This document shows positions 1 to 52,871 of a stretch of 52,871 nt of DNA, piece by piece. The first letter of the stretch is position 1. Each line of letters opens with the position of its first letter. The DNA comes from Ectobacillus panaciterrae DSM 19096 (lineage in GTDB: Bacteria; Bacillota; Bacilli; Bacillales; Bacillaceae_G). The position numbers were made by a program, and so were the translations under genes. The notes beneath the pieces are model-generated. The model did no database searches and was not told the DNA's origin. It saw only the letters and a list, made by a program, of their open reading frames with translations. The stretch covers positions 1 through 52,871 of the forward strand of contig NZ_KE387254.1 of the NCBI RefSeq assembly GCF_000430785.1. Direction: 5' to 3'.

Positions 1-157
1 CCTCCGCCACAAAAAGGCAAAAAGCGCCTTTTAGGGCGGAGAACCTTGGTCTCTGCACCTGAACGAGCCGGTTGCGCTTTTCCTGGTGTCCAGCTCCGCC
101 GGCTAGGCACTGCCACCTAAGGTTCTCCGCCTAAACAAGCCGGCTCCGCTTTTCCTA
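1..157 (+). repeat. Family A palindromic intergenic repeat, copy 1
   Basis: This GC-rich stretch contains CTCCGCC, then AAAAAGGC-AAAAAGC-GCCTTTT, then GGCGGAG, which fold into nested hairpin arms. They are followed by the family hallmarks GAACGAGCCGG, GCGCTTTTC, GTGTCCAGCTCCGCCGG and a second partial unit ending in GCTTTTCC. The same modules recur near 0.95-1.17, 5.13-5.39, 37.4, 40.8 and 49.0-49.4 kb, always between genes. The copy may continue beyond the left edge of the window. Confidence 0.85.
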
Positions 158-199
158 AAATGTAACAAATTTTTCACACATTTGTTCGTTTTATGCAAT

Positions 200-223
200 G
201 TTTATAGGTTAAATTATGAGTAT
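200..223 (+). promoter_or_regulatory. Candidate SigB-type promoter of hpf
   Basis: GTTTAT, a 12-base gap and GAGTAT resemble the general-stress sigma-B consensus (GTTTAA and GGGTAT), each with one mismatch. In B. subtilis the long-form hpf gene (yvyD) is under sigma-B and sigma-H control, which makes the match plausible. A small hairpin (TTCGGC/GCCGAA, 303-320) lies in the leader. Confidence 0.35.
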
Positions 224-355
224 AGATACATCTTCTCTTTCAACATTTTTCGATATTTTTTTTATAAATTTTGGATTTTTTTCTGAATGATTGGAAGGGA
301 TGTTCGGCCTTTGTGCCGAATATAGTATGTATAGCTTGAAAGGAGGAGTTCACCT

Positions 356-889
356 ATGAAATTCAACATTCGTGGTGAGAACATTGAAGTAACTCCGGCA
401 TTAGGAGAATATGTGGAGAAAAAGCTGAGCAAGCTTGACCGCTACTTTGACACATTCCCGGAAATTAAGGTTAACTTGCGAGTATACTCTGACAAGCAGC
501 GCGTAGAGGTGACGATTCCTTTCTCAGATTTGATGCTTCGCGCGGAAGAAACTCATGATGATATGTATGCCGCTATTGATCTCGTTGTAGATAAATTAGA
601 GCGACAAATCCGTAAGCATAAAACGAAGGTGAACCGCAAAATTCGCACGAAAGCAGTGTTTGTAGGGACGGAAGCGCTGGTTGCCGTACAGGAAGAAGTG
701 GAAGAAGACGATATCGAACTTGTTCGTACGAAGCGATTCGATTTGAAACCTATGGATGTGGAAGAAGCGGTTCTGCAAATGAACATGCTTGGCCATAACT
801 TCTTCGTTTTCACAAACTCCGATACAAATGAAACAAACGTCGTATATACTCGCAGAGACGGTAAATACGGTTTGATTGAAACGAAATAA
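356..889 (+). CDS. hpf: Ribosome hibernation promoting factor, long form
   Basis: The 177-residue protein has the two-domain layout of long HPF. An N-terminal ribosome-binding domain (about residues 1-100, beginning MKFNIRGENIEVTPALGEYV) is joined by an acidic linker to a C-terminal dimerisation domain (about 120-177, with the PMDVEEAVLQMNMLGHNFF segment). In this family the protein pairs 70S ribosomes into inactive 100S dimers when growth stops. AAAGGAGGAG lies just upstream of the ATG, and a strong terminator follows at 895-925, so the gene looks monocistronic. Its place before secA matches B. subtilis yvyD-secA-prfB. Confidence 0.95.
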   Translation: MKFNIRGENIEVTPALGEYVEKKLSKLDRYFDTFPEIKVNLRVYSDKQRVEVTIPFSDLMLRAEETHDDMYAAIDLVVDKLERQIRKHKTKVNRKIRTKAVFVGTEALVAVQEEVEEDDIELVRTKRFDLKPMDVEEAVLQMNMLGHNFFVFTNSDTNETNVVYTRRDGKYGLIETK

Positions 890-894
890 CGCAC

Positions 895-925
895 AAAAAG
901 CGCAGCTGAGGCAGCTGCGCTTTTT
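895..925 (+). terminator. Rho-independent terminator after hpf
   Basis: AAAAAGCGCAGCTG pairs perfectly with CAGCTGCGCTTTTT around a three-base loop, with a T tract at the 3' side. The A tract on the left could let it act in both directions. Confidence 0.9.
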
Positions 926-949
926 ATTATGGTTATGAGAAAACAAAAG

Positions 950-1176
950 AAGGGCTGCACAAAGGAAAAGAAGGGCTGCACAAAGGCAAAAAGCGCCTTT
1001 TTGGGTGGAGAACCTCTGCCTTCCGGAGCTGAACGAGCCGATTCCGCTTTTCGTGATGTCCAGCTCCGCCGGCTAGGTGCTGCCACCAGAGAACCTCTAC
1101 CACATAAAGGCAAAACGCGCCTTTAAGGGTAGAGAACCTCTGGTTCTGCACCTGAACGAGCCGGCTCCGCTTTTCT
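950..1176 (+). repeat. Family A palindromic intergenic repeat, copy 2 (two units)
   Basis: Two successive units share the AAAGGC...GCCTTT hairpin core and the GAACGAGCCG...CGCTTTTC ending, linked by GTCCAGCTCCGCCGGCTAGG. The second unit contains CCACATAAAGGC near 1100, which matches the sequence at which family C elements sit in the copies near 40.8 and 49.1 kb, so it shows an unoccupied site. The block ends directly at the secA -35 box. Confidence 0.85.
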
Positions 1177-1177
1177 C

Positions 1178-1206
1178 TTGACAAGTGCATGCGGGCATAG
1201 TATTGT
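1178..1206 (+). promoter_or_regulatory. SigA-type promoter of secA
   Basis: A perfect TTGACA is followed by a 17-base spacer and TATTGT. It starts two bases after the family A repeat ends and lies about 110 bases before the secA start. Confidence 0.75.
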
Positions 1207-1313
1207 TGTCATATTTATAGTTCAAGTGTTACAATTATTTGTGGGTTTCTATCGATATTTTCATCTTGCTCAAAAGATTTTCTTATATATCTCACAAAGA
1301 GGAGCGTATTCCT

Positions 1314-3821
1314 ATGATTGGTATTTTGAAAAAGGTATTTGATACGAACCAGCGCCAAATCAATCGCATGCAAAAGATTGTAGATCAGGTTGATGCGCTT
1401 GGTCCGGAAATGACAAACTTAACAGATGAACAATTAAAAGCGAAAACACCGGAATTCAAGGAGCGTCTCGCGAAGGGAGAAACAGTGGATGATTTGCTGC
1501 CGGAAGCATTTGCCGTAGTTCGGGAAGCTGCTACCCGCATTCTTGGCATGCGCCCGTATCCGGTACAAATCATGGGCGGTATCTCGCTTCATGAAGGGAA
1601 TATCTCTGAGATGAAAACAGGGGAAGGTAAAACATTAACTTCCACTATGCCTGTGTATTTAAATGCCTTGACCGGAAAAGGCGTTCATGTTGTGACAGTC
1701 AACGAATACCTGGCGCATCGTGACGCGAATGAAATGGGACAGCTGCATGAGTTCCTTGGTTTAACGGTCGGCTTGAACTTAAACAGCATGTCACGCGAAG
1801 AAAAGCAAGAGGCGTATGCTGCGGACATTACGTACAGCACAAATAATGAGCTAGGCTTTGATTACTTGCGCGATAACATGGTTTTGTACAAAGAACAGCG
1901 CGTACAGCGTCCGCTTCATTATGCCGTAATCGATGAAGTAGACTCCATCTTAATCGATGAAGCGCGTACGCCGCTCATCATTTCCGGACAAGCCAAAAAA
2001 TCCGCGGAGCTGTATTTATTCGCAAATGCTTTCGTGCGTACGCTCCGTCAGGAAACAGATTTCTCTTATGATGAAAAAACAAAGAATGTCATGCTGACAG
2101 AAGAGGGCATTAACAAAGCGGAAAAATCATTCCATGTAGAAAATTTATTCGATTTGAAGCATGTAACATTGCTTCATCATATTAACCAAGCATTGCGCGC
2201 TCACGTAGTCATGAGTCTCGATATTGATTACGTTGTGCAAGACGGCGAGATCGTAATTGTAGACCAATTTACAGGCCGTCTTATGAAGGGACGCCGCTAC
2301 AGCGAAGGCTTGCATCAAGCGATTGAAGCAAAAGAAGGCGTGGAAATTCAAAATGAAAGCATGACGCTGGCAACCATTACGTTCCAGAACTACTTCCGTA
2401 TGTATGAAAAGCTTTCCGGTATGACGGGTACAGCGAAGACAGAGGAAGAAGAGTTCCGCAACATCTACAATATGCATGTTATTGTAATTCCTACAAATAG
2501 AGATATAGCGCGTGATGACCGCCCTGACTTGATTTTCAAGACGATGGAAGGAAAATTTAACGCCGTTGTAGAGGATATCGTAGAGCGCTACAAAAAAGGC
2601 CAGCCTGTGCTTGTAGGTACGGTTGCGATTGAAACATCTGAATTAATTTCCAAAATGCTTCTGCGCAAAGGCGTAAAACATAACATATTGAACGCGAAAA
2701 ACCATGCGCGCGAAGCGGATATCATTGCGGATGCCGGTCAAAAGGGCTCGGTTACAATCGCTACAAACATGGCGGGCCGCGGTACGGATATTAAGCTCGG
2801 CGAAGGCGTGAAAGAGGTTGGCGGTCTTGCGGTTATCGGTACAGAACGTCATGAAAGCCGACGCATCGATAACCAGCTGCGCGGACGTTCCGGCCGTCAA
2901 GGAGATTCGGGGGTTACGCAATTCTATCTTTCCATGGAAGATGAATTGATGCGCCGTTTCGGTTCTGACAATATGAGAATGATGATGGACCGCCTTGGCA
3001 TGGACGATTCTCAGCCGATTGAAAGCAAGATGGTATCACGTGCCGTAGAGTCTGCGCAAAAACGCGTAGAGGGTAATAACTACGATGCGCGTAAACAATT
3101 GCTTCAATACGACGACGTGCTTCGCCAGCAGCGCGAGGTTATTTACAAGCAGCGTCAAGATGTATTGGAATCCGAAAATCTGCGCAGCATTATTGAAGAC
3201 ATGATTCATGGCACAATTGAACGCGCAGTGGGTACTCATACAATAGAGGAGCTTGACGAAGATTGGAACATCAAAGGCTTGATTGACTATCTAGAAGCAT
3301 CCGTCCTTGAAGAAGGCGACGTAACAGAGGATGAGCTTCGCCGTCTGGCACCGGAAGAAATGACGGACCTTATCTTCGGCAAGGTAAAACAGCACTACGA
3401 TGCGAAGGAAGAAATACTTCCATACGAGCAAATGCGCGAGTTTGAAAAGGTTGTTGTGCTTCGTGTGGTAGATACGAAGTGGATGGATCACATCGATGCG
3501 ATGGATCATTTGCGCGAAGGTATCCACTTGCGCGCTTACGGCCAAATCGACCCGCTTCGCGAATACCAAATGGAAGGCTTCGCTATGTTTGAGGCAATGA
3601 TTGCTGCTATTGAAGAAGAGATAGCCCGTTACATCATGAAGGCACAAATCGAAAATAACCTGGAGCGCCAAGAAGTAGCGCAAGGTGAAGCAGTTCACCA
3701 AGGCGACGGCGAGGAAGTAAAGCGCAAGCCTGTTGTGAAAAACGATCAAATAGGCCGCAACGATCCATGTCCGTGCGGAAGCGGCAAAAAGTATAAGAGC
3801 TGCCATGGAATTATAAAATAA
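1314..3821 (+). CDS. secA: Protein translocase ATPase SecA
   Basis: SecA is the motor ATPase that drives preproteins through SecYEG. The 835-residue product shows the Walker A motif MKTGEGKT (about residue 100-107), a DEVD box followed by [14 protein letters not shown] (about 206), the second nucleotide-binding domain with [13 protein letters not shown], and the C-terminal zinc-binding tail [15 protein letters not shown] chose the ATG at 1314 because AAAGAGGAG lies nine bases upstream and [10 protein letters not shown] matches SecA N-termini; upstream in-frame starts add residues not found in the family. It has its own promoter at 1178-1206, and prfB follows. Confidence 0.97.
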
Positions 3822-3957
3822 AATAGAAAAGCTTTTTCACTCTGCTGATATTTTCTTCAAAAAGATATTTTGCCATAAAATATGCAGTGTATGTTACTGA
3901 GGGCAAGATTAGAGGGAAGTATCTCCGGAAAGATTAACGCTACACAAGAAGCAATTT

Positions 3958-3991
3958 GCAAACTCTCTCTGCGGATGCAGGGAGAGTTTGC
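3958..3991 (+). other. 15-bp stem-loop between secA and prfB
   Basis: GCAAACTCTCTCTGC and GCAGGGAGAGTTTGC form a 15-bp stem (one G-T pair) closed by GGAT, 31 bases before prfB. No T run follows (GTTGTTTAC), so it is a poor intrinsic terminator. It could be an RNA-processing or attenuation structure in the prfB leader, or a terminator remnant. Confidence 0.6.
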
Positions 3992-4021
3992 GTTGTTTAC
4001 TACGTAATAGAGGTGACGTAT

Positions 4022-5123
4022 ATGGAATTGGTAGAAATTAGACAAGAGCTTGAAAAAATGGCTAAGCGATTAGCTGACTTTAGGGGGTCTCTTTGACCTC
4101 GCTAACAAGCAAACGCGCATTGAAGAGCTAGAGGAAATCATGATGGGTCCGACGTTTTGGGATGACCAGCGCGGCGCTCAAACAGTTATTAACGAAGCGA
4201 ACGCACTAAAAGATATGGTAGGAAAATTCACAGATTTAAGTGAAACGTATGAAAACCTTGAGCTTACTCATGATCTTGTAAAAGAAGAATATGATGAAGA
4301 ATTAAAAGACGAGCTTGAAATAGAAGTAAAACGCCTGCTCAATGAAATGAATGAGTATGAGCTGCAGCTTTTATTGAGTGATGAGTACGATAAAAACAAT
4401 GCCATTCTTGAATTACATCCAGGCGCCGGCGGAACAGAATCACAGGATTGGGGTTCAATGCTGCTTCGTATGTATACGCGTTGGGCGGAGAAGAGAGGCT
4501 TCAAGGTTGAAACGCTTGACTATCTTCCTGGTGACGAAGCGGGAATCAAGAGCGTTACGCTGCTCATTAAAGGCCATAACGCATACGGTTATTTAAAAGC
4601 GGAAAAAGGCGTTCACCGTCTTGTTCGTATTTCGCCGTTTGACTCTTCAGGCCGCCGTCATACATCCTTCGTTTCATGCGAAGTCATGCCTGAATTTGAC
4701 GAAAATATTGAAGTTGATATACGCACAGAGGACTTGAAGATCGACACATACCGTGCAAGCGGTGCGGGTGGACAGCACATCAATACGACGGATTCCGCTG
4801 TTCGTATTACGCATACTCCGACGAATACGGTTGTCACATGTCAGTCTGAGCGTTCTCAAATCAAGAACCGTGATAGAGCAATGAAAATGCTGCAAGCGAA
4901 GCTGTACCAAAAGAAATTGGAAGAACAACAGGCGGAGCTGGATGAAATTCGCGGTGAGCAAAAGGAAATCGGCTGGGGAAGCCAAATCCGCTCATATGTA
5001 TTCCATCCGTATTCTCTCGTGAAAGATCACCGCACAAGCACGGAGGTCGGAAACGTACAAGCTGTGATGGACGGAGAAATCAATGCGTTCATCGATGCAT
5101 ACTTGCGCTCCCGCATTTCCTAA
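4022..5123 (+). CDS. prfB: Peptide chain release factor 2 (programmed +1 frameshift)
   Basis: RF2 recognises UGA and UAA and releases the finished peptide. The first 24 codons (from ATG 4022) end in CTT-TGA at 4091-4096. An internal Shine-Dalgarno-like AGGGGG lies just upstream, and shifting +1 to read CTT-GAC continues into the long frame to 5123. This is the classical RF2 autoregulatory frameshift: low RF2 gives slow UGA decoding and more shifting. The body shows the ISPFDSSG recognition loop and the [13 protein letters not shown] catalytic GGQ. An annotation starting at 4140 would miss the true N-terminus. Confidence 0.95.
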
Positions 5124-5124
5124 G

Positions 5125-5395
5125 AAAAGCGGAATCGGCTTGGTCAGCTCCGGAAGGCAGAGGTTCTTCACCCAAAAAGGCGCTTTTTGCCTTTATGGGT
5201 GGAGGTTCTCTGACAGGAGGAGCTAGCCGATGGAGCTGGACACCAAGAAAAGCGGAGCCGGCTTGCCCAGGCGCAGAACCTAAGGTTCTCCGCCCTAAAA
5301 GGCGCTTTTTGCCTTTTTGTGGCGGAGGTTCTTAGGTGGCAGCGCCTAGCCGATGGAGCTGGACACCAAGAAAAGCGGAGCCGGCAGCGCCGGAC
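5125..5395 (-). repeat. Family A palindromic intergenic repeat, copy 3 (inverted, two units)
   Basis: Read on the minus strand this block shows the same modules as the other copies: GGTGTCCAGCTCCATCGGCTAG, GAACCTCCGCC, AAAGGCAAAAAGCGCC and GAGCCGG...CGCTTTTC. Two units lie head to tail. One unit carries the CTCCTCCTGTCAGAGAACC variant also seen in the composite copies near 40.8 and 49.1 kb. Confidence 0.85.
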
Positions 5396-5504
5396 ATAAA
5401 GAAAAAAGCCAACATAGCGTTGGCTTACATGGGGAATACGAGGCAAGATCGAAGAAACAACAGAGGATGACAGTTTTCTTTCTCGTATGGAGGATAAGAG
5501 AGGA

Positions 5505-5537
5505 AGAGAAGTTGAGAAGCGCAACTTCTCTTTTTTT
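5505..5537 (+). terminator. Rho-independent terminator after prfB
   Basis: AGAGAAGTTG and CAACTTCTCT form the stem and are followed by seven T residues. It probably ends transcription from secA/prfB through the repeat block. Confidence 0.8.
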
Positions 5538-5574
5538 ATGGGAGATGACTTAATCATAGCCTATATACATATTC

Positions 5575-5621
5575 GCCGTAAAAAGTAGAAAATTAAAAAA
5601 TATAGAGTGTGATTTTACGGC
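5575..5621 (+). other. Spaced inverted repeat upstream of the YitT-family gene
   Basis: GCCGTAAAA (5575-5583) and TTTTACGGC (5613-5621) are exact inverted copies, 29 AT-rich bases apart and about 100 bases before the next start codon. This could be an operator or a leader stem. I do not recognise the binding protein. Confidence 0.45.
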
Positions 5622-5722
5622 AAAGGCTGTGGGAATTACAGTTTCAATACAATTTTAAAATAGGAAAGTGTAAGCGGGGACAAAATAGGAAATATCGGTT
5701 TTTAGAAGGAGTACAAAGTATT

Positions 5723-6589
5723 ATGGGAAAAAAATATGCAGCACGGCATACAAATCCTGCTTTGCAAATCATTTTGGAATATTTATATATCATTATCGGA
5801 TCAGCCATGATCGCTCTTGCCTTTAACTTGTTCCTGCTCCCGAATAAAGTAGCTTCAGGAGGAGTCAGCGGTATTAGTACGATTTTAAAAACGCTGTTTA
5901 ATTGGGAGCCAGCTTATGTGCAATGGGCTTTCAATATCCCGCTGTTTATCGCAGGAGTGATTTTGCTCGGAAAACAGTTTGGAATCAAGACATTGGTGGG
6001 GACAATTTTCTTGCCGCTGGTCGTATTCTTGTCAAAGGATTTAGAGCCTGCTACCCACAATCCGCTGCTTGGATCGTTGTTCGGCGGCATCGGCGTCGGA
6101 CTTGGACTTGGTATTGTGTTTCGCGGCAAAGCTTCTACAGGCGGCACAGATTTGGCTGCGCAGATCATACATAAGTACACGGGCTTTACGCTTGGGCTGT
6201 GCGTTGCGGCTATTGACGGACTGATTGTAATAGCCTCTGCTATTGTATTCAGTTTAGAAGCAGGGATGTACGCGCTTATCGGTCTGTACGTAACGAGTAA
6301 AACAATTGATCTTGTACAAGTCGGTCTCGGGCGTTCGAAAATGGCCATCATCATTACGAAGGAAGAGGAAGAAGTCCGTAAAGGCATTCTGGAGAGCATT
6401 GACCGCGGGGTGACGAAACTGCCCGGAACAGGCGGTTTTACAGATGATGAACGCCCTGTATTAATGTGCGTGGTTGATCAAACCGAGTTCACAAAATTGA
6501 AACAACTCGTAAGAGGCCTTGATCCGTCAGCATTCGTTGTAGTAATGGATGCTTCAGAGGTATTGGGGGAAGGTTTTAAAAGAGCATAA
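5723..6589 (+). CDS. YitT-family integral membrane protein (YvjA-like)
   Basis: The product has 288 residues with about five hydrophobic segments in the first two thirds (for example IILEYLYIIIGSAMIALAF). A soluble C-terminal DUF2179-type domain follows (about 215-288, IIITKEEEEVRKGILE...VVDQTEFTKLKQLVRGLDP). The family's molecular function is not established. I chose the ATG at 5723 because GAAGGAGT lies ten bases upstream; an earlier in-frame start at 5609 adds a polar stretch without a good ribosome site. B. subtilis has the paralogue yvjA at this place, after prfB. Confidence 0.85.
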   Translation: MGKKYAARHTNPALQIILEYLYIIIGSAMIALAFNLFLLPNKVASGGVSGISTILKTLFNWEPAYVQWAFNIPLFIAGVILLGKQFGIKTLVGTIFLPLVVFLSKDLEPATHNPLLGSLFGGIGVGLGLGIVFRGKASTGGTDLAAQIIHKYTGFTLGLCVAAIDGLIVIASAIVFSLEAGMYALIGLYVTSKTIDLVQVGLGRSKMAIIITKEEEEVRKGILESIDRGVTKLPGTGGFTDDERPVLMCVVDQTEFTKLKQLVRGLDPSAFVVVMDASEVLGEGFKRA

Positions 6590-6646
6590 ATTCCTTATAA
6601 TGAATATGAGGAAATGTGTAATTCTGATAGATGGGGAGCGAAATGT

Positions 6647-6973
6647 ATGAAGAAAAAACTTCTTGTTGCTATGGTTGGAGCTGCGCTTGCTCTTAGCATG
6701 GGAGCTTGCGGAAAGAAAGAAGAAAGCAAACCTTCCGATACGACGCAAACAGCGAGCGGCGATGGAGAAAAGATTTATCAGCAAAGCTGTTCTAGCTGTC
6801 ATGGGGATAATCTGCAAGGGAAAATTGGTCCTTCTTTAGCGAAAGTCGGCGGCAAATATGAACAGGCAGACATTGAAAAAATCATCGCAAACGGACGCGG
6901 CGGCATGCCGGCCGGCGTCATCAAAGGCGCGGACGCCACAAAGGTTGCAGAATGGCTTTCAGGAAAAAAATAA
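6647..6973 (+). CDS. cccB: Cytochrome c-551 lipoprotein
   Basis: The 108-residue product begins with a lipoprotein signal ([20 protein letters not shown], lipid-modified Cys at 21). A polar linker and one c-type haem domain follow: CSSCH at 48-52 binds haem and the Met in GGMPAG is the probable axial ligand. It should act as a membrane-anchored electron carrier on the outer face, feeding cytochrome c oxidase. The ATG at 6647 is preceded by GGGGAG; a start at 6614 would bury the signal peptide. A terminator follows at 6984. Confidence 0.92.
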
Positions 6974-6983
6974 TGCTTTGGAG

Positions 6984-7020
6984 CCTTCTGTCTGAAGAGA
7001 CAGAAGGTTTTTTATTTTTT
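6984..7020 (+). terminator. Rho-independent terminator after cccB
   Basis: CCTTCTGTCT and AGACAGAAGG form a 10-bp stem, followed by an uninterrupted T-rich tail. Confidence 0.9.
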
Positions 7021-7291
7021 ATTAAATTTCCTTTATATTAAAAATCTCCTTGTTATTTCCATAAAATAAAATACGCTTTTTTATTTTGTAATTATAATAG
7101 TTGCATATATAATACCTTTTCTATTGTAACGTAACTGTAATATAAATGTAGCGGCATTTGAAAAATAATGATGTTACAATATAGAGCGGTAACTACTTTT
7201 CTGTGGTTTTGTGTAGAAATTTGCATGAAAGTCTTATATTTTCGTAGACTATGTCGAAAAGGACAAATTTCAAAAATTTGGGTGATGTATA
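7021..7291. other. AT-rich leader region upstream of ftsE
   Basis: This 271-base stretch holds no convincing gene. It is strongly AT-rich with several TATAAT-like strings. The best sigma-A candidate near ftsE is TTGTGT at 7209 with a 17-base spacer and TCTTAT, which is weak. A small inverted repeat (CAAATTT/AAATTTG, 7264-7280) lies just before the ftsE start. Confidence 0.35.
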
Positions 7292-7978
7292 ATGATAACA
7301 ATGACCAATGTGTATAAAACATATGCCAACGGCGTGCAGGCGGCGAACGGCATTACAGTGAAAATCAAGCAAGGCGAGTTTGTCTATGTAGTGGGACCGA
7401 GCGGCGCGGGTAAATCTACATTTACTAAAATGATGTACCGCGAGGAGAAACCGACAACTGGATCCATCAATGTAAACGGGTTGTCTTTAGAAACGCTTCA
7501 TGAGCGCGATATCCCGTATTTCCGTCGTCAAATCGGCGTGATTTTCCAAAACTTCCGTTTGCTTCCGAAGCTTACTGTTCACGAGAACGTAGCCTTTGCG
7601 CTTGAAGTAATTGAGGAAAAACGTGAAGTGATTGAGAAGCGGGTTGCAGAAGTATTGAAGCTTGTTAGACTTGACGACAAAGCTGATTCTCTTCCAAACC
7701 AGCTTTCTGGCGGCGAGCAGCAGCGTGTGGCAATTGCGCGCGCCATTGTAAATGAGCCGAAGGTTGTGATTGCGGACGAGCCGACAGGGAACTTGGATAT
7801 GGATACAGCGTGGGAGATTATGGACATTTTTAAAGAAATCAACAGTCAAGGAACAACGATTATTATGGCGACGCATAATGCTGAAATCGTAGATACGATT
7901 CGCCACCGCGTTCTTGCGATTGAAGGCGGAAAGATTGTCCGAGACGAGGTTGAGGGAGGATACGGATATGAAAGCTAA
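7292..7978 (+). CDS. ftsE: Cell-division ABC transporter ATPase FtsE
   Basis: FtsE is the cytoplasmic ATPase that with FtsX controls peptidoglycan hydrolases at the cell surface (CwlO in B. subtilis). The 228-residue product shows Walker [10 protein letters not shown] (about 37-45), Q-loop [10 protein letters not shown], signature LSGGEQQR, and Walker [13 protein letters not shown]. Its last 11 bases overlap the ftsX start, which is typical for this pair and implies translational coupling. Confidence 0.96.
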
Positions 7979-8861
7979 TACCTTTACTCGACATTTGCGC
8001 GAAGGCGTCAAGAGTCTGGCTCGTAACGGCTGGATGACGTTTGCCTCTGTCAGTGCAGTAACAATTACATTATTGCTTGTCGGCGTATTTTTAGCTGTTA
8101 TTATGAATATGAACCATTTTGCGTCCAAGGTAGAAAAGGACGTAGAGATTCGTGTGCACATTGATCCTGCTGCTTCAAAAGAGGATCAGAAAGCCTTAAA
8201 AGCGAATATAGAAAAAATTTCACAGATAGAATCCATTAAATATTCTTCTAAAGAAGCAGAGCTGAAGCGTGTCATTAAAAGCTTTGGAGACACTGGAAAG
8301 TCCTTTGAGCTGTTTGAGCAGGACAATCCGCTGAAGGATGTATATATTGTGAAAACAAAGCAGCCGCGTGATACGGCAAATGTTGCAGCAAAAATCGAGA
8401 AATTGAATTATGTCAGCAACGTACAGTACGGAAAAGGAGAAGTTGAAAAGCTGTTCAGTACTGTAAAGGTCGGACGAAATATCGGAATCGTATTGATTGC
8501 CGGTCTCTTATTCACGGCAATGTTCCTGATTTCCAATACAATTAAAATTACGATTTATGCAAGACGTACAGAAATCGAAATCATGAAGCTTGTCGGCGCG
8601 ACAAACTGGTTCATTCGCTGGCCGTTCTTGCTTGAAGGCTTATTCCTTGGTTTCCTAGGCTCCTTGCTGCCAATGGTGCTAATTATGTCAGCATACAGCT
8701 CTGTGCAGTCTGTACTGCAGGAAAAATTTGCGGGCACTATTTTTGAATTGCTTCCATACAGCCCGTTCATATTCCAATTGACAGGTCTGCTCATTTTAAT
8801 CGGCTGCTTAATCGGCATGTGGGGAAGCGTTATGTCCATCCGTAAATTTTTGAAGGTTTAA
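7968..8861 (+). CDS. ftsX: Cell-division ABC transporter permease FtsX
   Basis: The product has 297 residues with the FtsX topology: a cytoplasmic N-terminus, a first membrane helix (about 22-46), an extracellular loop (about 47-165) that in the family binds the hydrolase partner, and three further helices in the C-terminal half. The ATG at 7968 is preceded by GAGGGAGG and lies inside the end of ftsE. A hairpin with a short T run at 8920 may end the unit. Confidence 0.95.
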   Translation: MKANTFTRHLREGVKSLARNGWMTFASVSAVTITLLLVGVFLAVIMNMNHFASKVEKDVEIRVHIDPAASKEDQKALKANIEKISQIESIKYSSKEAELKRVIKSFGDTGKSFELFEQDNPLKDVYIVKTKQPRDTANVAAKIEKLNYVSNVQYGKGEVEKLFSTVKVGRNIGIVLIAGLLFTAMFLISNTIKITIYARRTEIEIMKLVGATNWFIRWPFLLEGLFLGFLGSLLPMVLIMSAYSSVQSVLQEKFAGTIFELLPYSPFIFQLTGLLILIGCLIGMWGSVMSIRKFLKV

Positions 8862-8919
8862 CGAGAAAAAGTTGCAAACATATTTCGTACAAGCTTATCA
8901 TATAGTAGACATAGGTACA

Positions 8920-8948
8920 GGCATCACACAATATGTGTGATGCCTTTT
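8920..8948 (+). terminator. Hairpin terminator after ftsX
   Basis: GGCATCACAC and GTGTGATGCC form a 10-bp stem followed by only four T residues, so some read-through into ctpB is likely. Confidence 0.65.
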
Positions 8949-8983
8949 GAGTACATAGTTGGAACCGGAAAGGAGATTCCGTA

Positions 8984-10420
8984 TTGAAACGTAAAATAGC
9001 GATTATTTGGATCATTGTGGCGTTTTTAGCAGGTGCAGGCGGAATGTTTGCAGGTATGCAATATGTAAACAGTCAGTCGTACGCAGGAAGCGCGTTGTCG
9101 AGCAAGTCAAATGCGCCGACAAAAGAGGAGGATCTGCAGAAGATCCGGCAAGCTTACGATTTGATTGATTCAAAGTATGTAGAAAACGTAAATGAAGACA
9201 AACTTGTCGAAGGTGCCATTCAAGGGATGCTTGGTACATTGAAAGACCCGTATTCCACCTATATGGATAAGAAAACGGCAGAACAGTTTACGCAATCTCT
9301 GGATTCTTCTCTAGAGGGAATCGGGGCAGAGGTTAACAAAGTGGATGATAAGCTGGTTATCGTTTCACCGATTAAAGATTCGCCGGCCGAGAAAGCGGGT
9401 ATTAAGCCAAACGATCAAATCCTCGCCGTGAATGGAGACAATGTAAAGGATTTAACGCGTGAGGAAGCTGTGCTGAAAATTCGCGGTAAGAAGGGTACGA
9501 CGGTAACACTTCAAATTCAGCGTCCGGGCGTTGATAATCCCCTTACTTTTAAAATTACACGCGATAAAATTCCATTGCTGACTGTATTCAGTTCTGTGAA
9601 AAAGGAAAATGGAAAAGATATCGGTTACTTGCAAATTACTTCTTTTTCAGAAGAGACAGCGAAGGAATTCAAAGATAAATTGACAGAGCTTGAGAAAAAG
9701 AAAATTCAAGGACTTGTTATTGATGTACGCGGCAACCCGGGCGGTTATTTAACAAGCGTAGAAGATATCCTGAAAGTGCTTGTAACTGACAAGAAGCCAA
9801 TGGTGCAGGTAGAAGATCGGGACGGCAAGCGTCAAAAGGCATTTACATCCTTAAAAGAACGCAAGCCGTATCCGATTGCTGTACTGGTTGATAACGGAAG
9901 CGCCTCCGCTTCTGAGATACTTGCCGGTGCGCTGAAGGAAGCGGAGAACTATCCGCTTGTCGGAGTTAAAACGTTCGGTAAAGGGACTGTGCAGCAGGCT
10001 GTGCCGCTTCCAGACGGCAGCAATATTAAGCTGACGATGTTCAAATGGCTGACGCCGGACGGCAACTGGATTCACAAAAAAGGCATCGAACCGACTGTAG
10101 AGCTGAAGCAGCCCGATTACTATTACGCAACACCGATTCAATTCGAAAAGCCGCTGTCCTATAACGTGAACAACGAACAAGTGAAACGCGCACAAGAGCT
10201 GTTAAAAGACCTTGGCTTTGAACCGGGGCGCGCGGACGGCTATTTCAGCAAAGAAACGGAAACAGCGGTCAAAGCGTTCCAGCAAACGAATAAAATGAAT
10301 ACAACAGGTGTTATCGATCAAAAAACGGCGGATGCCATCCAAAATAAAATCATCGAAAAAATTCGTTCCGGCGAAAATGACCTGCAGCTGCAAGCAGCAG
10401 TGAAGCTCGTCGCAAAATAA
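8984..10420 (+). CDS. ctpB: S41-family C-terminal processing peptidase CtpB
   Basis: This is a 478-residue secreted serine protease with an N-terminal membrane anchor (about 5-25), a PDZ domain (about 110-180), the S41 catalytic domain and a C-terminal peptidoglycan-binding domain (about 397-455). The Ser-Lys-Gln catalytic set fits Ser308 (in GSASASEI), Lys333 (in FGKGT) and Gln337. In B. subtilis, CtpB clears SpoIVFA to activate sigma-K late in sporulation. The TTG start is supported by AAAGGAG nine bases upstream. The ftsEX-ctpB-minJ order matches B. subtilis. Confidence 0.92.
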   Translation: MKRKIAIIWIIVAFLAGAGGMFAGMQYVNSQSYAGSALSSKSNAPTKEEDLQKIRQAYDLIDSKYVENVNEDKLVEGAIQGMLGTLKDPYSTYMDKKTAEQFTQSLDSSLEGIGAEVNKVDDKLVIVSPIKDSPAEKAGIKPNDQILAVNGDNVKDLTREEAVLKIRGKKGTTVTLQIQRPGVDNPLTFKITRDKIPLLTVFSSVKKENGKDIGYLQITSFSEETAKEFKDKLTELEKKKIQGLVIDVRGNPGGYLTSVEDILKVLVTDKKPMVQVEDRDGKRQKAFTSLKERKPYPIAVLVDNGSASASEILAGALKEAENYPLVGVKTFGKGTVQQAVPLPDGSNIKLTMFKWLTPDGNWIHKKGIEPTVELKQPDYYYATPIQFEKPLSYNVNNEQVKRAQELLKDLGFEPGRADGYFSKETETAVKAFQQTNKMNTTGVIDQKTADAIQNKIIEKIRSGENDLQLQAAVKLVAK

Positions 10421-10447
10421 GACAGGAATTTTATAGAAATTGTCGAA

Positions 10448-10480
10448 AGTATACAGACAAGTGCGTCTGTATACTTTTTT
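10448..10480 (+). terminator. Rho-independent terminator after ctpB
   Basis: AGTATACAGAC pairs exactly with GTCTGTATACT around a six-base loop, followed by six T residues. Confidence 0.92.
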
Positions 10481-10554
10481 ATGGACCCTAAACCGAAACG
10501 CTGTAAGAATATGTTAAGATAAACAAAGAACTACTTCGAAGAGGAGGCGGTAAA

Positions 10555-11745
10555 GTGGAGGCTTGGCTGTTAGAAGGTCTGAAAGCCATCGGGCGTTTTT
10601 TTCTGCATCCTGCAGTGTATATGTTTTTTATTAGCAGTTTCCTAGTAGGCTATTGGCGAGTGAGAAGGGAACGAAAGGAATTTTCCTTTAAGGTGTATGA
10701 TATATTATACGAAACTCGTACTTCCCTCTTTACAGGCGTGAGCATCGGACTGCTGCTGTCCCTGCTTACAATCGGCGTGGGACTCGTGTTATCAAAAGCA
10801 AGCTTGACGGTAATTGCTTTATGGACGGTATGCTTTGCACTCCTCCTGCAATATCGCTATTTATCAGCGGCGTACAGCGTGGGGATTGCGATTTTTTTCT
10901 TTATGTTTGTGCCGAAGCTGCAAACAGGTATGCCGTTTGCAGACAAATTGCTGGCTGATACAGAAGGGACAAGCTTGACCGCGTTAGCTTTCCTCCTGTC
11001 ATTCCTGCTGTTTGCCGAAGGGTTTCTCATCACGAGACGCGCTGTTGGCGGGTCAACGCCGCGCATTTTAAAAGGAAAACGCGGTTTGACAATCGGCATG
11101 CATGTATGTAAACGCTTGTGGATTGTACCGCTATTCGTTCTTGTGCCAGGGGATGGTGTGAAGGAATTATTTGCATGGTGGCCGGTTATTTCAGTTGATT
11201 CGCACACCTTCTCTTTGTTTCTTGTGCCGTTTGGCATTGGTTTCTCCAATAAAACGAAGGGGATGCTGCCAAGCAAAGCTATTTTCTATACAGGCCGCCG
11301 CGTGACCGGACTCAGCTTGCTTGTATTCGTATTGGCGCTCATCAGCTTGTGGCTTCCGAGCATAGCGATTGCAGCGGCAGGTATCGCAATGCTCGGCCGA
11401 TTTACAATTACCATTCGCGGACGAATAGAAGATGAAAAAGAGCCGCCGTATTTTTCAGTACAAAAGGCAGGTTTGATGATTTTAGACATACTGCCAGGAT
11501 CAGCTGCAGAAGAAATGGACCTGCAGCCGGGAGAAATCATTGCGAAAGTGAACGGGATTGCACCGGAGACGGTAAGAGATTTCTATACGGCATTGCAGCA
11601 CCAAGGGGCCTTCTGTAAGATGGAGGTTATAGATGTAAACGGCGAACTGCGTCTGGCGCAGCGTGCGGTGTATGCAGGAGATCACCATGAGCTTGGCGTT
11701 TTATTTGTGCGGCAGGATGGCGATCGGAGTACGGAAGCGGTGTAG
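10555..11745 (+). CDS. minJ: Division-site topology protein MinJ
   Basis: The 396-residue membrane protein has about six to eight hydrophobic segments (residues 15 to 285) and a C-terminal PDZ domain (about 300-385, GLMILDILPGSAAEEMDLQPG, KVNG). Its length and layout match MinJ, which bridges DivIVA to MinD/MinC at poles and septa and so keeps division at mid-cell. The GTG start has GAGGAGG at the right distance. Position between ctpB and (in other bacilli) uvrB also fits. Confidence 0.88.
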   Translation: MEAWLLEGLKAIGRFFLHPAVYMFFISSFLVGYWRVRRERKEFSFKVYDILYETRTSLFTGVSIGLLLSLLTIGVGLVLSKASLTVIALWTVCFALLLQYRYLSAAYSVGIAIFFFMFVPKLQTGMPFADKLLADTEGTSLTALAFLLSFLLFAEGFLITRRAVGGSTPRILKGKRGLTIGMHVCKRLWIVPLFVLVPGDGVKELFAWWPVISVDSHTFSLFLVPFGIGFSNKTKGMLPSKAIFYTGRRVTGLSLLVFVLALISLWLPSIAIAAAGIAMLGRFTITIRGRIEDEKEPPYFSVQKAGLMILDILPGSAAEEMDLQPGEIIAKVNGIAPETVRDFYTALQHQGAFCKMEVIDVNGELRLAQRAVYAGDHHELGVLFVRQDGDRSTEAV

Positions 11746-11807
11746 GCAAAAAGAAACCGAACGTTTTTGACATGAGTCTGAACGACGATAATAAAATGAA
11801 TCTTGTA

Positions 11808-11853
11808 AAGGAAGGCTGTCTATCTATGAGAAATCATAGAAGCCTTCCTTTTC
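11808..11853 (+). terminator. Long rho-independent terminator after minJ
   Basis: AAGGAAGGCT pairs with AGCCTTCCTT, and inside it CTATGA pairs with TCATAG around a GAAA tetraloop; TTTTC follows. A second inverted pair (CTTCTTA/TAAGAAG with TCCAGA/TCTGGA, about 11852-11888) comes directly after. Confidence 0.8.
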
Positions 11854-11929
11854 TTCTTACTCCAGATGTTGTTCTGGAATAAGAAGAAAAGATTAAATAC
11901 TTCCTAATGAAATGAAAGGCGGAGATAGG

Positions 11930-12544
11930 ATGCTGGAGTTTATTGTAAAAGGAATTGTGCTTGGCTTATGTATTGCAGCGCCGGTTGGGCCGATTGGAAT
12001 TTTGTGCATACGCCGCTCACTTGAACAAGGAAGGTGGGCAGGCTTTGTTTCCGGGCTTGGTGCGGCAACCGCAGATGCTTTGTATGGTTTGCTTGCCGGC
12101 TCAGGCTTAACTGTTTTGTCAGCGGGGCTTATACAAGGAAGAGGGATGCTGCAAATATTGGGCGGTATATTTCTGTTGTATCTAGGGTTTCATATTTTCC
12201 GTTCCAGACCGTCTTCTGAAACAGCGCAAGGAACGAAAAGCGATTGGATAAAAGCCTATATATCTACATTTCTTTTAACGCTTACAAATCCCCTGACGCT
12301 CCTGTCTTTTTTCGGTATATTTGCCGGCTTAGGGATAGGGCAAGGAGAAGCTTACGGGAATATGGCTTCTTTTGTAGCCGGCGTATTTATCGGTTCAGCG
12401 CTGTGGTGGCTTTTCTTAAGCTTTGGAGCTGCAAGTCTGCGGGGAAAGCTTACGTATCGGCACTTTCTGTTTGTGAATCGTGCGTCCGGTACACTTATCG
12501 TGTTGTTTGGAATTCTCGCTCTTTATAAGGTAGCTGCAGGATGA
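11930..12544 (+). CDS. LysE-family amino-acid exporter
   Basis: The product has 204 residues with six predicted membrane segments and the LysE/RhtB signature near the N-terminus (GIVLGLCIAAPVGPIG, then RRSLEQGRWAGFVSGLGAATAD). Members export amino acids such as lysine, arginine or threonine; the substrate cannot be read from sequence. The ATG at 11930 is supported by GGCGGAG six bases upstream. Such exporters are often paired with an Lrp/AsnC regulator, and a broken one lies 128 bases downstream. Confidence 0.85.
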   Translation: MLEFIVKGIVLGLCIAAPVGPIGILCIRRSLEQGRWAGFVSGLGAATADALYGLLAGSGLTVLSAGLIQGRGMLQILGGIFLLYLGFHIFRSRPSSETAQGTKSDWIKAYISTFLLTLTNPLTLLSFFGIFAGLGIGQGEAYGNMASFVAGVFIGSALWWLFLSFGAASLRGKLTYRHFLFVNRASGTLIVLFGILALYKVAAG

Positions 12545-12672
12545 GAAGTCTGTCCATGGCATCATTGCCGCGTCCGTAAGTCTTGTTCCAAAGCCTTTGA
12601 AGTGTTGCTTGCATCTGTATGGGTGAGAAAGCATTTGTGGAAAGTGGGTACGTATAAAGAGGAGGGGAGAAT

Positions 12673-12816
12673 ATGGACGCTTTAGATCGAAAAGTGCTTG
12701 AGGTGCTGATGAGAAACGGCAGAACAACTTGGGCGGAACTGGCGCAGGAGCTTGAATTGTCCGGTCCTGCCGGGCGTAAGAAAAACAAGAACCACTATTG
12801 TCATGGATTCGTGTAA
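12673..12816 (+). pseudogene. N-terminal fragment of an Lrp/AsnC-type regulator
   Basis: After a good ribosome site (GAGGAGGGGAG) the frame reads MDALDRKVLEVLMRNGRTTW followed by AELAQELELSGPA, a classical Lrp/AsnC helix-turn-helix start. It then turns into an unrelated basic tail (GRKKNKNHYCHGFV) and stops after 47 residues, where a full protein would have about 150. The ligand-binding half is absent. This is probably a 3' deletion scar of the regulator of the adjacent exporter. Confidence 0.75.
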
Positions 12817-12879
12817 GGAGAGCCCGGTGTTTCCGCTTTTTGAAGGCAAATTTACAGAATAAGCATAAAATGAAAGTTT

Positions 12880-13014
12880 GGATAGTAAATGTGTGAATTT
12901 GGATAATAAATGGTCCAAATTGGATAGTAAGTGCATCATTTCGGATAATAAATGGCCTAAGTCGGATAATAAACGGTGCAATTTGAGAGATGAAGCGTGA
13001 AAATTTGAGGAAAC
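12880..13014. repeat. 21-bp tandem repeat array
   Basis: The string GGATAATAA or GGATAGTAA begins at 12880, 12901, 12922, 12943 and 12964, exactly 21 bases apart. Degenerate units follow at about 12985 and 13006. The consensus is roughly GGATARTAARTGNNNNAWTTY. The period equals seven codons and two DNA helical turns. There is no non-repetitive spacer of CRISPR type. Confidence 0.85.
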
Positions 13015-13093
13015 TAGTCAGTTATATATAGATTCGGCATATATGATTCTAACTAATTATGGACCCTGTTAAATTTCATTGTGGATTTTAAAG

Positions 13094-13125
13094 AAAAAAG
13101 ACCGAAATCGGTCTTTTTTTTTTTT
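13094..13125 (+). terminator. Strong rho-independent terminator in a gene-free stretch
   Basis: AAAAAAGACCGA pairs with TCGGTCTTTTTT around two bases and a run of 12 T residues covers its 3' side. No complete gene lies immediately upstream, so it probably belonged to the lost part of the regulator or to the repeat array. Confidence 0.85.
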
Positions 13126-13236
13126 ACCGTATTCAATTAACGCGACTCGTTAGTACAATAAAGAGTAGTCCGACAAACCGCGAAACTTGTACACTAAAGA
13201 TGAAAGAATCTATCCGTGTATATAGATTATCGGCAG

Positions 13237-13418
13237 TTATATATAAATGATTTATAATTTCGACGTTTTCATTTGCTATTTCGAACAAAACGGCATTGGC
13301 ACTTACTTCCTCTCTCTGGTTTACCCTTGCATGAACCAAGGGTTTGACCGCTTCTGCACGTCGCCGGATGCTCTCGCCCCACTATAAAAAGACGATTTTT
13401 TTATTCAGTTTTATATAG
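13237..13418 (-). mobile_element. Family B MITE-like element, copy 1
   Basis: This 182-bp element is bounded by TTATATATAAATGA on the left and ATTCAGTTTTATATAG on the right, which are inverted relative to each other. Its interior (minus strand) carries AAAAAATCGTCTTTTTATAG, GAAGCGGTCAAACCCTTGG and TTCATGCAAGGGTAAACC, shared with the copies at 17.9, 35.2 and 41.9 kb. It encodes no protein. No clear target duplication is seen. Confidence 0.85.
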
Positions 13419-13499
13419 TTCGCTTTTTAGGATGTGTAGTAATGATAGCATTTATGAGCCTATTTGTAATACGGACTAGTTCCATAGTTATTGAAAAAA

Positions 13500-13508
13500 C
13501 ATACGATA
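13500..13508 (+). promoter_or_regulatory. Candidate mother-cell sigma -10 element upstream of the YjcZ-type gene
   Basis: CATACGATA fits the sigma-K -10 consensus CATANNNTA and nearly fits sigma-E. I cannot see a convincing -35 element, so this is a weak call supported mainly by the sporulation character of the gene about 90 bases downstream. Confidence 0.25.
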
Positions 13509-13598
13509 AATTATCCGCTGTTCTGCTTGATTATATTGTAATGATGACTCGTTAAGTTACTCCCCCCAATATATTTAGAGTAAAGGAGGCATGAATGT

Positions 13599-13748
13599 AT
13601 GAGTGGACATAGCTTTAGTAGTGGCTTTGCTTTAATTGTTGTATTGTTTATCCTATTGATCATCGTCGGTGCAGCTTGTTGCTGTGGCCATGGTGGCTAT
13701 GGTGGCTATGGTGGTTACGGTGGTTATGGTGGTTATGGATACTGTTAA
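13599..13748 (+). CDS. YjcZ-family tiny sporulation membrane protein
   Basis: The 49-residue product has a short Ser/Gly-rich start, one membrane helix (FALIVVLFILLIIVGAA), a Cys-Cys-Cys turn and a (GGY)n tail ending in YC. This is the architecture of the YjcZ family of tiny sporulation proteins. AAAGGAGG lies nine bases before the ATG. An earlier ATG at 13591 gives only a three-codon frame (M-N-V-stop) whose TGA overlaps the real ATG. A terminator follows at 13760, so the gene stands alone. Confidence 0.85.
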   Translation: MSGHSFSSGFALIVVLFILLIIVGAACCCGHGGYGGYGGYGGYGGYGYC

Positions 13749-13759
13749 AAACTATAGAA

Positions 13760-13793
13760 GAGCTCCTGTATAAACAACAGGAGCTTTTCTTTT
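13760..13793 (+). terminator. Rho-independent terminator after the YjcZ-type gene
   Basis: AGCTCCTGT and ACAGGAGCT form the stem, with TTTTCTTTT following. Confidence 0.9.
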
Positions 13794-13841
13794 GATTAAA
13801 GTTTAAGATAAGAACAATTTTTGACGGCAGGACCTCTTCAG

Positions 13842-13966
13842 TTTCTTGTTGAACTAACCTGCCCGTTCAACGATGCCGCGCTTCGCGGCACCACAGATTA
13901 TAGAAGAGACTCTGTTCTTCCATGGGAGTTCAACAAGAAAATTAACCGCATGTTTTAACAGAGTCT
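13842..13966. other. Interlocked inverted repeats upstream of the B12 riboswitch
   Basis: TTTCTTGTTGAACT (13842-13855) is the exact inverted complement of AGTTCAACAAGAAA (13927-13940). AGACTCTGTT (13907-13916) is the exact inverted complement of AACAGAGTCT (13957-13966). The second pair starts inside and ends outside the first, so both can only form together as a pseudoknot, or as alternatives. A GCCGCG-CTT-CGCGGC hairpin (13875-13889) lies within. No gene is visible. Confidence 0.7.
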
Positions 13967-14059
13967 AATTACAAAACAACTTCATTTTAACAAAAATTTA
14001 TAATTTTCAACTAAAATAGTATATAATTTGTTTGAACAGAGATGTTCATACAACTAAAC

Positions 14060-14265
14060 AGAAACAGGTGTCTTCTTTCTGGAATACTGAAAAGGGAAGT
14101 TGGTGAAATTCCAACGCGGTCCCGCCACTGTAAATGGGAGCAATCTGCAATGGTCCACTGTACAAGCGAGTACGGGAAGGCGCAGAGAGCGATGATCATA
14201 AGCCAGGAGACCTGCCTGATTTTGTGCACCGAAAAACCTACGAGGATAGGAGTCCGGCCAGCTTA
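14060..14265 (+). ncRNA. Cobalamin (adenosylcobalamin) riboswitch
   Basis: The conserved core is easy to see: GGAAGTTGGTGAAATTCC, GCGGTCCCGCCACTGTAA (14115-14132) and the B12 box AGCCAGGAGACCTGCC (14201-14216). Binding of adenosylcobalamin should favour the terminator at 14308-14336 and shut off the uptake operon. The ends given are approximate. A TATAAT at 14022-14027 is a possible -10 of the promoter, with only a weak -35. Confidence 0.95.
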
Positions 14266-14307
14266 GAGACCTTTGGATTATTTGTGTTTCTATATGTCTA
14301 GCTGTAC

Positions 14308-14336
14308 AGGCATCTCTTCGCAGGGGTGTTTTTTTA
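14308..14336 (+). terminator. Riboswitch expression-platform terminator
   Basis: GGCATCTC pairs with GGGGTGT (including G-T pairs) around a TTCGCA loop, followed by eight T residues, just upstream of the btuF ribosome site. It is the probable B12-controlled attenuator. Confidence 0.8.
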
Positions 14337-14360
14337 TTTTTCAAAAATAGGAGGATCGAC

Positions 14361-15335
14361 ATGATGAAGAAGCTGTATGCACTATTATTTGCGCTATTGT
14401 TGTCAATCGGGATGCTGGTTGGCTGCAGTAACGAGTCCGGTTCCGCGAAAAACAATGCCGGCGGAGAAAAACAGACGCCACAGAACGAGAACACTGCTTT
14501 TCCAGTTACTGTGAAGGATGCGGCGGGTGAAAAAGTAACAATAAAAGAAAAACCTAAGAAAATTGTATCGCTTATTCCAAGCAACACAGAAATTGCTTTC
14601 GAGTTAGGTTTAGGAGATAAAATTGTCGGAGTATCCGATTTCGATAACTATCCGAAAGAAGCGGCTAGCAAAGAGAAGGTTGGTGGTCAGGAAATGAATT
14701 TAGAAAAAATCATTTCTTTAAAACCGGACTTAGTTCTTGCCCACGCGTCAAGCGCTCATAATTCTGCGAAGGGACTTAAACAATTAAGAGATGCGGGTAT
14801 TGCCGTGCTTGTTGTAAATGACGCAAAAAGCATTCAGCAAGTATATGAATCTATTGAAACAATCGGCCGCGCAACAGGCGAGAAGGAGAACGCCGATCAT
14901 GTTGTCAAAAGCATGAAAGAAAAGATAAAAATGATTCAAGCTGAAGCGGCCAAAATAAAAGACGTAAAGACAGTATTTGTTGAAGTATCGCCTGCCCCTG
15001 AAATTTACACAGCGGGGAAGAACACGTTTATGGATGAAATGCTGAGCATCATCAATGCGAAAAATGCGGCTGGCGATTTGGAAGGCTGGAACAAAATTGA
15101 TCTGGAAGCAGTAGTGAAACGCAATCCAGATGTGATTGTTACGACCTATGGGTACTATGTAAAAGATGCAGCAGCACAAGTGTTGAATCGAAAAGGCTGG
15201 CAAGAGGTGAATGCGGTGAAGCAAAAGCGGGTGGTGGATGTAAATTCTGACATTGTAACCCGTTCCGGCCCAAGACTTGCCGAAGGAGTAGAGGAACTTG
15301 CAAAGGCTGTTTACCCTGAAACTTTCAAAAAATAA
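14361..15335 (+). CDS. btuF: Vitamin B12 ABC transporter substrate-binding lipoprotein
   Basis: The 324-residue product starts with a lipoprotein signal (lipobox LVGC, Cys22) and continues as a class III periplasmic-binding fold with the KKIVSLIPSNTEIAFELGLG opening typical of BtuF/FecB-type proteins. It should capture corrinoids outside the membrane and pass them to BtuC. Position directly behind a cobalamin riboswitch strengthens the B12 assignment over siderophore binding. GGAGG precedes the ATG at 14361. The end overlaps btuC by 38 bases. Confidence 0.92.
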   Translation: MMKKLYALLFALLLSIGMLVGCSNESGSAKNNAGGEKQTPQNENTAFPVTVKDAAGEKVTIKEKPKKIVSLIPSNTEIAFELGLGDKIVGVSDFDNYPKEAASKEKVGGQEMNLEKIISLKPDLVLAHASSAHNSAKGLKQLRDAGIAVLVVNDAKSIQQVYESIETIGRATGEKENADHVVKSMKEKIKMIQAEAAKIKDVKTVFVEVSPAPEIYTAGKNTFMDEMLSIINAKNAAGDLEGWNKIDLEAVVKRNPDVIVTTYGYYVKDAAAQVLNRKGWQEVNAVKQKRVVDVNSDIVTRSGPRLAEGVEELAKAVYPETFKK

Positions 15336-16356
15336 GACAGGCATCGCTTATTTGACGGCGGGGAGCTTTCTGGTGGCCGCCGTGCTTTTAGGCATATCAA
15401 TCGGAACGGTATTCGTTCCGATTGATGCCATCCTCCGCATTATAGGAACAGACATATTGCGTTTGCCTATGGGAAACGCTGATCCCATGTATACGAGCAT
15501 CGTGCTGAATATCCGGCTGCCGAGGGTCGTATTGGCGGGGCTGGTAGGGGCTTCTCTTGCGATTGCAGGTGCAGCTTTTCAAGGGCTTTTGCGAAATCCG
15601 CTGGCAGACCCTTATACGTTGGGAGTTTCATCCGGAGCATCTGTAGGAGCGGTCTTAACTTTGTACTTTCATCTTGCGCTTCCAGTTGTGGGAATCTATA
15701 CACTGCCTTTGCTCAGCATTCTGGCCTCATTCACTACCATTTTGCTCGTAGTATGGTTTGCCCGAAAGATCGATCGATTCATGAAAGTGGAAACGGTTAT
15801 TTTAACGGGTATTATTTTCAGCTCTTTTTTAGGGGCCTTCATCTCGCTCATGATTGCCTTGGCAGACGAGGAATTGATGCAGATTATCGGCTGGCTGCTT
15901 GGAAGCGTTTCCGCCCGAGGCTGGGAGTATGTCGGAATCATAGCCCCTTTTACTGTCATTGGCTCCGCTGTCATGATGATATGTGCCCGCGATTTGGACG
16001 CTATGTCTTTCGGAGAAGAGCAGGCGCGGCATTTGGGCGTGAACGTGCAAAGAAAGAAGCTGCTGATTTTAATCGCAGGTTCCATCTTGACCGGCGCTGC
16101 TGTTTCTGTATCGGGAACAATTGGTTTTATAGGGTTGGTGATTCCTCATTTGACAAGGCGGTTATGGGGAGCGAATCATAAGCATCTACTGCCTCTTTCC
16201 GTTTTGACAGGAGGCGGCTTTTTAGTGCTGGCTGATTTAGTATCGCGAACCGTTATCGCACCGACGGAACTCCCGATCGGGGTTATTACAGCTCTGATCG
16301 GAGCGCCTGCATTTGCCGCCATTTTATTAAGAAGACGCAGAGAAAGAAGAGGATAA
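15298..16356 (+). CDS. btuC: Vitamin B12 ABC transporter permease
   Basis: This 352-residue FecCD/BtuC-family permease has about ten membrane helices. Conserved stretches include RLPRVVLAGLVGASLAIAGA and GTIGFIGLVIPHLTRRLWG, the latter being the cytoplasmic coupling region that contacts the ATPase. The TTG at 15298 has AAGGAG and GAGG upstream and lies inside the end of btuF, implying coupled translation. The partner ATPase follows after two bases. Confidence 0.9.
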   Translation: MQRLFTLKLSKNKTGIAYLTAGSFLVAAVLLGISIGTVFVPIDAILRIIGTDILRLPMGNADPMYTSIVLNIRLPRVVLAGLVGASLAIAGAAFQGLLRNPLADPYTLGVSSGASVGAVLTLYFHLALPVVGIYTLPLLSILASFTTILLVVWFARKIDRFMKVETVILTGIIFSSFLGAFISLMIALADEELMQIIGWLLGSVSARGWEYVGIIAPFTVIGSAVMMICARDLDAMSFGEEQARHLGVNVQRKKLLILIAGSILTGAAVSVSGTIGFIGLVIPHLTRRLWGANHKHLLPLSVLTGGGFLVLADLVSRTVIAPTELPIGVITALIGAPAFAAILLRRRRERRG

Positions 16357-16358
16357 AG

Positions 16359-17822
16359 ATGCTTAGTGTGCAGCATGTTACCGGAGGATATGCGGAAGAG
16401 TCCGTTTTGCATGATATCTCCTTTGATGTGGAAATGGGCGAAATTCTTGGGATATTGGGTCCGAATGGCAGCGGCAAGACGACGCTGCTGAAGATGCTCA
16501 GCGGAGTTTTGCCGTATGAGCGGGGAAGCATTGCGATAAAGGAACGGGCGCTTTCCGGCTACTCGCCCAAACAATTGGCTAAGGTGGTAGCGGTTCTCCC
16601 GCAGCATCAATCACAGGCCTTTTCTTATACAGTAAAAGAAACAGTCTCTCTCGGACGTTATGCTCATCAAAAGAGCTGGCTTCATACATGGAGCGAAGAG
16701 GACGAAGAAGCGGTGCAAAGGGTCATGAATCAAACCGGAATCTCCTCTTTTCAGCATCAATTCATCCATGAACTGTCCGGCGGTGAGAGACAGCGGGTGT
16801 TTTTGGCGCAAGCTCTTGCGCAAGAACCGGAAATTTTGTTATTAGATGAACCGACAAATCATTTAGATCTTTCTTTTCAAAAGGAGCTATTGGATTCACT
16901 GCAGCGCTGGACCGATGAATACGGGCTGACGGTGATTTCCATTTTTCATGATTTAAACCTGGCCGGATTGTATTGTGACAAGCTGTTGCTTTTACAAGAC
17001 GGAATGATTAATATGTATGGCAATGTCAATGAAGTGCTTCGGGAAGAACGGATTAAGACAGTCTATCGGACGAATATTAAGAAGCATGCTCACTCAAAAG
17101 TGCCAAAGCCACAAATGCTCCTGCTCCCTGAGGAACAGGATGAAAGACACATCCGTATAGACGAATCCCTTTTAAACATATCCAGCGAGATCATTTCACT
17201 TCAGTCCCCCGCCCCGCTTCGGACGTTGTCCTCGGCAGTTATCGGCTCTGGAACCGGCTGGCATCAAACGTTTGTCAATCGCCATGTGCATCTTGGCTAT
17301 GATTGTGATAATCATCGCGATGAGATGACCGCCTATTTAAAAGCTAAGGGCTATGAACCAGAAGAAACAGTCGGCATGATGACAGCAGCCGCTTTAAAAG
17401 ACGTTTCATTCCGTTTATATGAACAGGATGGATTCTCTGTATTTATTGTTGTAACCGCCGGACTGACAAATGCTGTAGACGCATCCAGAAGCGAATGTCA
17501 TGTTTTTAAAGCAGATCCCGGAACTATTAATACATGGGTGTTCGTAAATGGGGAACTGACGGAGGAAGCTCTTGTTCAAAGCATCGTGACAGCTGCGGAA
17601 GCGAAGACGAAGGCGCTGCATGACCAACAAGTCACGGATTCTGTAACCGGCACGCTGGCGACCGGCACTTCTACGGACAGTATCTTGATTGCGGCCACTC
17701 AAAGAGGGAAACTGCTTGAATTTGCGGGAAGCATTGCTCCGTTAGGAAAGCTGATTGGAAAAGGCATATATGAATGTACGACAGACGGCGTACGAAAATA
17801 TAAGAAGAGGATGCAAACATGA
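16359..17822 (+). CDS. BtuD-CbiZ fusion: B12 transporter ATPase fused to adenosylcobinamide amidohydrolase
   Basis: The 487-residue product joins two enzymes. Residues about 1-250 are an ABC ATPase (Walker A GPNGSGKTT, signature LSGGERQR, Walker B EILLLDEPTNHLDL). Residues about 290-480 match CbiZ, with VVTAGLTNAVDA, GTINTWVFVN and TGTSTDSILIA. CbiZ cleaves the aminopropanol arm of adenosylcobinamide to give adenosylcobyric acid, which needs CbiB for re-entry into the pathway. In this operon cbiB is destroyed (see 17819-18118), so the CbiZ half is puzzling. Both domains look intact. Confidence 0.88.
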   Translation: MLSVQHVTGGYAEESVLHDISFDVEMGEILGILGPNGSGKTTLLKMLSGVLPYERGSIAIKERALSGYSPKQLAKVVAVLPQHQSQAFSYTVKETVSLGRYAHQKSWLHTWSEEDEEAVQRVMNQTGISSFQHQFIHELSGGERQRVFLAQALAQEPEILLLDEPTNHLDLSFQKELLDSLQRWTDEYGLTVISIFHDLNLAGLYCDKLLLLQDGMINMYGNVNEVLREERIKTVYRTNIKKHAHSKVPKPQMLLLPEEQDERHIRIDESLLNISSEIISLQSPAPLRTLSSAVIGSGTGWHQTFVNRHVHLGYDCDNHRDEMTAYLKAKGYEPEETVGMMTAAALKDVSFRLYEQDGFSVFIVVTAGLTNAVDASRSECHVFKADPGTINTWVFVNGELTEEALVQSIVTAAEAKTKALHDQQVTDSVTGTLATGTSTDSILIAATQRGKLLEFAGSIAPLGKLIGKGIYECTTDGVRKYKKRMQT

Positions 17823-17899
17823 TGTTTTATCACCTGATTGCAATCACTGTAGTTTTTATCATCGATTTAGTTATCGGAGCACCGCCTATATACAAGTGA
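17819..17899 (+). pseudogene. cbiB: cbiB remnant: N-terminus only, cut by a family B element
   Basis: The ATG overlaps the btuD-cbiZ stop (ATGA). The frame reads MMFYHLIAITVVFIIDLVIG and then APP, which resembles CbiB N-termini (hydrophobic helix followed by the (I/L)GDPP motif; here GAPP). At base 17886 the family B element CTATATACAAG begins and the frame stops at a TGA inside it. A complete CbiB has about 320 residues. CbiB attaches aminopropanol (phosphate) to adenosylcobyric acid. Confidence 0.75.
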
Positions 17900-18063
17900 A
17901 TAAAAAACCGTCTTTTTATAGAGGGGAAAGCGCATCCAACTAAGCGTAGAAGCGGTCAAACCCTTTTCGTGGCCCATGCAGGGAGAGGGAGCGAGCGCAG
18001 TTTCCCTTTTGTTCTACGTGGCAAACGATAGATATGTCGGAATAAAAAAGTGGACTTATATAG
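17886..18063 (+). mobile_element. Family B MITE-like element, copy 2, at the cbiB-cobD deletion scar
   Basis: The 178-bp element runs from CTATATACAAGTGAATAAA to ACTTATATAG. It shares AACCGTCTTTTTATAG and GAAGCGGTCAAACCC with the other copies, but its middle and right part are more diverged. It separates a cbiB N-terminus from a probable cobD C-terminus, which suggests that recombination between two copies removed what lay between. Confidence 0.85.
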
Positions 18064-18118
18064 TTACGATTTACCATTAAAAGTTTTGAACAGAATGGCA
18101 GATTAATGGGGGGAGAAC
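18064..18118 (+). pseudogene. Probable C-terminal remnant of a cobD-type aminotransferase
   Basis: Directly after the element one frame reads RFTIKSFEQNGRLM, which resembles the C-terminal motif of class I/II aminotransferases of the HisC/CobD group (R-x-T-I-x-x-x-E-Q-N-x-R-L). In related Bacillus B12 operons, as I remember them, cobD (threonine-phosphate decarboxylase) sits between cbiB and cobU, which is exactly this place. The identification rests on about 14 residues and the context. Confidence 0.45.
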
Positions 18119-18697
18119 ATGGCGACAGATACATCATTGATTTTTATTACCGGGGGCGTTCGCAGCGGCAAAAGCACATATGCCGAAAGAATTGCCGCTT
18201 GTCTGGCTGAAAGAACGGATGGCAATCTTCACTATATCGCTACCGGATACGCTTCAGACCAAGAGATGAAATCTCGAATCGCTTGTCACCAAAAGCAGCG
18301 CGCCGAAAGCCCCCGCCCCTGGCGAACGTGGGAACAGTCTGTACATATTCATAAGCTTGCTCCTTATTATGGCTCAGATGATATTGTACTGCTCGATTGT
18401 ATAACTACGCTTGTAAGTAATGAGCTGTTTAGCAGCGAAGAGCGCTGGAAGGATAAGGACGGACAAAGGGCTGTGAAGCAAGCCGTTTTAGAGGGGATTT
18501 CAGAAATACGAAAAAGAAGCAAAGTTTTGATTGTTGTCAGCAACGAAGTGTTGCACGAACCGATCCATCACAACGAACTGGTTGTTGTGTACGGAAAATT
18601 AATCGGTCAATTGCACCAACATTTAGTGAAGGAATGCACCCAGGCATATTTGGTCGAGGCGGGTATACCTATTTTGATGAAAGGAGAGCCGATATGA
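18119..18697 (+). CDS. cobU: Adenosylcobinamide kinase / adenosylcobinamide-phosphate guanylyltransferase
   Basis: The 192-residue product carries the P-loop GGVRSGKS (about 12-19), the HQKQR segment and the LLDCITTLVSN Walker B-like stretch typical of CobU. It phosphorylates adenosylcobinamide and then forms GDP-cobinamide for CobS. GGGGGGAG precedes the ATG. The stop overlaps the cobS start (ATGA), showing that this part of the operon is intact. Because CobU can accept imported cobinamide directly, salvage may survive the loss of cbiB. Confidence 0.93.
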   Translation: MATDTSLIFITGGVRSGKSTYAERIAACLAERTDGNLHYIATGYASDQEMKSRIACHQKQRAESPRPWRTWEQSVHIHKLAPYYGSDDIVLLDCITTLVSNELFSSEERWKDKDGQRAVKQAVLEGISEIRKRSKVLIVVSNEVLHEPIHHNELVVVYGKLIGQLHQHLVKECTQAYLVEAGIPILMKGEPI

Positions 18698-19485
18698 AAC
18701 TCATTAAGGGTTTTCTTATTAACGTCCAGTTTTTCACCTCTATCCCAATCCCGATACAGCTGGAGATGGACAGAGAACATCTTGGCAAAGCGGTGAAGAC
18801 ATTTCCGCTGCTCGGGTTATTTCAAGGATGCATATATGCGGGTATATTATATGTTTTTTTACATTGGACTCCTTTTTCATCTTTAACGGCTGCTTTTGCG
18901 GTTTGGCTCGCTGCCATTCTTTTGACGGGAGGCATTCATCTTGACGGCTGGATGGATGCAAGCGATGCTTTCTTTTCTTACCGTGACCAAGAAAAAAGGC
19001 TGGAAATTATGAAGGACCCGAGAACGGGAGCGTTTGGAGTTATTTCTATTATCATATTATTAAGCAGCCGCTTTTTGTTTATCTATGAGATTACGTTGCA
19101 TACTCAAGCAATCTCTTATATTTTTATAGCCATGATCCCGTTCTTGGGGAAAGAGATTATGGGCGTTCTTCTTTTAAGGGTACAAGCTGCAAAAGAAGAG
19201 GGATTGGGCTCTTTATTCAAACAGGCAGCGGCTCCCGGAACGCTTTGGATATACGCAGGCTACGCAGTTGCTTTCCTGCTTTTGGCGGGGCTGTTCAACA
19301 GGGAGGCGGTATTAGGAATCGTTATCTTATTATTGGGGGCATTGTTCCTTCTTTGGGTTATATCTAAGAAAATTGTAAAGTGGTTTGGCGGAATCACGGG
19401 CGATGTGTTGGGAGCGTCAGTGGAAGGAACGGAGGCGGTATTATGGATGATTGTGTGGTTATTGCATTATTTCGTCATGGCCTGA
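18694..19485 (+). CDS. cobS: Adenosylcobinamide-GDP ribazoletransferase (cobalamin synthase)
   Basis: The 263-residue membrane protein shows the CobS core GGIHLDGWMDASDAFFS and KDPRTGAFGVISI, with several hydrophobic helices. It joins GDP-cobinamide with alpha-ribazole to finish the lower loop of cobalamin at the membrane. The ATG at 18694 overlaps the cobU stop by four bases; longer in-frame starts would run through cobU. Its 3' end overlaps cobC by 43 bases. Confidence 0.93.
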   Translation: MKLIKGFLINVQFFTSIPIPIQLEMDREHLGKAVKTFPLLGLFQGCIYAGILYVFLHWTPFSSLTAAFAVWLAAILLTGGIHLDGWMDASDAFFSYRDQEKRLEIMKDPRTGAFGVISIIILLSSRFLFIYEITLHTQAISYIFIAMIPFLGKEIMGVLLLRVQAAKEEGLGSLFKQAAAPGTLWIYAGYAVAFLLLAGLFNREAVLGIVILLLGALFLLWVISKKIVKWFGGITGDVLGASVEGTEAVLWMIVWLLHYFVMA

Positions 19486-20063
19486 CAGAAGACAATAAAA
19501 GACATGCTTATTTAGGATGGACCGATTCTCCTTTATGTCCCTTGGAGGAGCAGAGGCTGCGCGGGCGGATGCTGTCCCATACTTATGAGCATCTCTTCTC
19601 CAGCGATCTTGGCCGTTGTTTAGAGACGTTAAACCTTCTATTTTCTGGAGCTGCTCCAAAGCTGGTGCCTGAATTTCGTGAAATGCATTTTGGCAGATGG
19701 GAAGGAAAAACGTACGGGGATTTAGAGCGGGATGCAACATATCGAAATTGGTTGGAAAATCCGTTTACACTCTCCCCTCCAGGCGGGGAGGCATTTTCTT
19801 CTTTCTCTGACAGAGTGCGAGCAGGCTGGGAAAAAGTATTTCATCACATATGTGATACAGGTGAAAATGCAGCTATTATGACACATGCAGGAGTTATTCG
19901 ATATTTATTATCAGAGTTTGCTCCGGAAAGAAAAGAGTTTTGGGAATGGAATATTCCCCACGGGATGGGTTATGAGCTTGTTTGGACGAAAGACGCATTC
20001 AGGAGGCGAGAGCGATGCACTTTGTTACGGGAGGCGCCTTCAACGGAAAGGCGTCATGGGTAA
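19443..20063 (+). CDS. cobC: Histidine phosphatase, probable alpha-ribazole phosphatase
   Basis: The 206-residue product belongs to the histidine phosphatase superfamily: the catalytic RHG motif sits at the start (VIALFRHGLTEDN), followed by SSDLGRCLETL, REMHFGRWEG and a second catalytic His in MTHAGVIRYL. In a B12 operon this is CobC, which removes phosphate from alpha-ribazole phosphate or cobalamin 5'-phosphate. ATG 19443 has GGAGG upstream. Both ends overlap neighbours, so expression is coupled. Confidence 0.85.
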   Translation: MDDCVVIALFRHGLTEDNKRHAYLGWTDSPLCPLEEQRLRGRMLSHTYEHLFSSDLGRCLETLNLLFSGAAPKLVPEFREMHFGRWEGKTYGDLERDATYRNWLENPFTLSPPGGEAFSSFSDRVRAGWEKVFHHICDTGENAAIMTHAGVIRYLLSEFAPERKEFWEWNIPHGMGYELVWTKDAFRRRERCTLLREAPSTERRHG

Positions 20064-20455
20064 AAGAGTATTATAGGTTAGAAGAACGAACAGACTTTCA
20101 ATGGATTTCCGCTTATCGGGGCGATGGAAATCCTGATGTTATAGACTCTATAAAGGGAAGGCTGCTAATCTTGGAGGGCATTGAAAAGTGGGTCAAGGAT
20201 GTTTGGATTGAGCATGACATTACCTTGTATAGAGAAGGATGGAAGAATCGATTAAAGCAATGGTATATATGGGAGAACGCACAGCCTGACCGAAGGCTTG
20301 TAATAATCGGGACCGACATTACCAAAGGAATCGTTCCGATGGAAGCGGGAGACAGAGAATGGCGCGATGCGACAGGCTGGGCATATCAAGAGGCAGCTGC
20401 AGCCGCGAAGCGCGTTGACCTTATTTGGTACGGTATACATCAGAGGATTAAGTAA
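20015..20455 (+). CDS. Short CobU-like P-loop protein
   Basis: The 146-residue product opens with MHFVTGGAFNGKASWVKEYY, a CobU-like nucleotide-binding loop, and contains LLILEGIEKWVKD in place of CobU's Walker B segment. It is shorter than CobU and lacks the HQxxR guanylyl-acceptor region, so it may be a kinase-only or accessory paralogue. ATG 20015 is preceded by AGGAGG and overlaps cobC. Similar second cobU-like genes occur, to my memory, in other Bacillus salvage operons. Exact activity is unproven. Confidence 0.7.
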   Translation: MHFVTGGAFNGKASWVKEYYRLEERTDFQWISAYRGDGNPDVIDSIKGRLLILEGIEKWVKDVWIEHDITLYREGWKNRLKQWYIWENAQPDRRLVIIGTDITKGIVPMEAGDREWRDATGWAYQEAAAAAKRVDLIWYGIHQRIK

Positions 20456-20486
20456 AAGAGACTATGAGACGAGAGTTAAAAGGACT

Positions 20487-20518
20487 GAGCACGGGGGGTT
20501 CCCGTGCTCGTTTTTTTT
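20487..20518 (+). terminator. Rho-independent terminator ending the B12 operon
   Basis: GAGCACGGG pairs with CCCGTGCTC around GGGTT, followed by eight T residues. Confidence 0.93.
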
Positions 20519-20554
20519 ACAAAAATATATTTACAATAGAACAAAATTTTACAG

Positions 20555-20568
20555 CGAATATTTGTTCG
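20555..20568 (+). promoter_or_regulatory. LexA (DinR) SOS box upstream of uvrBA
   Basis: CGAATATTTGTTCG matches the Bacillus LexA consensus CGAACATATGTTCG at 12 of 14 positions and is nearly palindromic. It lies just upstream of the predicted uvrB promoter, as expected for this SOS operon. Confidence 0.8.
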
Positions 20569-20573
20569 TTTTT

Positions 20574-20604
20574 TTGGCTTTTTTTCATTCTTTCATGGTA
20601 AAAT
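20574..20604 (+). promoter_or_regulatory. Probable promoter of uvrBA
   Basis: An extended -10 (TGGTAAAAT, with TAAAAT at 20599-20604) is preceded by TTGGCT 19 bases upstream. The -35 is imperfect, but the TG extension and the adjacent LexA box support it. Confidence 0.5.
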
Positions 20605-20640
20605 GAGCATACATATTTTGTTAGGAGGAGGTTGAAGAGT

Positions 20641-22617
20641 TTGGAACAGCAATTCGAAGTAGTGTCCCACTATTCTCCTCAAGGGGACCAGCCGAAAGCA
20701 ATCGAGAAGCTGGTAAAGGGAATTAACGAAGGCAAGGAACATCAAGTACTGCTTGGAGCAACAGGAACGGGAAAGACGTTTACGATGTCAAACGTCATCA
20801 AAGAGGTAAACAAGCCGACACTTGTCATTGCGCACAATAAAACGCTTGCTGGGCAGCTATACAGTGAGTTTAAGGAGTTTTTCCCGAACAATGCTGTCGA
20901 GTATTTTGTCAGCTATTACGATTACTATCAGCCGGAGGCGTATGTGCCGCAAACGGATACATTCATCGAGAAGGATGCGCAAATAAACGATGAAATCGAT
21001 AAGCTGCGCCACTCGGCAACATCCTCGCTGTTTGAGCGCCATGACGTCATTATCGTGGCGAGTGTATCGTGTATTTACGGCTTAGGTTCACCGGAGGAGT
21101 ATAAAGAGCTTGTTGTATCGCTCCGTACCGGTATGGAAAAAGGGAGAGACGAGCTGCTTCGCCAGCTTGTGGACGTGCAATATGCCCGCAACGATATCAA
21201 CTTTCAGCGCGGAACGTTTCGCGTGCGCGGCGATGTTGTGGAAATCTTCCCGGCATCCCGCAGCGAGCACTGCATCCGTATCGAGTTTTTCGGAGATGAG
21301 ATCGACCGTATTCGCGAAGTGGATGCGTTAACGGGCGAAGTGCTGGCCGAGCGCGACCATGCTGCGATTTTCCCTGCATCCCACTTCGTAACCCGCGAAG
21401 AAAAGATGCGTGTAGCGATTGGAAATATTGAAAAAGAGCTTGAGGAACGGTTAAAAGAGCTTCGGGATAACGATAAGCTGCTGGAGGCACAGCGCTTGGA
21501 GCAGCGGACTCGTTATGATTTAGAGATGATGCGCGAAATGGGATTTTGTTCTGGAATCGAAAACTACTCCCGTCATTTAACGCTGCGTCCGCCCGGCTCT
21601 ACGCCGTATACATTAATGGATTATTTCCCGAAAGACTTCTTGATCGTTGTCGATGAATCGCACGTGTCGTTGCCGCAGGTGCGCGGCATGTTCAACGGCG
21701 ACCAGGCGCGCAAGCAAGTGCTTATTGACCATGGCTTTCGTCTGCCGTCCGCTCTCGACAACAGACCGCTCAGGTTCGAGGAGTTTGAGGAAAAGACGAA
21801 TCAAATTGTATATGTATCAGCTACGCCAGGTCCGTACGAGCTGGAGCATTCACCTGAGGTTGTGGAGCAAATCATTCGCCCGACAGGACTGCTGGATCCG
21901 ACGATTGACGTTCGTCCAATTGAAGGACAAATCGATGATCTGCTTGGCGAAATCCAGGATCGCATCGCGAAAAATGAACGTGTCCTTGTAACGACGCTGA
22001 CGAAAAAAATGTCAGAAGATTTAACGGATTATTTAAAAGATATCGGCATTAAGGTCAATTATCTTCATTCTGAAATTAAAACACTGGAGCGAATCGAAAT
22101 TATTCGCGACCTCCGTTTAGGAAAATATGATGTGCTTGTGGGAATCAACCTCCTGCGGGAAGGTTTGGATATTCCGGAAGTATCGCTCGTTACTATTTTG
22201 GATGCGGATAAAGAAGGCTTCCTTCGTTCGGAGCGTTCGCTCATTCAGACCATCGGCCGTGCCGCGCGCAATGCGAACGGTCACGTTATTATGTATGCTG
22301 ATAAAATGACAAACTCAATGGAGCTGGCAATCAACGAAACGAAGCGCCGCCGCGAAATTCAAGAAGCATATAACGAAAAGCACGGCATTACGCCGCAAAC
22401 GATCCGCAAGGAGATCCGTGACGTCATCCGCGCAACGACGGCGGCGGAAGAAGAAGTGAGATACGAAGCAACACCGGTGAAGAAGATGACAAAGGAAGAG
22501 CGTGCAAATATGATTGCGCGTCTTGAAATCGAAATGAAGGAAGCGGCGCGCGCGCTGGATTTCGAGCGTGCGGCAGAGCTTCGTGATCTAGTGATAGAGC
22601 TTAAAGCGGAAGGGTAG
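20641..22617 (+). CDS. uvrB: Excinuclease ABC subunit B
   Basis: UvrB is the damage-verifying helicase-like subunit of nucleotide excision repair. The 658-residue product shows Walker [12 protein letters not shown] (about 39-49), the DNA-clamping beta-hairpin ([15 protein letters not shown]), helicase motifs through GRAARN, and a C-terminal UVR motif ([20 protein letters not shown]) that recruits UvrC. Two TTG codons are possible. I prefer 20641 because AGGAGGAGG ends at 20631, about nine bases upstream; the TTG at 20632 touches that ribosome site. Confidence 0.95.
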
Positions 22618-22624
22618 GATAGCG

Positions 22625-25495
22625 TTGGCAAATGATCATATTATTGTAAAAGGTGCACGGGCACATAACCTGAAAAATATAGATGTTACCATTCCGAGAA
22701 ACGAGCTTGTAGTCGTAACGGGGCTGTCCGGTTCAGGAAAGTCATCCTTGGCGTTTGATACGATTTATGCGGAAGGACAACGGCGCTATGTCGAGTCTTT
22801 ATCGGCATATGCCCGTCAATTCCTCGGTCAAATGGATAAGCCGGATGTAGATGCAATCGAGGGGCTGTCCCCGGCCATTTCCATCGATCAAAAAACAACA
22901 AGCCGCAACCCGCGTTCCACCGTCGGAACGGTAACCGAGATTTACGATTATTTACGTTTATTGTACGCGCGAATCGGTACGCCAATTTGTCCGAATCACG
23001 GCATTGAAATTACGTCGCAAACGATTGAACAAATGGTGGACCGCATTTTGGAGTATCCTGAGCGCACGAAGCTTCAAGTATTGTCCCCGATTGTTTCCGG
23101 ACGAAAAGGAACGCATGTGAAAGTACTCGATGATATTAAGAAGCAAGGCTATGTGCGTGTGCGCGTGGACGGCGAAATGCGCGAGCTGTCTGATGATATT
23201 CAATTAGATAAAAATAAAAAGCACTCTATTGAAGTTGTAGTGGACCGTATCGTTATTAAAGATGGAATCGCCTCTCGTCTTGCGGACTCATTAGAAACGG
23301 CATTGCGGCTTGGAGAAGGACGCGTGCTGATCGATGTAATGGAGCAAGAGGAGCTGTTGTTCAGCGAGCATCATGCTTGTCCGCACTGCGGATTTTCCAT
23401 CGGTGAGCTCGAGCCGCGCATGTTTTCTTTCAACAGCCCGTACGGCGCTTGTCCGTCCTGTGACGGTCTGGGCTCTAAGCTGGAGGTGGATCTTGATTTA
23501 GTCATTCCAAACTGGGATTTAAGTCTGCGCAGCCATGCGATTGCGCCTTGGGAGCCGTCGAGCTCGCAGTATTATCCACAGCTTTTGGAATCGGTATGCA
23601 ATCATTACGGCATCGATATGGATGTACCGGTAAAGAACATTCCAAAGGCGCTTTTTGATAAAGTATTGTACGGAAGCGGAGACGAAAAAGTGTATTTCCG
23701 CTATGTGAATGATTTTGGACAAGTAAAAGAAAGCGATATTATATTTGAAGGCGTGCTCCCGAATATTGAGCGCCGTTACCGCGAAACGAGCTCTGATTAT
23801 ATTCGCGAGCAAATGGAGAAGTATATGGCGGAACAGCCGTGCCCGAAATGTAAAGGCGCGCGTTTAAAGCCGGAAAGCTTAGCCGTATTTGTAGGCGGCA
23901 GGCATATTTCGGATGTAACGAAGCTGTCTGTGACGGAAGTGCACGACTTTTTCTCCACAGTGATCTTAACGGAAAAGCAAGAGCAAATCGCGCGCTTGAT
24001 TTTGCGTGAAATTAAGGAACGCTTGAGCTTTTTAAATAACGTAGGTCTCGACTATTTAACGTTAAGCCGTTCAGCCGGCACATTATCGGGCGGGGAGGCG
24101 CAGCGTATCCGGTTGGCAACACAAATCGGATCTCGTCTGACAGGTGTTCTTTACATTCTTGATGAGCCGTCCATCGGTTTGCATCAGCGCGATAATGACC
24201 GCTTGATTCAAACTCTTCAGAATATGCGCGATTTAGGCAACACATTGATTGTTGTAGAGCATGATGAGGATACGATGCTTGCGGCGGATTACCTCATTGA
24301 TATCGGACCAGGTGCCGGCATTCACGGCGGGCAGGTCGTATCTGCGGGTACGCCGGAAGAGGTGATGAAGGATCCGAATTCTTTGACCGGCGAATATTTG
24401 GCGGGCAAGAAATTCATTCCGGTACCGCTCGAGCGACGCAAAGGCGACGGCCGTAAGATTGAAATCGTCGGTGCAAAGGAAAATAACCTTCATAATGTGA
24501 AAACGTCATTCCCGCTCGGCACATTTGTTGCGGTAACAGGCGTTTCCGGTTCGGGAAAAAGTACGCTCATTAACGAAATCCTGTATAAAACCTTGGCTCA
24601 AAAGCTGTATAATGCAAAAAGCAAGCCAGGGACTCATAAAGAGATTAAAGGGATCGAACACCTTGATAAAGTAATTGATATCGATCAATCTCCAATCGGA
24701 AGAACGCCGCGTTCCAACCCGGCAACGTACACAGGTGTATTCGATGATATCCGCGATGTGTTTGCGCAAACGAACGAAGCGAAGGTGCGCGGCTATCAGA
24801 AGGGCCGCTTCAGCTTTAACGTAAAAGGCGGCCGCTGTGAAGCTTGCCGCGGGGACGGCATCATCAAAATTGAAATGCACTTCCTGCCGGATGTATACGT
24901 TCCGTGCGAGGTTTGTCACGGAAAGCGTTATAATCGCGAGACATTGGAAGTAAGATATAAAGACAAGAACATTTCGGATGTACTCGAAATGACAATTGAA
25001 GATGCGGTGGAGTTTTTTGAAAACATTCCAAAAATCAAGCGCAAGCTGCAAACACTGGCGGATGTCGGCTTGGAATATATGAAGCTCGGTCAGCCGGCAA
25101 CGACGTTATCAGGCGGCGAAGCGCAGCGCGTGAAGCTTGCTTCCGAATTGCATCGCCGTTCAAATGGCCGTACGCTCTACATTTTGGATGAGCCGACAAC
25201 AGGTCTTCATGTGGATGATATCGCGCGCTTGCTGAAGGTGCTGCAGCGCCTTGTGGAAAACGGCGATACCGTTCTTGTCATTGAACATAATCTGGATGTT
25301 ATTAAAACGGCAGACTATATTGTCGACCTTGGACCTGAAGGAGGCGACAAAGGCGGTCAAATTGTGGCAGCCGGCACGCCGGAGCAGGTCATGAAGGTGA
25401 AACAATCTTATACAGCCAAATATTTAAAAACTGTCATTGAGCGTGATAAAGCACGCATGAAGCAAAAAGTAGAAGAAGTCGAAATGATGCAGTAA
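22625..25495 (+). CDS. uvrA: Excinuclease ABC subunit A
   Basis: UvrA is the damage-recognition ATPase that loads UvrB. The 956-residue product has two ABC modules: Walker A sites GLSGSGKSS (about 31) and GVSGSGKST (about 640), and signatures LSGGEAQR twice. It also has the structural zinc fingers CPHC...CPSC and CEAC...CEVC. It follows uvrB by seven bases, with TTG start and the family N-terminus ([16 protein letters not shown]). It is under the same LexA box as uvrB. Confidence 0.97.
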
Positions 25496-25500
25496 TATAC

Positions 25501-25540
25501 AATCTCCAAAAGAAAAACAGTTCTTTTGGAGATTTTTTTT
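25501..25540 (+). terminator. Rho-independent terminator after uvrA
   Basis: AATCTCCAAAAG pairs with CTTTTGGAGATT around a ten-base loop, followed by a run of eight T. Confidence 0.92.
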
Positions 25541-25558
25541 ACATAAGGAGGGAAATGC

Positions 25559-25870
25559 GTGAATTTCACAGAAAAACTATTAGCAGCAGGAAGTTATTTC
25601 AGCTTGTTGATTTTCCCCTTTTTGTTTCCGCTTGTTGTGTATTTCATCGCTTCTAATGAAACGGTAAAGCATCATGCGAAGAAAGCTTTTTTATCGCACA
25701 TTTTACCTACAGTGTGGATCATTGGGTCCGTTTCGTTTCTGTTGTTGATGCATACGGTAGAAACGATGAATGTGGTAGCCGTTTTCGTTATAGCCGGCTT
25801 CGGTCTTTTGAACTTCGTTATTATCGTTTGGAACATCGGCAACGGCATTCATGTGCTGGCAAAGGAATAA
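25559..25870 (+). CDS. Small membrane protein, DUF4870-like (YvlA-like)
   Basis: This 103-residue protein has three predicted membrane helices (about 12-32, 46-65, 72-97) and a conserved-looking ETVKHHAKKA loop between the first two, as in DUF4870/YvlA proteins. AAGGAGG precedes the GTG at 25559. In B. subtilis the yvlABCD group follows uvrA. Here only this gene and a yvlD homologue remain, with yvlB and yvlC absent from the gap. Function is unknown; in B. subtilis the neighbours take part in envelope stress. Confidence 0.65.
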   Translation: MNFTEKLLAAGSYFSLLIFPFLFPLVVYFIASNETVKHHAKKAFLSHILPTVWIIGSVSFLLLMHTVETMNVVAVFVIAGFGLLNFVIIVWNIGNGIHVLAKE

Positions 25871-26009
25871 GCGGGATGTGTGACATGCAGCTGCAAAGGA
25901 AAATGACTAAGCAGACTGCAGCATCTGTGCTTGGTATTTTATGCGGTTTTGCCGTATGATGAGTAATATAACTTTTTTTATTGTCTTATGGGAAAAGGAT
26001 GTGCTGGAA

Positions 26010-26384
26010 ATGAGATGGATTCTGTCAATTTTAATAAACAGCCTTGTGCTGATTGTTGTATCCGGTTTGCTGAAGCTTGTGGCGCCTGAGTCTTTTTACA
26101 TAGAAAATATTACAACGGCTATTATCGCGAGTGTGATTTTATCCATGCTGAACGTATTCGTGAAGCCGCTGCTTATTTTAATTACGCTGCCGATTACAGT
26201 GTTCACATTCGGCTTCTTCCTTATTGTTATTAATGCGTTTACGTTGAAAATTGTGGACAGCATTTTAGGAAATTCCTTCAATATTGAAGGGTTTGGAACG
26301 GCAATCGTAGCGGCCATTTTCATTTCTGTTTTCAATATGCTGATCGATAAGGTCGTATTGGACCCGTTAACAAAGCGTGACTAA
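26010..26384 (+). CDS. Phage-holin-family IV membrane protein (YvlD-like)
   Basis: The 124-residue product has four hydrophobic helices and the family pattern MLNVFVKPLLILITLPITV...GFFLIVINAFTL...FGTAIVAAIFISVFNMLID. This matches the DUF360 group called mycobacterial 4 TMS phage holin superfamily, to which YvlD belongs. ATG 26010 was chosen over upstream starts because the helix-bearing region begins there and AAAAGGA is nearby. It is not evidence for a prophage. Confidence 0.75.
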   Translation: MRWILSILINSLVLIVVSGLLKLVAPESFYIENITTAIIASVILSMLNVFVKPLLILITLPITVFTFGFFLIVINAFTLKIVDSILGNSFNIEGFGTAIVAAIFISVFNMLIDKVVLDPLTKRD

Positions 26385-26386
26385 AA

Positions 26387-26417
26387 ACATTTCACCCTCT
26401 GTGGAATGTTTTCTTTT
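26387..26417 (+). terminator. Rho-independent terminator after the YvlD-like gene
   Basis: AAAACATTTCAC and GTGGAATGTTTT (one G-T pair) form the stem around CCTCT, with CTTTTT following. Confidence 0.8.
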
Positions 26418-26486
26418 TGCATAAAAAATGGCGCGTATCGTCAAAAGCGCATTTCGTGTTTTTTTGAAAAAGTGTTACAATGGTAA

Positions 26487-26604
26487 GGTGAAACTTCATC
26501 ATCAGGGTGACTCTCCCTGATGATGTTGGTTGAACCAATCGGGCTCATAGCGTTCGTTCCTGATTCGAAGAAAAGGCAGAGGATTACGGACGGTTAGAGC
26601 GCGG
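26487..26604 (+). repeat. Family C bcr-like structured element, copy 1
   Basis: The 118-bp unit starts GGTGAAACTTCATC, continues with a hairpin CATCATCAGGG/CCCTGATGATG, then GTTGGTTGAACCAATCGGGC, AGCGTTCGT, ATTACGGACGGTTAGAGCGCGG. It aligns end to end with the 119-bp units at 40821 and 49130. Here it stands alone about 40 bases before hprK instead of inside a family A repeat. From memory the GAACCAATCGGGC core recurs in B. cereus group bcr-type repeats. Confidence 0.75.
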
Positions 26605-26643
26605 AAAGGTGAAACTTTATTAGTGGAATTGTGGAGGTATGAC

Positions 26644-27573
26644 ATGCCAAAGGTTCGTACGAAAGATTTAATGGAGCATTTTCATCTGGAGCTTGTAAGT
26701 GGAGAAGAAGGCATTCACCGCCCGATTAAAACGAGCGATTTATCGAGACCGGGAATTGAAATGGCCGGCTTTTTTACATACTATCCTGCAGGCCGTGTGC
26801 AGCTGCTTGGGAAAACGGAGCTGACTTTCTTTGGAACGCTGTCTGCGGAGCAGAAGAAAGAACGCATGGAAGCGCTTTGCACACCGAAAACGCCATGCAT
26901 TATTGTAACGCGCGGGCAAGAGGTGCCTGAAGAGCTTATGCGTGCATCGCGTCAAGCGAATGTACCGCTTTTATGTTCGGCGCAAAAAACAACTCGTTTA
27001 TCCAGCCGTTTGACAAACTACTTGGAAAGCAAGCTGGCGCCGACAACGGCTATTCACGGCGTGCTTGTAGATATTTATGGTGTCGGCGTGCTTATTATGG
27101 GTACAAGCGGTGTTGGTAAAAGCGAAACGGCCCTTGAGCTTGTAAAACGCGGTCACCGTCTCGTCGCGGATGACAGCGTAGAAATTCGCCAAGAGGATGA
27201 AGATACGTTAGTCGGAAGCTCCCCAGAGCTCATCGAGCATTTGCTTGAAATTCGGGGCTTAGGCATCATTAATGTGATGACGCTCTTCGGTGCGGGTGCT
27301 GTGCGCAACCATAAACGCATTTCCCTTGTGATTAATCTTGAAATTTGGGATCAACAAAAAAACTATGACCGCCTTGGCTTAGATGAAGAGAAAATGAAAA
27401 TCATTGATACAGAGATTACGAAAATCACGCTTCCTGTTCGACCGGGACGAAACTTGGCTGTTATTATCGAAGTGGCAGCGATGAACTTCCGTCTCAAGCG
27501 CATGGGCGTCAATGCCGCACAGCAATTTTCAGAACGCTTGATGAATGCGATTGAAACAGGAAACGAACAGTAG
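26644..27573 (+). CDS. hprK: HPr kinase/phosphorylase
   Basis: HprK phosphorylates Ser46 of HPr and of Crh in response to fructose-1,6-bisphosphate and ATP, and dephosphorylates them when phosphate is high, driving CcpA catabolite control. The 309-residue product has an N-terminal domain and a C-terminal kinase domain with P-loop GTSGVGKS (153-160), the conserved His138 (TAIHGV), and [13 protein letters not shown] 26644 has GGAGG upstream. The target Crh is encoded in this same window (36447), and its dedicated pyrophosphatase ppaX is two genes on. Confidence 0.96.
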
Positions 27574-27594
27574 AAGAGAAAAGGAGTGAAAAGC

Positions 27595-28407
27595 ATGCTG
27601 CTTGGAAATGCACCTTATTTTGACCGTGTCTTTATTCAGCTGGGACCGTTTCCGATTTATTGGTACGGTGTGATTATCGGTTCAGGCGTGCTGCTTGGGC
27701 TATGGCTTGCAATACGGGAAGCGGAGAGAAGAGGCTTACCGAAAGATTTATTTATTGATGTAGTGTTATTGGCAGTTCCGATTGCCATTATTTGCGCGCG
27801 TACGTACTATGTTATTTTTGAATGGAATTATTATAGTGAAAATCCATCGCAAATTTTTAATATACGGCAAGGCGGCCTTGCGATTCATGGGGGCTTAATC
27901 GGCGCTATCATTACAGCCATCGTGTTTGCGAAGGTACGCCGCGTTTCGTTTTGGAAGCTTGTAGATATTGCAGCGCCGAGCATTTTGCTTGGACAGGCTA
28001 TCGGCCGTTGGGGCAATTTCATGAACCAGGAGGCGCATGGCGGACCTGTTACGCATGAATTTTTAGAGGGCCTTCATTTACCGAGCTTCATTATTAATCA
28101 AATGAACATTAACGGCACTTATTATCATCCGACGTTTTTGTATGAATCTTTGTGGAGTATTACGGGCGTTATCATCTTACTGTTATTGAGAAAGGTAAAT
28201 CTTCGTCGGGGCGAGCTGTTCTTTACCTATTTGATCTGGTATTCTATCGGCCGTTTCTTCATAGAAGGACTTCGCACAGACAGCCTTATGCTTGGCCCGC
28301 TTCGCGTGGCGCAAGTCATTTCCATCGTAATTATCGTAGTTTCCATTATCTTTATTGCGGTTCGCCGCAAAATGGGATATGCGGATAAAAGATATTTAGA
28401 AGCGTAA
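27595..28407 (+). CDS. lgt: Prolipoprotein diacylglyceryl transferase
   Basis: Lgt adds diacylglycerol to the lipobox cysteine of prelipoproteins (in this window BtuF, CccB and the spoVA-operon lipoprotein would be clients). The 270-residue product has seven membrane segments and the Lgt motifs [12 protein letters not shown] and [25 protein letters not shown] lies eight bases before ATG 27595; the GTG at 27586 overlaps that ribosome site and is less likely. It lies 21 bases after hprK. Confidence 0.96.
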
Positions 28408-28412
28408 TCGTT

Positions 28413-28445
28413 ACAGCGCCTTTTTATAAGGCGCTGCTGTTTTTA
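28413..28445 (+). terminator. Hairpin terminator after lgt
   Basis: CAGCGCCTT pairs with AAGGCGCTG and TGTTTTTA follows shortly after. Confidence 0.7.
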
Positions 28446-28463
28446 ATAAGGGGAGAAAACGTA

Positions 28464-28676
28464 ATGGAGACGTTGAAACGGGGGGGGGGGCAGGGTTTAA
28501 AACAACATGGGTGCTCGGAAAGATTATTTTTCCGATTACCTTATTGATTACGATTTTGAAATATACGCCGGTTCTGCTGTTATTCCTTATTCGCATGGTT
28601 GCAGTCTTGCTTACTATCATTGTATCCATCATCTGGAGAAGGATGGATAGAAAGGATTTTGCATATGAAAATTAAC
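28464..28676 (+). pseudogene. Broken yvoD-like nucleoside-recognition membrane gene with a poly-G tract
   Basis: After GGGGAG, an ATG opens METLKR and runs into a tract of 11 G residues. From there the original frame soon stops, while a shifted frame gives GFKTTWVLGKIIFPITLLIT followed by a hydrophobic segment and [19 protein letters not shown], ending inside the ppaX start. The opening resembles YvoD-type proteins, which sit between lgt and ppaX in B. subtilis and have about 300 residues. I infer a large internal deletion plus a frameshift at the G tract. Confidence 0.65.
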
Positions 28677-29297
28677 ACAGTATTATTTGATTTAGACGGC
28701 ACTTTAGTTAACACGAACGAGCTCATTATTGCTTCCTTTTTGCACACATTGAACTTGTATTATCCAAACCGTTATCAGCGTGCGGATGTTTTGCCGTTTA
28801 TCGGACCGTCTTTGAGCGAAACCTTTTCCTCAATTGATCCGGCGCGTGTGGAGGAAATGATTCAGTGCTATCGTGAGTATAATCATAAGCATCACGACGC
28901 GCTCGTGGAAGAATTTGAAACAGTATATGAAACCGTAGAAGCGCTTCAGAAAGACGGATATAAAATCGGTATCGTTACAACAAAGGTACGTCAGACAGTA
29001 GAAATGGGTCTGAAGCTTTCTCGATTAAAGCCGTTTTTTGATGTAGTTGTGACAATTGATGATGTACAAAAGGTCAAACCAGATCCTGAGCCGATTCAGA
29101 AGGCGTTGCGGTTGTTAGGAGCAAATCCGTCCGAAACGCTTATGGTAGGCGATAATCATCATGATATTTTGGCAGGGCAAAATGCCGGTACACAAACGGC
29201 AGGCGTAGCGTGGTCGGTGAAGGGCCGGGAGTACTTGGAATCGTACAAGCCGACATATATTTTAGAGAAAATGAGCGATTTGTTGACTATTTTATAG
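28665..29297 (+). CDS. ppaX: Pyrophosphatase PpaX
   Basis: This 210-residue HAD-superfamily hydrolase has motif [12 protein letters not shown] (about 8-18), motif II as TT at IVTTKVR, motif III Lys in KVKPDP and motif IV GDNHHD. PpaX hydrolyses the pyrophosphate made when HprK dephosphorylates HPr-Ser-P. ATG 28665 follows GAAAGGA and overlaps the end of the broken yvoD-like frame, which suggests former translational coupling. The hprK-lgt-(yvoD)-ppaX-yvoF order is as in B. subtilis. Confidence 0.92.
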
Positions 29298-29311
29298 AGG
29301 GAGAGAAGTGT

Positions 29312-29839
29312 GTGAGGCGCACGACGCGTTATCCCGTTTCCGGGGCGAATTCTTTATGGCATGTATATAAGACAGTTCCATTTTGGAAGGTCGTTAAAAA
29401 TTTTATCGTCATTCAGGCGGCAAGATACATCCCGTTTTTGCATGTGAAAAACTGGCTGTACCGCACATTTTTGCGCATGGAGGTCGGCAACCAAACATCA
29501 TTTGCGCTTATGGTCATGCTTGATATCATGTTTCCGGAAAAAATCAAAGTTGGGCGCAACACGGTCATTGGATATAATACGACCATTTTAGCGCACGAAT
29601 ATTTGATTACAGAATATCGGCTCGGTGATGTAATAATAGGTGATGAAGTGATGATCGGCGCAAACTCGACGATTTTGCCGGGTGTCGTAATTGGCGACGG
29701 AGCCATTGTGTCAGCAGGCACGCTTGTACATAAAGATGTACCTGCCGGGTCCTTTGTCGGCGGAAATCCGATGCGCATTATTTACACAAAAGAAGAGCTG
29801 GAAGAACGGAGACTGGAAGAGTCGAATCTCTCCAAATGA
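29312..29839 (+). CDS. Hexapeptide-repeat acyltransferase, YvoF-like
   Basis: The 175-residue product has left-handed beta-helix hexapeptide repeats in its C-terminal half (IKVGRNTVIGYNTTI, VIIGDEVMIGANSTILPGVVIGDGAIVSAGTLV), typical of acetyl- and acyltransferases acting as trimers. The acceptor is unknown. I chose GTG 29312, with GAGGGAGAG upstream, because RRTTRYPVSGANSLWHVYKT is the expected family start. A terminator follows at 29909. Confidence 0.82.
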   Translation: MRRTTRYPVSGANSLWHVYKTVPFWKVVKNFIVIQAARYIPFLHVKNWLYRTFLRMEVGNQTSFALMVMLDIMFPEKIKVGRNTVIGYNTTILAHEYLITEYRLGDVIIGDEVMIGANSTILPGVVIGDGAIVSAGTLVHKDVPAGSFVGGNPMRIIYTKEELEERRLEESNLSK

Positions 29840-29908
29840 GCAAGAGCGGGCGTAACCCGATAATGACCGCTAAAAACAGAGAAGCGGCGAAATGCTGGAA
29901 ATCTCAAA

Positions 29909-29953
29909 GCGGCTCAAAAGGAACGTTTTCTCTTTTGGGCTGCCCTCTTTTTT
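29909..29953 (+). terminator. Rho-independent terminator after the YvoF-like gene
   Basis: GCGGCTCAAAAG pairs over 12 bp with CTTTTGGGCTGC (two G-T pairs), then CCTCTTTTTT. In B. subtilis the his operon lies at this point; here the TPR gene follows instead. Confidence 0.85.
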
Positions 29954-30077
29954 CCCTAGTGTGTATGAAAAGGCATAAATTGCATACAATATATTGTTTT
30001 GTTTTCTTAGGAATCGTTTATACTTATAGTTAGAGAATACTGGACTTATTGTTTAACAAATGAAAAATGGAGGATTT

Positions 30078-31592
30078 ATGGGGAAAAAACAAAGAATGGA
30101 AGAAGAGAAGGGACAAGTTATTGCCTTTCATCAATCTGCCCAATTTTTCTATGAAAAGGGAATGAAAGCTTATCGCCGTCATAACTTGGATGATGCGATT
30201 AAATATTTGAAGAGAGCGGCGCATGCAGAAAAGGAGCCGTTTGTTTTATGTCAGCTCGCATCTGCTTTGTCAGAAGCGGGTCAGTATCATGAATCAAATC
30301 AACTTTTCAATAATGTTCTTCGCATGGATGCTGAGATGACGGAGTGTTATTACTATTTGGCAAACAATTGCGCTTTTCTCGGTTTGTTCCAGCAGGCGAA
30401 AAAATACGCTCAACGCTATCTTGAAGCTGAGGAAGATGGAGAATTTGCAGAGGAAACGCTGGATTTATTGGATATTATTGCAATTGAAGAAGACGACGAG
30501 GAAAAGTTTGAAGATGAGGATGAGCTCATTATCATGCAGGAGCAGGCAAACAGTTTTATTCGAAACGGACAGCTGGATGAAGCAATCTCTACATTAGAGA
30601 CAGTTTTGACAGAATATCCGGAGTTTTGGTCTGCCTATAACAATTTGGCCATCGCTCGTTTTCAGCTCGGTGAAATTGAAGAAGCGATGCGTATTGTCGA
30701 CACGGTGCTTGAAAAAAATCCAGGCAATCTGCATGCTTTGTGCAACAGCTTAATTTTCTTATATTCCATCGGACGCGAGGAGCAGGCAGAGGAGCTTGCC
30801 GATCAACTGGAGTATGTGTATCCAATGCTTGTGGAGCACCGCTTTAAGCTGGGCACTACGCTCGCTACAGTCGGCCGGTTCCAAACGGCCTATAAGTGGC
30901 TGAAGATTTTAAAAAGACAGGGCTATGAAGGGGATGTCAGCTTCCATTACTGGCTTGCCTATTCCGCTTATATGATAGGGGATACGCATACCGCTGAAAA
31001 AACATGGAAGCATGTAGTAGAAGTATATCCTGAAAAAGAAGGTCAGGAGCCATGGAACGGCATTGGCTTCACAGATACAAACCAAGAGGCGCTTCTCGGG
31101 CAGCTAAGAGTGTCATTCCAAGAGGCGAAAAGCGAAGAGGAGCAAATGCTTGCCTTGTATTTAATGAATGAGCTGCAGACAAAAGATAAAATACAAGTCT
31201 TTTTTGATATCCTTCAATCCGCGGATAAGCCCGTTATTGCAAACTGGGCGCGCTACTTCTTTCTGGCAAGCAGCGGAAAAAGAATGCCGAAAGAGCTGAA
31301 GGAATTTCAAAAATGTGCGCAGATAGCAGATGTACTATATAATCATACGGAAAAAGACGATATGTTGATTGAAGAATGCTTACAGCTTTGGTTCCATACG
31401 TTTTCTTCGTTCTATCATACAAATATGTCCTTCTCCAATGCGTTCGGCTGGTCTGCGGCTGTGGAATATGTGGTCCGCAGCGAGCAAAAGGAAAACATGA
31501 CGCAAGCAGAAATCGGACATATATATAATGTATCTATATCCACTGTGCGCAAATATATTCAGGCTGTGAAGCAGATTAAGGCAGATTATTAG
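30078..31592 (+). CDS. Tetratricopeptide-repeat protein, YvcD-like
   Basis: This 504-residue soluble protein has TPR motifs in its N-terminal half (for example GMKAYRRHNLDDAIKYLKRA and NGQLDEAISTLETVLTEYPE), separated by an acidic stretch (EEDDEEKFEDEDEL). A C-terminal region contains an HTH-like end (TQAEIGHIYNVSISTVRKYI). TPR proteins serve as protein-binding scaffolds; no target is known to me. GGAGG precedes ATG 30078. It lies directly before trxB, as yvcD does in B. subtilis. Confidence 0.82.
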   Translation: MGKKQRMEEEKGQVIAFHQSAQFFYEKGMKAYRRHNLDDAIKYLKRAAHAEKEPFVLCQLASALSEAGQYHESNQLFNNVLRMDAEMTECYYYLANNCAFLGLFQQAKKYAQRYLEAEEDGEFAEETLDLLDIIAIEEDDEEKFEDEDELIIMQEQANSFIRNGQLDEAISTLETVLTEYPEFWSAYNNLAIARFQLGEIEEAMRIVDTVLEKNPGNLHALCNSLIFLYSIGREEQAEELADQLEYVYPMLVEHRFKLGTTLATVGRFQTAYKWLKILKRQGYEGDVSFHYWLAYSAYMIGDTHTAEKTWKHVVEVYPEKEGQEPWNGIGFTDTNQEALLGQLRVSFQEAKSEEEQMLALYLMNELQTKDKIQVFFDILQSADKPVIANWARYFFLASSGKRMPKELKEFQKCAQIADVLYNHTEKDDMLIEECLQLWFHTFSSFYHTNMSFSNAFGWSAAVEYVVRSEQKENMTQAEIGHIYNVSISTVRKYIQAVKQIKADY

Positions 31593-31658
31593 AAAAAAGC
31601 AAATCCGGTAAGTATAATGAATTTGTATATAATATAAGAAGGACGTAATTCCATATAA

Positions 31659-32624
<966 letters not shown>

Positions 32625-32727
32625 CGGAAGAGTAACGGCTCTTTAATTGGGCTGTAACAGCAATGCAATATGGATAGGGTATAGTAAGTACAAGTTGACC
32701 CCCCTTATTATATAAGGTCCTATTGAC

Positions 32728-32760
32728 AGAGCATAAGTGCTGCGACTTATGCTCTTTTTC
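32728..32760 (+). terminator. Rho-independent terminator after trxB
   Basis: AGAGCATAAG pairs exactly with CTTATGCTCT, followed by TTTTTC. Confidence 0.9.
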
Positions 32761-32825
32761 TTTTGCTCCTCAGACCTTATTTTTCTAAATTTTCTATTTT
32801 TTTAAAACGGACTGTTGTCCGTTCG

Positions 32826-32854
32826 TTGTGACAAACAGTTTTTGATAGTATAAT
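32826..32854 (+). promoter_or_regulatory. SigA-type promoter of the yvcI-rapZ-yvcK unit
   Basis: TTGTGA, a 17-base spacer and a perfect TATAAT lie 50 bases before the first gene of the group. Confidence 0.65.
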
Positions 32855-32904
32855 AAGATGAGAATAGGTTTATTTGGGTGCCTGCCCTATATAACTGAGG
32901 TGAA

Positions 32905-33369
32905 ATGAACTTGCAAAGAGTGACAAACTGCGTATTAGTAAAAGATAATAAGGTGCTCTTGTTACAGAAGCCGCGTCGCAATTGGTGGGTAGCTCCGGGC
33001 GGAAAAATGGAGCGCGGAGAAACCATCCGGGAAGCAGTAGTGCGCGAGTATCGGGAGGAAACCGGCATTTATTTGAAAAATCCCGCATTAAAAGGCGTGT
33101 TTACTTTCGTTATACAAGAAGATGATAAGATTGTATCGGAATGGATGATGTTTTCCTTTCTGGCAACAGATTTTGCAGGAGAAAATAAAGATGAGTGTGA
33201 AGAAGGTATTTTAAAGTGGCATGATGAGGAGCAAATTGTTTCCTTGCCGATGGCGCCGGGGGATCATCACATTATCGATTATTTGCTTCAGGGCAATGGA
33301 ATCATATATGGAACGTTTGTATATACACCGGATTTCGAGCTGATTTCCTATCGCTTAGATCCGAGTTAA
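32905..33369 (+). CDS. Nudix hydrolase, YvcI-like
   Basis: The 154-residue product has a complete Nudix box (GGKMERGETIREAVVREYRE then ETGI; Gx5Ex7REUxEExGU) at about residues 33-56, so it should hydrolyse a nucleoside diphosphate linked to another group. The substrate is unknown. It is the first gene of the conserved yvcI-rapZ-yvcK-whiA-crh group and lies 15 bases before rapZ. Confidence 0.88.
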   Translation: MNLQRVTNCVLVKDNKVLLLQKPRRNWWVAPGGKMERGETIREAVVREYREETGIYLKNPALKGVFTFVIQEDDKIVSEWMMFSFLATDFAGENKDECEEGILKWHDEEQIVSLPMAPGDHHIIDYLLQGNGIIYGTFVYTPDFELISYRLDPS

Positions 33370-33384
33370 TGGGGGGAGCCGGCT

Positions 33385-34263
33385 ATGAATAAAAATGATA
33401 TTAAAATGGTCATCATTACTGGGATGTCAGGAGCAGGGAAGACAGTGGCGCTGCAAAGCTTTGAGGACTTAGGTTATTTCTGCGTGGATAACTTGCCGCC
33501 CGCACTGCTTCCGAAGTTCGTTGAGCTTATGTCTGAGTCAATGAACAAAATGGATAAAGTGGCGCTCGGCATCGATTTGCGCGGCCGTGAGTTTTTTGAT
33601 CACTTATGGGAAGCATTAGATGACTTAACAGAACGCACATGGCTCATTCCTCATATCATATTCCTTGATGCGAAGGACAGCACGCTTGTTACGCGCTACA
33701 AGGAAACGAGACGCTCCCACCCGCTCGCTCCTACCGATCTTCCGTTAAAAGGAATTGAGCTGGAACGAGAATTGCTGGCGGACATGAAAGCACGCGCAAA
33801 TATTGTGCTGGATACGTCTGATTTTAAGCCGAAGGATCTTCGTGAAAAGATTACGGACGTGTTCTCTGCTCCTGACCAGGAAGCGTTCCGCGTGAATGTG
33901 ACATCTTTCGGATTTAAGTACGGTGTACCGATTGATGCCGATCTTATGTTTGATGTACGGTTCCTGCCGAATCCATACTACATTCCGCAAATGAAGCCTC
34001 TCACGGGCCTCGACGAGGAAGTCTCTTCTTACGTGCTGAAATTCAATGAAACGCACAAGTTTTTAGAGAAGCTGACGGACTTAATTTCCTTTATGCTTCC
34101 ACATTATAAAAGAGAAGGAAAAAGTCAGCTCGTCATCGCCATCGGTTGCACAGGCGGACAGCATCGTTCCGTTACCATCGCGGAATATTTGGCGAAGTAT
34201 TTCGAAAAAGAATATAAAACTCATGTGTCTCATCGCGATGTTGAAAAAAGAAAGGGACATTAA
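33385..34263 (+). CDS. rapZ: RNase adapter / nucleotide-binding protein RapZ (YvcJ)
   Basis: This 292-residue P-loop protein has Walker A GMSGAGKT (about 12-19), SHPL in the nucleotide domain, and the C-terminal [10 protein letters not shown] and HRDVEK motifs of the YvcJ/RapZ family. In E. coli RapZ guides RNase E to the GlmZ RNA to control amino-sugar synthesis. In B. subtilis YvcJ binds and hydrolyses nucleotides and affects competence; its partner there is unclear. It lies two bases before yvcK. Confidence 0.92.
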
Positions 34264-34265
34264 GC

Positions 34266-35216
34266 ATGATAAGAGAGAGAAAGCCCAAAATGGTCATTGT
34301 GGGCGGAGGGACAGGCTTATCCGTTCTCTTGCGCGGGTTAAAGAAATACCCGGTGGATATTACAGCCGTTGTAACCGTAGCGGATGACGGAGGAAGCTCA
34401 GGGAGACTTCGGGATGAAATGGAGATTCCGCCTCCCGGGGACGTGCGCAACGTCCTTGTAGCGTTGTCTGATGTAGAGCCTCTTGTGGAGGCTTTGTTTC
34501 AGCATCGCTTTACAGCGGGAGATTTATCAGGTCATGCCCTAGGCAATCTTCTGCTGGCTGGCATGACATCTATAACCGGAGACTTTTTCCACGCCATTAC
34601 AGAAATGAGCAAAGTATTGAATGTGAGAGGACGCGTATTGCCGGCAGCCAATCAAAGCGTGGTGCTGCATGCAGAATATGCCGATGGAACCACGGTAACC
34701 GGCGAATCAAAAATCCCGTATCGGGGAGAGAAAATCAAACGCGTGTTTCTGACTCCTGAACATGTAGAACCGCTCACAGAAACATTGAACGAAATCCGAA
34801 AGGCAGATTTGCTTGTGTTCGGTCCTGGGAGTTTGTATACGAGTATTTTGCCGAATCTGCTTGTTAAAAAAATCGGAGAAGCCGTTCTAAAAGCGAAAGC
34901 GAAGAAAGTATACGTCTGCAATGTCATGACGCAGGCAGGAGAGACAATGGGATATACGGCTTCTGATCATGTGCAGGCGCTTCATAATCATTTAGAGGAG
35001 CCGTTTATTGATACGGTGATTGCAAATAATGGAGATATTCCCGCGCACCTGCTGAAGCGGTATGAAAAAGAATTGTCAACTCCGGTTGTGTGCGATGCGG
35101 ATCGTTTGAAAGAAATGAACATTGCAGTCATTCAAGATATGCTGGCTAAGTACGATGATAATGTGGTTCGTCACGATACATTAAAACTGGCATCGATTTT
35201 ATATTCGTTGCTATAA
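34266..35216 (+). CDS. Gluconeogenesis factor YvcK (GlmR-type)
   Basis: The 316-residue product has the YvcK/CofD fold signature: GGGTGLSVLLRGLK near the N-terminus and TVADDGGSSGRLR (about 41-53). YvcK (GlmR) supports growth on gluconeogenic carbon and stimulates GlmS, linking carbon supply to cell wall precursor synthesis; it binds UDP-GlcNAc. A family B element begins at the base after its stop codon, so it is now separated from whiA by about 218 bases. Confidence 0.93.
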   Translation: MIRERKPKMVIVGGGTGLSVLLRGLKKYPVDITAVVTVADDGGSSGRLRDEMEIPPPGDVRNVLVALSDVEPLVEALFQHRFTAGDLSGHALGNLLLAGMTSITGDFFHAITEMSKVLNVRGRVLPAANQSVVLHAEYADGTTVTGESKIPYRGEKIKRVFLTPEHVEPLTETLNEIRKADLLVFGPGSLYTSILPNLLVKKIGEAVLKAKAKKVYVCNVMTQAGETMGYTASDHVQALHNHLEEPFIDTVIANNGDIPAHLLKRYEKELSTPVVCDADRLKEMNIAVIQDMLAKYDDNVVRHDTLKLASILYSLL

Positions 35217-35396
35217 CTATATACAAGTGAATAAAAAAAACCGTCTTTTGATAGTGAAGAGAGATCAAAAGACGTGCAGAAGCAGTCAAACCTTTGGTTC
35301 ATGCAAGGGTAAACCAGAGAGAAGAAGCATGCAATGCTCCCTTTTGGTTGCACATAGCACATGGAAATGTCAAAATTATAATTCACTCATATATAG
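35217..35396 (+). mobile_element. Family B MITE-like element, copy 3, between yvcK and whiA
   Basis: The 180-bp element begins CTATATACAAGTGAATAA directly after the yvcK stop and ends TTATAATTCACTCATATATAG. The termini are near-perfect inverted repeats (about 15 of 18 positions). Inside, CGTCTTTTGAT pairs with ATCAAAAGACG, a perfect 11-bp stem not present in the other copies. It sits within what is normally a tight operon. Confidence 0.88.
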
Positions 35397-35434
35397 CAAT
35401 ACCCTATGCAATTTAATCCGGGAGGTGAGAAACA

Positions 35435-36382
35435 ATGTCCTTTGCATCAGAAACAAAAAAAGAATTAACAAACTTAGAGACGAAAGACTGCTGCGTAAGG
35501 GCGGAACTGTCAGCGTTAATTCGCATGAACGGCTCACTTTCCTTTTCCAACCGCCACCTTATCATTGACATTCAAACAGAAAACGCTGCAATCGCAAGGC
35601 GTATTTATACGCTTTTAAAGAGGAGCTACGAGGTTACAGTGGAGCTGCTTGTCAGAAAGAAAATGCGCTTAAAGAAGAACAATGTGTATATCGTAAGATT
35701 GGTGGAAAAGGCAAAGGAAGTTTTGGATGATTTACAAATCATCCAAGGAGATTTCACATTGATTCGCAACATTTCAAAAGGTCTCATTAAAAAGAAATGC
35801 TGCAAGCGCTCTTATTTGCGCGGTGCCTTTTTGGCAGGGGGATCTGTAAACAATCCAGAAACCTCTTCCTATCATCTTGAAGTCTTTTCTTTATATAAGG
35901 AGCATAATGATGCAGTATGTGAACTTATGAACGAGTTTGCGCTTAACAGTAAAACACTCGAACGACGAAAGGGCTACATTACATATTTAAAAGAAGCGGA
36001 GAAAATTACGGAGTTTTTAAATATCATCGGCGCGCACAATGCGCTGCTTCGATTTGAAGATATACGTATCGTACGCGATATGCGCAACTCCGTAAACCGT
36101 CTTGTGAATTGTGAGACCGCCAATTTAAATAAAACAATAGGTGCAGCGCTCAGGCAAATCGAAAACATCAAGTACATTGATCGGACAGTCGGCTTGGATT
36201 TTCTTCCTGACAAGCTGCGGGAAATTGCACAGCTTCGCGTCAGCTATCAGGATGTGACACTGAAGGAGCTGGGAGAAATGGTGTCCGGCGGAAAAATCAG
36301 CAAATCTGGTATTAATCATCGTTTGCGCAAAATTGATGAAATTGCTGATAAACTGCGTGCAGGAGAACCGATTGTAAAATAA
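35435..36382 (+). CDS. whiA: Sporulation/division regulator WhiA
   Basis: The 315-residue product has the WhiA layout: an N-terminal LAGLIDADG-type domain (about 90-210, with [20 protein letters not shown]-like features) and a C-terminal helix-turn-helix ([20 protein letters not shown]). WhiA binds DNA across the chromosome and in B. subtilis influences division and chromosome segregation. GGGAGGTGA lies before ATG 35435. The family B element in front may have altered its co-transcription with yvcK. Confidence 0.93.
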
Positions 36383-36446
36383 AACCGCTTCGAGCGGAGT
36401 CCTATGAGATAAGAAGGATAAAGAAATAAAAAGGAGGAGAAGAACA

Positions 36447-36704
36447 GTGGTTCAAAAACAAGTGGAAGTTGCTTTGAAATCCGGATTGCAAGCGCGTCCG
36501 GCTGCTCTATTCGTGCAAGAGGCAAACCGTTTTCAATCCGATGTTTTCATCGAGAAGGACGGTAAAAAGGTAAATGCTAAAAGTATTATGGGTCTTATGA
36601 GCTTAGCGGTAAGCGCGAACAGTACAATCACGATTATTGCGGAAGGAAACGACGAAGCGGCAGCCGTAGAGGCGTTAGTAACTTACGTACAAAAAGAAAG
36701 CTGA
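36447..36704 (+). CDS. crh: Catabolite repression HPr-like protein Crh
   Basis: This 85-residue protein is an HPr homologue that keeps the regulatory Ser46 (KSIMGLM) but has Gln at position 15 (SGLQARPAA) where HPr has the phosphotransfer His. That combination defines Crh: it is phosphorylated by HprK and serves as a CcpA cofactor but cannot take part in sugar transport. AAGGAGGAG precedes the GTG start. It shares a terminator with the convergent clpP. Confidence 0.96.
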   Translation: MVQKQVEVALKSGLQARPAALFVQEANRFQSDVFIEKDGKKVNAKSIMGLMSLAVSANSTITIIAEGNDEAAAVEALVTYVQKES

Positions 36705-36736
36705 AAAAGAGCTATCGCGCAGGCGATAGCTCTTTT
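36705..36736. terminator. Bidirectional terminator between crh and clpP
   Basis: AAAAGAGCTATCGC pairs exactly with GCGATAGCTCTTTT around GCAG. A residues on one side and T residues on the other let it serve both convergent genes. Confidence 0.9.
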
Positions 36737-36748
36737 GATGGTGCCATG

Positions 36749-37333
36749 TTATTTTTTTTCAGTAATGATTTGGTCAATTAAACCATACTCTAACGCTCTG
36801 TCGGCAGTCATGAAGTTGTCGCGTTCTGTATCGCGCTCAATAACCTCTAGCGGCTGACCTGTGCGTTCAGCAAGGATTTTGTTCAGCTTATCGCGCAAGA
36901 ACAAAATGCGCTTCGCTGCGATTTCGATTTCTGTTGCTTGGCCTTGTGCGCCGCCAAGCGGTTGGTGAATCATCACTTCGCTGTTAGGAAGGGTATAACG
37001 TTTTCCTTTTGCGCCAGCCGCAAGCAAGAAGGCACCCATAGAAGCTGCCATGCCGATACAAATAGTAGAAACCGGCGCTTTGATAAATTGCATCGTGTCA
37101 TAAATCGCCATGCCGGCTGTGATGGAGCCGCCTGGGCTGTTGATGTATAGATGAATTTCTTTCTCGGAATCTTGCGCTTCCAAGAATAAAAGCTGCGCTA
37201 CGATAGAGTTAGCGACGTTATCGTCGATTGCGCTTCCGAGCATGATGATGCGGTCCTTCAATAAGCGGGAATAGATGTCATATGCGCGTTCCCCGCGGTT
37301 TGTTTGTTCAATGACTGTAGGAATCAAATTCAT
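36749..37333 (-). CDS. clpP: ATP-dependent Clp protease proteolytic subunit
   Basis: The 194-residue serine protease has the catalytic triad Ser98 (GMAASMGAF), His123 (VMIHQPLGG) and Asp172 (ERDTERDNF). ClpP forms a double heptamer that degrades proteins fed by ClpX, ClpC or ClpE, in stress response, competence and sporulation. Its promoter carries a CtsR operator at 37522-37551. A family A repeat occupies most of the roughly 180-base untranslated leader. Confidence 0.97.
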
Positions 37334-37383
37334 GAATATTCCTCCTTTATTGGAAATAAGAAAGTAAAAAAACTTTGGGTAGA

Positions 37384-37505
37384 TGTCCAGCTCCGCCGGC
37401 TAGGCGCTGCCGCCTAAGAACCTCCGCCACAAAAAAGCAAAAAGCGCTTTTTAGGGCGGAGAACCTTAGACTCTGCGCCTGAACGAGCCGGCTGTGCTTT
37501 TCTTG
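37384..37505 (+). repeat. Family A palindromic intergenic repeat, copy 4, in the clpP leader
   Basis: A single unit reads GTCCAGCTCCGCCGGCTAGG, AAGAACCTCCGCC, AAAAAGCAAAAAGCGCTTTTT, GGCGGAGAACCT, GAACGAGCCGGCTGTGCTTTTC. It lies between the clpP -10 box (37522-37527, minus strand) and the clpP start, so on the minus strand it is transcribed as part of the clpP 5' leader. Confidence 0.88.
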
Positions 37506-37521
37506 GTAATCTCTCATTCAT

Positions 37522-37551
37522 ATAATACAATTATGGTCAAGAAAGGTCAAA
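37522..37551 (-). promoter_or_regulatory. clpP promoter with overlapping CtsR operator
   Basis: On the minus strand TTGACC (37545-37550), a 17-base spacer and TATTAT (37522-37527) form a sigma-A promoter. On the plus strand GGTCAAG-AAA-GGTCAAA (37535-37551) matches the CtsR heptad direct repeat (A/G)GTCAAA-NAN-(A/G)GTCAAA with one mismatch and covers the -35 and spacer. Heat-shock repression by CtsR is expected. Confidence 0.88.
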
Positions 37552-37738
37552 CGAAACCACTTGCTTTTATGTATTTTCTAAAATTGAAAAAGAAGTTTGT
37601 TTAATCTTATTCGATATGAATTAGACTTTCCCTTCTTTTCTGTCTGTCATCATCATAACCGAATGATGTGATTTTAAACGTGTCCGATTTCGAAAACTCT
37701 GCTCCCTTTCTGCTAATAAAGCCGAAAAGGTGATAAAA

Positions 37739-37776
37739 ATAAAAGAACGCTTAACTATGCAGAAACGTTCTTTTTA
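37739..37776 (-). terminator. Terminator after the DUF421 gene
   Basis: AAAAGAACG and CGTTCTTTTT form a stem with A and T tracts on its outer sides, so it can stop the minus-strand spore operon (and possibly plus-strand reads). Confidence 0.75.
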
Positions 37777-37784
37777 GAGATTCT

Positions 37785-38654
37785 CTATTCTTTTAGGAGG
37801 TAGGTTACCTTATCTAAAATTCTCTGCATACGTGCAGCATTCTTTTCATACATGTTTTGAGCTGTAATCGAATTTGTTTCCAGAGCGAACAGTTCAAGGT
37901 CAGCTTGGCATTTTTTCAAGGCAGCCAACAACAATGGTTTTCCTTGAGGAGAAGGAGTTTGAATTTTATCATCATATAAATCAACAGTAAGCTGTCCAAA
38001 GGAGTCCACTTGACCGATAAATACGTTATCCAAAGTAACTCCCAGCTTTTCCAGCTCAGTGTGAAGCCATTCTTGATTATGGCCGCTCGCTGAAAGAGGC
38101 TGATTTAATAATTTTCCATCCATAATTACTGCTTGCGATTCTTTCTCTTGCGCCACTGTCAATCCGAGAATCTTTGGAGTAATCGGTTGGTTTTCTTTCT
38201 TTAATAAAACGTTTAAATCGCCGCTTGGTTCCAATAAAGCAAACTCTACATCTGCCACGTTGAACACATCTTTTCTGCGCAGCAACTCCAGCATTTCATC
38301 GATGGTATACTTTTCTTTCTTTAAATTGTCTTCAAGAACTTTTCCGTCCTTAATAAAGATAGTGGCTTCTCCCTCTATAAAATTCCGCGCCCGTTTGCTT
38401 TTTAAAGAAATAAGACCAGCGATAAAAGGTACTACAGCCCAGACCAGCATACTATAGAGACCGTGTAAATAATTTTGTTCAAGTCCCGTCGATACCTCAG
38501 CAGCAATACTACCAATAGTGATGCCTACTACGTATTCGAAGAATGAAAGTTGCGATATTTGTCTTTTTCCTAGCCATTTTGTCAATAAAAACAAAATAAC
38601 TAAAAAGCTGAAGGAACGTAAGATTAGAACCAGCCATTGCGGTAACTCAGGCAT
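37785..38654 (-). CDS. 2Duf-type spore membrane protein (DUF421 + C-terminal DUF1657)
   Basis: The 289-residue product has three N-terminal membrane helices (about 8-85), a DUF421 domain as in YetF, and a C-terminal stretch (about 240-289, LLAALKKCQADLELFALETN) that lines up with the separate DUF1657 proteins of this operon (LASLKGAQANLSTFAQNATD). That fused architecture is the 2Duf protein, which has been linked to spore inner-membrane properties and heat resistance in spoVA2mob-bearing bacilli. It is the last gene of the operon, 18 bases after a DUF1657 gene. Confidence 0.85.
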   Translation of the reverse strand: MPELPQWLVLILRSFSFLVILFLLTKWLGKRQISQLSFFEYVVGITIGSIAAEVSTGLEQNYLHGLYSMLVWAVVPFIAGLISLKSKRARNFIEGEATIFIKDGKVLEDNLKKEKYTIDEMLELLRRKDVFNVADVEFALLEPSGDLNVLLKKENQPITPKILGLTVAQEKESQAVIMDGKLLNQPLSASGHNQEWLHTELEKLGVTLDNVFIGQVDSFGQLTVDLYDDKIQTPSPQGKPLLLAALKKCQADLELFALETNSITAQNMYEKNAARMQRILDKVTYLLKE

Positions 38655-38672
38655 TTATTTTCCCCCTTTCAA

Positions 38673-38879
38673 TTAAAATCCTTTATATTGAGGTTCTTCG
38701 TGTTCCAGTGCACCAACTCTTTTTTGAATATCCATTATCACATCGTCCATTTCGAGCATGCATTCATGAAAAATCCGTTTTGCCTCTTCATCAGTGGCAT
38801 TTTGAGCGAAGGTGCTTAAGTTTGCCTGCGCGCCTTTCAAACTCGCAAGACAAGATTTCACACTTGAAACTACAGTCAT
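38673..38879 (-). CDS. DUF1657 protein, second copy in the spoVA-type operon
   Basis: This 68-residue, mostly helical cytosolic protein begins MTVVSSVKSCLASLKGAQAN and ends EEPQYKGF. It is clearly paralogous to the 67-residue product of 41568-41771 (MTVINNLKQTVSGLKSAQAS, ending EEPQYKQ). Pairs of DUF1657 genes flanking spoVAC-D-E are a hallmark of spoVA2mob-type operons. Function is unknown. Confidence 0.85.
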   Translation of the reverse strand: MTVVSSVKSCLASLKGAQANLSTFAQNATDEEAKRIFHECMLEMDDVIMDIQKRVGALEHEEPQYKGF

Positions 38880-38891
38880 TCAAAACACCTC

Positions 38892-39242
38892 TTATCCTTT
38901 TGGTTTAAATAATAGAGCACCAATAAAACCGAAGATGACAGCTGCAGATACACCTGCGCTCGTTACTTTGAACATACCTGTTATAACGCCTATCAATCCG
39001 TGCTTTTCCGCTTCCGCCATTGCCCCGTGCACAAGGGCGTTTCCGAAGCTTGTAATCGGAACTGTTGCACCGGCTCCGGCGAAGTCGATCAGCGGTTCAT
39101 ATAAATTGATTCCGTCTAATATGGCGCCAATCACAACAAGCGTAGACATTGTGTGAGCAGGTGTAAGCTTAAATACATCGAACATAATTTGACCAATGAC
39201 GCAAATGATTCCCCCTATCACAAAAGCCCAAAAGAAGATCAT
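38892..39242 (-). CDS. spoVAE: Stage V sporulation protein AE (SpoVAEb type)
   Basis: The 116-residue membrane protein has several helices and the [20 protein letters not shown] segment, which resembles the corresponding region of SpoVAC (GAGTAVPVTGFGNSVIAACI). SpoVA proteins form the channel that moves dipicolinic acid into the forespore during sporulation and out during germination. Its start abuts the spoVAD stop, so the two are translated together. Confidence 0.92.
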
Positions 39243-40256
39243 TTATTGTGCACCTCCGAACTCGATGGATACTGCGTGTGCAATACACGGAATCGTTTCG
39301 TTTTGCTGAAAGGTTAAAGGAGACAGCAAAGCGCCTGTTGCCACTACAAGTATTTTGCTAAATTCTCCTTTTTTCATTCGGTTTAGCAAATGACCGTAAA
39401 CAACGGTTGCGGAACAGCCTGCGCCGCTTGCGCCGGCTAAAACCGGCTGATCTTCTCTGTAGATGATTAATCCGCAATCTTGAAACTGCTCGTTCGGTAT
39501 AGAAAATCCGTGTTTATGCATTAAGTCAAGGGCGGTCTCCCGTCCGATTTGTCCAAGATCCCCTGTTACAATCAAGTCATAGTAGGATGGGTCAATTTGG
39601 CGCTCCCTTAAATGTGCTTCTATTGTGTCAACTGCAGCCGGAGCCATGGCGCCTCCCATATTGAACGGATCGGTTAATCCCATATCCACGATTTTTCCTA
39701 TTGTTGCGGAAGTAACATAAGGGCCTTCGCCTTGCTCGCTTAACAGGGCAACGCCTGCCCCTGTCACAGTCCACTGAGCGGTAGGAGGCTTCTGGCCCCC
39801 GTATTCAGTGGGATACCGGAATTGCTTCTCTACGGCGGTGTTATGGCTTGATGCACCTGTCAGCAAGTATTTGGCACCTTTTCCGTTTACGATAAATGCG
39901 CCTAAAGCAAGTCCCTCCATTGACGTGGAACAAGCGCCAAACAACCCGAAATAAGGCAGTCCCAGTGTACGGGAGGCAAAGCTTGAGGGAGTGATTTGAT
40001 TGATAAGATCCCCTGCCAATATGAATTGAATATCATCTGTGCGCAGCTTCGCTTTTTCTGTCGCCCTTTTACAAGCTTCTTCCAAAAGGATTTTATGCGC
40101 CTTTTCGTAGGTGTCTTGGCCCATCCATAAATCCTCATGAAGAAGATCGAAATCTTCAGGAATGTTTCCGTTTGCCTCAAAAGGACCTCCAACTACACCA
40201 GTCGAGAGAATTACTGGCTTATTTTCAAATATCCATGTGCGGTGTCCTTGTAACAT
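39243..40256 (-). CDS. spoVAD: Stage V sporulation protein AD
   Basis: The 337-residue product has the thiolase/ketoacyl-synthase-like fold known for SpoVAD: ACSTSMEGLALGAFIVNGKGA carries the equivalent of the active-site Cys region and GASGAGCSA lies near the C-terminus. SpoVAD binds dipicolinic acid on the coat-facing side of the spore inner membrane. The spoVAC stop and this ATG are adjacent, with GGGGAGG as ribosome site. Confidence 0.95.
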   Translation of the reverse strand: MLQGHRTWIFENKPVILSTGVVGGPFEANGNIPEDFDLLHEDLWMGQDTYEKAHKILLEEACKRATEKAKLRTDDIQFILAGDLINQITPSSFASRTLGLPYFGLFGACSTSMEGLALGAFIVNGKGAKYLLTGASSHNTAVEKQFRYPTEYGGQKPPTAQWTVTGAGVALLSEQGEGPYVTSATIGKIVDMGLTDPFNMGGAMAPAAVDTIEAHLRERQIDPSYYDLIVTGDLGQIGRETALDLMHKHGFSIPNEQFQDCGLIIYREDQPVLAGASGAGCSATVVYGHLLNRMKKGEFSKILVVATGALLSPLTFQQNETIPCIAHAVSIEFGGAQ

Positions 40257-40733
40257 TTACTGACCTCCCCATTGCATCCAAATGGTTTTAATAATTGCAA
40301 TGACAAAGGCGGAGAAAACCCCAAACAGAATGACCGATCCGGCCAGTTTGAACATGTTGCCGCCTACACCTAGAACGAATCCTTCTGTACGGTGTTCAAT
40401 ACAAGCAGCTATAACCGAATTTCCAAAGCCGGTAACCGGAACGGCTGTGCCGGCGCCGCCGAATTGAGCCAATCGGTCATAAATGCCGAATCCTGTCAGA
40501 AGCATTGAAATAAAAATCATGGTAGCTACAGTAGGATTGCCTGCCGACCTTTCCGTAAAATCAAAGTAAGTAATATACATAGTAGAGATAAGTTGACCAA
40601 TTAAACAAATCAATCCGCCGACAAAAAATGCCTTGATACAATTTTTTAAAATCGGCCGCTTGATTTCGCGCTCACTTGCAAATTTCTGATATTCCTGCTG
40701 GGCAGGCGTCAGATTCTTATTTTTTTTTGACAT
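40257..40733 (-). CDS. spoVAC: Stage V sporulation protein AC
   Basis: The 158-residue membrane protein has a charged cytosolic N-terminus (SKKNKNLTPAQQEYQKFASE) followed by about four helices and the GAGTAVPVTGFGNSV signature. SpoVAC is a mechanosensitive channel component for dipicolinic acid release. The upstream neighbour in the operon (lipoprotein) is separated by a 289-base block of family A and C repeats, unlike the tight spacing downstream. Confidence 0.95.
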   Translation of the reverse strand: MSKKNKNLTPAQQEYQKFASEREIKRPILKNCIKAFFVGGLICLIGQLISTMYITYFDFTERSAGNPTVATMIFISMLLTGFGIYDRLAQFGGAGTAVPVTGFGNSVIAACIEHRTEGFVLGVGGNMFKLAGSVILFGVFSAFVIAIIKTIWMQWGGQ

Positions 40734-40784
40734 ATGAACTCTTCCTTTTTATAAAGAATAAAAAAATATAAAATTGGGGGACAT

Positions 40785-41013
40785 GTCTAGCTCCTCCTGT
40801 CAGAGAACCTTCCCCCATAAGATGAAACTTCATCCATGGAGGTGATTTTCCTCCATGGATGTTAGTTGAATCAATCGGGCTCTTAGCGTCCGTTTGTCCA
40901 CCTTGTCTAAACATCTAAGTTACGGACGCTTAGAGCGGGATAAAGGCAAAAAGCGCCTTTTTGGGTAGGGAACCTCTGCCTTCCGGAGCTGACCGAGCCG
41001 GTTCCGCTTTTCT
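40785..41013 (+). repeat. Composite family A repeat carrying a nested family C element, copy 5
   Basis: Left part: GTCTAGCTCCTCCTGTCAGAGAACC then CCCCCATAA. Right part: ATAAAGGCAAAAAGCGCC, GGGAACCTCTGCC, GAGCCGGTTCCGCTTTTC. The family C unit (40821-40939) lies between them. The block sits inside the spore operon, between the lipoprotein and spoVAC genes. The same composite, with the same junctions, occurs at 49079-49318. Confidence 0.88.
40821..40939 (+). repeat. Family C bcr-like structured element, copy 2 (nested)
   Basis: The 119-bp unit starts GATGAAACTTCATC and ends TTAGAGCGGG, flanked by ATAA on both sides (40817-40820 and 40940-40943). It holds the hairpin ATCCATGGAGG/CCTCCATGGAT and a longer-range pair AGCGTCCGT/ACGGACGCT. 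Compared with the copies at 26.5 and 49.1 kb the hairpin sequence changes but pairing is kept. Confidence 0.85.
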
Positions 41014-41022
41014 GATAAAACA

Positions 41023-41487
41023 TCAAGTATCGGAATGCATGTCCTCTTTTATTTTTTTTATCTTTTTCTCTATTGTTTTCTTGTCTGCTTTTTTGTTTTT
41101 GATGTCCTTTTTCAGCTTTCCAATCAGCATGAAGATTTTTTTATCGACACTTACATAGATTTTTAAATCAGGGTAAGCGACATCCAGTTTTTTCTTCATT
41201 TTCTTTTTTAAACGGTCCAATTGAAAGCGTTCATGGTGTTGAGGTAGTGCAGCAACATACAGCTCTTTATCCGAAACAATAGCTTTGGCAGCTGTTATTT
41301 CTTCCATGGATCGAATTTGCTTTTCAGCATTTTGAGCGGGAAGCTGGTTGTAGGAGTTCGTGCTGATTTTCATTAATGATGTCTCATTTTTTTTTGCTGT
41401 TTTTTTATCTTTTTCATTGCTGCAGCCGATAAGCGGATGTAATAAAGAAATAGATAGTAAAATTTTTACAGCTAGACCTTTTTGCAT
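41023..41487 (-). CDS. YhcN/YlaJ-type sporulation lipoprotein
   Basis: The 154-residue product begins with a lipoprotein signal (AVKILLSISLLHPLIGC, Cys22). A lysine-rich linker, a YhcN/YlaJ-like domain (KAIVSDKELYVAALPQHHER...KIYVSVDKKIFMLIGKL) and a very basic, probably coiled tail follow. A YhcN-like lipoprotein in this position is part of the spoVA2mob gene set; homologues sit in the spore inner membrane. Confidence 0.82.
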   Translation of the reverse strand: MQKGLAVKILLSISLLHPLIGCSNEKDKKTAKKNETSLMKISTNSYNQLPAQNAEKQIRSMEEITAAKAIVSDKELYVAALPQHHERFQLDRLKKKMKKKLDVAYPDLKIYVSVDKKIFMLIGKLKKDIKNKKADKKTIEKKIKKIKEDMHSDT

Positions 41488-41521
41488 CCTATCATTCCAT
41501 TTCCAGTGGTTTATGTAATTG

Positions 41522-41555
41522 AGTAAAAAGAAGGGTGATCTTTGATCATCCTTCT
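41522..41555 (-). terminator. Terminator between the first DUF1657 gene and the lipoprotein gene
   Basis: A 12-bp stem (AGAAGGGTGATC/GATCATCCTTCT on the plus strand, three-base loop) is followed on the minus strand by TTTTTACTC. It suggests that the first DUF1657 gene is made in excess over the rest of the operon, by partial read-through. Confidence 0.75.
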
Positions 41556-41567
41556 CTGCTGATGTTA

Positions 41568-41771
41568 TTACTGCTTGTACTGAGGCTCTTCTGTTTCAAC
41601 CTGCTGAATGCGCGGGTTTAAGGAATCGATAATGCTTTGTGTTTGTTGAGCAGCATTTTTGAACAACTGTTTTGCTTGCTGGTTGTCAGTGTCAAGGGCA
41701 AAACCTTCCAAGCTTGCTTGGGCGCTCTTTAATCCAGAAACGGTTTGTTTAAGATTGTTAATAACTGTCAT
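41568..41771 (-). CDS. DUF1657 protein, first copy in the spoVA-type operon
   Basis: The 67-residue helical protein (MTVINNLKQTVSGLKSAQAS...EEPQYKQ) is the first gene of the minus-strand spore operon, with AAGGAGGAG before its ATG. It is paralogous to 38673-38879 and to the C-terminus of the DUF421 protein, so this operon holds three DUF1657 modules. Function is unknown; expression is expected in the forespore. Confidence 0.85.
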   Translation of the reverse strand: MTVINNLKQTVSGLKSAQASLEGFALDTDNQQAKQLFKNAAQQTQSIIDSLNPRIQQVETEEPQYKQ

Positions 41772-41810
41772 GATTTTACTCCTCCTTAAATGAAATTGAA
41801 GTACAAGATT

Positions 41811-41840
41811 TAGAATGCCTCATTCTCATTGAAATACTAT
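41811..41840 (-). promoter_or_regulatory. Candidate forespore (SigG/SigF) promoter of the spoVA-type operon
   Basis: On the minus strand CATTCTA (41811-41817) fits the sigma-G -10 consensus CATWMTA. Upstream AT-rich strings (ATAGTA, 17-base spacer; GTATT, 15-base spacer) are only partial -35 matches. It lies 40 bases before the first gene. Forespore control is expected for spoVA genes. Confidence 0.4.
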
Positions 41841-41901
41841 TTCCAATTTTAGTAACTAAAGAAAATATAGAAATAAACAGGCCAATATGTTTAAAAACGT
41901 T

Positions 41902-42083
41902 ATATATACAAGTGAATAAAAAAACCTTTTTTATAGTGGGAAGAGATCATCCGGCGACGTACAGAAGCGGTCAAACCTTTGTAGTGGTTCATGCAAGGGT
42001 AGACCAGAGAGAAGAAGCATACCATACTCCCTTTTGGTTGCACATAGCACATGGACATGTCGAAATTATCATTCACTCTATAG
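41902..42083 (+). mobile_element. Family B MITE-like element, copy 4
   Basis: The 182-bp unit runs from ATATATACAAGTGAATAAA to ATTATCATTCACTCTATAG, with near-inverted ends. It shares GATCATCCGGCGACGT, AGAAGCGGTCAAACC, TTCATGCAAGGGTA and CTCCCTTTTGGTTGCACATA with the other copies. It lies between the spore operon promoter and the tRNA-Arg promoter. Confidence 0.88.
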
Positions 42084-42147
42084 ATTGAATAGCCAAGGAA
42101 ATCTCATGTGCTTGCGCCGAGCAAATAGGCTGCGTTGCTTTTTAGGC

Positions 42148-42176
42148 TTGCGTGAGAAGGCTAAAAGCGTTATAAT
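42148..42176 (+). promoter_or_regulatory. Promoter of tRNA-Arg
   Basis: TTGCGT, a 17-base spacer and a perfect TATAAT. The predicted start near 42183 gives a leader of about 120 bases before the tRNA, which contains a GGACAC/GTGTCC hairpin. Confidence 0.75.
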
Positions 42177-42303
42177 AGCGTATGTAACATTTCGGACACA
42201 TAGCATTAGGTGTTCGTGTCCTGCGTCAAATTTTCGGGAAGAACAAACGGAAACGAGACGGAGGCTAAACAGTAATATCATCGTATTTGTAACGATGTAA
42301 TTT

Positions 42304-42379
42304 GCGCTCGTAGCTCAGTCGGATAGAGCGGTGGTTTCCGGTACCACGTCTTGCGGGGGTTCGAGTCCCTCCGAGCGCG
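42304..42379 (+). tRNA. tRNA-Arg (anticodon CCG)
   Basis: The cloverleaf is complete: acceptor GCGCTCG/CGAGCGC, D arm GCTC...GAGC, anticodon stem GTGGT/ACCAC with loop TTCCGGT, T arm GGGGG-TTCGAGT-CCCTC and discriminator G. The anticodon CCG decodes CGG arginine codons. CCA is not encoded. B. subtilis also has a CCG tRNA-Arg near clpP (trnQ), from memory. Confidence 0.95.
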
Positions 42380-42532
42380 TAAACCTTGATGTGACAGCGT
42401 TTGTGACGATATCAGCGCTGTTAAAATGGCGCGAGAGGACGGAAGTACGAAACGTCCTAACGCGGGTTTAAGCGGTTAGGAGTCGCGTATACGTACGTAT
42501 TATGCGCCAAAAACTTAATAATATTTAAGCGG

Positions 42533-42573
42533 AAAACCTCCGTCTGAAATTCGTTTCAGATTGGGGTTTTTTT
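42533..42573 (+). terminator. Rho-independent terminator about 150 bases after tRNA-Arg
   Basis: AAAACCTCCGTCTGAAA pairs with TTTCAGATTGGGGTTTT around a TTCG tetraloop and ends in seven T residues. It probably ends the tRNA transcript, leaving a 3' trailer of about 150 bases. Confidence 0.92.
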
Positions 42574-42601
42574 GTTGTCTAAAAAACGTATCGTAAAACG
42601 C

Positions 42602-42666
42602 AGAAAAGACCTTATGCGAAAGCGTATGTACCGCTACGGGCAATTAGCGGGGCTTTTCTTTTTTAG
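42602..42666 (+). terminator. Branched terminator-like structure
   Basis: AGAAAAG...CTTTTCT closes a junction that can hold two hairpins, TATGC-GAAA-GCGTA and CCGCTA...TAGCGG, and is followed by a T run. It is the second of three terminator-like structures in this gene-free stretch. Confidence 0.6.
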
Positions 42667-42671
42667 TAGCC

Positions 42672-42780
42672 TTGCACGTCGGGAAAGATGGATATATAAC
42701 GAATAACCTAATAATGCCTTACGTGCCTGCTACGTTATGTGAAGAGCCTGTGCTATAACTGGCGACAGGCTTCTTTTTTA
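42672..42780 (+). ncRNA. Candidate small RNA with own promoter and terminator
   Basis: TTGCAC (42672-42677), a 17-base spacer and TATAAC (42695-42700) form a plausible promoter. A terminator with stem AGCCTGT/ACAGGCT and TCTTTTTT ends at about 42779. The predicted RNA of about 72 bases has no open reading frame of note. Confidence 0.4.
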
Positions 42781-42784
42781 TGGA

Positions 42785-42943
42785 TTAGGGTTTAGATAAG
42801 AACGGCGATAGCCATTTAAAATAGCTTAAAACAGAGAGAATTATAATTAGAAATCCAATAGCACCGCCCCAAGTAATATTGGGCATTTTTTCGTTAGTAT
42901 CCTTACTACAATCACTTGTATTACCGATTTTGTACCTACTCAA
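42785..42943 (-). CDS. Small hypothetical single-span membrane protein
   Basis: From TTG 42943, which follows a G-rich ribosome-site-like run, a 52-residue frame (SRYKIGNTSDCSKDTNEKMP, then a helix WGGAIGFLIIILSVLSYF and KWLSPFLSKP) reads to 42785. An ATG farther up (43006) would give 73 residues, and an internal ATG (42886) gives 33. I do not recognise a family. It lies in the AT-rich island after the tRNA. Confidence 0.4.
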   Translation of the reverse strand: MSRYKIGNTSDCSKDTNEKMPNITWGGAIGFLIIILSVLSYFKWLSPFLSKP

Positions 42944-43011
42944 AGTGTTCGCCCCCCCATATATTCTTAAAAATCGGCTGTAATTGGGCTTGTTTAAAAC
43001 TGGCATGCTTA

Positions 43012-43101
43012 TTATTTTTTGCTTCTCATAAGGCTATGCATAAACAGGAGCAGAAAGAAAAAGTAGAGTAATGCGCAAAAGCCCTTACGTTTAATTTGCA
43101 T
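43012..43101 (-). CDS. Very small hydrophobic peptide, hypothetical
   Basis: From ATG 43101 the frame gives 29 residues (MQIKRKGFCALLYFFFLLLF, then MHSLMRSKK): a basic end followed by a hydrophobic helix. AAAGAAGC precedes it. A longer frame from 43209 is possible. It resembles small phage or toxin-like membrane peptides only in general character, so this is a tentative call. Confidence 0.25.
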   Translation of the reverse strand: MQIKRKGFCALLYFFFLLLFMHSLMRSKK

Positions 43102-43183
43102 AGAAGCTTCTTTTTTGTGTATTGGTTTTATATAACAGATGTTAATTTGTTTTCTTGTGTAACAATACAACAGAACCAATAAA

Positions 43184-43339
43184 ATGATATCTAAGGGGGC
43201 GTTTGACATCGAAGATCTGGATTTTTATAAAAATATTTCAATAAAAGTATGTAGTGGATGTGGCTGGAAAATGGATGAACAACACGAATCTTACCTACAC
43301 ATGTGCGAACATTGTAGAGAGATAATCGATGAACAATAA
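43184..43339 (+). CDS. Small CxxC zinc-ribbon-like hypothetical protein
   Basis: The 51-residue frame contains KVCSGCGWKMDEQHESYLHM then CEHCREIIDEQ, that is two CxxC knuckles about 15 residues apart, typical of a zinc ribbon. The ATG lacks a good ribosome site, whereas GGGGGCG lies inside the frame at 43196-43202, so the true start may differ. It is in the accessory island between tRNA-Arg and cwlJ. No function is assigned. Confidence 0.4.
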   Translation: MISKGAFDIEDLDFYKNISIKVCSGCGWKMDEQHESYLHMCEHCREIIDEQ

Positions 43340-43377
43340 GGTTACGCCTTCTTTCATTTGAAGGCAATCGAAGCACA

Positions 43378-43466
43378 TAAGCGAATAGTGAAAAGGCGAA
43401 AACGTTAATCTTTCACAAAATTAGATACGAAAAAAGAACGGTTTCGCCTTCACTATTTGTTCGCTT
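43378..43466. other. Long imperfect inverted repeat overlapping a 3' gene end
   Basis: GCGAATAGTGAAAAGGCGAAAACG (43380-43403) is mirrored by the sequence ending CGCCTTCACTATTTGTTCGC near 43466. The right arm lies within the stop-codon region of the minus-strand gene 43453-43980. It could be a terminator-like fold or the trace of an inverted duplication. Confidence 0.55.
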
Positions 43467-43980
43467 TTCCCCACTTCGTCATATTGTAATATTTGCCGTC
43501 ACCGTCGGCACGATTCATTACAACGTCAAGGTCGTGAAGATATCGGTGAAGTTTTCGAAGTTTAAGTGTACTCAATACATTATTGGCCGTTTCAAGGTCT
43601 TTCGCTAACTCACGAATGTCTTTGAAATCTTTTTGCAAATCTGAATCCCCTTTATACTTCATTGCGTCAAGTGAATCAACAATTTGTTTTGCGTTCAATT
43701 GAACTTCGTCCCAATTCGGGTTGTTGATGCGTCCCCAACCCGTCAAATCGTTCAATATTTGGTGATAATGCGAAATGAATTCCGACGCCTTTTGATCTTC
43801 TTCGGTTGTCGGTGCGCTTTCTTTGTCTTCTTGTTGTGAAGAAGACGCCGTCGCTTCTTCGGGTTGAAACGTTTTTTCTCCCGTAATATAAGGCGTGACG
43901 GTGTACGCACAAAACGAAATTACGGCAACGACCACAATCCAAAATATTGACCAACCTATTTTCCCCTTCAATGTGAACAA
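43453..43980 (-). CDS. Hypothetical membrane-anchored protein
   Basis: The 175-residue product has one N-terminal membrane helix (IGWSIFWIVVVAVISFCAYTV), a low-complexity acidic Ser/Gln/Glu linker (about 38-65) and a helical extracytoplasmic domain (about 66-175). No known family is evident to me. Base use, rich in CGT/TTC and AT, differs from the conserved neighbours, fitting an acquired island beside the tRNA. Its stop lies in the inverted repeat at 43378-43466. Confidence 0.6.
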   Translation of the reverse strand: MFTLKGKIGWSIFWIVVVAVISFCAYTVTPYITGEKTFQPEEATASSSQQEDKESAPTTEEDQKASEFISHYHQILNDLTGWGRINNPNWDEVQLNAKQIVDSLDAMKYKGDSDLQKDFKDIRELAKDLETANNVLSTLKLRKLHRYLHDLDVVMNRADGDGKYYNMTKWGKANK

Positions 43981-44080
43981 CCCCTTTGAACGTTTTCAAG
44001 TAATTATGTATGCATTTTCATTGTAACTAATAAATTGAATATTTTGAAATGTTACTTCATAAAAGAGGAGCCGTGAGAAG

Positions 44081-44197
44081 TTGAATTACGTAATAAGCTA
44101 TGACAAGAGATATCACAGTGAATGCATACTTTTACCCATTCGTTTACATTCGTGGCATCGGTATGCTGCAATTTACGATGGCAATGAGTTTATATAA
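44081..44197 (+). CDS. Small hypothetical protein
   Basis: A 38-residue frame from TTG 44081 (MNYVISYDKRYHSECILLPI, then RLHSWHRYAAIYDGNEFI) follows AGAGGAGCCGTGAGAAG, a usable ribosome site. It is short and unrecognised, and is the first of two small frames on the plus strand before cwlJ. Confidence 0.3.
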   Translation: MNYVISYDKRYHSECILLPIRLHSWHRYAAIYDGNEFI

Positions 44198-44257
44198 CGT
44201 ATGTGTGCTATCGAAGATCAGAATAAGGGTTTGCTCTCAATAAAAGGTGAGCTCTTT

Positions 44258-44383
44258 ATGAAGTTAACGAGGAGGCTTTCGGGAGACATAACTATCACAT
44301 TCGAGGATATTAGCGGCAAGATGACGATTAGGTTATTCGCTGAGCTCGAAAAGCCGAGCACAAGCCTTAAGTGGATTGTTTAA
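44258..44383 (+). CDS. Small hypothetical protein
   Basis: A 41-residue frame from ATG 44258 (KLTRRLSGDITITFEDISGK, then MTIRLFAELEKPSTSLKWIV) has AAGGTGAG about nine bases upstream and a beta-strand-like pattern. No family is recognised. An in-frame ATG at 44201 would extend it by 19 residues but lacks a ribosome site. Confidence 0.35.
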   Translation: MKLTRRLSGDITITFEDISGKMTIRLFAELEKPSTSLKWIV

Positions 44384-44410
44384 ACGAGACACACCGGCGG
44401 TCATGCGGCG

Positions 44411-44441
44411 CAAAATAAAAGGAGTTGCATATACAACTCCT
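44411..44441 (-). terminator. Terminator on the minus strand after cwlJ
   Basis: AGGAGTTG/CAACTCCT form the stem; on the minus strand it is followed by TTTTATTTTG. It lies 77 bases after the cwlJ stop. Confidence 0.8.
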
Positions 44442-44517
44442 CAAATCAGCAAAAAGGTGCTGAATTAACACTTTTGTCTATTCCCTTTGTAACTATTGAT
44501 TTTTTCTTATCATTGTC

Positions 44518-44946
44518 TTAATACGTGTTATAAACATGTTCACAGGTTGCAGCTGTTGGTTGATAAAAACAATGTTTCTTGAAACGTCCCACTATAGGTT
44601 GATCATACCATTGTGGAGGACAATCACCTGGTGGTCTAAAATACCACAAACTAAATTTTGCAGGCCAATGTCTCTCTCCATTAATAGCTCGGCGTGCTAA
44701 GCGCTTTTCGCTTTCTCTTGCCCTTTGATAGAAATAACCGTGCTGAACAGCTTCAAATGCATGTTCTTGATAAATCATTTGCCGAATGGTACGAAGTCCT
44801 TTAAAATCGGAACAATTTGCTCTTATTCGATTGACTCCTACGTTCCCGACGAGCAACATCCCTTGAGTCCCTTCTCCTTCGGCTTCCGCCCTAAGCAACC
44901 TTGCTAAGAGTGCAACATCCGAATCCGTAGCATTAACAACTGCCAT
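44518..44946 (-). CDS. cwlJ: Spore cortex-lytic cell wall hydrolase CwlJ
   Basis: The 142-residue product is a Hydrolase_2/SleB-type domain: the catalytic glutamate region RLLRAEAEGEGTQGMLLVGN, then VGVNRIR and the C-terminal HWPAKFSLWYFRPP...HCFY. The lack of a signal peptide fits CwlJ, which is made in the mother cell and held in the coat until dipicolinic acid triggers cortex breakdown. GGAGGTGA precedes the ATG. It is monocistronic here; the gerQ partner often found with cwlJ is not beside it. Confidence 0.9.
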   Translation of the reverse strand: MAVVNATDSDVALLARLLRAEAEGEGTQGMLLVGNVGVNRIRANCSDFKGLRTIRQMIYQEHAFEAVQHGYFYQRARESEKRLARRAINGERHWPAKFSLWYFRPPGDCPPQWYDQPIVGRFKKHCFYQPTAATCEHVYNTY

Positions 44947-44976
44947 AACTTCACCTCCATTGTATTTTCTCCTCTA

Positions 44977-45006
44977 TAATATTGCTTTTTAGTTAGGTTA
45001 ATGACC
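44977..45006 (-). promoter_or_regulatory. Candidate SigE promoter of cwlJ
   Basis: On the minus strand GTCATTAA (44999-45006), a 14-base spacer and CAATATTA (44977-44984) roughly resemble sigma-E elements. cwlJ is sigma-E dependent in B. subtilis. The match is partial. Confidence 0.3.
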
Positions 45007-45179
45007 ATTAAATTATCTGATGAGCTATTTATGGCACTTGAAGGAGAATTTCTCATCCATTTTGTCGTATTTTTTGCCGTCGACTAATAAAAATGAAATA
45101 ACAAAGGAAGCTGGATTATTTTTTTCATTCAATTTTTGTGCCAATGTATTGTACAATAGAATCCAAGGGGGAGATTGTA

Positions 45180-46457
45180 TTGAAGGCAAGTCTGTTACAG
45201 GAACAAACACTGCGGTTGGCAATGACACAGGAATTACGGCAAGCAATTACGATGTTGCAGTATAATGCGCAGGAACTGACGGAATTTTTGTATGAGCAAT
45301 CGCTTGAAAATCCCCTTATTGAATTGAAGCGTTCTGAGGGGAAACGGCGCACAGTTGAAAATCGAATGGAAATTTACAGTTCAAACAGCGATACGCTGCA
45401 GCAGCATTTATTGAAGCAGCTGCAAGAATATGTAATTGAGGAAAAACAAAAACGGATTCTTGCTTTTCTTGTACACAATATAGATGAGAACGGATACTTA
45501 CGCGAGACGGATGAGGAATTGGCTGCTTTGTTAAATATGCCGATTGACCAAGTGTGCGAGTGCATGAGAATCATACAGTCGCTTGAGCCTGCAGGCGTCG
45601 GAGCACGTACGCTGCAAGAATGTCTTAAGCTCCAGTTAAAGCGCTTACAAGAACGGGATATATTGGCGGAAGAAATGATAGAGTACCATTTTGCATCCTT
45701 TGCGAAAAAGGATTGGAAGCATCTTTCGCAAGTATTAAAATGTAAGACGGAAGAGCTGCAGGAAGCGATGCGGATTATCGTTTCTCTTCAGCCCAAGCCG
45801 GGTCTGGCCTTTTCTTCGGAGAAGCCGATTTATATTGTTCCAGACCTCGCAGTCCGTAAAGAGAACGGAAGGCTTTTCATTGAAATGCAGCAGGGCAACA
45901 TGCCGAAGATTGAAGTTCATTCAGAATACAGCGCCATGCTTGAGCAGGAAACAGAACGGGAAGTTGCTTCGTATTTATCGCAGAAGTATCAGCATGTGCA
46001 ATGGATTCTAAGGAGCTTAGAGCAACGAAAAAGAACGCTTTTGAATGTGATGGATGCAATCGTTGCAAAGCAAACGGATTTTTTTCAAAAAGGTCCGCTG
46101 TTTTTAAAGCCGCTTTCCTTAAAGGAAGTAGCAGAGGAACTTGAAATGCATGAATCTACAATCAGCCGTGCGACTCGCAATAAGTACGTGCAAACGCCGT
46201 ATGGCTTGTTTGAAATGAAATACTTCTTCAGCAATTCTGTTTCAGGCGAAGACGATGAAGCCGTTTCGAGCAAACGCGTAAAAGAGTTGTTAAAAAGCTT
46301 GGTGGAGAAGGAAAATAAACAAAAACCGTTATCGGATCAAAAGCTTGTTGCGCTTTTGGAACAGGAACATGGTATTATTATATCAAGAAGAACAGTGGCG
46401 AAATACCGCGAACAGCTGAAGATTCCGTCTTCTTCGCTTCGAAAAACGATTGGATAG
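45180..46457 (+). CDS. sigL: RNA polymerase sigma-54 factor
   Basis: The 425-residue product has the Gln/Leu-rich N-terminal activator-interacting region (LLQEQTLRLAMTQELRQAIT), the core-binding domain, and the C-terminal RpoN box (SRRTVAKYREQLKIPSSSLR) with a preceding HTH (HESTISRATRNKYVQTPYG). Sigma-54 needs AAA+ activators and in bacilli serves arginine, acetoin and branched amino acid pathways. I chose TTG 45180, seven bases after AAGGGGGA; an upstream frame start has no ribosome site. Confidence 0.93.
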   Translation: MKASLLQEQTLRLAMTQELRQAITMLQYNAQELTEFLYEQSLENPLIELKRSEGKRRTVENRMEIYSSNSDTLQQHLLKQLQEYVIEEKQKRILAFLVHNIDENGYLRETDEELAALLNMPIDQVCECMRIIQSLEPAGVGARTLQECLKLQLKRLQERDILAEEMIEYHFASFAKKDWKHLSQVLKCKTEELQEAMRIIVSLQPKPGLAFSSEKPIYIVPDLAVRKENGRLFIEMQQGNMPKIEVHSEYSAMLEQETEREVASYLSQKYQHVQWILRSLEQRKRTLLNVMDAIVAKQTDFFQKGPLFLKPLSLKEVAEELEMHESTISRATRNKYVQTPYGLFEMKYFFSNSVSGEDDEAVSSKRVKELLKSLVEKENKQKPLSDQKLVALLEQEHGIIISRRTVAKYREQLKIPSSSLRKTIG

Positions 46458-46470
46458 CGTGGTGTGAAGA

Positions 46471-46719
46471 ATGAAAGTTGTGTTGTACGGAAAGGAAAAT
46501 TGCTGTTTATGTGACGATGCCAAGACGATTTTGCATGAGTTGGCGCAGGAGTATAAATTTGAACTCGAAGAAATAGATATTTACAAAGATGAGATTTTAT
46601 TGGAAAAGTATCAAATTTTAATTCCTGTCATAGAAATAGAGGGAGAAGAAGTTGAATATGGCATTGTTCATAAAGATGTTATAAGTAAGCGCTTAATAAA
46701 GTTTTCACGGGTTGAATAA
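46471..46719 (+). CDS. Glutaredoxin-like (DUF836) thiol protein
   Basis: The 82-residue thioredoxin-fold protein opens VVLYGKENCCLCDDAKTIL, with a CxxC redox site (CCLC), and has a cis-Pro segment (ILIPVIEIEGEEV). Such short proteins act as thiol-disulfide exchangers; the partner is unknown. It follows sigL by 13 bases, and the -35 box of the next promoter lies in its 3' end. Confidence 0.85.
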   Translation: MKVVLYGKENCCLCDDAKTILHELAQEYKFELEEIDIYKDEILLEKYQILIPVIEIEGEEVEYGIVHKDVISKRLIKFSRVE

Positions 46720-46740
46720 GATTCAATGTCCTGTTACAAT
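46712..46740 (+). promoter_or_regulatory. SigA-type promoter of cggR-gapA
   Basis: TTGAAT, a 17-base spacer and TACAAT, with the CggR operator about 30 bases downstream of the expected start site, the same arrangement as in B. subtilis. Confidence 0.7.
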
Positions 46741-46773
46741 AATAAACGTAGCAGGGATTTTTTTTAAACCATG

Positions 46774-46809
46774 CGGGACAAAATGTGTCACCACGGGACG
46801 TAAAACGAC
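46774..46809 (+). promoter_or_regulatory. CggR operator
   Basis: CGGGAC-N6-TGTC-N4-CGGGAC-N6-CGAC matches the tandem CggR operator (CGGGAC-N6-TGTC repeated) except for the last half-site. CggR bound here should block elongation until fructose-1,6-bisphosphate accumulates. Confidence 0.88.
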
Positions 46810-46848
46810 CAGAGTGAGAATGAATGAATAGTAGCGAGGAGAAAGTAT

Positions 46849-47874
46849 ATGCGAGCATGGATTGACTATGCAAAAAAATTGTTGCCCGATCTGCTACCTG
46901 TTATGCAAATTAGAATGCAAATTCTGCAGTACATACGACTCACGCAGCCGATTGGACGCCGGAATTTGTCAACTAGCTTGAACATGACAGAACGGGTTTT
47001 ACGAAGCGAGGTTCAAGTTTTAAAGGAACAAAACTTAATTCACGTCGCATCTGCAGGGATGACTTTAACAGATGAAGGAACATCTCTTGTCATTGCTCTT
47101 GAGGAATTTATGCGAGAGATTTCCGGACTTAAGCTTTTAGAAGAAAAGCTTAAGGAAGCATTAAATCTGGATGAAGTTTTTGTAGTTGCCGGTGACAGCG
47201 ATGAATCTCCTTGGGTAAAGCAAGAGATGGGCCGGGCAAGCGTGGCGTGTATAAAGGAACGTCTCGGTGCGAATAATATCGTTGCCGTAACCGGGGGTAC
47301 AACGCTTGCGGCTGTAGCGGACATGATGCAACTAGATTTTAAGAACCTGAATCCGCTGTTTGTGCCGGCACGAGGCGGCATTGGTGAAAGTGTCGAAAAT
47401 GAGGCAAACACCATTTGCGCCAAAATGGCAAAGAATACAAATAGCAGTTATCGTCTTCTTTATGTTCCAGACCATGTCGGCAGCGAAGTATATGCTTCCA
47501 TCATGACAGAGCCTTCTGTGAAATCGATTTTAGAGCTGATTCAGTCTTCTAATATTGTCATTCACGGAATCGGCGATGCGCTTACGATGGCGCGGAGACG
47601 AAAGACCCCGGAAACAGACTGGAATAAGATTGTGGAAGGTCATGCGGTTGGGGAAGCCTTTGGATATTACTTCAACGAAACCGGCGAGGTAGTCCACAAA
47701 GTGCTAACGGTCGGCATGCAGCTTGAAGATTTACAGCATGTACGTCATGTTATGGCAGTAGCTGGAGGATCTTCTAAAGCAAAAGCAATTCAAGCAGTTG
47801 TTCGGCAAGGCCACACTTCTCTGTTAGTAACAGATGAAGGTGCAGCAAAAGAGTTACTAAGGGTTAACCCTTAA
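46849..47874 (+). CDS. cggR: Central glycolytic genes regulator CggR
   Basis: The 341-residue SorC/DeoR-type repressor has an N-terminal winged helix ([20 protein letters not shown]...[17 protein letters not shown]) and a C-terminal sugar-phosphate-binding domain ([33 protein letters not shown]). It senses fructose-1,6-bisphosphate and represses its own operon through the operator at 46774. GAGGAG precedes the ATG. gapA follows after 34 bases. Confidence 0.95.
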
Positions 47875-47908
47875 CATAAATTTTGATCTATACGAGGAGG
47901 AAATTCAA

Positions 47909-48916
47909 ATGGCAGTTAAAGTTGGTATTAATGGTTTTGGACGTATCGGTCGTGTAGTATTCCGTGCAGCTCTTAACAATCCGAATGTAGAAGTAGTAGC
48001 AATCAATGACTTAACAGATGCTAAAACACTAGCACATCTTCTTAAATATGATTCCGTTCACGGTTCTGTAAATGCAGAAGTAACTGTAAACGGCGACAGC
48101 ATCGTAGTTAACGGCCGCGAAATTAAAGTTATCGCTGAGCGCGACCCAGCTCAATTACCATGGAGCGACTACGGCGTAGAAGTAGTAGTAGAATCTACTG
48201 GACGCTTCACTAAAAAAGCAGACGCTGAGAAGCACTTAGGCGGTTCTGTTAAAAAAGTTGTTATCTCTGCTCCAGCTAACGATGAAGACATCACAATCGT
48301 TATGGGCGTTAACCATGACAAATACGATGCAAAAAACCATCATGTAATTTCCAACGCTTCTTGTACTACAAACTGCTTAGCGCCGTTTGCAAAAGTATTG
48401 AACGATAAGTTCGGCATCAAACGCGGTATGATGACAACAATCCACTCATACACAAACGACCAACAAATTTTAGACTTGCCTCATAAAGATTTACGTCGTT
48501 CTCGTGCAGCAGCAATGAGCATGATCCCAACATCTACAGGTGCAGCGAAAGCAGTATCTCTTGTATTACCTGAGCTAAAAGGCAAACTAAACGGCGGCGC
48601 AGTTCGCGTTCCAACTCCTAACGTGTCTCTTGTTGACTTAGTTGCCGAGCTTGACAAAACTGTAACTGTAGAAGAAGTGAACGCAGCGTTGAAAGAAGCT
48701 GCTGAAGGCAATCTAAAAGGAATTTTATCTTACAGCGAAGAGCCTCTAGTATCCATCGACTACAACGGAAACACAAGCTCTTCTACAATCGATGCATTAT
48801 CTACAATGGTTATGGAAGGCAACATGGTGAAAGTTCTTTCTTGGTACGATAACGAAACTGGCTACTCTAGCCGTGTAGTAGACCTTGTAGATTACATCGC
48901 TTCTAAAGGTCTTTAA
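47909..48916 (+). CDS. gapA: Glyceraldehyde-3-phosphate dehydrogenase, glycolytic
   Basis: The 335-residue NAD-dependent GAPDH has the Rossmann [10 protein letters not shown] (7-16), Asp34 of NAD-specific enzymes (AINDLTD), and catalytic Cys152 in [12 protein letters not shown]. It makes 1,3-bisphosphoglycerate. The gene has a strong ribosome site (GAGGAGG) and codon use biased towards abundant tRNAs, as expected for a highly expressed gene. It is regulated by CggR. A strong terminator follows, so pgk is separated from it by a 640-base repeat-rich gap. Confidence 0.97.
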
Positions 48917-48939
48917 TCAGTAAATATAGATCACATGGG

Positions 48940-48972
48940 GAAGAGAGGGACTGTTCCCTCTCTTCTTTTTTT
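48940..48972 (+). terminator. Rho-independent terminator after gapA
   Basis: GAAGAGAGGGA pairs exactly with TCCCTCTCTTC around CTGT, followed by seven T residues. Confidence 0.95.
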
Positions 48973-49004
48973 ATAAAAGAATTAATTGAATATATCTAGT
49001 TCTA

Positions 49005-49449
49005 CAGGGAAAATGCGCCTTTCTTGCAGGGAAGAACCTCTGGTTCTGCACCTGAACGAGCCGGTTGCGCTTTTCTTGGTGTCTAGCTCCACCGGCTAGC
49101 TCCTCCTGTCAGAGAACCTCCCCCCATAAGATGAAACTTCATCCGTGGAGATGATTTTTCCTCCACGGATGTTAGTTGAATCAATCGGGCTTTTAGCGTC
49201 CGTTTGTTCATCTTGTCTAGCATCTCTGTTACGGACGCTTAGAGCGGGATAAAGGCAAAAAGCGCCTTTTTGGGGAGAGAACCTCTGCCTTCCGGAGCTG
49301 AACGAGCCGGTTGCGCTTTTCAGTGGTGTCTAGCTCCACCGGCTAGGTGCTGCCACCAGAGAACCCCCGCCGCAAAAAAGGCAAAAAGCGCCTTTCTTGG
49401 TCGGGGAACCTCTGGTTCTGCACCTGAACGAGCCGGTTGCGCTTTTCTT
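49005..49449 (+). repeat. Family A repeat cluster, copy 6 (about three units, one carrying family C)
   Basis: Successive units share GCACCTGAACGAGCCGGTTG-CGCTTTTC, GTGTCTAGCTCCACCGGCTA and AAAGGCAAAAAGCGCC. The middle unit is the composite with family C nested between CCCCCATAA and ATAAAGGC. This is the densest family A cluster in the window and fills most of the gapA-pgk gap. Confidence 0.88.
49130..49248 (+). repeat. Family C bcr-like structured element, copy 3 (nested)
   Basis: This 119-bp unit has the same length and ends as the one at 40821, again with ATAA on both sides (49126-49129 and 49249-49252). Its hairpin reads ATCCGTGGAG/CTCCACGGAT where the other nested copy has ATCCATGGAGG/CCTCCATGGAT, a compensatory change that keeps pairing. 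Confidence 0.85.
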
Positions 49450-49555
49450 AAATATAAGCGGGACAAAATCCATCCAATGAAGTTCCGTTTTGCAGAAAAA
49501 TGTGGTAAGCTGATGAATGGGTTTTGTCAATCCAACCAAATCGGAGGGAAATCCA

Positions 49556-51514
<1,959 letters not shown>

Positions 51515-51515
<1 letters not shown>

Positions 51516-52871
51516 TGAGCAAGAAACCAACAGCATTGATTATTTTAGACGGTTTTGCTTTACGAGACGAAACGTATGGCAATGCAATTGCACAAGCGAA
51601 CAAGCCGAACTTTGACCGTTTTTGGAACAAGTACCCGCACACCACTTTAACGGCATCCGGTGAAGCAGTCGGACTTCCAGTAGGTCAAATGGGCAACTCT
51701 GAGGTAGGCCACTTAAACATTGGTGCCGGCCGCATTGTGTACCAAAGCTTAACTCGCGTAAACGTAGCAATTCGTGAAGGCGAATTCGAAAAGAATGACA
51801 CGTTCCTAAAAGCGATTAACCATGTAAAAGCAAAGGGAACAAGTCTTCATTTGTTCGGATTATTGTCTGACGGCGGTGTACACAGCCATATTGAGCATAT
51901 GTTTGCATTGCTTCGTTTGGCAGCGAAAGAAGGCGTAGAGAAGGTATATCTTCATGCATTCTTGGACGGCCGTGATGTAGGTCCGCAAACAGCAAAGGGC
52001 TACATTGACGCTGCTTATGATATAATCAAACAAACAGGTACAGGGCAGTTTGCAACTGTTTCCGGCCGCTACTATTCCATGGACCGTGACAAGCGCTGGG
52101 ATCGCGTTGAAAAATGCTACCGCGCCATGGTATACGGAGAAGGCCCTACTTACAAAGATCCATACGAGTGCGTAAACGATTCATACGAAAACGGTATCTT
52201 CGATGAGTTCGTATTGCCATCTGTTATGGTGAAAGAAGACGGAACACCAGTTGGAACGATTAATGATGATGACGCTATTATCTTCTACAACTTCCGTCCC
52301 GACCGTGCGATTCAAATTTCCCGCGTCTTCACGAACGAAGACTTCCGTGAATTTGACCGTGGTGACAAAGTACCTAGTATCCCTGAGTTTGTATGCATGA
52401 CACAATTCAGTGAAACAGTCGGCGGCTATGTAGCATTTAAACCGACAAACTTGGACAACACATTAGGAGAGGTTGTATCTCAGGCAGGATTAAAACAGCT
52501 TCGCATTGCGGAAACAGAAAAGTATCCGCACGTGACATTCTTCTTCAGCGGCGGACGCGAAGCGGAATTCCCGGGCGAAGAACGAATCCTGATCAATTCT
52601 CCGAAGGTCGCGACATACGACCTGAAGCCTGAAATGAGTATCTATGAAGTAACGGATGCGTTGGTGAAAGAAATTGAGGCCGACAAGCACGATATGATTA
52701 TCTTGAACTTTGCGAACTGCGATATGGTAGGTCACTCCGGTATGATGGAGCCTACGATTAAAGCGGTTGAAGCAACAGACGAATGCTTAGGAAAAGTAGT
52801 GGACGCCCTTCTTGCCAAAGGCGGAACAGCTATTATTACAGCAGACCACGGCAACGCGGATGAAGAATTAA
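51515..52871 (+). CDS. gpmI: 2,3-bisphosphoglycerate-independent phosphoglycerate mutase (3' end outside the window)
   Basis: The frame is open to the window edge (452 codons of about 509). It begins [20 protein letters not shown] and contains the catalytic serine in [32 protein letters not shown], the manganese-binding [10 protein letters not shown] and ADHGNADE. This Mn-dependent enzyme converts 3- to 2-phosphoglycerate. It overlaps tpiA by one base (TAATG) and is the fourth glycolytic gene of the cluster; eno would be expected next. Confidence 0.96.

Follow-up and report, generated by a model that had tools for sequence, protein, structure and literature searches.

Between the btuD-cbiZ and cobU genes of a corrinoid salvage operon in Ectobacillus panaciterrae DSM 19096, we find the start of a cbiB gene, a single copy of a short repeat (termed family B) and the end of a cobD gene, at positions 17819 to 18118 of the analysed DNA (the window, 52,871 nt of contig NZ_KE387254.1). 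Intact cobD and cbiB genes lie side by side elsewhere in the same genome, on a contig designated C25, within a de novo cobalamin cluster. Judged from their sequences, the losses at these two riboswitch-led loci look reciprocal for cbiB, cobD, cobU, cobS and cbiZ. The window scar is a clean example of a type of event already known, with one copy standing between remnants of two different genes as in a repeat-mediated deletion. We infer both the mechanism and the order of events: the loss at this site probably came about by recombination between two family B copies. That one repeat family deleted complementary blocks at both scars and left two interdependent halves is a further possibility, which we regard as rather doubtful.

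The salvage operon begins with a cobalamin riboswitch (14049 to 14233; Rfam RF00174, 124.9 bits) and continues on the same forward strand with genes for a BtuF-like corrinoid binding protein (14361 to 15335; PF01497, E 3e-36), a BtuC-like permease (15298 to 16356; PF01032, E 4e-94) and a BtuD-CbiZ fusion (16359 to 17822) that joins an ABC ATPase (PF00005, residues 17-167) to an adenosylcobinamide amidohydrolase (PF01955, residues 284-473). Beyond the gap lie intact cobU, as the initial annotation had stated (18119 to 18697; PF02283, E 5e-43), intact cobS (18694 to 19485; above the TIGR00317 cut-off) and a gene for a CobC-like alpha-ribazole phosphatase (19443 to 20063; PF00300) that scores 111 bits with TIGR03162, under the cut-off of 163. 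The last gene, cobU2, encodes a short CobU paralogue (20015 to 20455) that matches PF02283 at profile positions 70-167 only; it adjoins cobC in the operons of several relatives as well. From the riboswitch through btuF, btuC, btuD-cbiZ, cobU and cobS to cobC, the window matches the gene set and order of Bacillales corrinoid salvage operons. Such operons also carry cbiB and cobD between cbiZ and cobU, and of these the window has terminal stubs only. Upstream of the operon, a short frame in 12674-12982 that resembles the start of an Lrp/AsnC-type regulator stops a little ahead of a tandem repeat with a 21-base unit (12878-12982), as if truncated.

The left stub (17819 to 17886) consists of MMFYHLIAITVVFIIDLVIGAP plus two bases and overlaps the btuD-cbiZ stop in the manner of an operon gene start. 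A CbiB profile built from 46 distinct relatives matches it from profile position 1 with an E value of 2e-4, the top score among the 2854 stop-to-stop frames of the window. The CbiB-like N-terminus, first described as 23 residues long, is therefore 22 codons and two bases. It has drifted, reading GAP where the compared relatives read GDP. The repeat copy that follows (17887 to 18062, forward strand) was delimited by BLAST against the genome itself, alignment of copies and a motif count. It is complete at both ends, spans 176 bp beginning and ending with TATATA, and reaches the 178 bp originally reported when the flanking C and G are included.

The right stub (18063 to 18118) was at first called only probably cobD. 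Its frame, LRFTIKSFEQNGRLM from 18064, resembles the CobD C-terminus and continues open into cobU, to 18207; in Fredinandcohnia quinoae (L111), LRFAIKSTHENERLM stands immediately upstream of that organism's own cobU. A CobD C-terminal profile from 20 relatives places the stub first of the 2854 window frames at an E value of 0.04, which is weak alone. None of 2000 dinucleotide shuffles of the 54-base flank reached the real C-terminal score. With the full-length CobD profile, the stub was not among the window frames reported at E<5. The stub DNA can be aligned by eye with the L111 cobD end just upstream of cobU, and the same stretch also contains the cobU ribosome-binding region. In comparison with L111, again by eye, both stubs end within about one base of the element, in keeping with the description of stubs that border it exactly. 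Taken on its sequence, the cobD identity of the right stub would seem as well supported as that of such a short remnant can be.

Relatives indicate what is missing. Among the 29 nearest CbiZ loci fetched (L078-L106), 27 have cbiB directly downstream together with cobD, so that the comparison proposed in the initial annotation finds both genes at this position as well as stubs that align to them; the two exceptions (G181 and G038) have neither gene downstream of cbiZ and no CbiB match genome-wide. Six further loci (L107-L112) all have cbiB, and five have cobD. The sixth, from Peribacillus glennii (L107), lacks cobD, although a vestige of the gene's end may survive upstream of cobU (E 0.07). In Bacillus sp. 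CECT 9360 (L108), cbiB is read in two frames at 8162-8174, owing to a frameshift or a sequencing error. The interval absent from the window, sized on L109-L112, amounts to 1873 bp by L109, L111 and L112 and 1897 bp by L110, close to the 2 kb first estimated for a deletion leaving one copy; L152 also gives 1873 bp and is seemingly the same record as L111.

On C25, the CbiB and CobD proteins score above the TIGR00380 and TIGR01140 cut-offs, respectively, and share 67-68% identity with the de novo type of a congener (G002) and 37-46% with the salvage type of L111. Their cluster also encodes CbiX, CbiJ, CbiC, CbiD, tetrapyrrole methylases, CbiG, and CobT-type and CobO-type proteins, and is preceded by two tandem cobalamin riboswitches (L147 10084-10277 and 10504-10705). 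The order in the congener is cobD-cobU-cobS-cobC-cbiZ-cbiB, followed by a GHMP kinase gene that we take to be pduX. C25 is without the cobU-cobS-cobC-cbiZ block; what stands between cobD and cbiB there is, in this order, the short start of a cobU, two pieces of the repeat and the final codons of cbiZ, in which the frame is broken. The initial view that cbiB and cobD had been removed thus holds for the window operon and not for the genome, which retains intact copies beside a mirror-image scar. Loss of function as the outcome is ruled out by the same two genes. Contamination is very unlikely as a source of C25, because this contig bears the family B repeat, which is absent from 18 other genomes of the family.

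Both sides of the C25 scar retain recognizable sequence. On the right, the DNA preceding cbiB matches all six sister-genus genomes compared (E 1e-14 to 4e-8), and in one of these (G013) the matching stretch reads as the end of cbiZ. Against the intact G002 cbiZ, the right remnant gives a blastn E value of 0.035, and none of 500 shuffles reached its score. All six sister-genus genomes preserve the final bases upstream of cbiB, which include its likely ribosome-binding site. On the left, blastn finds a 42-base match, 20 bases of which belong to the cobD end, at an E value of 0.024 in two genomes out of seven; the 36 bases past the cobD stop, the last four of them element, score higher against the cobU starts of six relatives than any of 2000 shuffles. 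The left remnant fades some bases before the element, and with its two repeat pieces this scar is less clean than that of the window.

Genome-wide profile searches returned one CbiB, one CobD over the cut-off, one CobS, one CbiZ and one full-length CobU. CbiZ, CobS and full-length CobU are encoded in the window operon only, and CbiB and the CobD over the cut-off on C25 only. CbiZ is reported to convert adenosylcobinamide, or pseudo-B12 in the case of the bacterial type, to adenosylcobyric acid, on which CbiB acts next (PMC3541065). Since CbiB and CobD come from C25 alone and CobU and CobS from the window alone, we infer that CbiZ-dependent salvage and de novo synthesis should each need both loci; neither cluster, as it now stands, is likely to be self-sufficient without the other. 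A swap of genes between the operons is ruled out, as CobU and CobS of the window resemble the salvage type more closely, and CbiB and CobD of C25 the de novo type.

The core motif of family B, with at most one mismatch, occurs at 351 sites in the genome (about one per 15 kb) and the reversed pattern at none, and the repeat is therefore no chance match. It was found in none of 18 other genomes of the family, and among 396 other genomes of the order, each represented in the scoring by just two candidates, one gave a single 37-base match. TATATA stands at both ends of the element, and by eye the adjacent inner bases are loosely alike. No target duplication beyond TATATA was recognizable when 22 copies were compared under 28 combinations of length and offset; of 500 shuffles, 31 and 34 reached the values of the two lowest combinations. 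C precedes 12 of these 22 copies and G follows 11; the window-scar copy has both. Among 48 distinct repeat blocks, the best BLAST matches from about 351 sites, one open reading frame of at least 90 amino acids enters an element and looks spurious, and insertions within genes thus look rare by a survey confined to frames that run into the element; the cbiB stub is shorter than 90 amino acids. A transcription terminator consensus has one match within the window-scar copy and 15 across the region, where shuffled sequences average 6.2. Folded as RNA the repeat gives a z-score of -1.94, with six of 200 shuffles as low, and as DNA -0.59.

Additional family B copies lie in the window at 13238-13417 (reverse strand), 35213-35395 and 41903-42078 (both forward strand). 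By eye, the ends of the two forward-strand copies and of the second C25 piece are unlike those of the window-scar copy, which suggests at least two end types within the family. A second repeat family (1-154, 952-1180, 5116-5393, 37348-37507, 40787-41012 and 49033-49452) is clustered on both strands of the window, with some copies approximately 123 bases apart.

In the model that we propose, the ancestor would have carried a salvage operon of the order btuF-btuC-btuD/cbiZ-cbiB-cobD-cobU-cobS-cobC and a de novo cluster ending in cobO-cobD-cobU-cobS-cobC-cbiZ-cbiB-pduX. With the two modules redundant, each could shed what the other retained: cbiB-cobD would have gone from the salvage operon, and cobU-cobS-cobC-cbiZ from the de novo cluster. 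In the window, family B copies in the same orientation, one at codon 23 of cbiB and the other immediately ahead of the final codons of cobD, would have recombined, and this single deletion would have left one repeat copy. Recombination between copies predicts complete repeat ends with abutting stubs, and the window junction fits. The account of the initial annotation, in which recombining repeats deleted the genes, agrees with the loss of cbiB and cobD and with the one copy at the junction; its two-copy intermediate is found in no relative, and the near-absence of the repeat from relatives explains why none is visible. Counting against recombination, duplication of TA by the element would call for a TAG at the right junction, at the place of the Trp codon TGG of L111, and cobD would then already have been broken.

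The repeat may instead have been a bystander, inserted later at a scar that an ordinary deletion had made by fusing cbiB to cobD under relaxed selection. We consider this unlikely, although such losses evidently do not require the repeat. In another genome of the family (G006) the salvage genes are lost; N- and C-terminal CobD fragments persist between cbiZ and cobU, a CbiB C-terminus was seen there by eye that the CbiB profile did not find, and the gap holds no convincing match to the repeat (best E 0.09). A single ancestral loss shared with G006 is ruled out, because its CobD N-terminus is absent here and the CbiB N-terminus is kept here. Similarly, six sister-genus genomes (G004, G010, G011, G013, G017 and G018), in which no copy of the repeat was found, have the cobU-cbiZ block at differing stages of decay; their loci (L041, L043-L045, L047 and L048) show graded decay of cobU-cobS-cobC-cbiZ between cobD and cbiB. 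In all nine sister-genus loci fetched, those of the six decayed genomes included, a cobU-cobS-cobC set lies outside the de novo cluster, and relaxed selection is therefore the likely common background of the losses. Later insertion is also consistent with the position of the examined repeats, which are almost always outside open reading frames, and with the flanking C and G of the window copy, the commonest bases at these sites. It would nevertheless require the insertion to strike the fusion point within about one base on either side.

A transposase-driven deletion next to one lone copy, situated in either cbiB or cobD and with no second copy involved, would likewise give complete element ends and abutting stubs; nothing favours this route over recombination, and we think it improbable. 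It is very improbable that the junction is an assembly artefact in which two true copies 1.9 kb apart were collapsed. The assembly is a draft of 189 contigs with 351 core-motif sites of a short repeat, which makes such a collapse conceivable, but the missing pieces were not found elsewhere in it (very short contigs may be missing) and its sole CbiB and CobD are nearer the de novo type. The GDP to GAP drift of the left stub argues in the same direction, as does the absence of de novo-type CbiZ, CobS and CobU as well.

In a census of 98 of 216 genomes with CbiZ, taken in rank order with the present genome excluded, cbiB was next to cbiZ in 76 (a count that takes in G047, G027 and G056), only elsewhere in two, not placed in six and absent from 14. 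The two genomes with cbiB elsewhere (G112 and G191, of one genus; L163-L166) show the opposite split, the de novo cluster holding cobD-cobU-cobS-cobC-cbiB together and the transporter being accompanied by cbiZ alone; the G112 contig ends 2.6 kb beyond cbiZ. The reciprocal split described here was seen in no other census genome, the six not placed being among the 98. One genome thus shows redundancy between salvage and de novo synthesis resolved by mirror-image losses with readable scars. Annotated alone, the window would lead to the salvage route being wrongly called broken, and C25 alone to the same error for the de novo route. Should the repeats have made the cuts, then the choice of the pathway half that an operon retains can be dictated by short non-coding elements.

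Family B resembles miniature inverted-repeat transposable elements in being small and present in many copies with TATATA at both ends; the target duplication that would be expected of such elements was not recognizable in 22 copies. It is also akin to the Bacillus cereus repeats bcr1-bcr18, which are described as short, interspersed, present in many copies and found in one lineage, and whose mobility is reportedly tied to a TTTAT motif (PMC6542083). Aligned family B copies differ from that description in ending in TATATA, with no duplication seen. Among the Bacillales salvage operons, for example that of F. quinoae, the likeness lies in the order of the kept genes and in the BtuD-CbiZ fusion, with 56% identity for CobU and 61% for CobS; the difference is that cbiB and cobD of the window are stubs flanking one repeat copy. 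A literature search revealed no published case that we recognized as this one. That genes made redundant by duplication or transfer may be lost reciprocally is a known concept, and here too each locus retains genes lost by the other. Unlike reciprocal gene loss in general, both scars in this genome bear copies of one repeat family.
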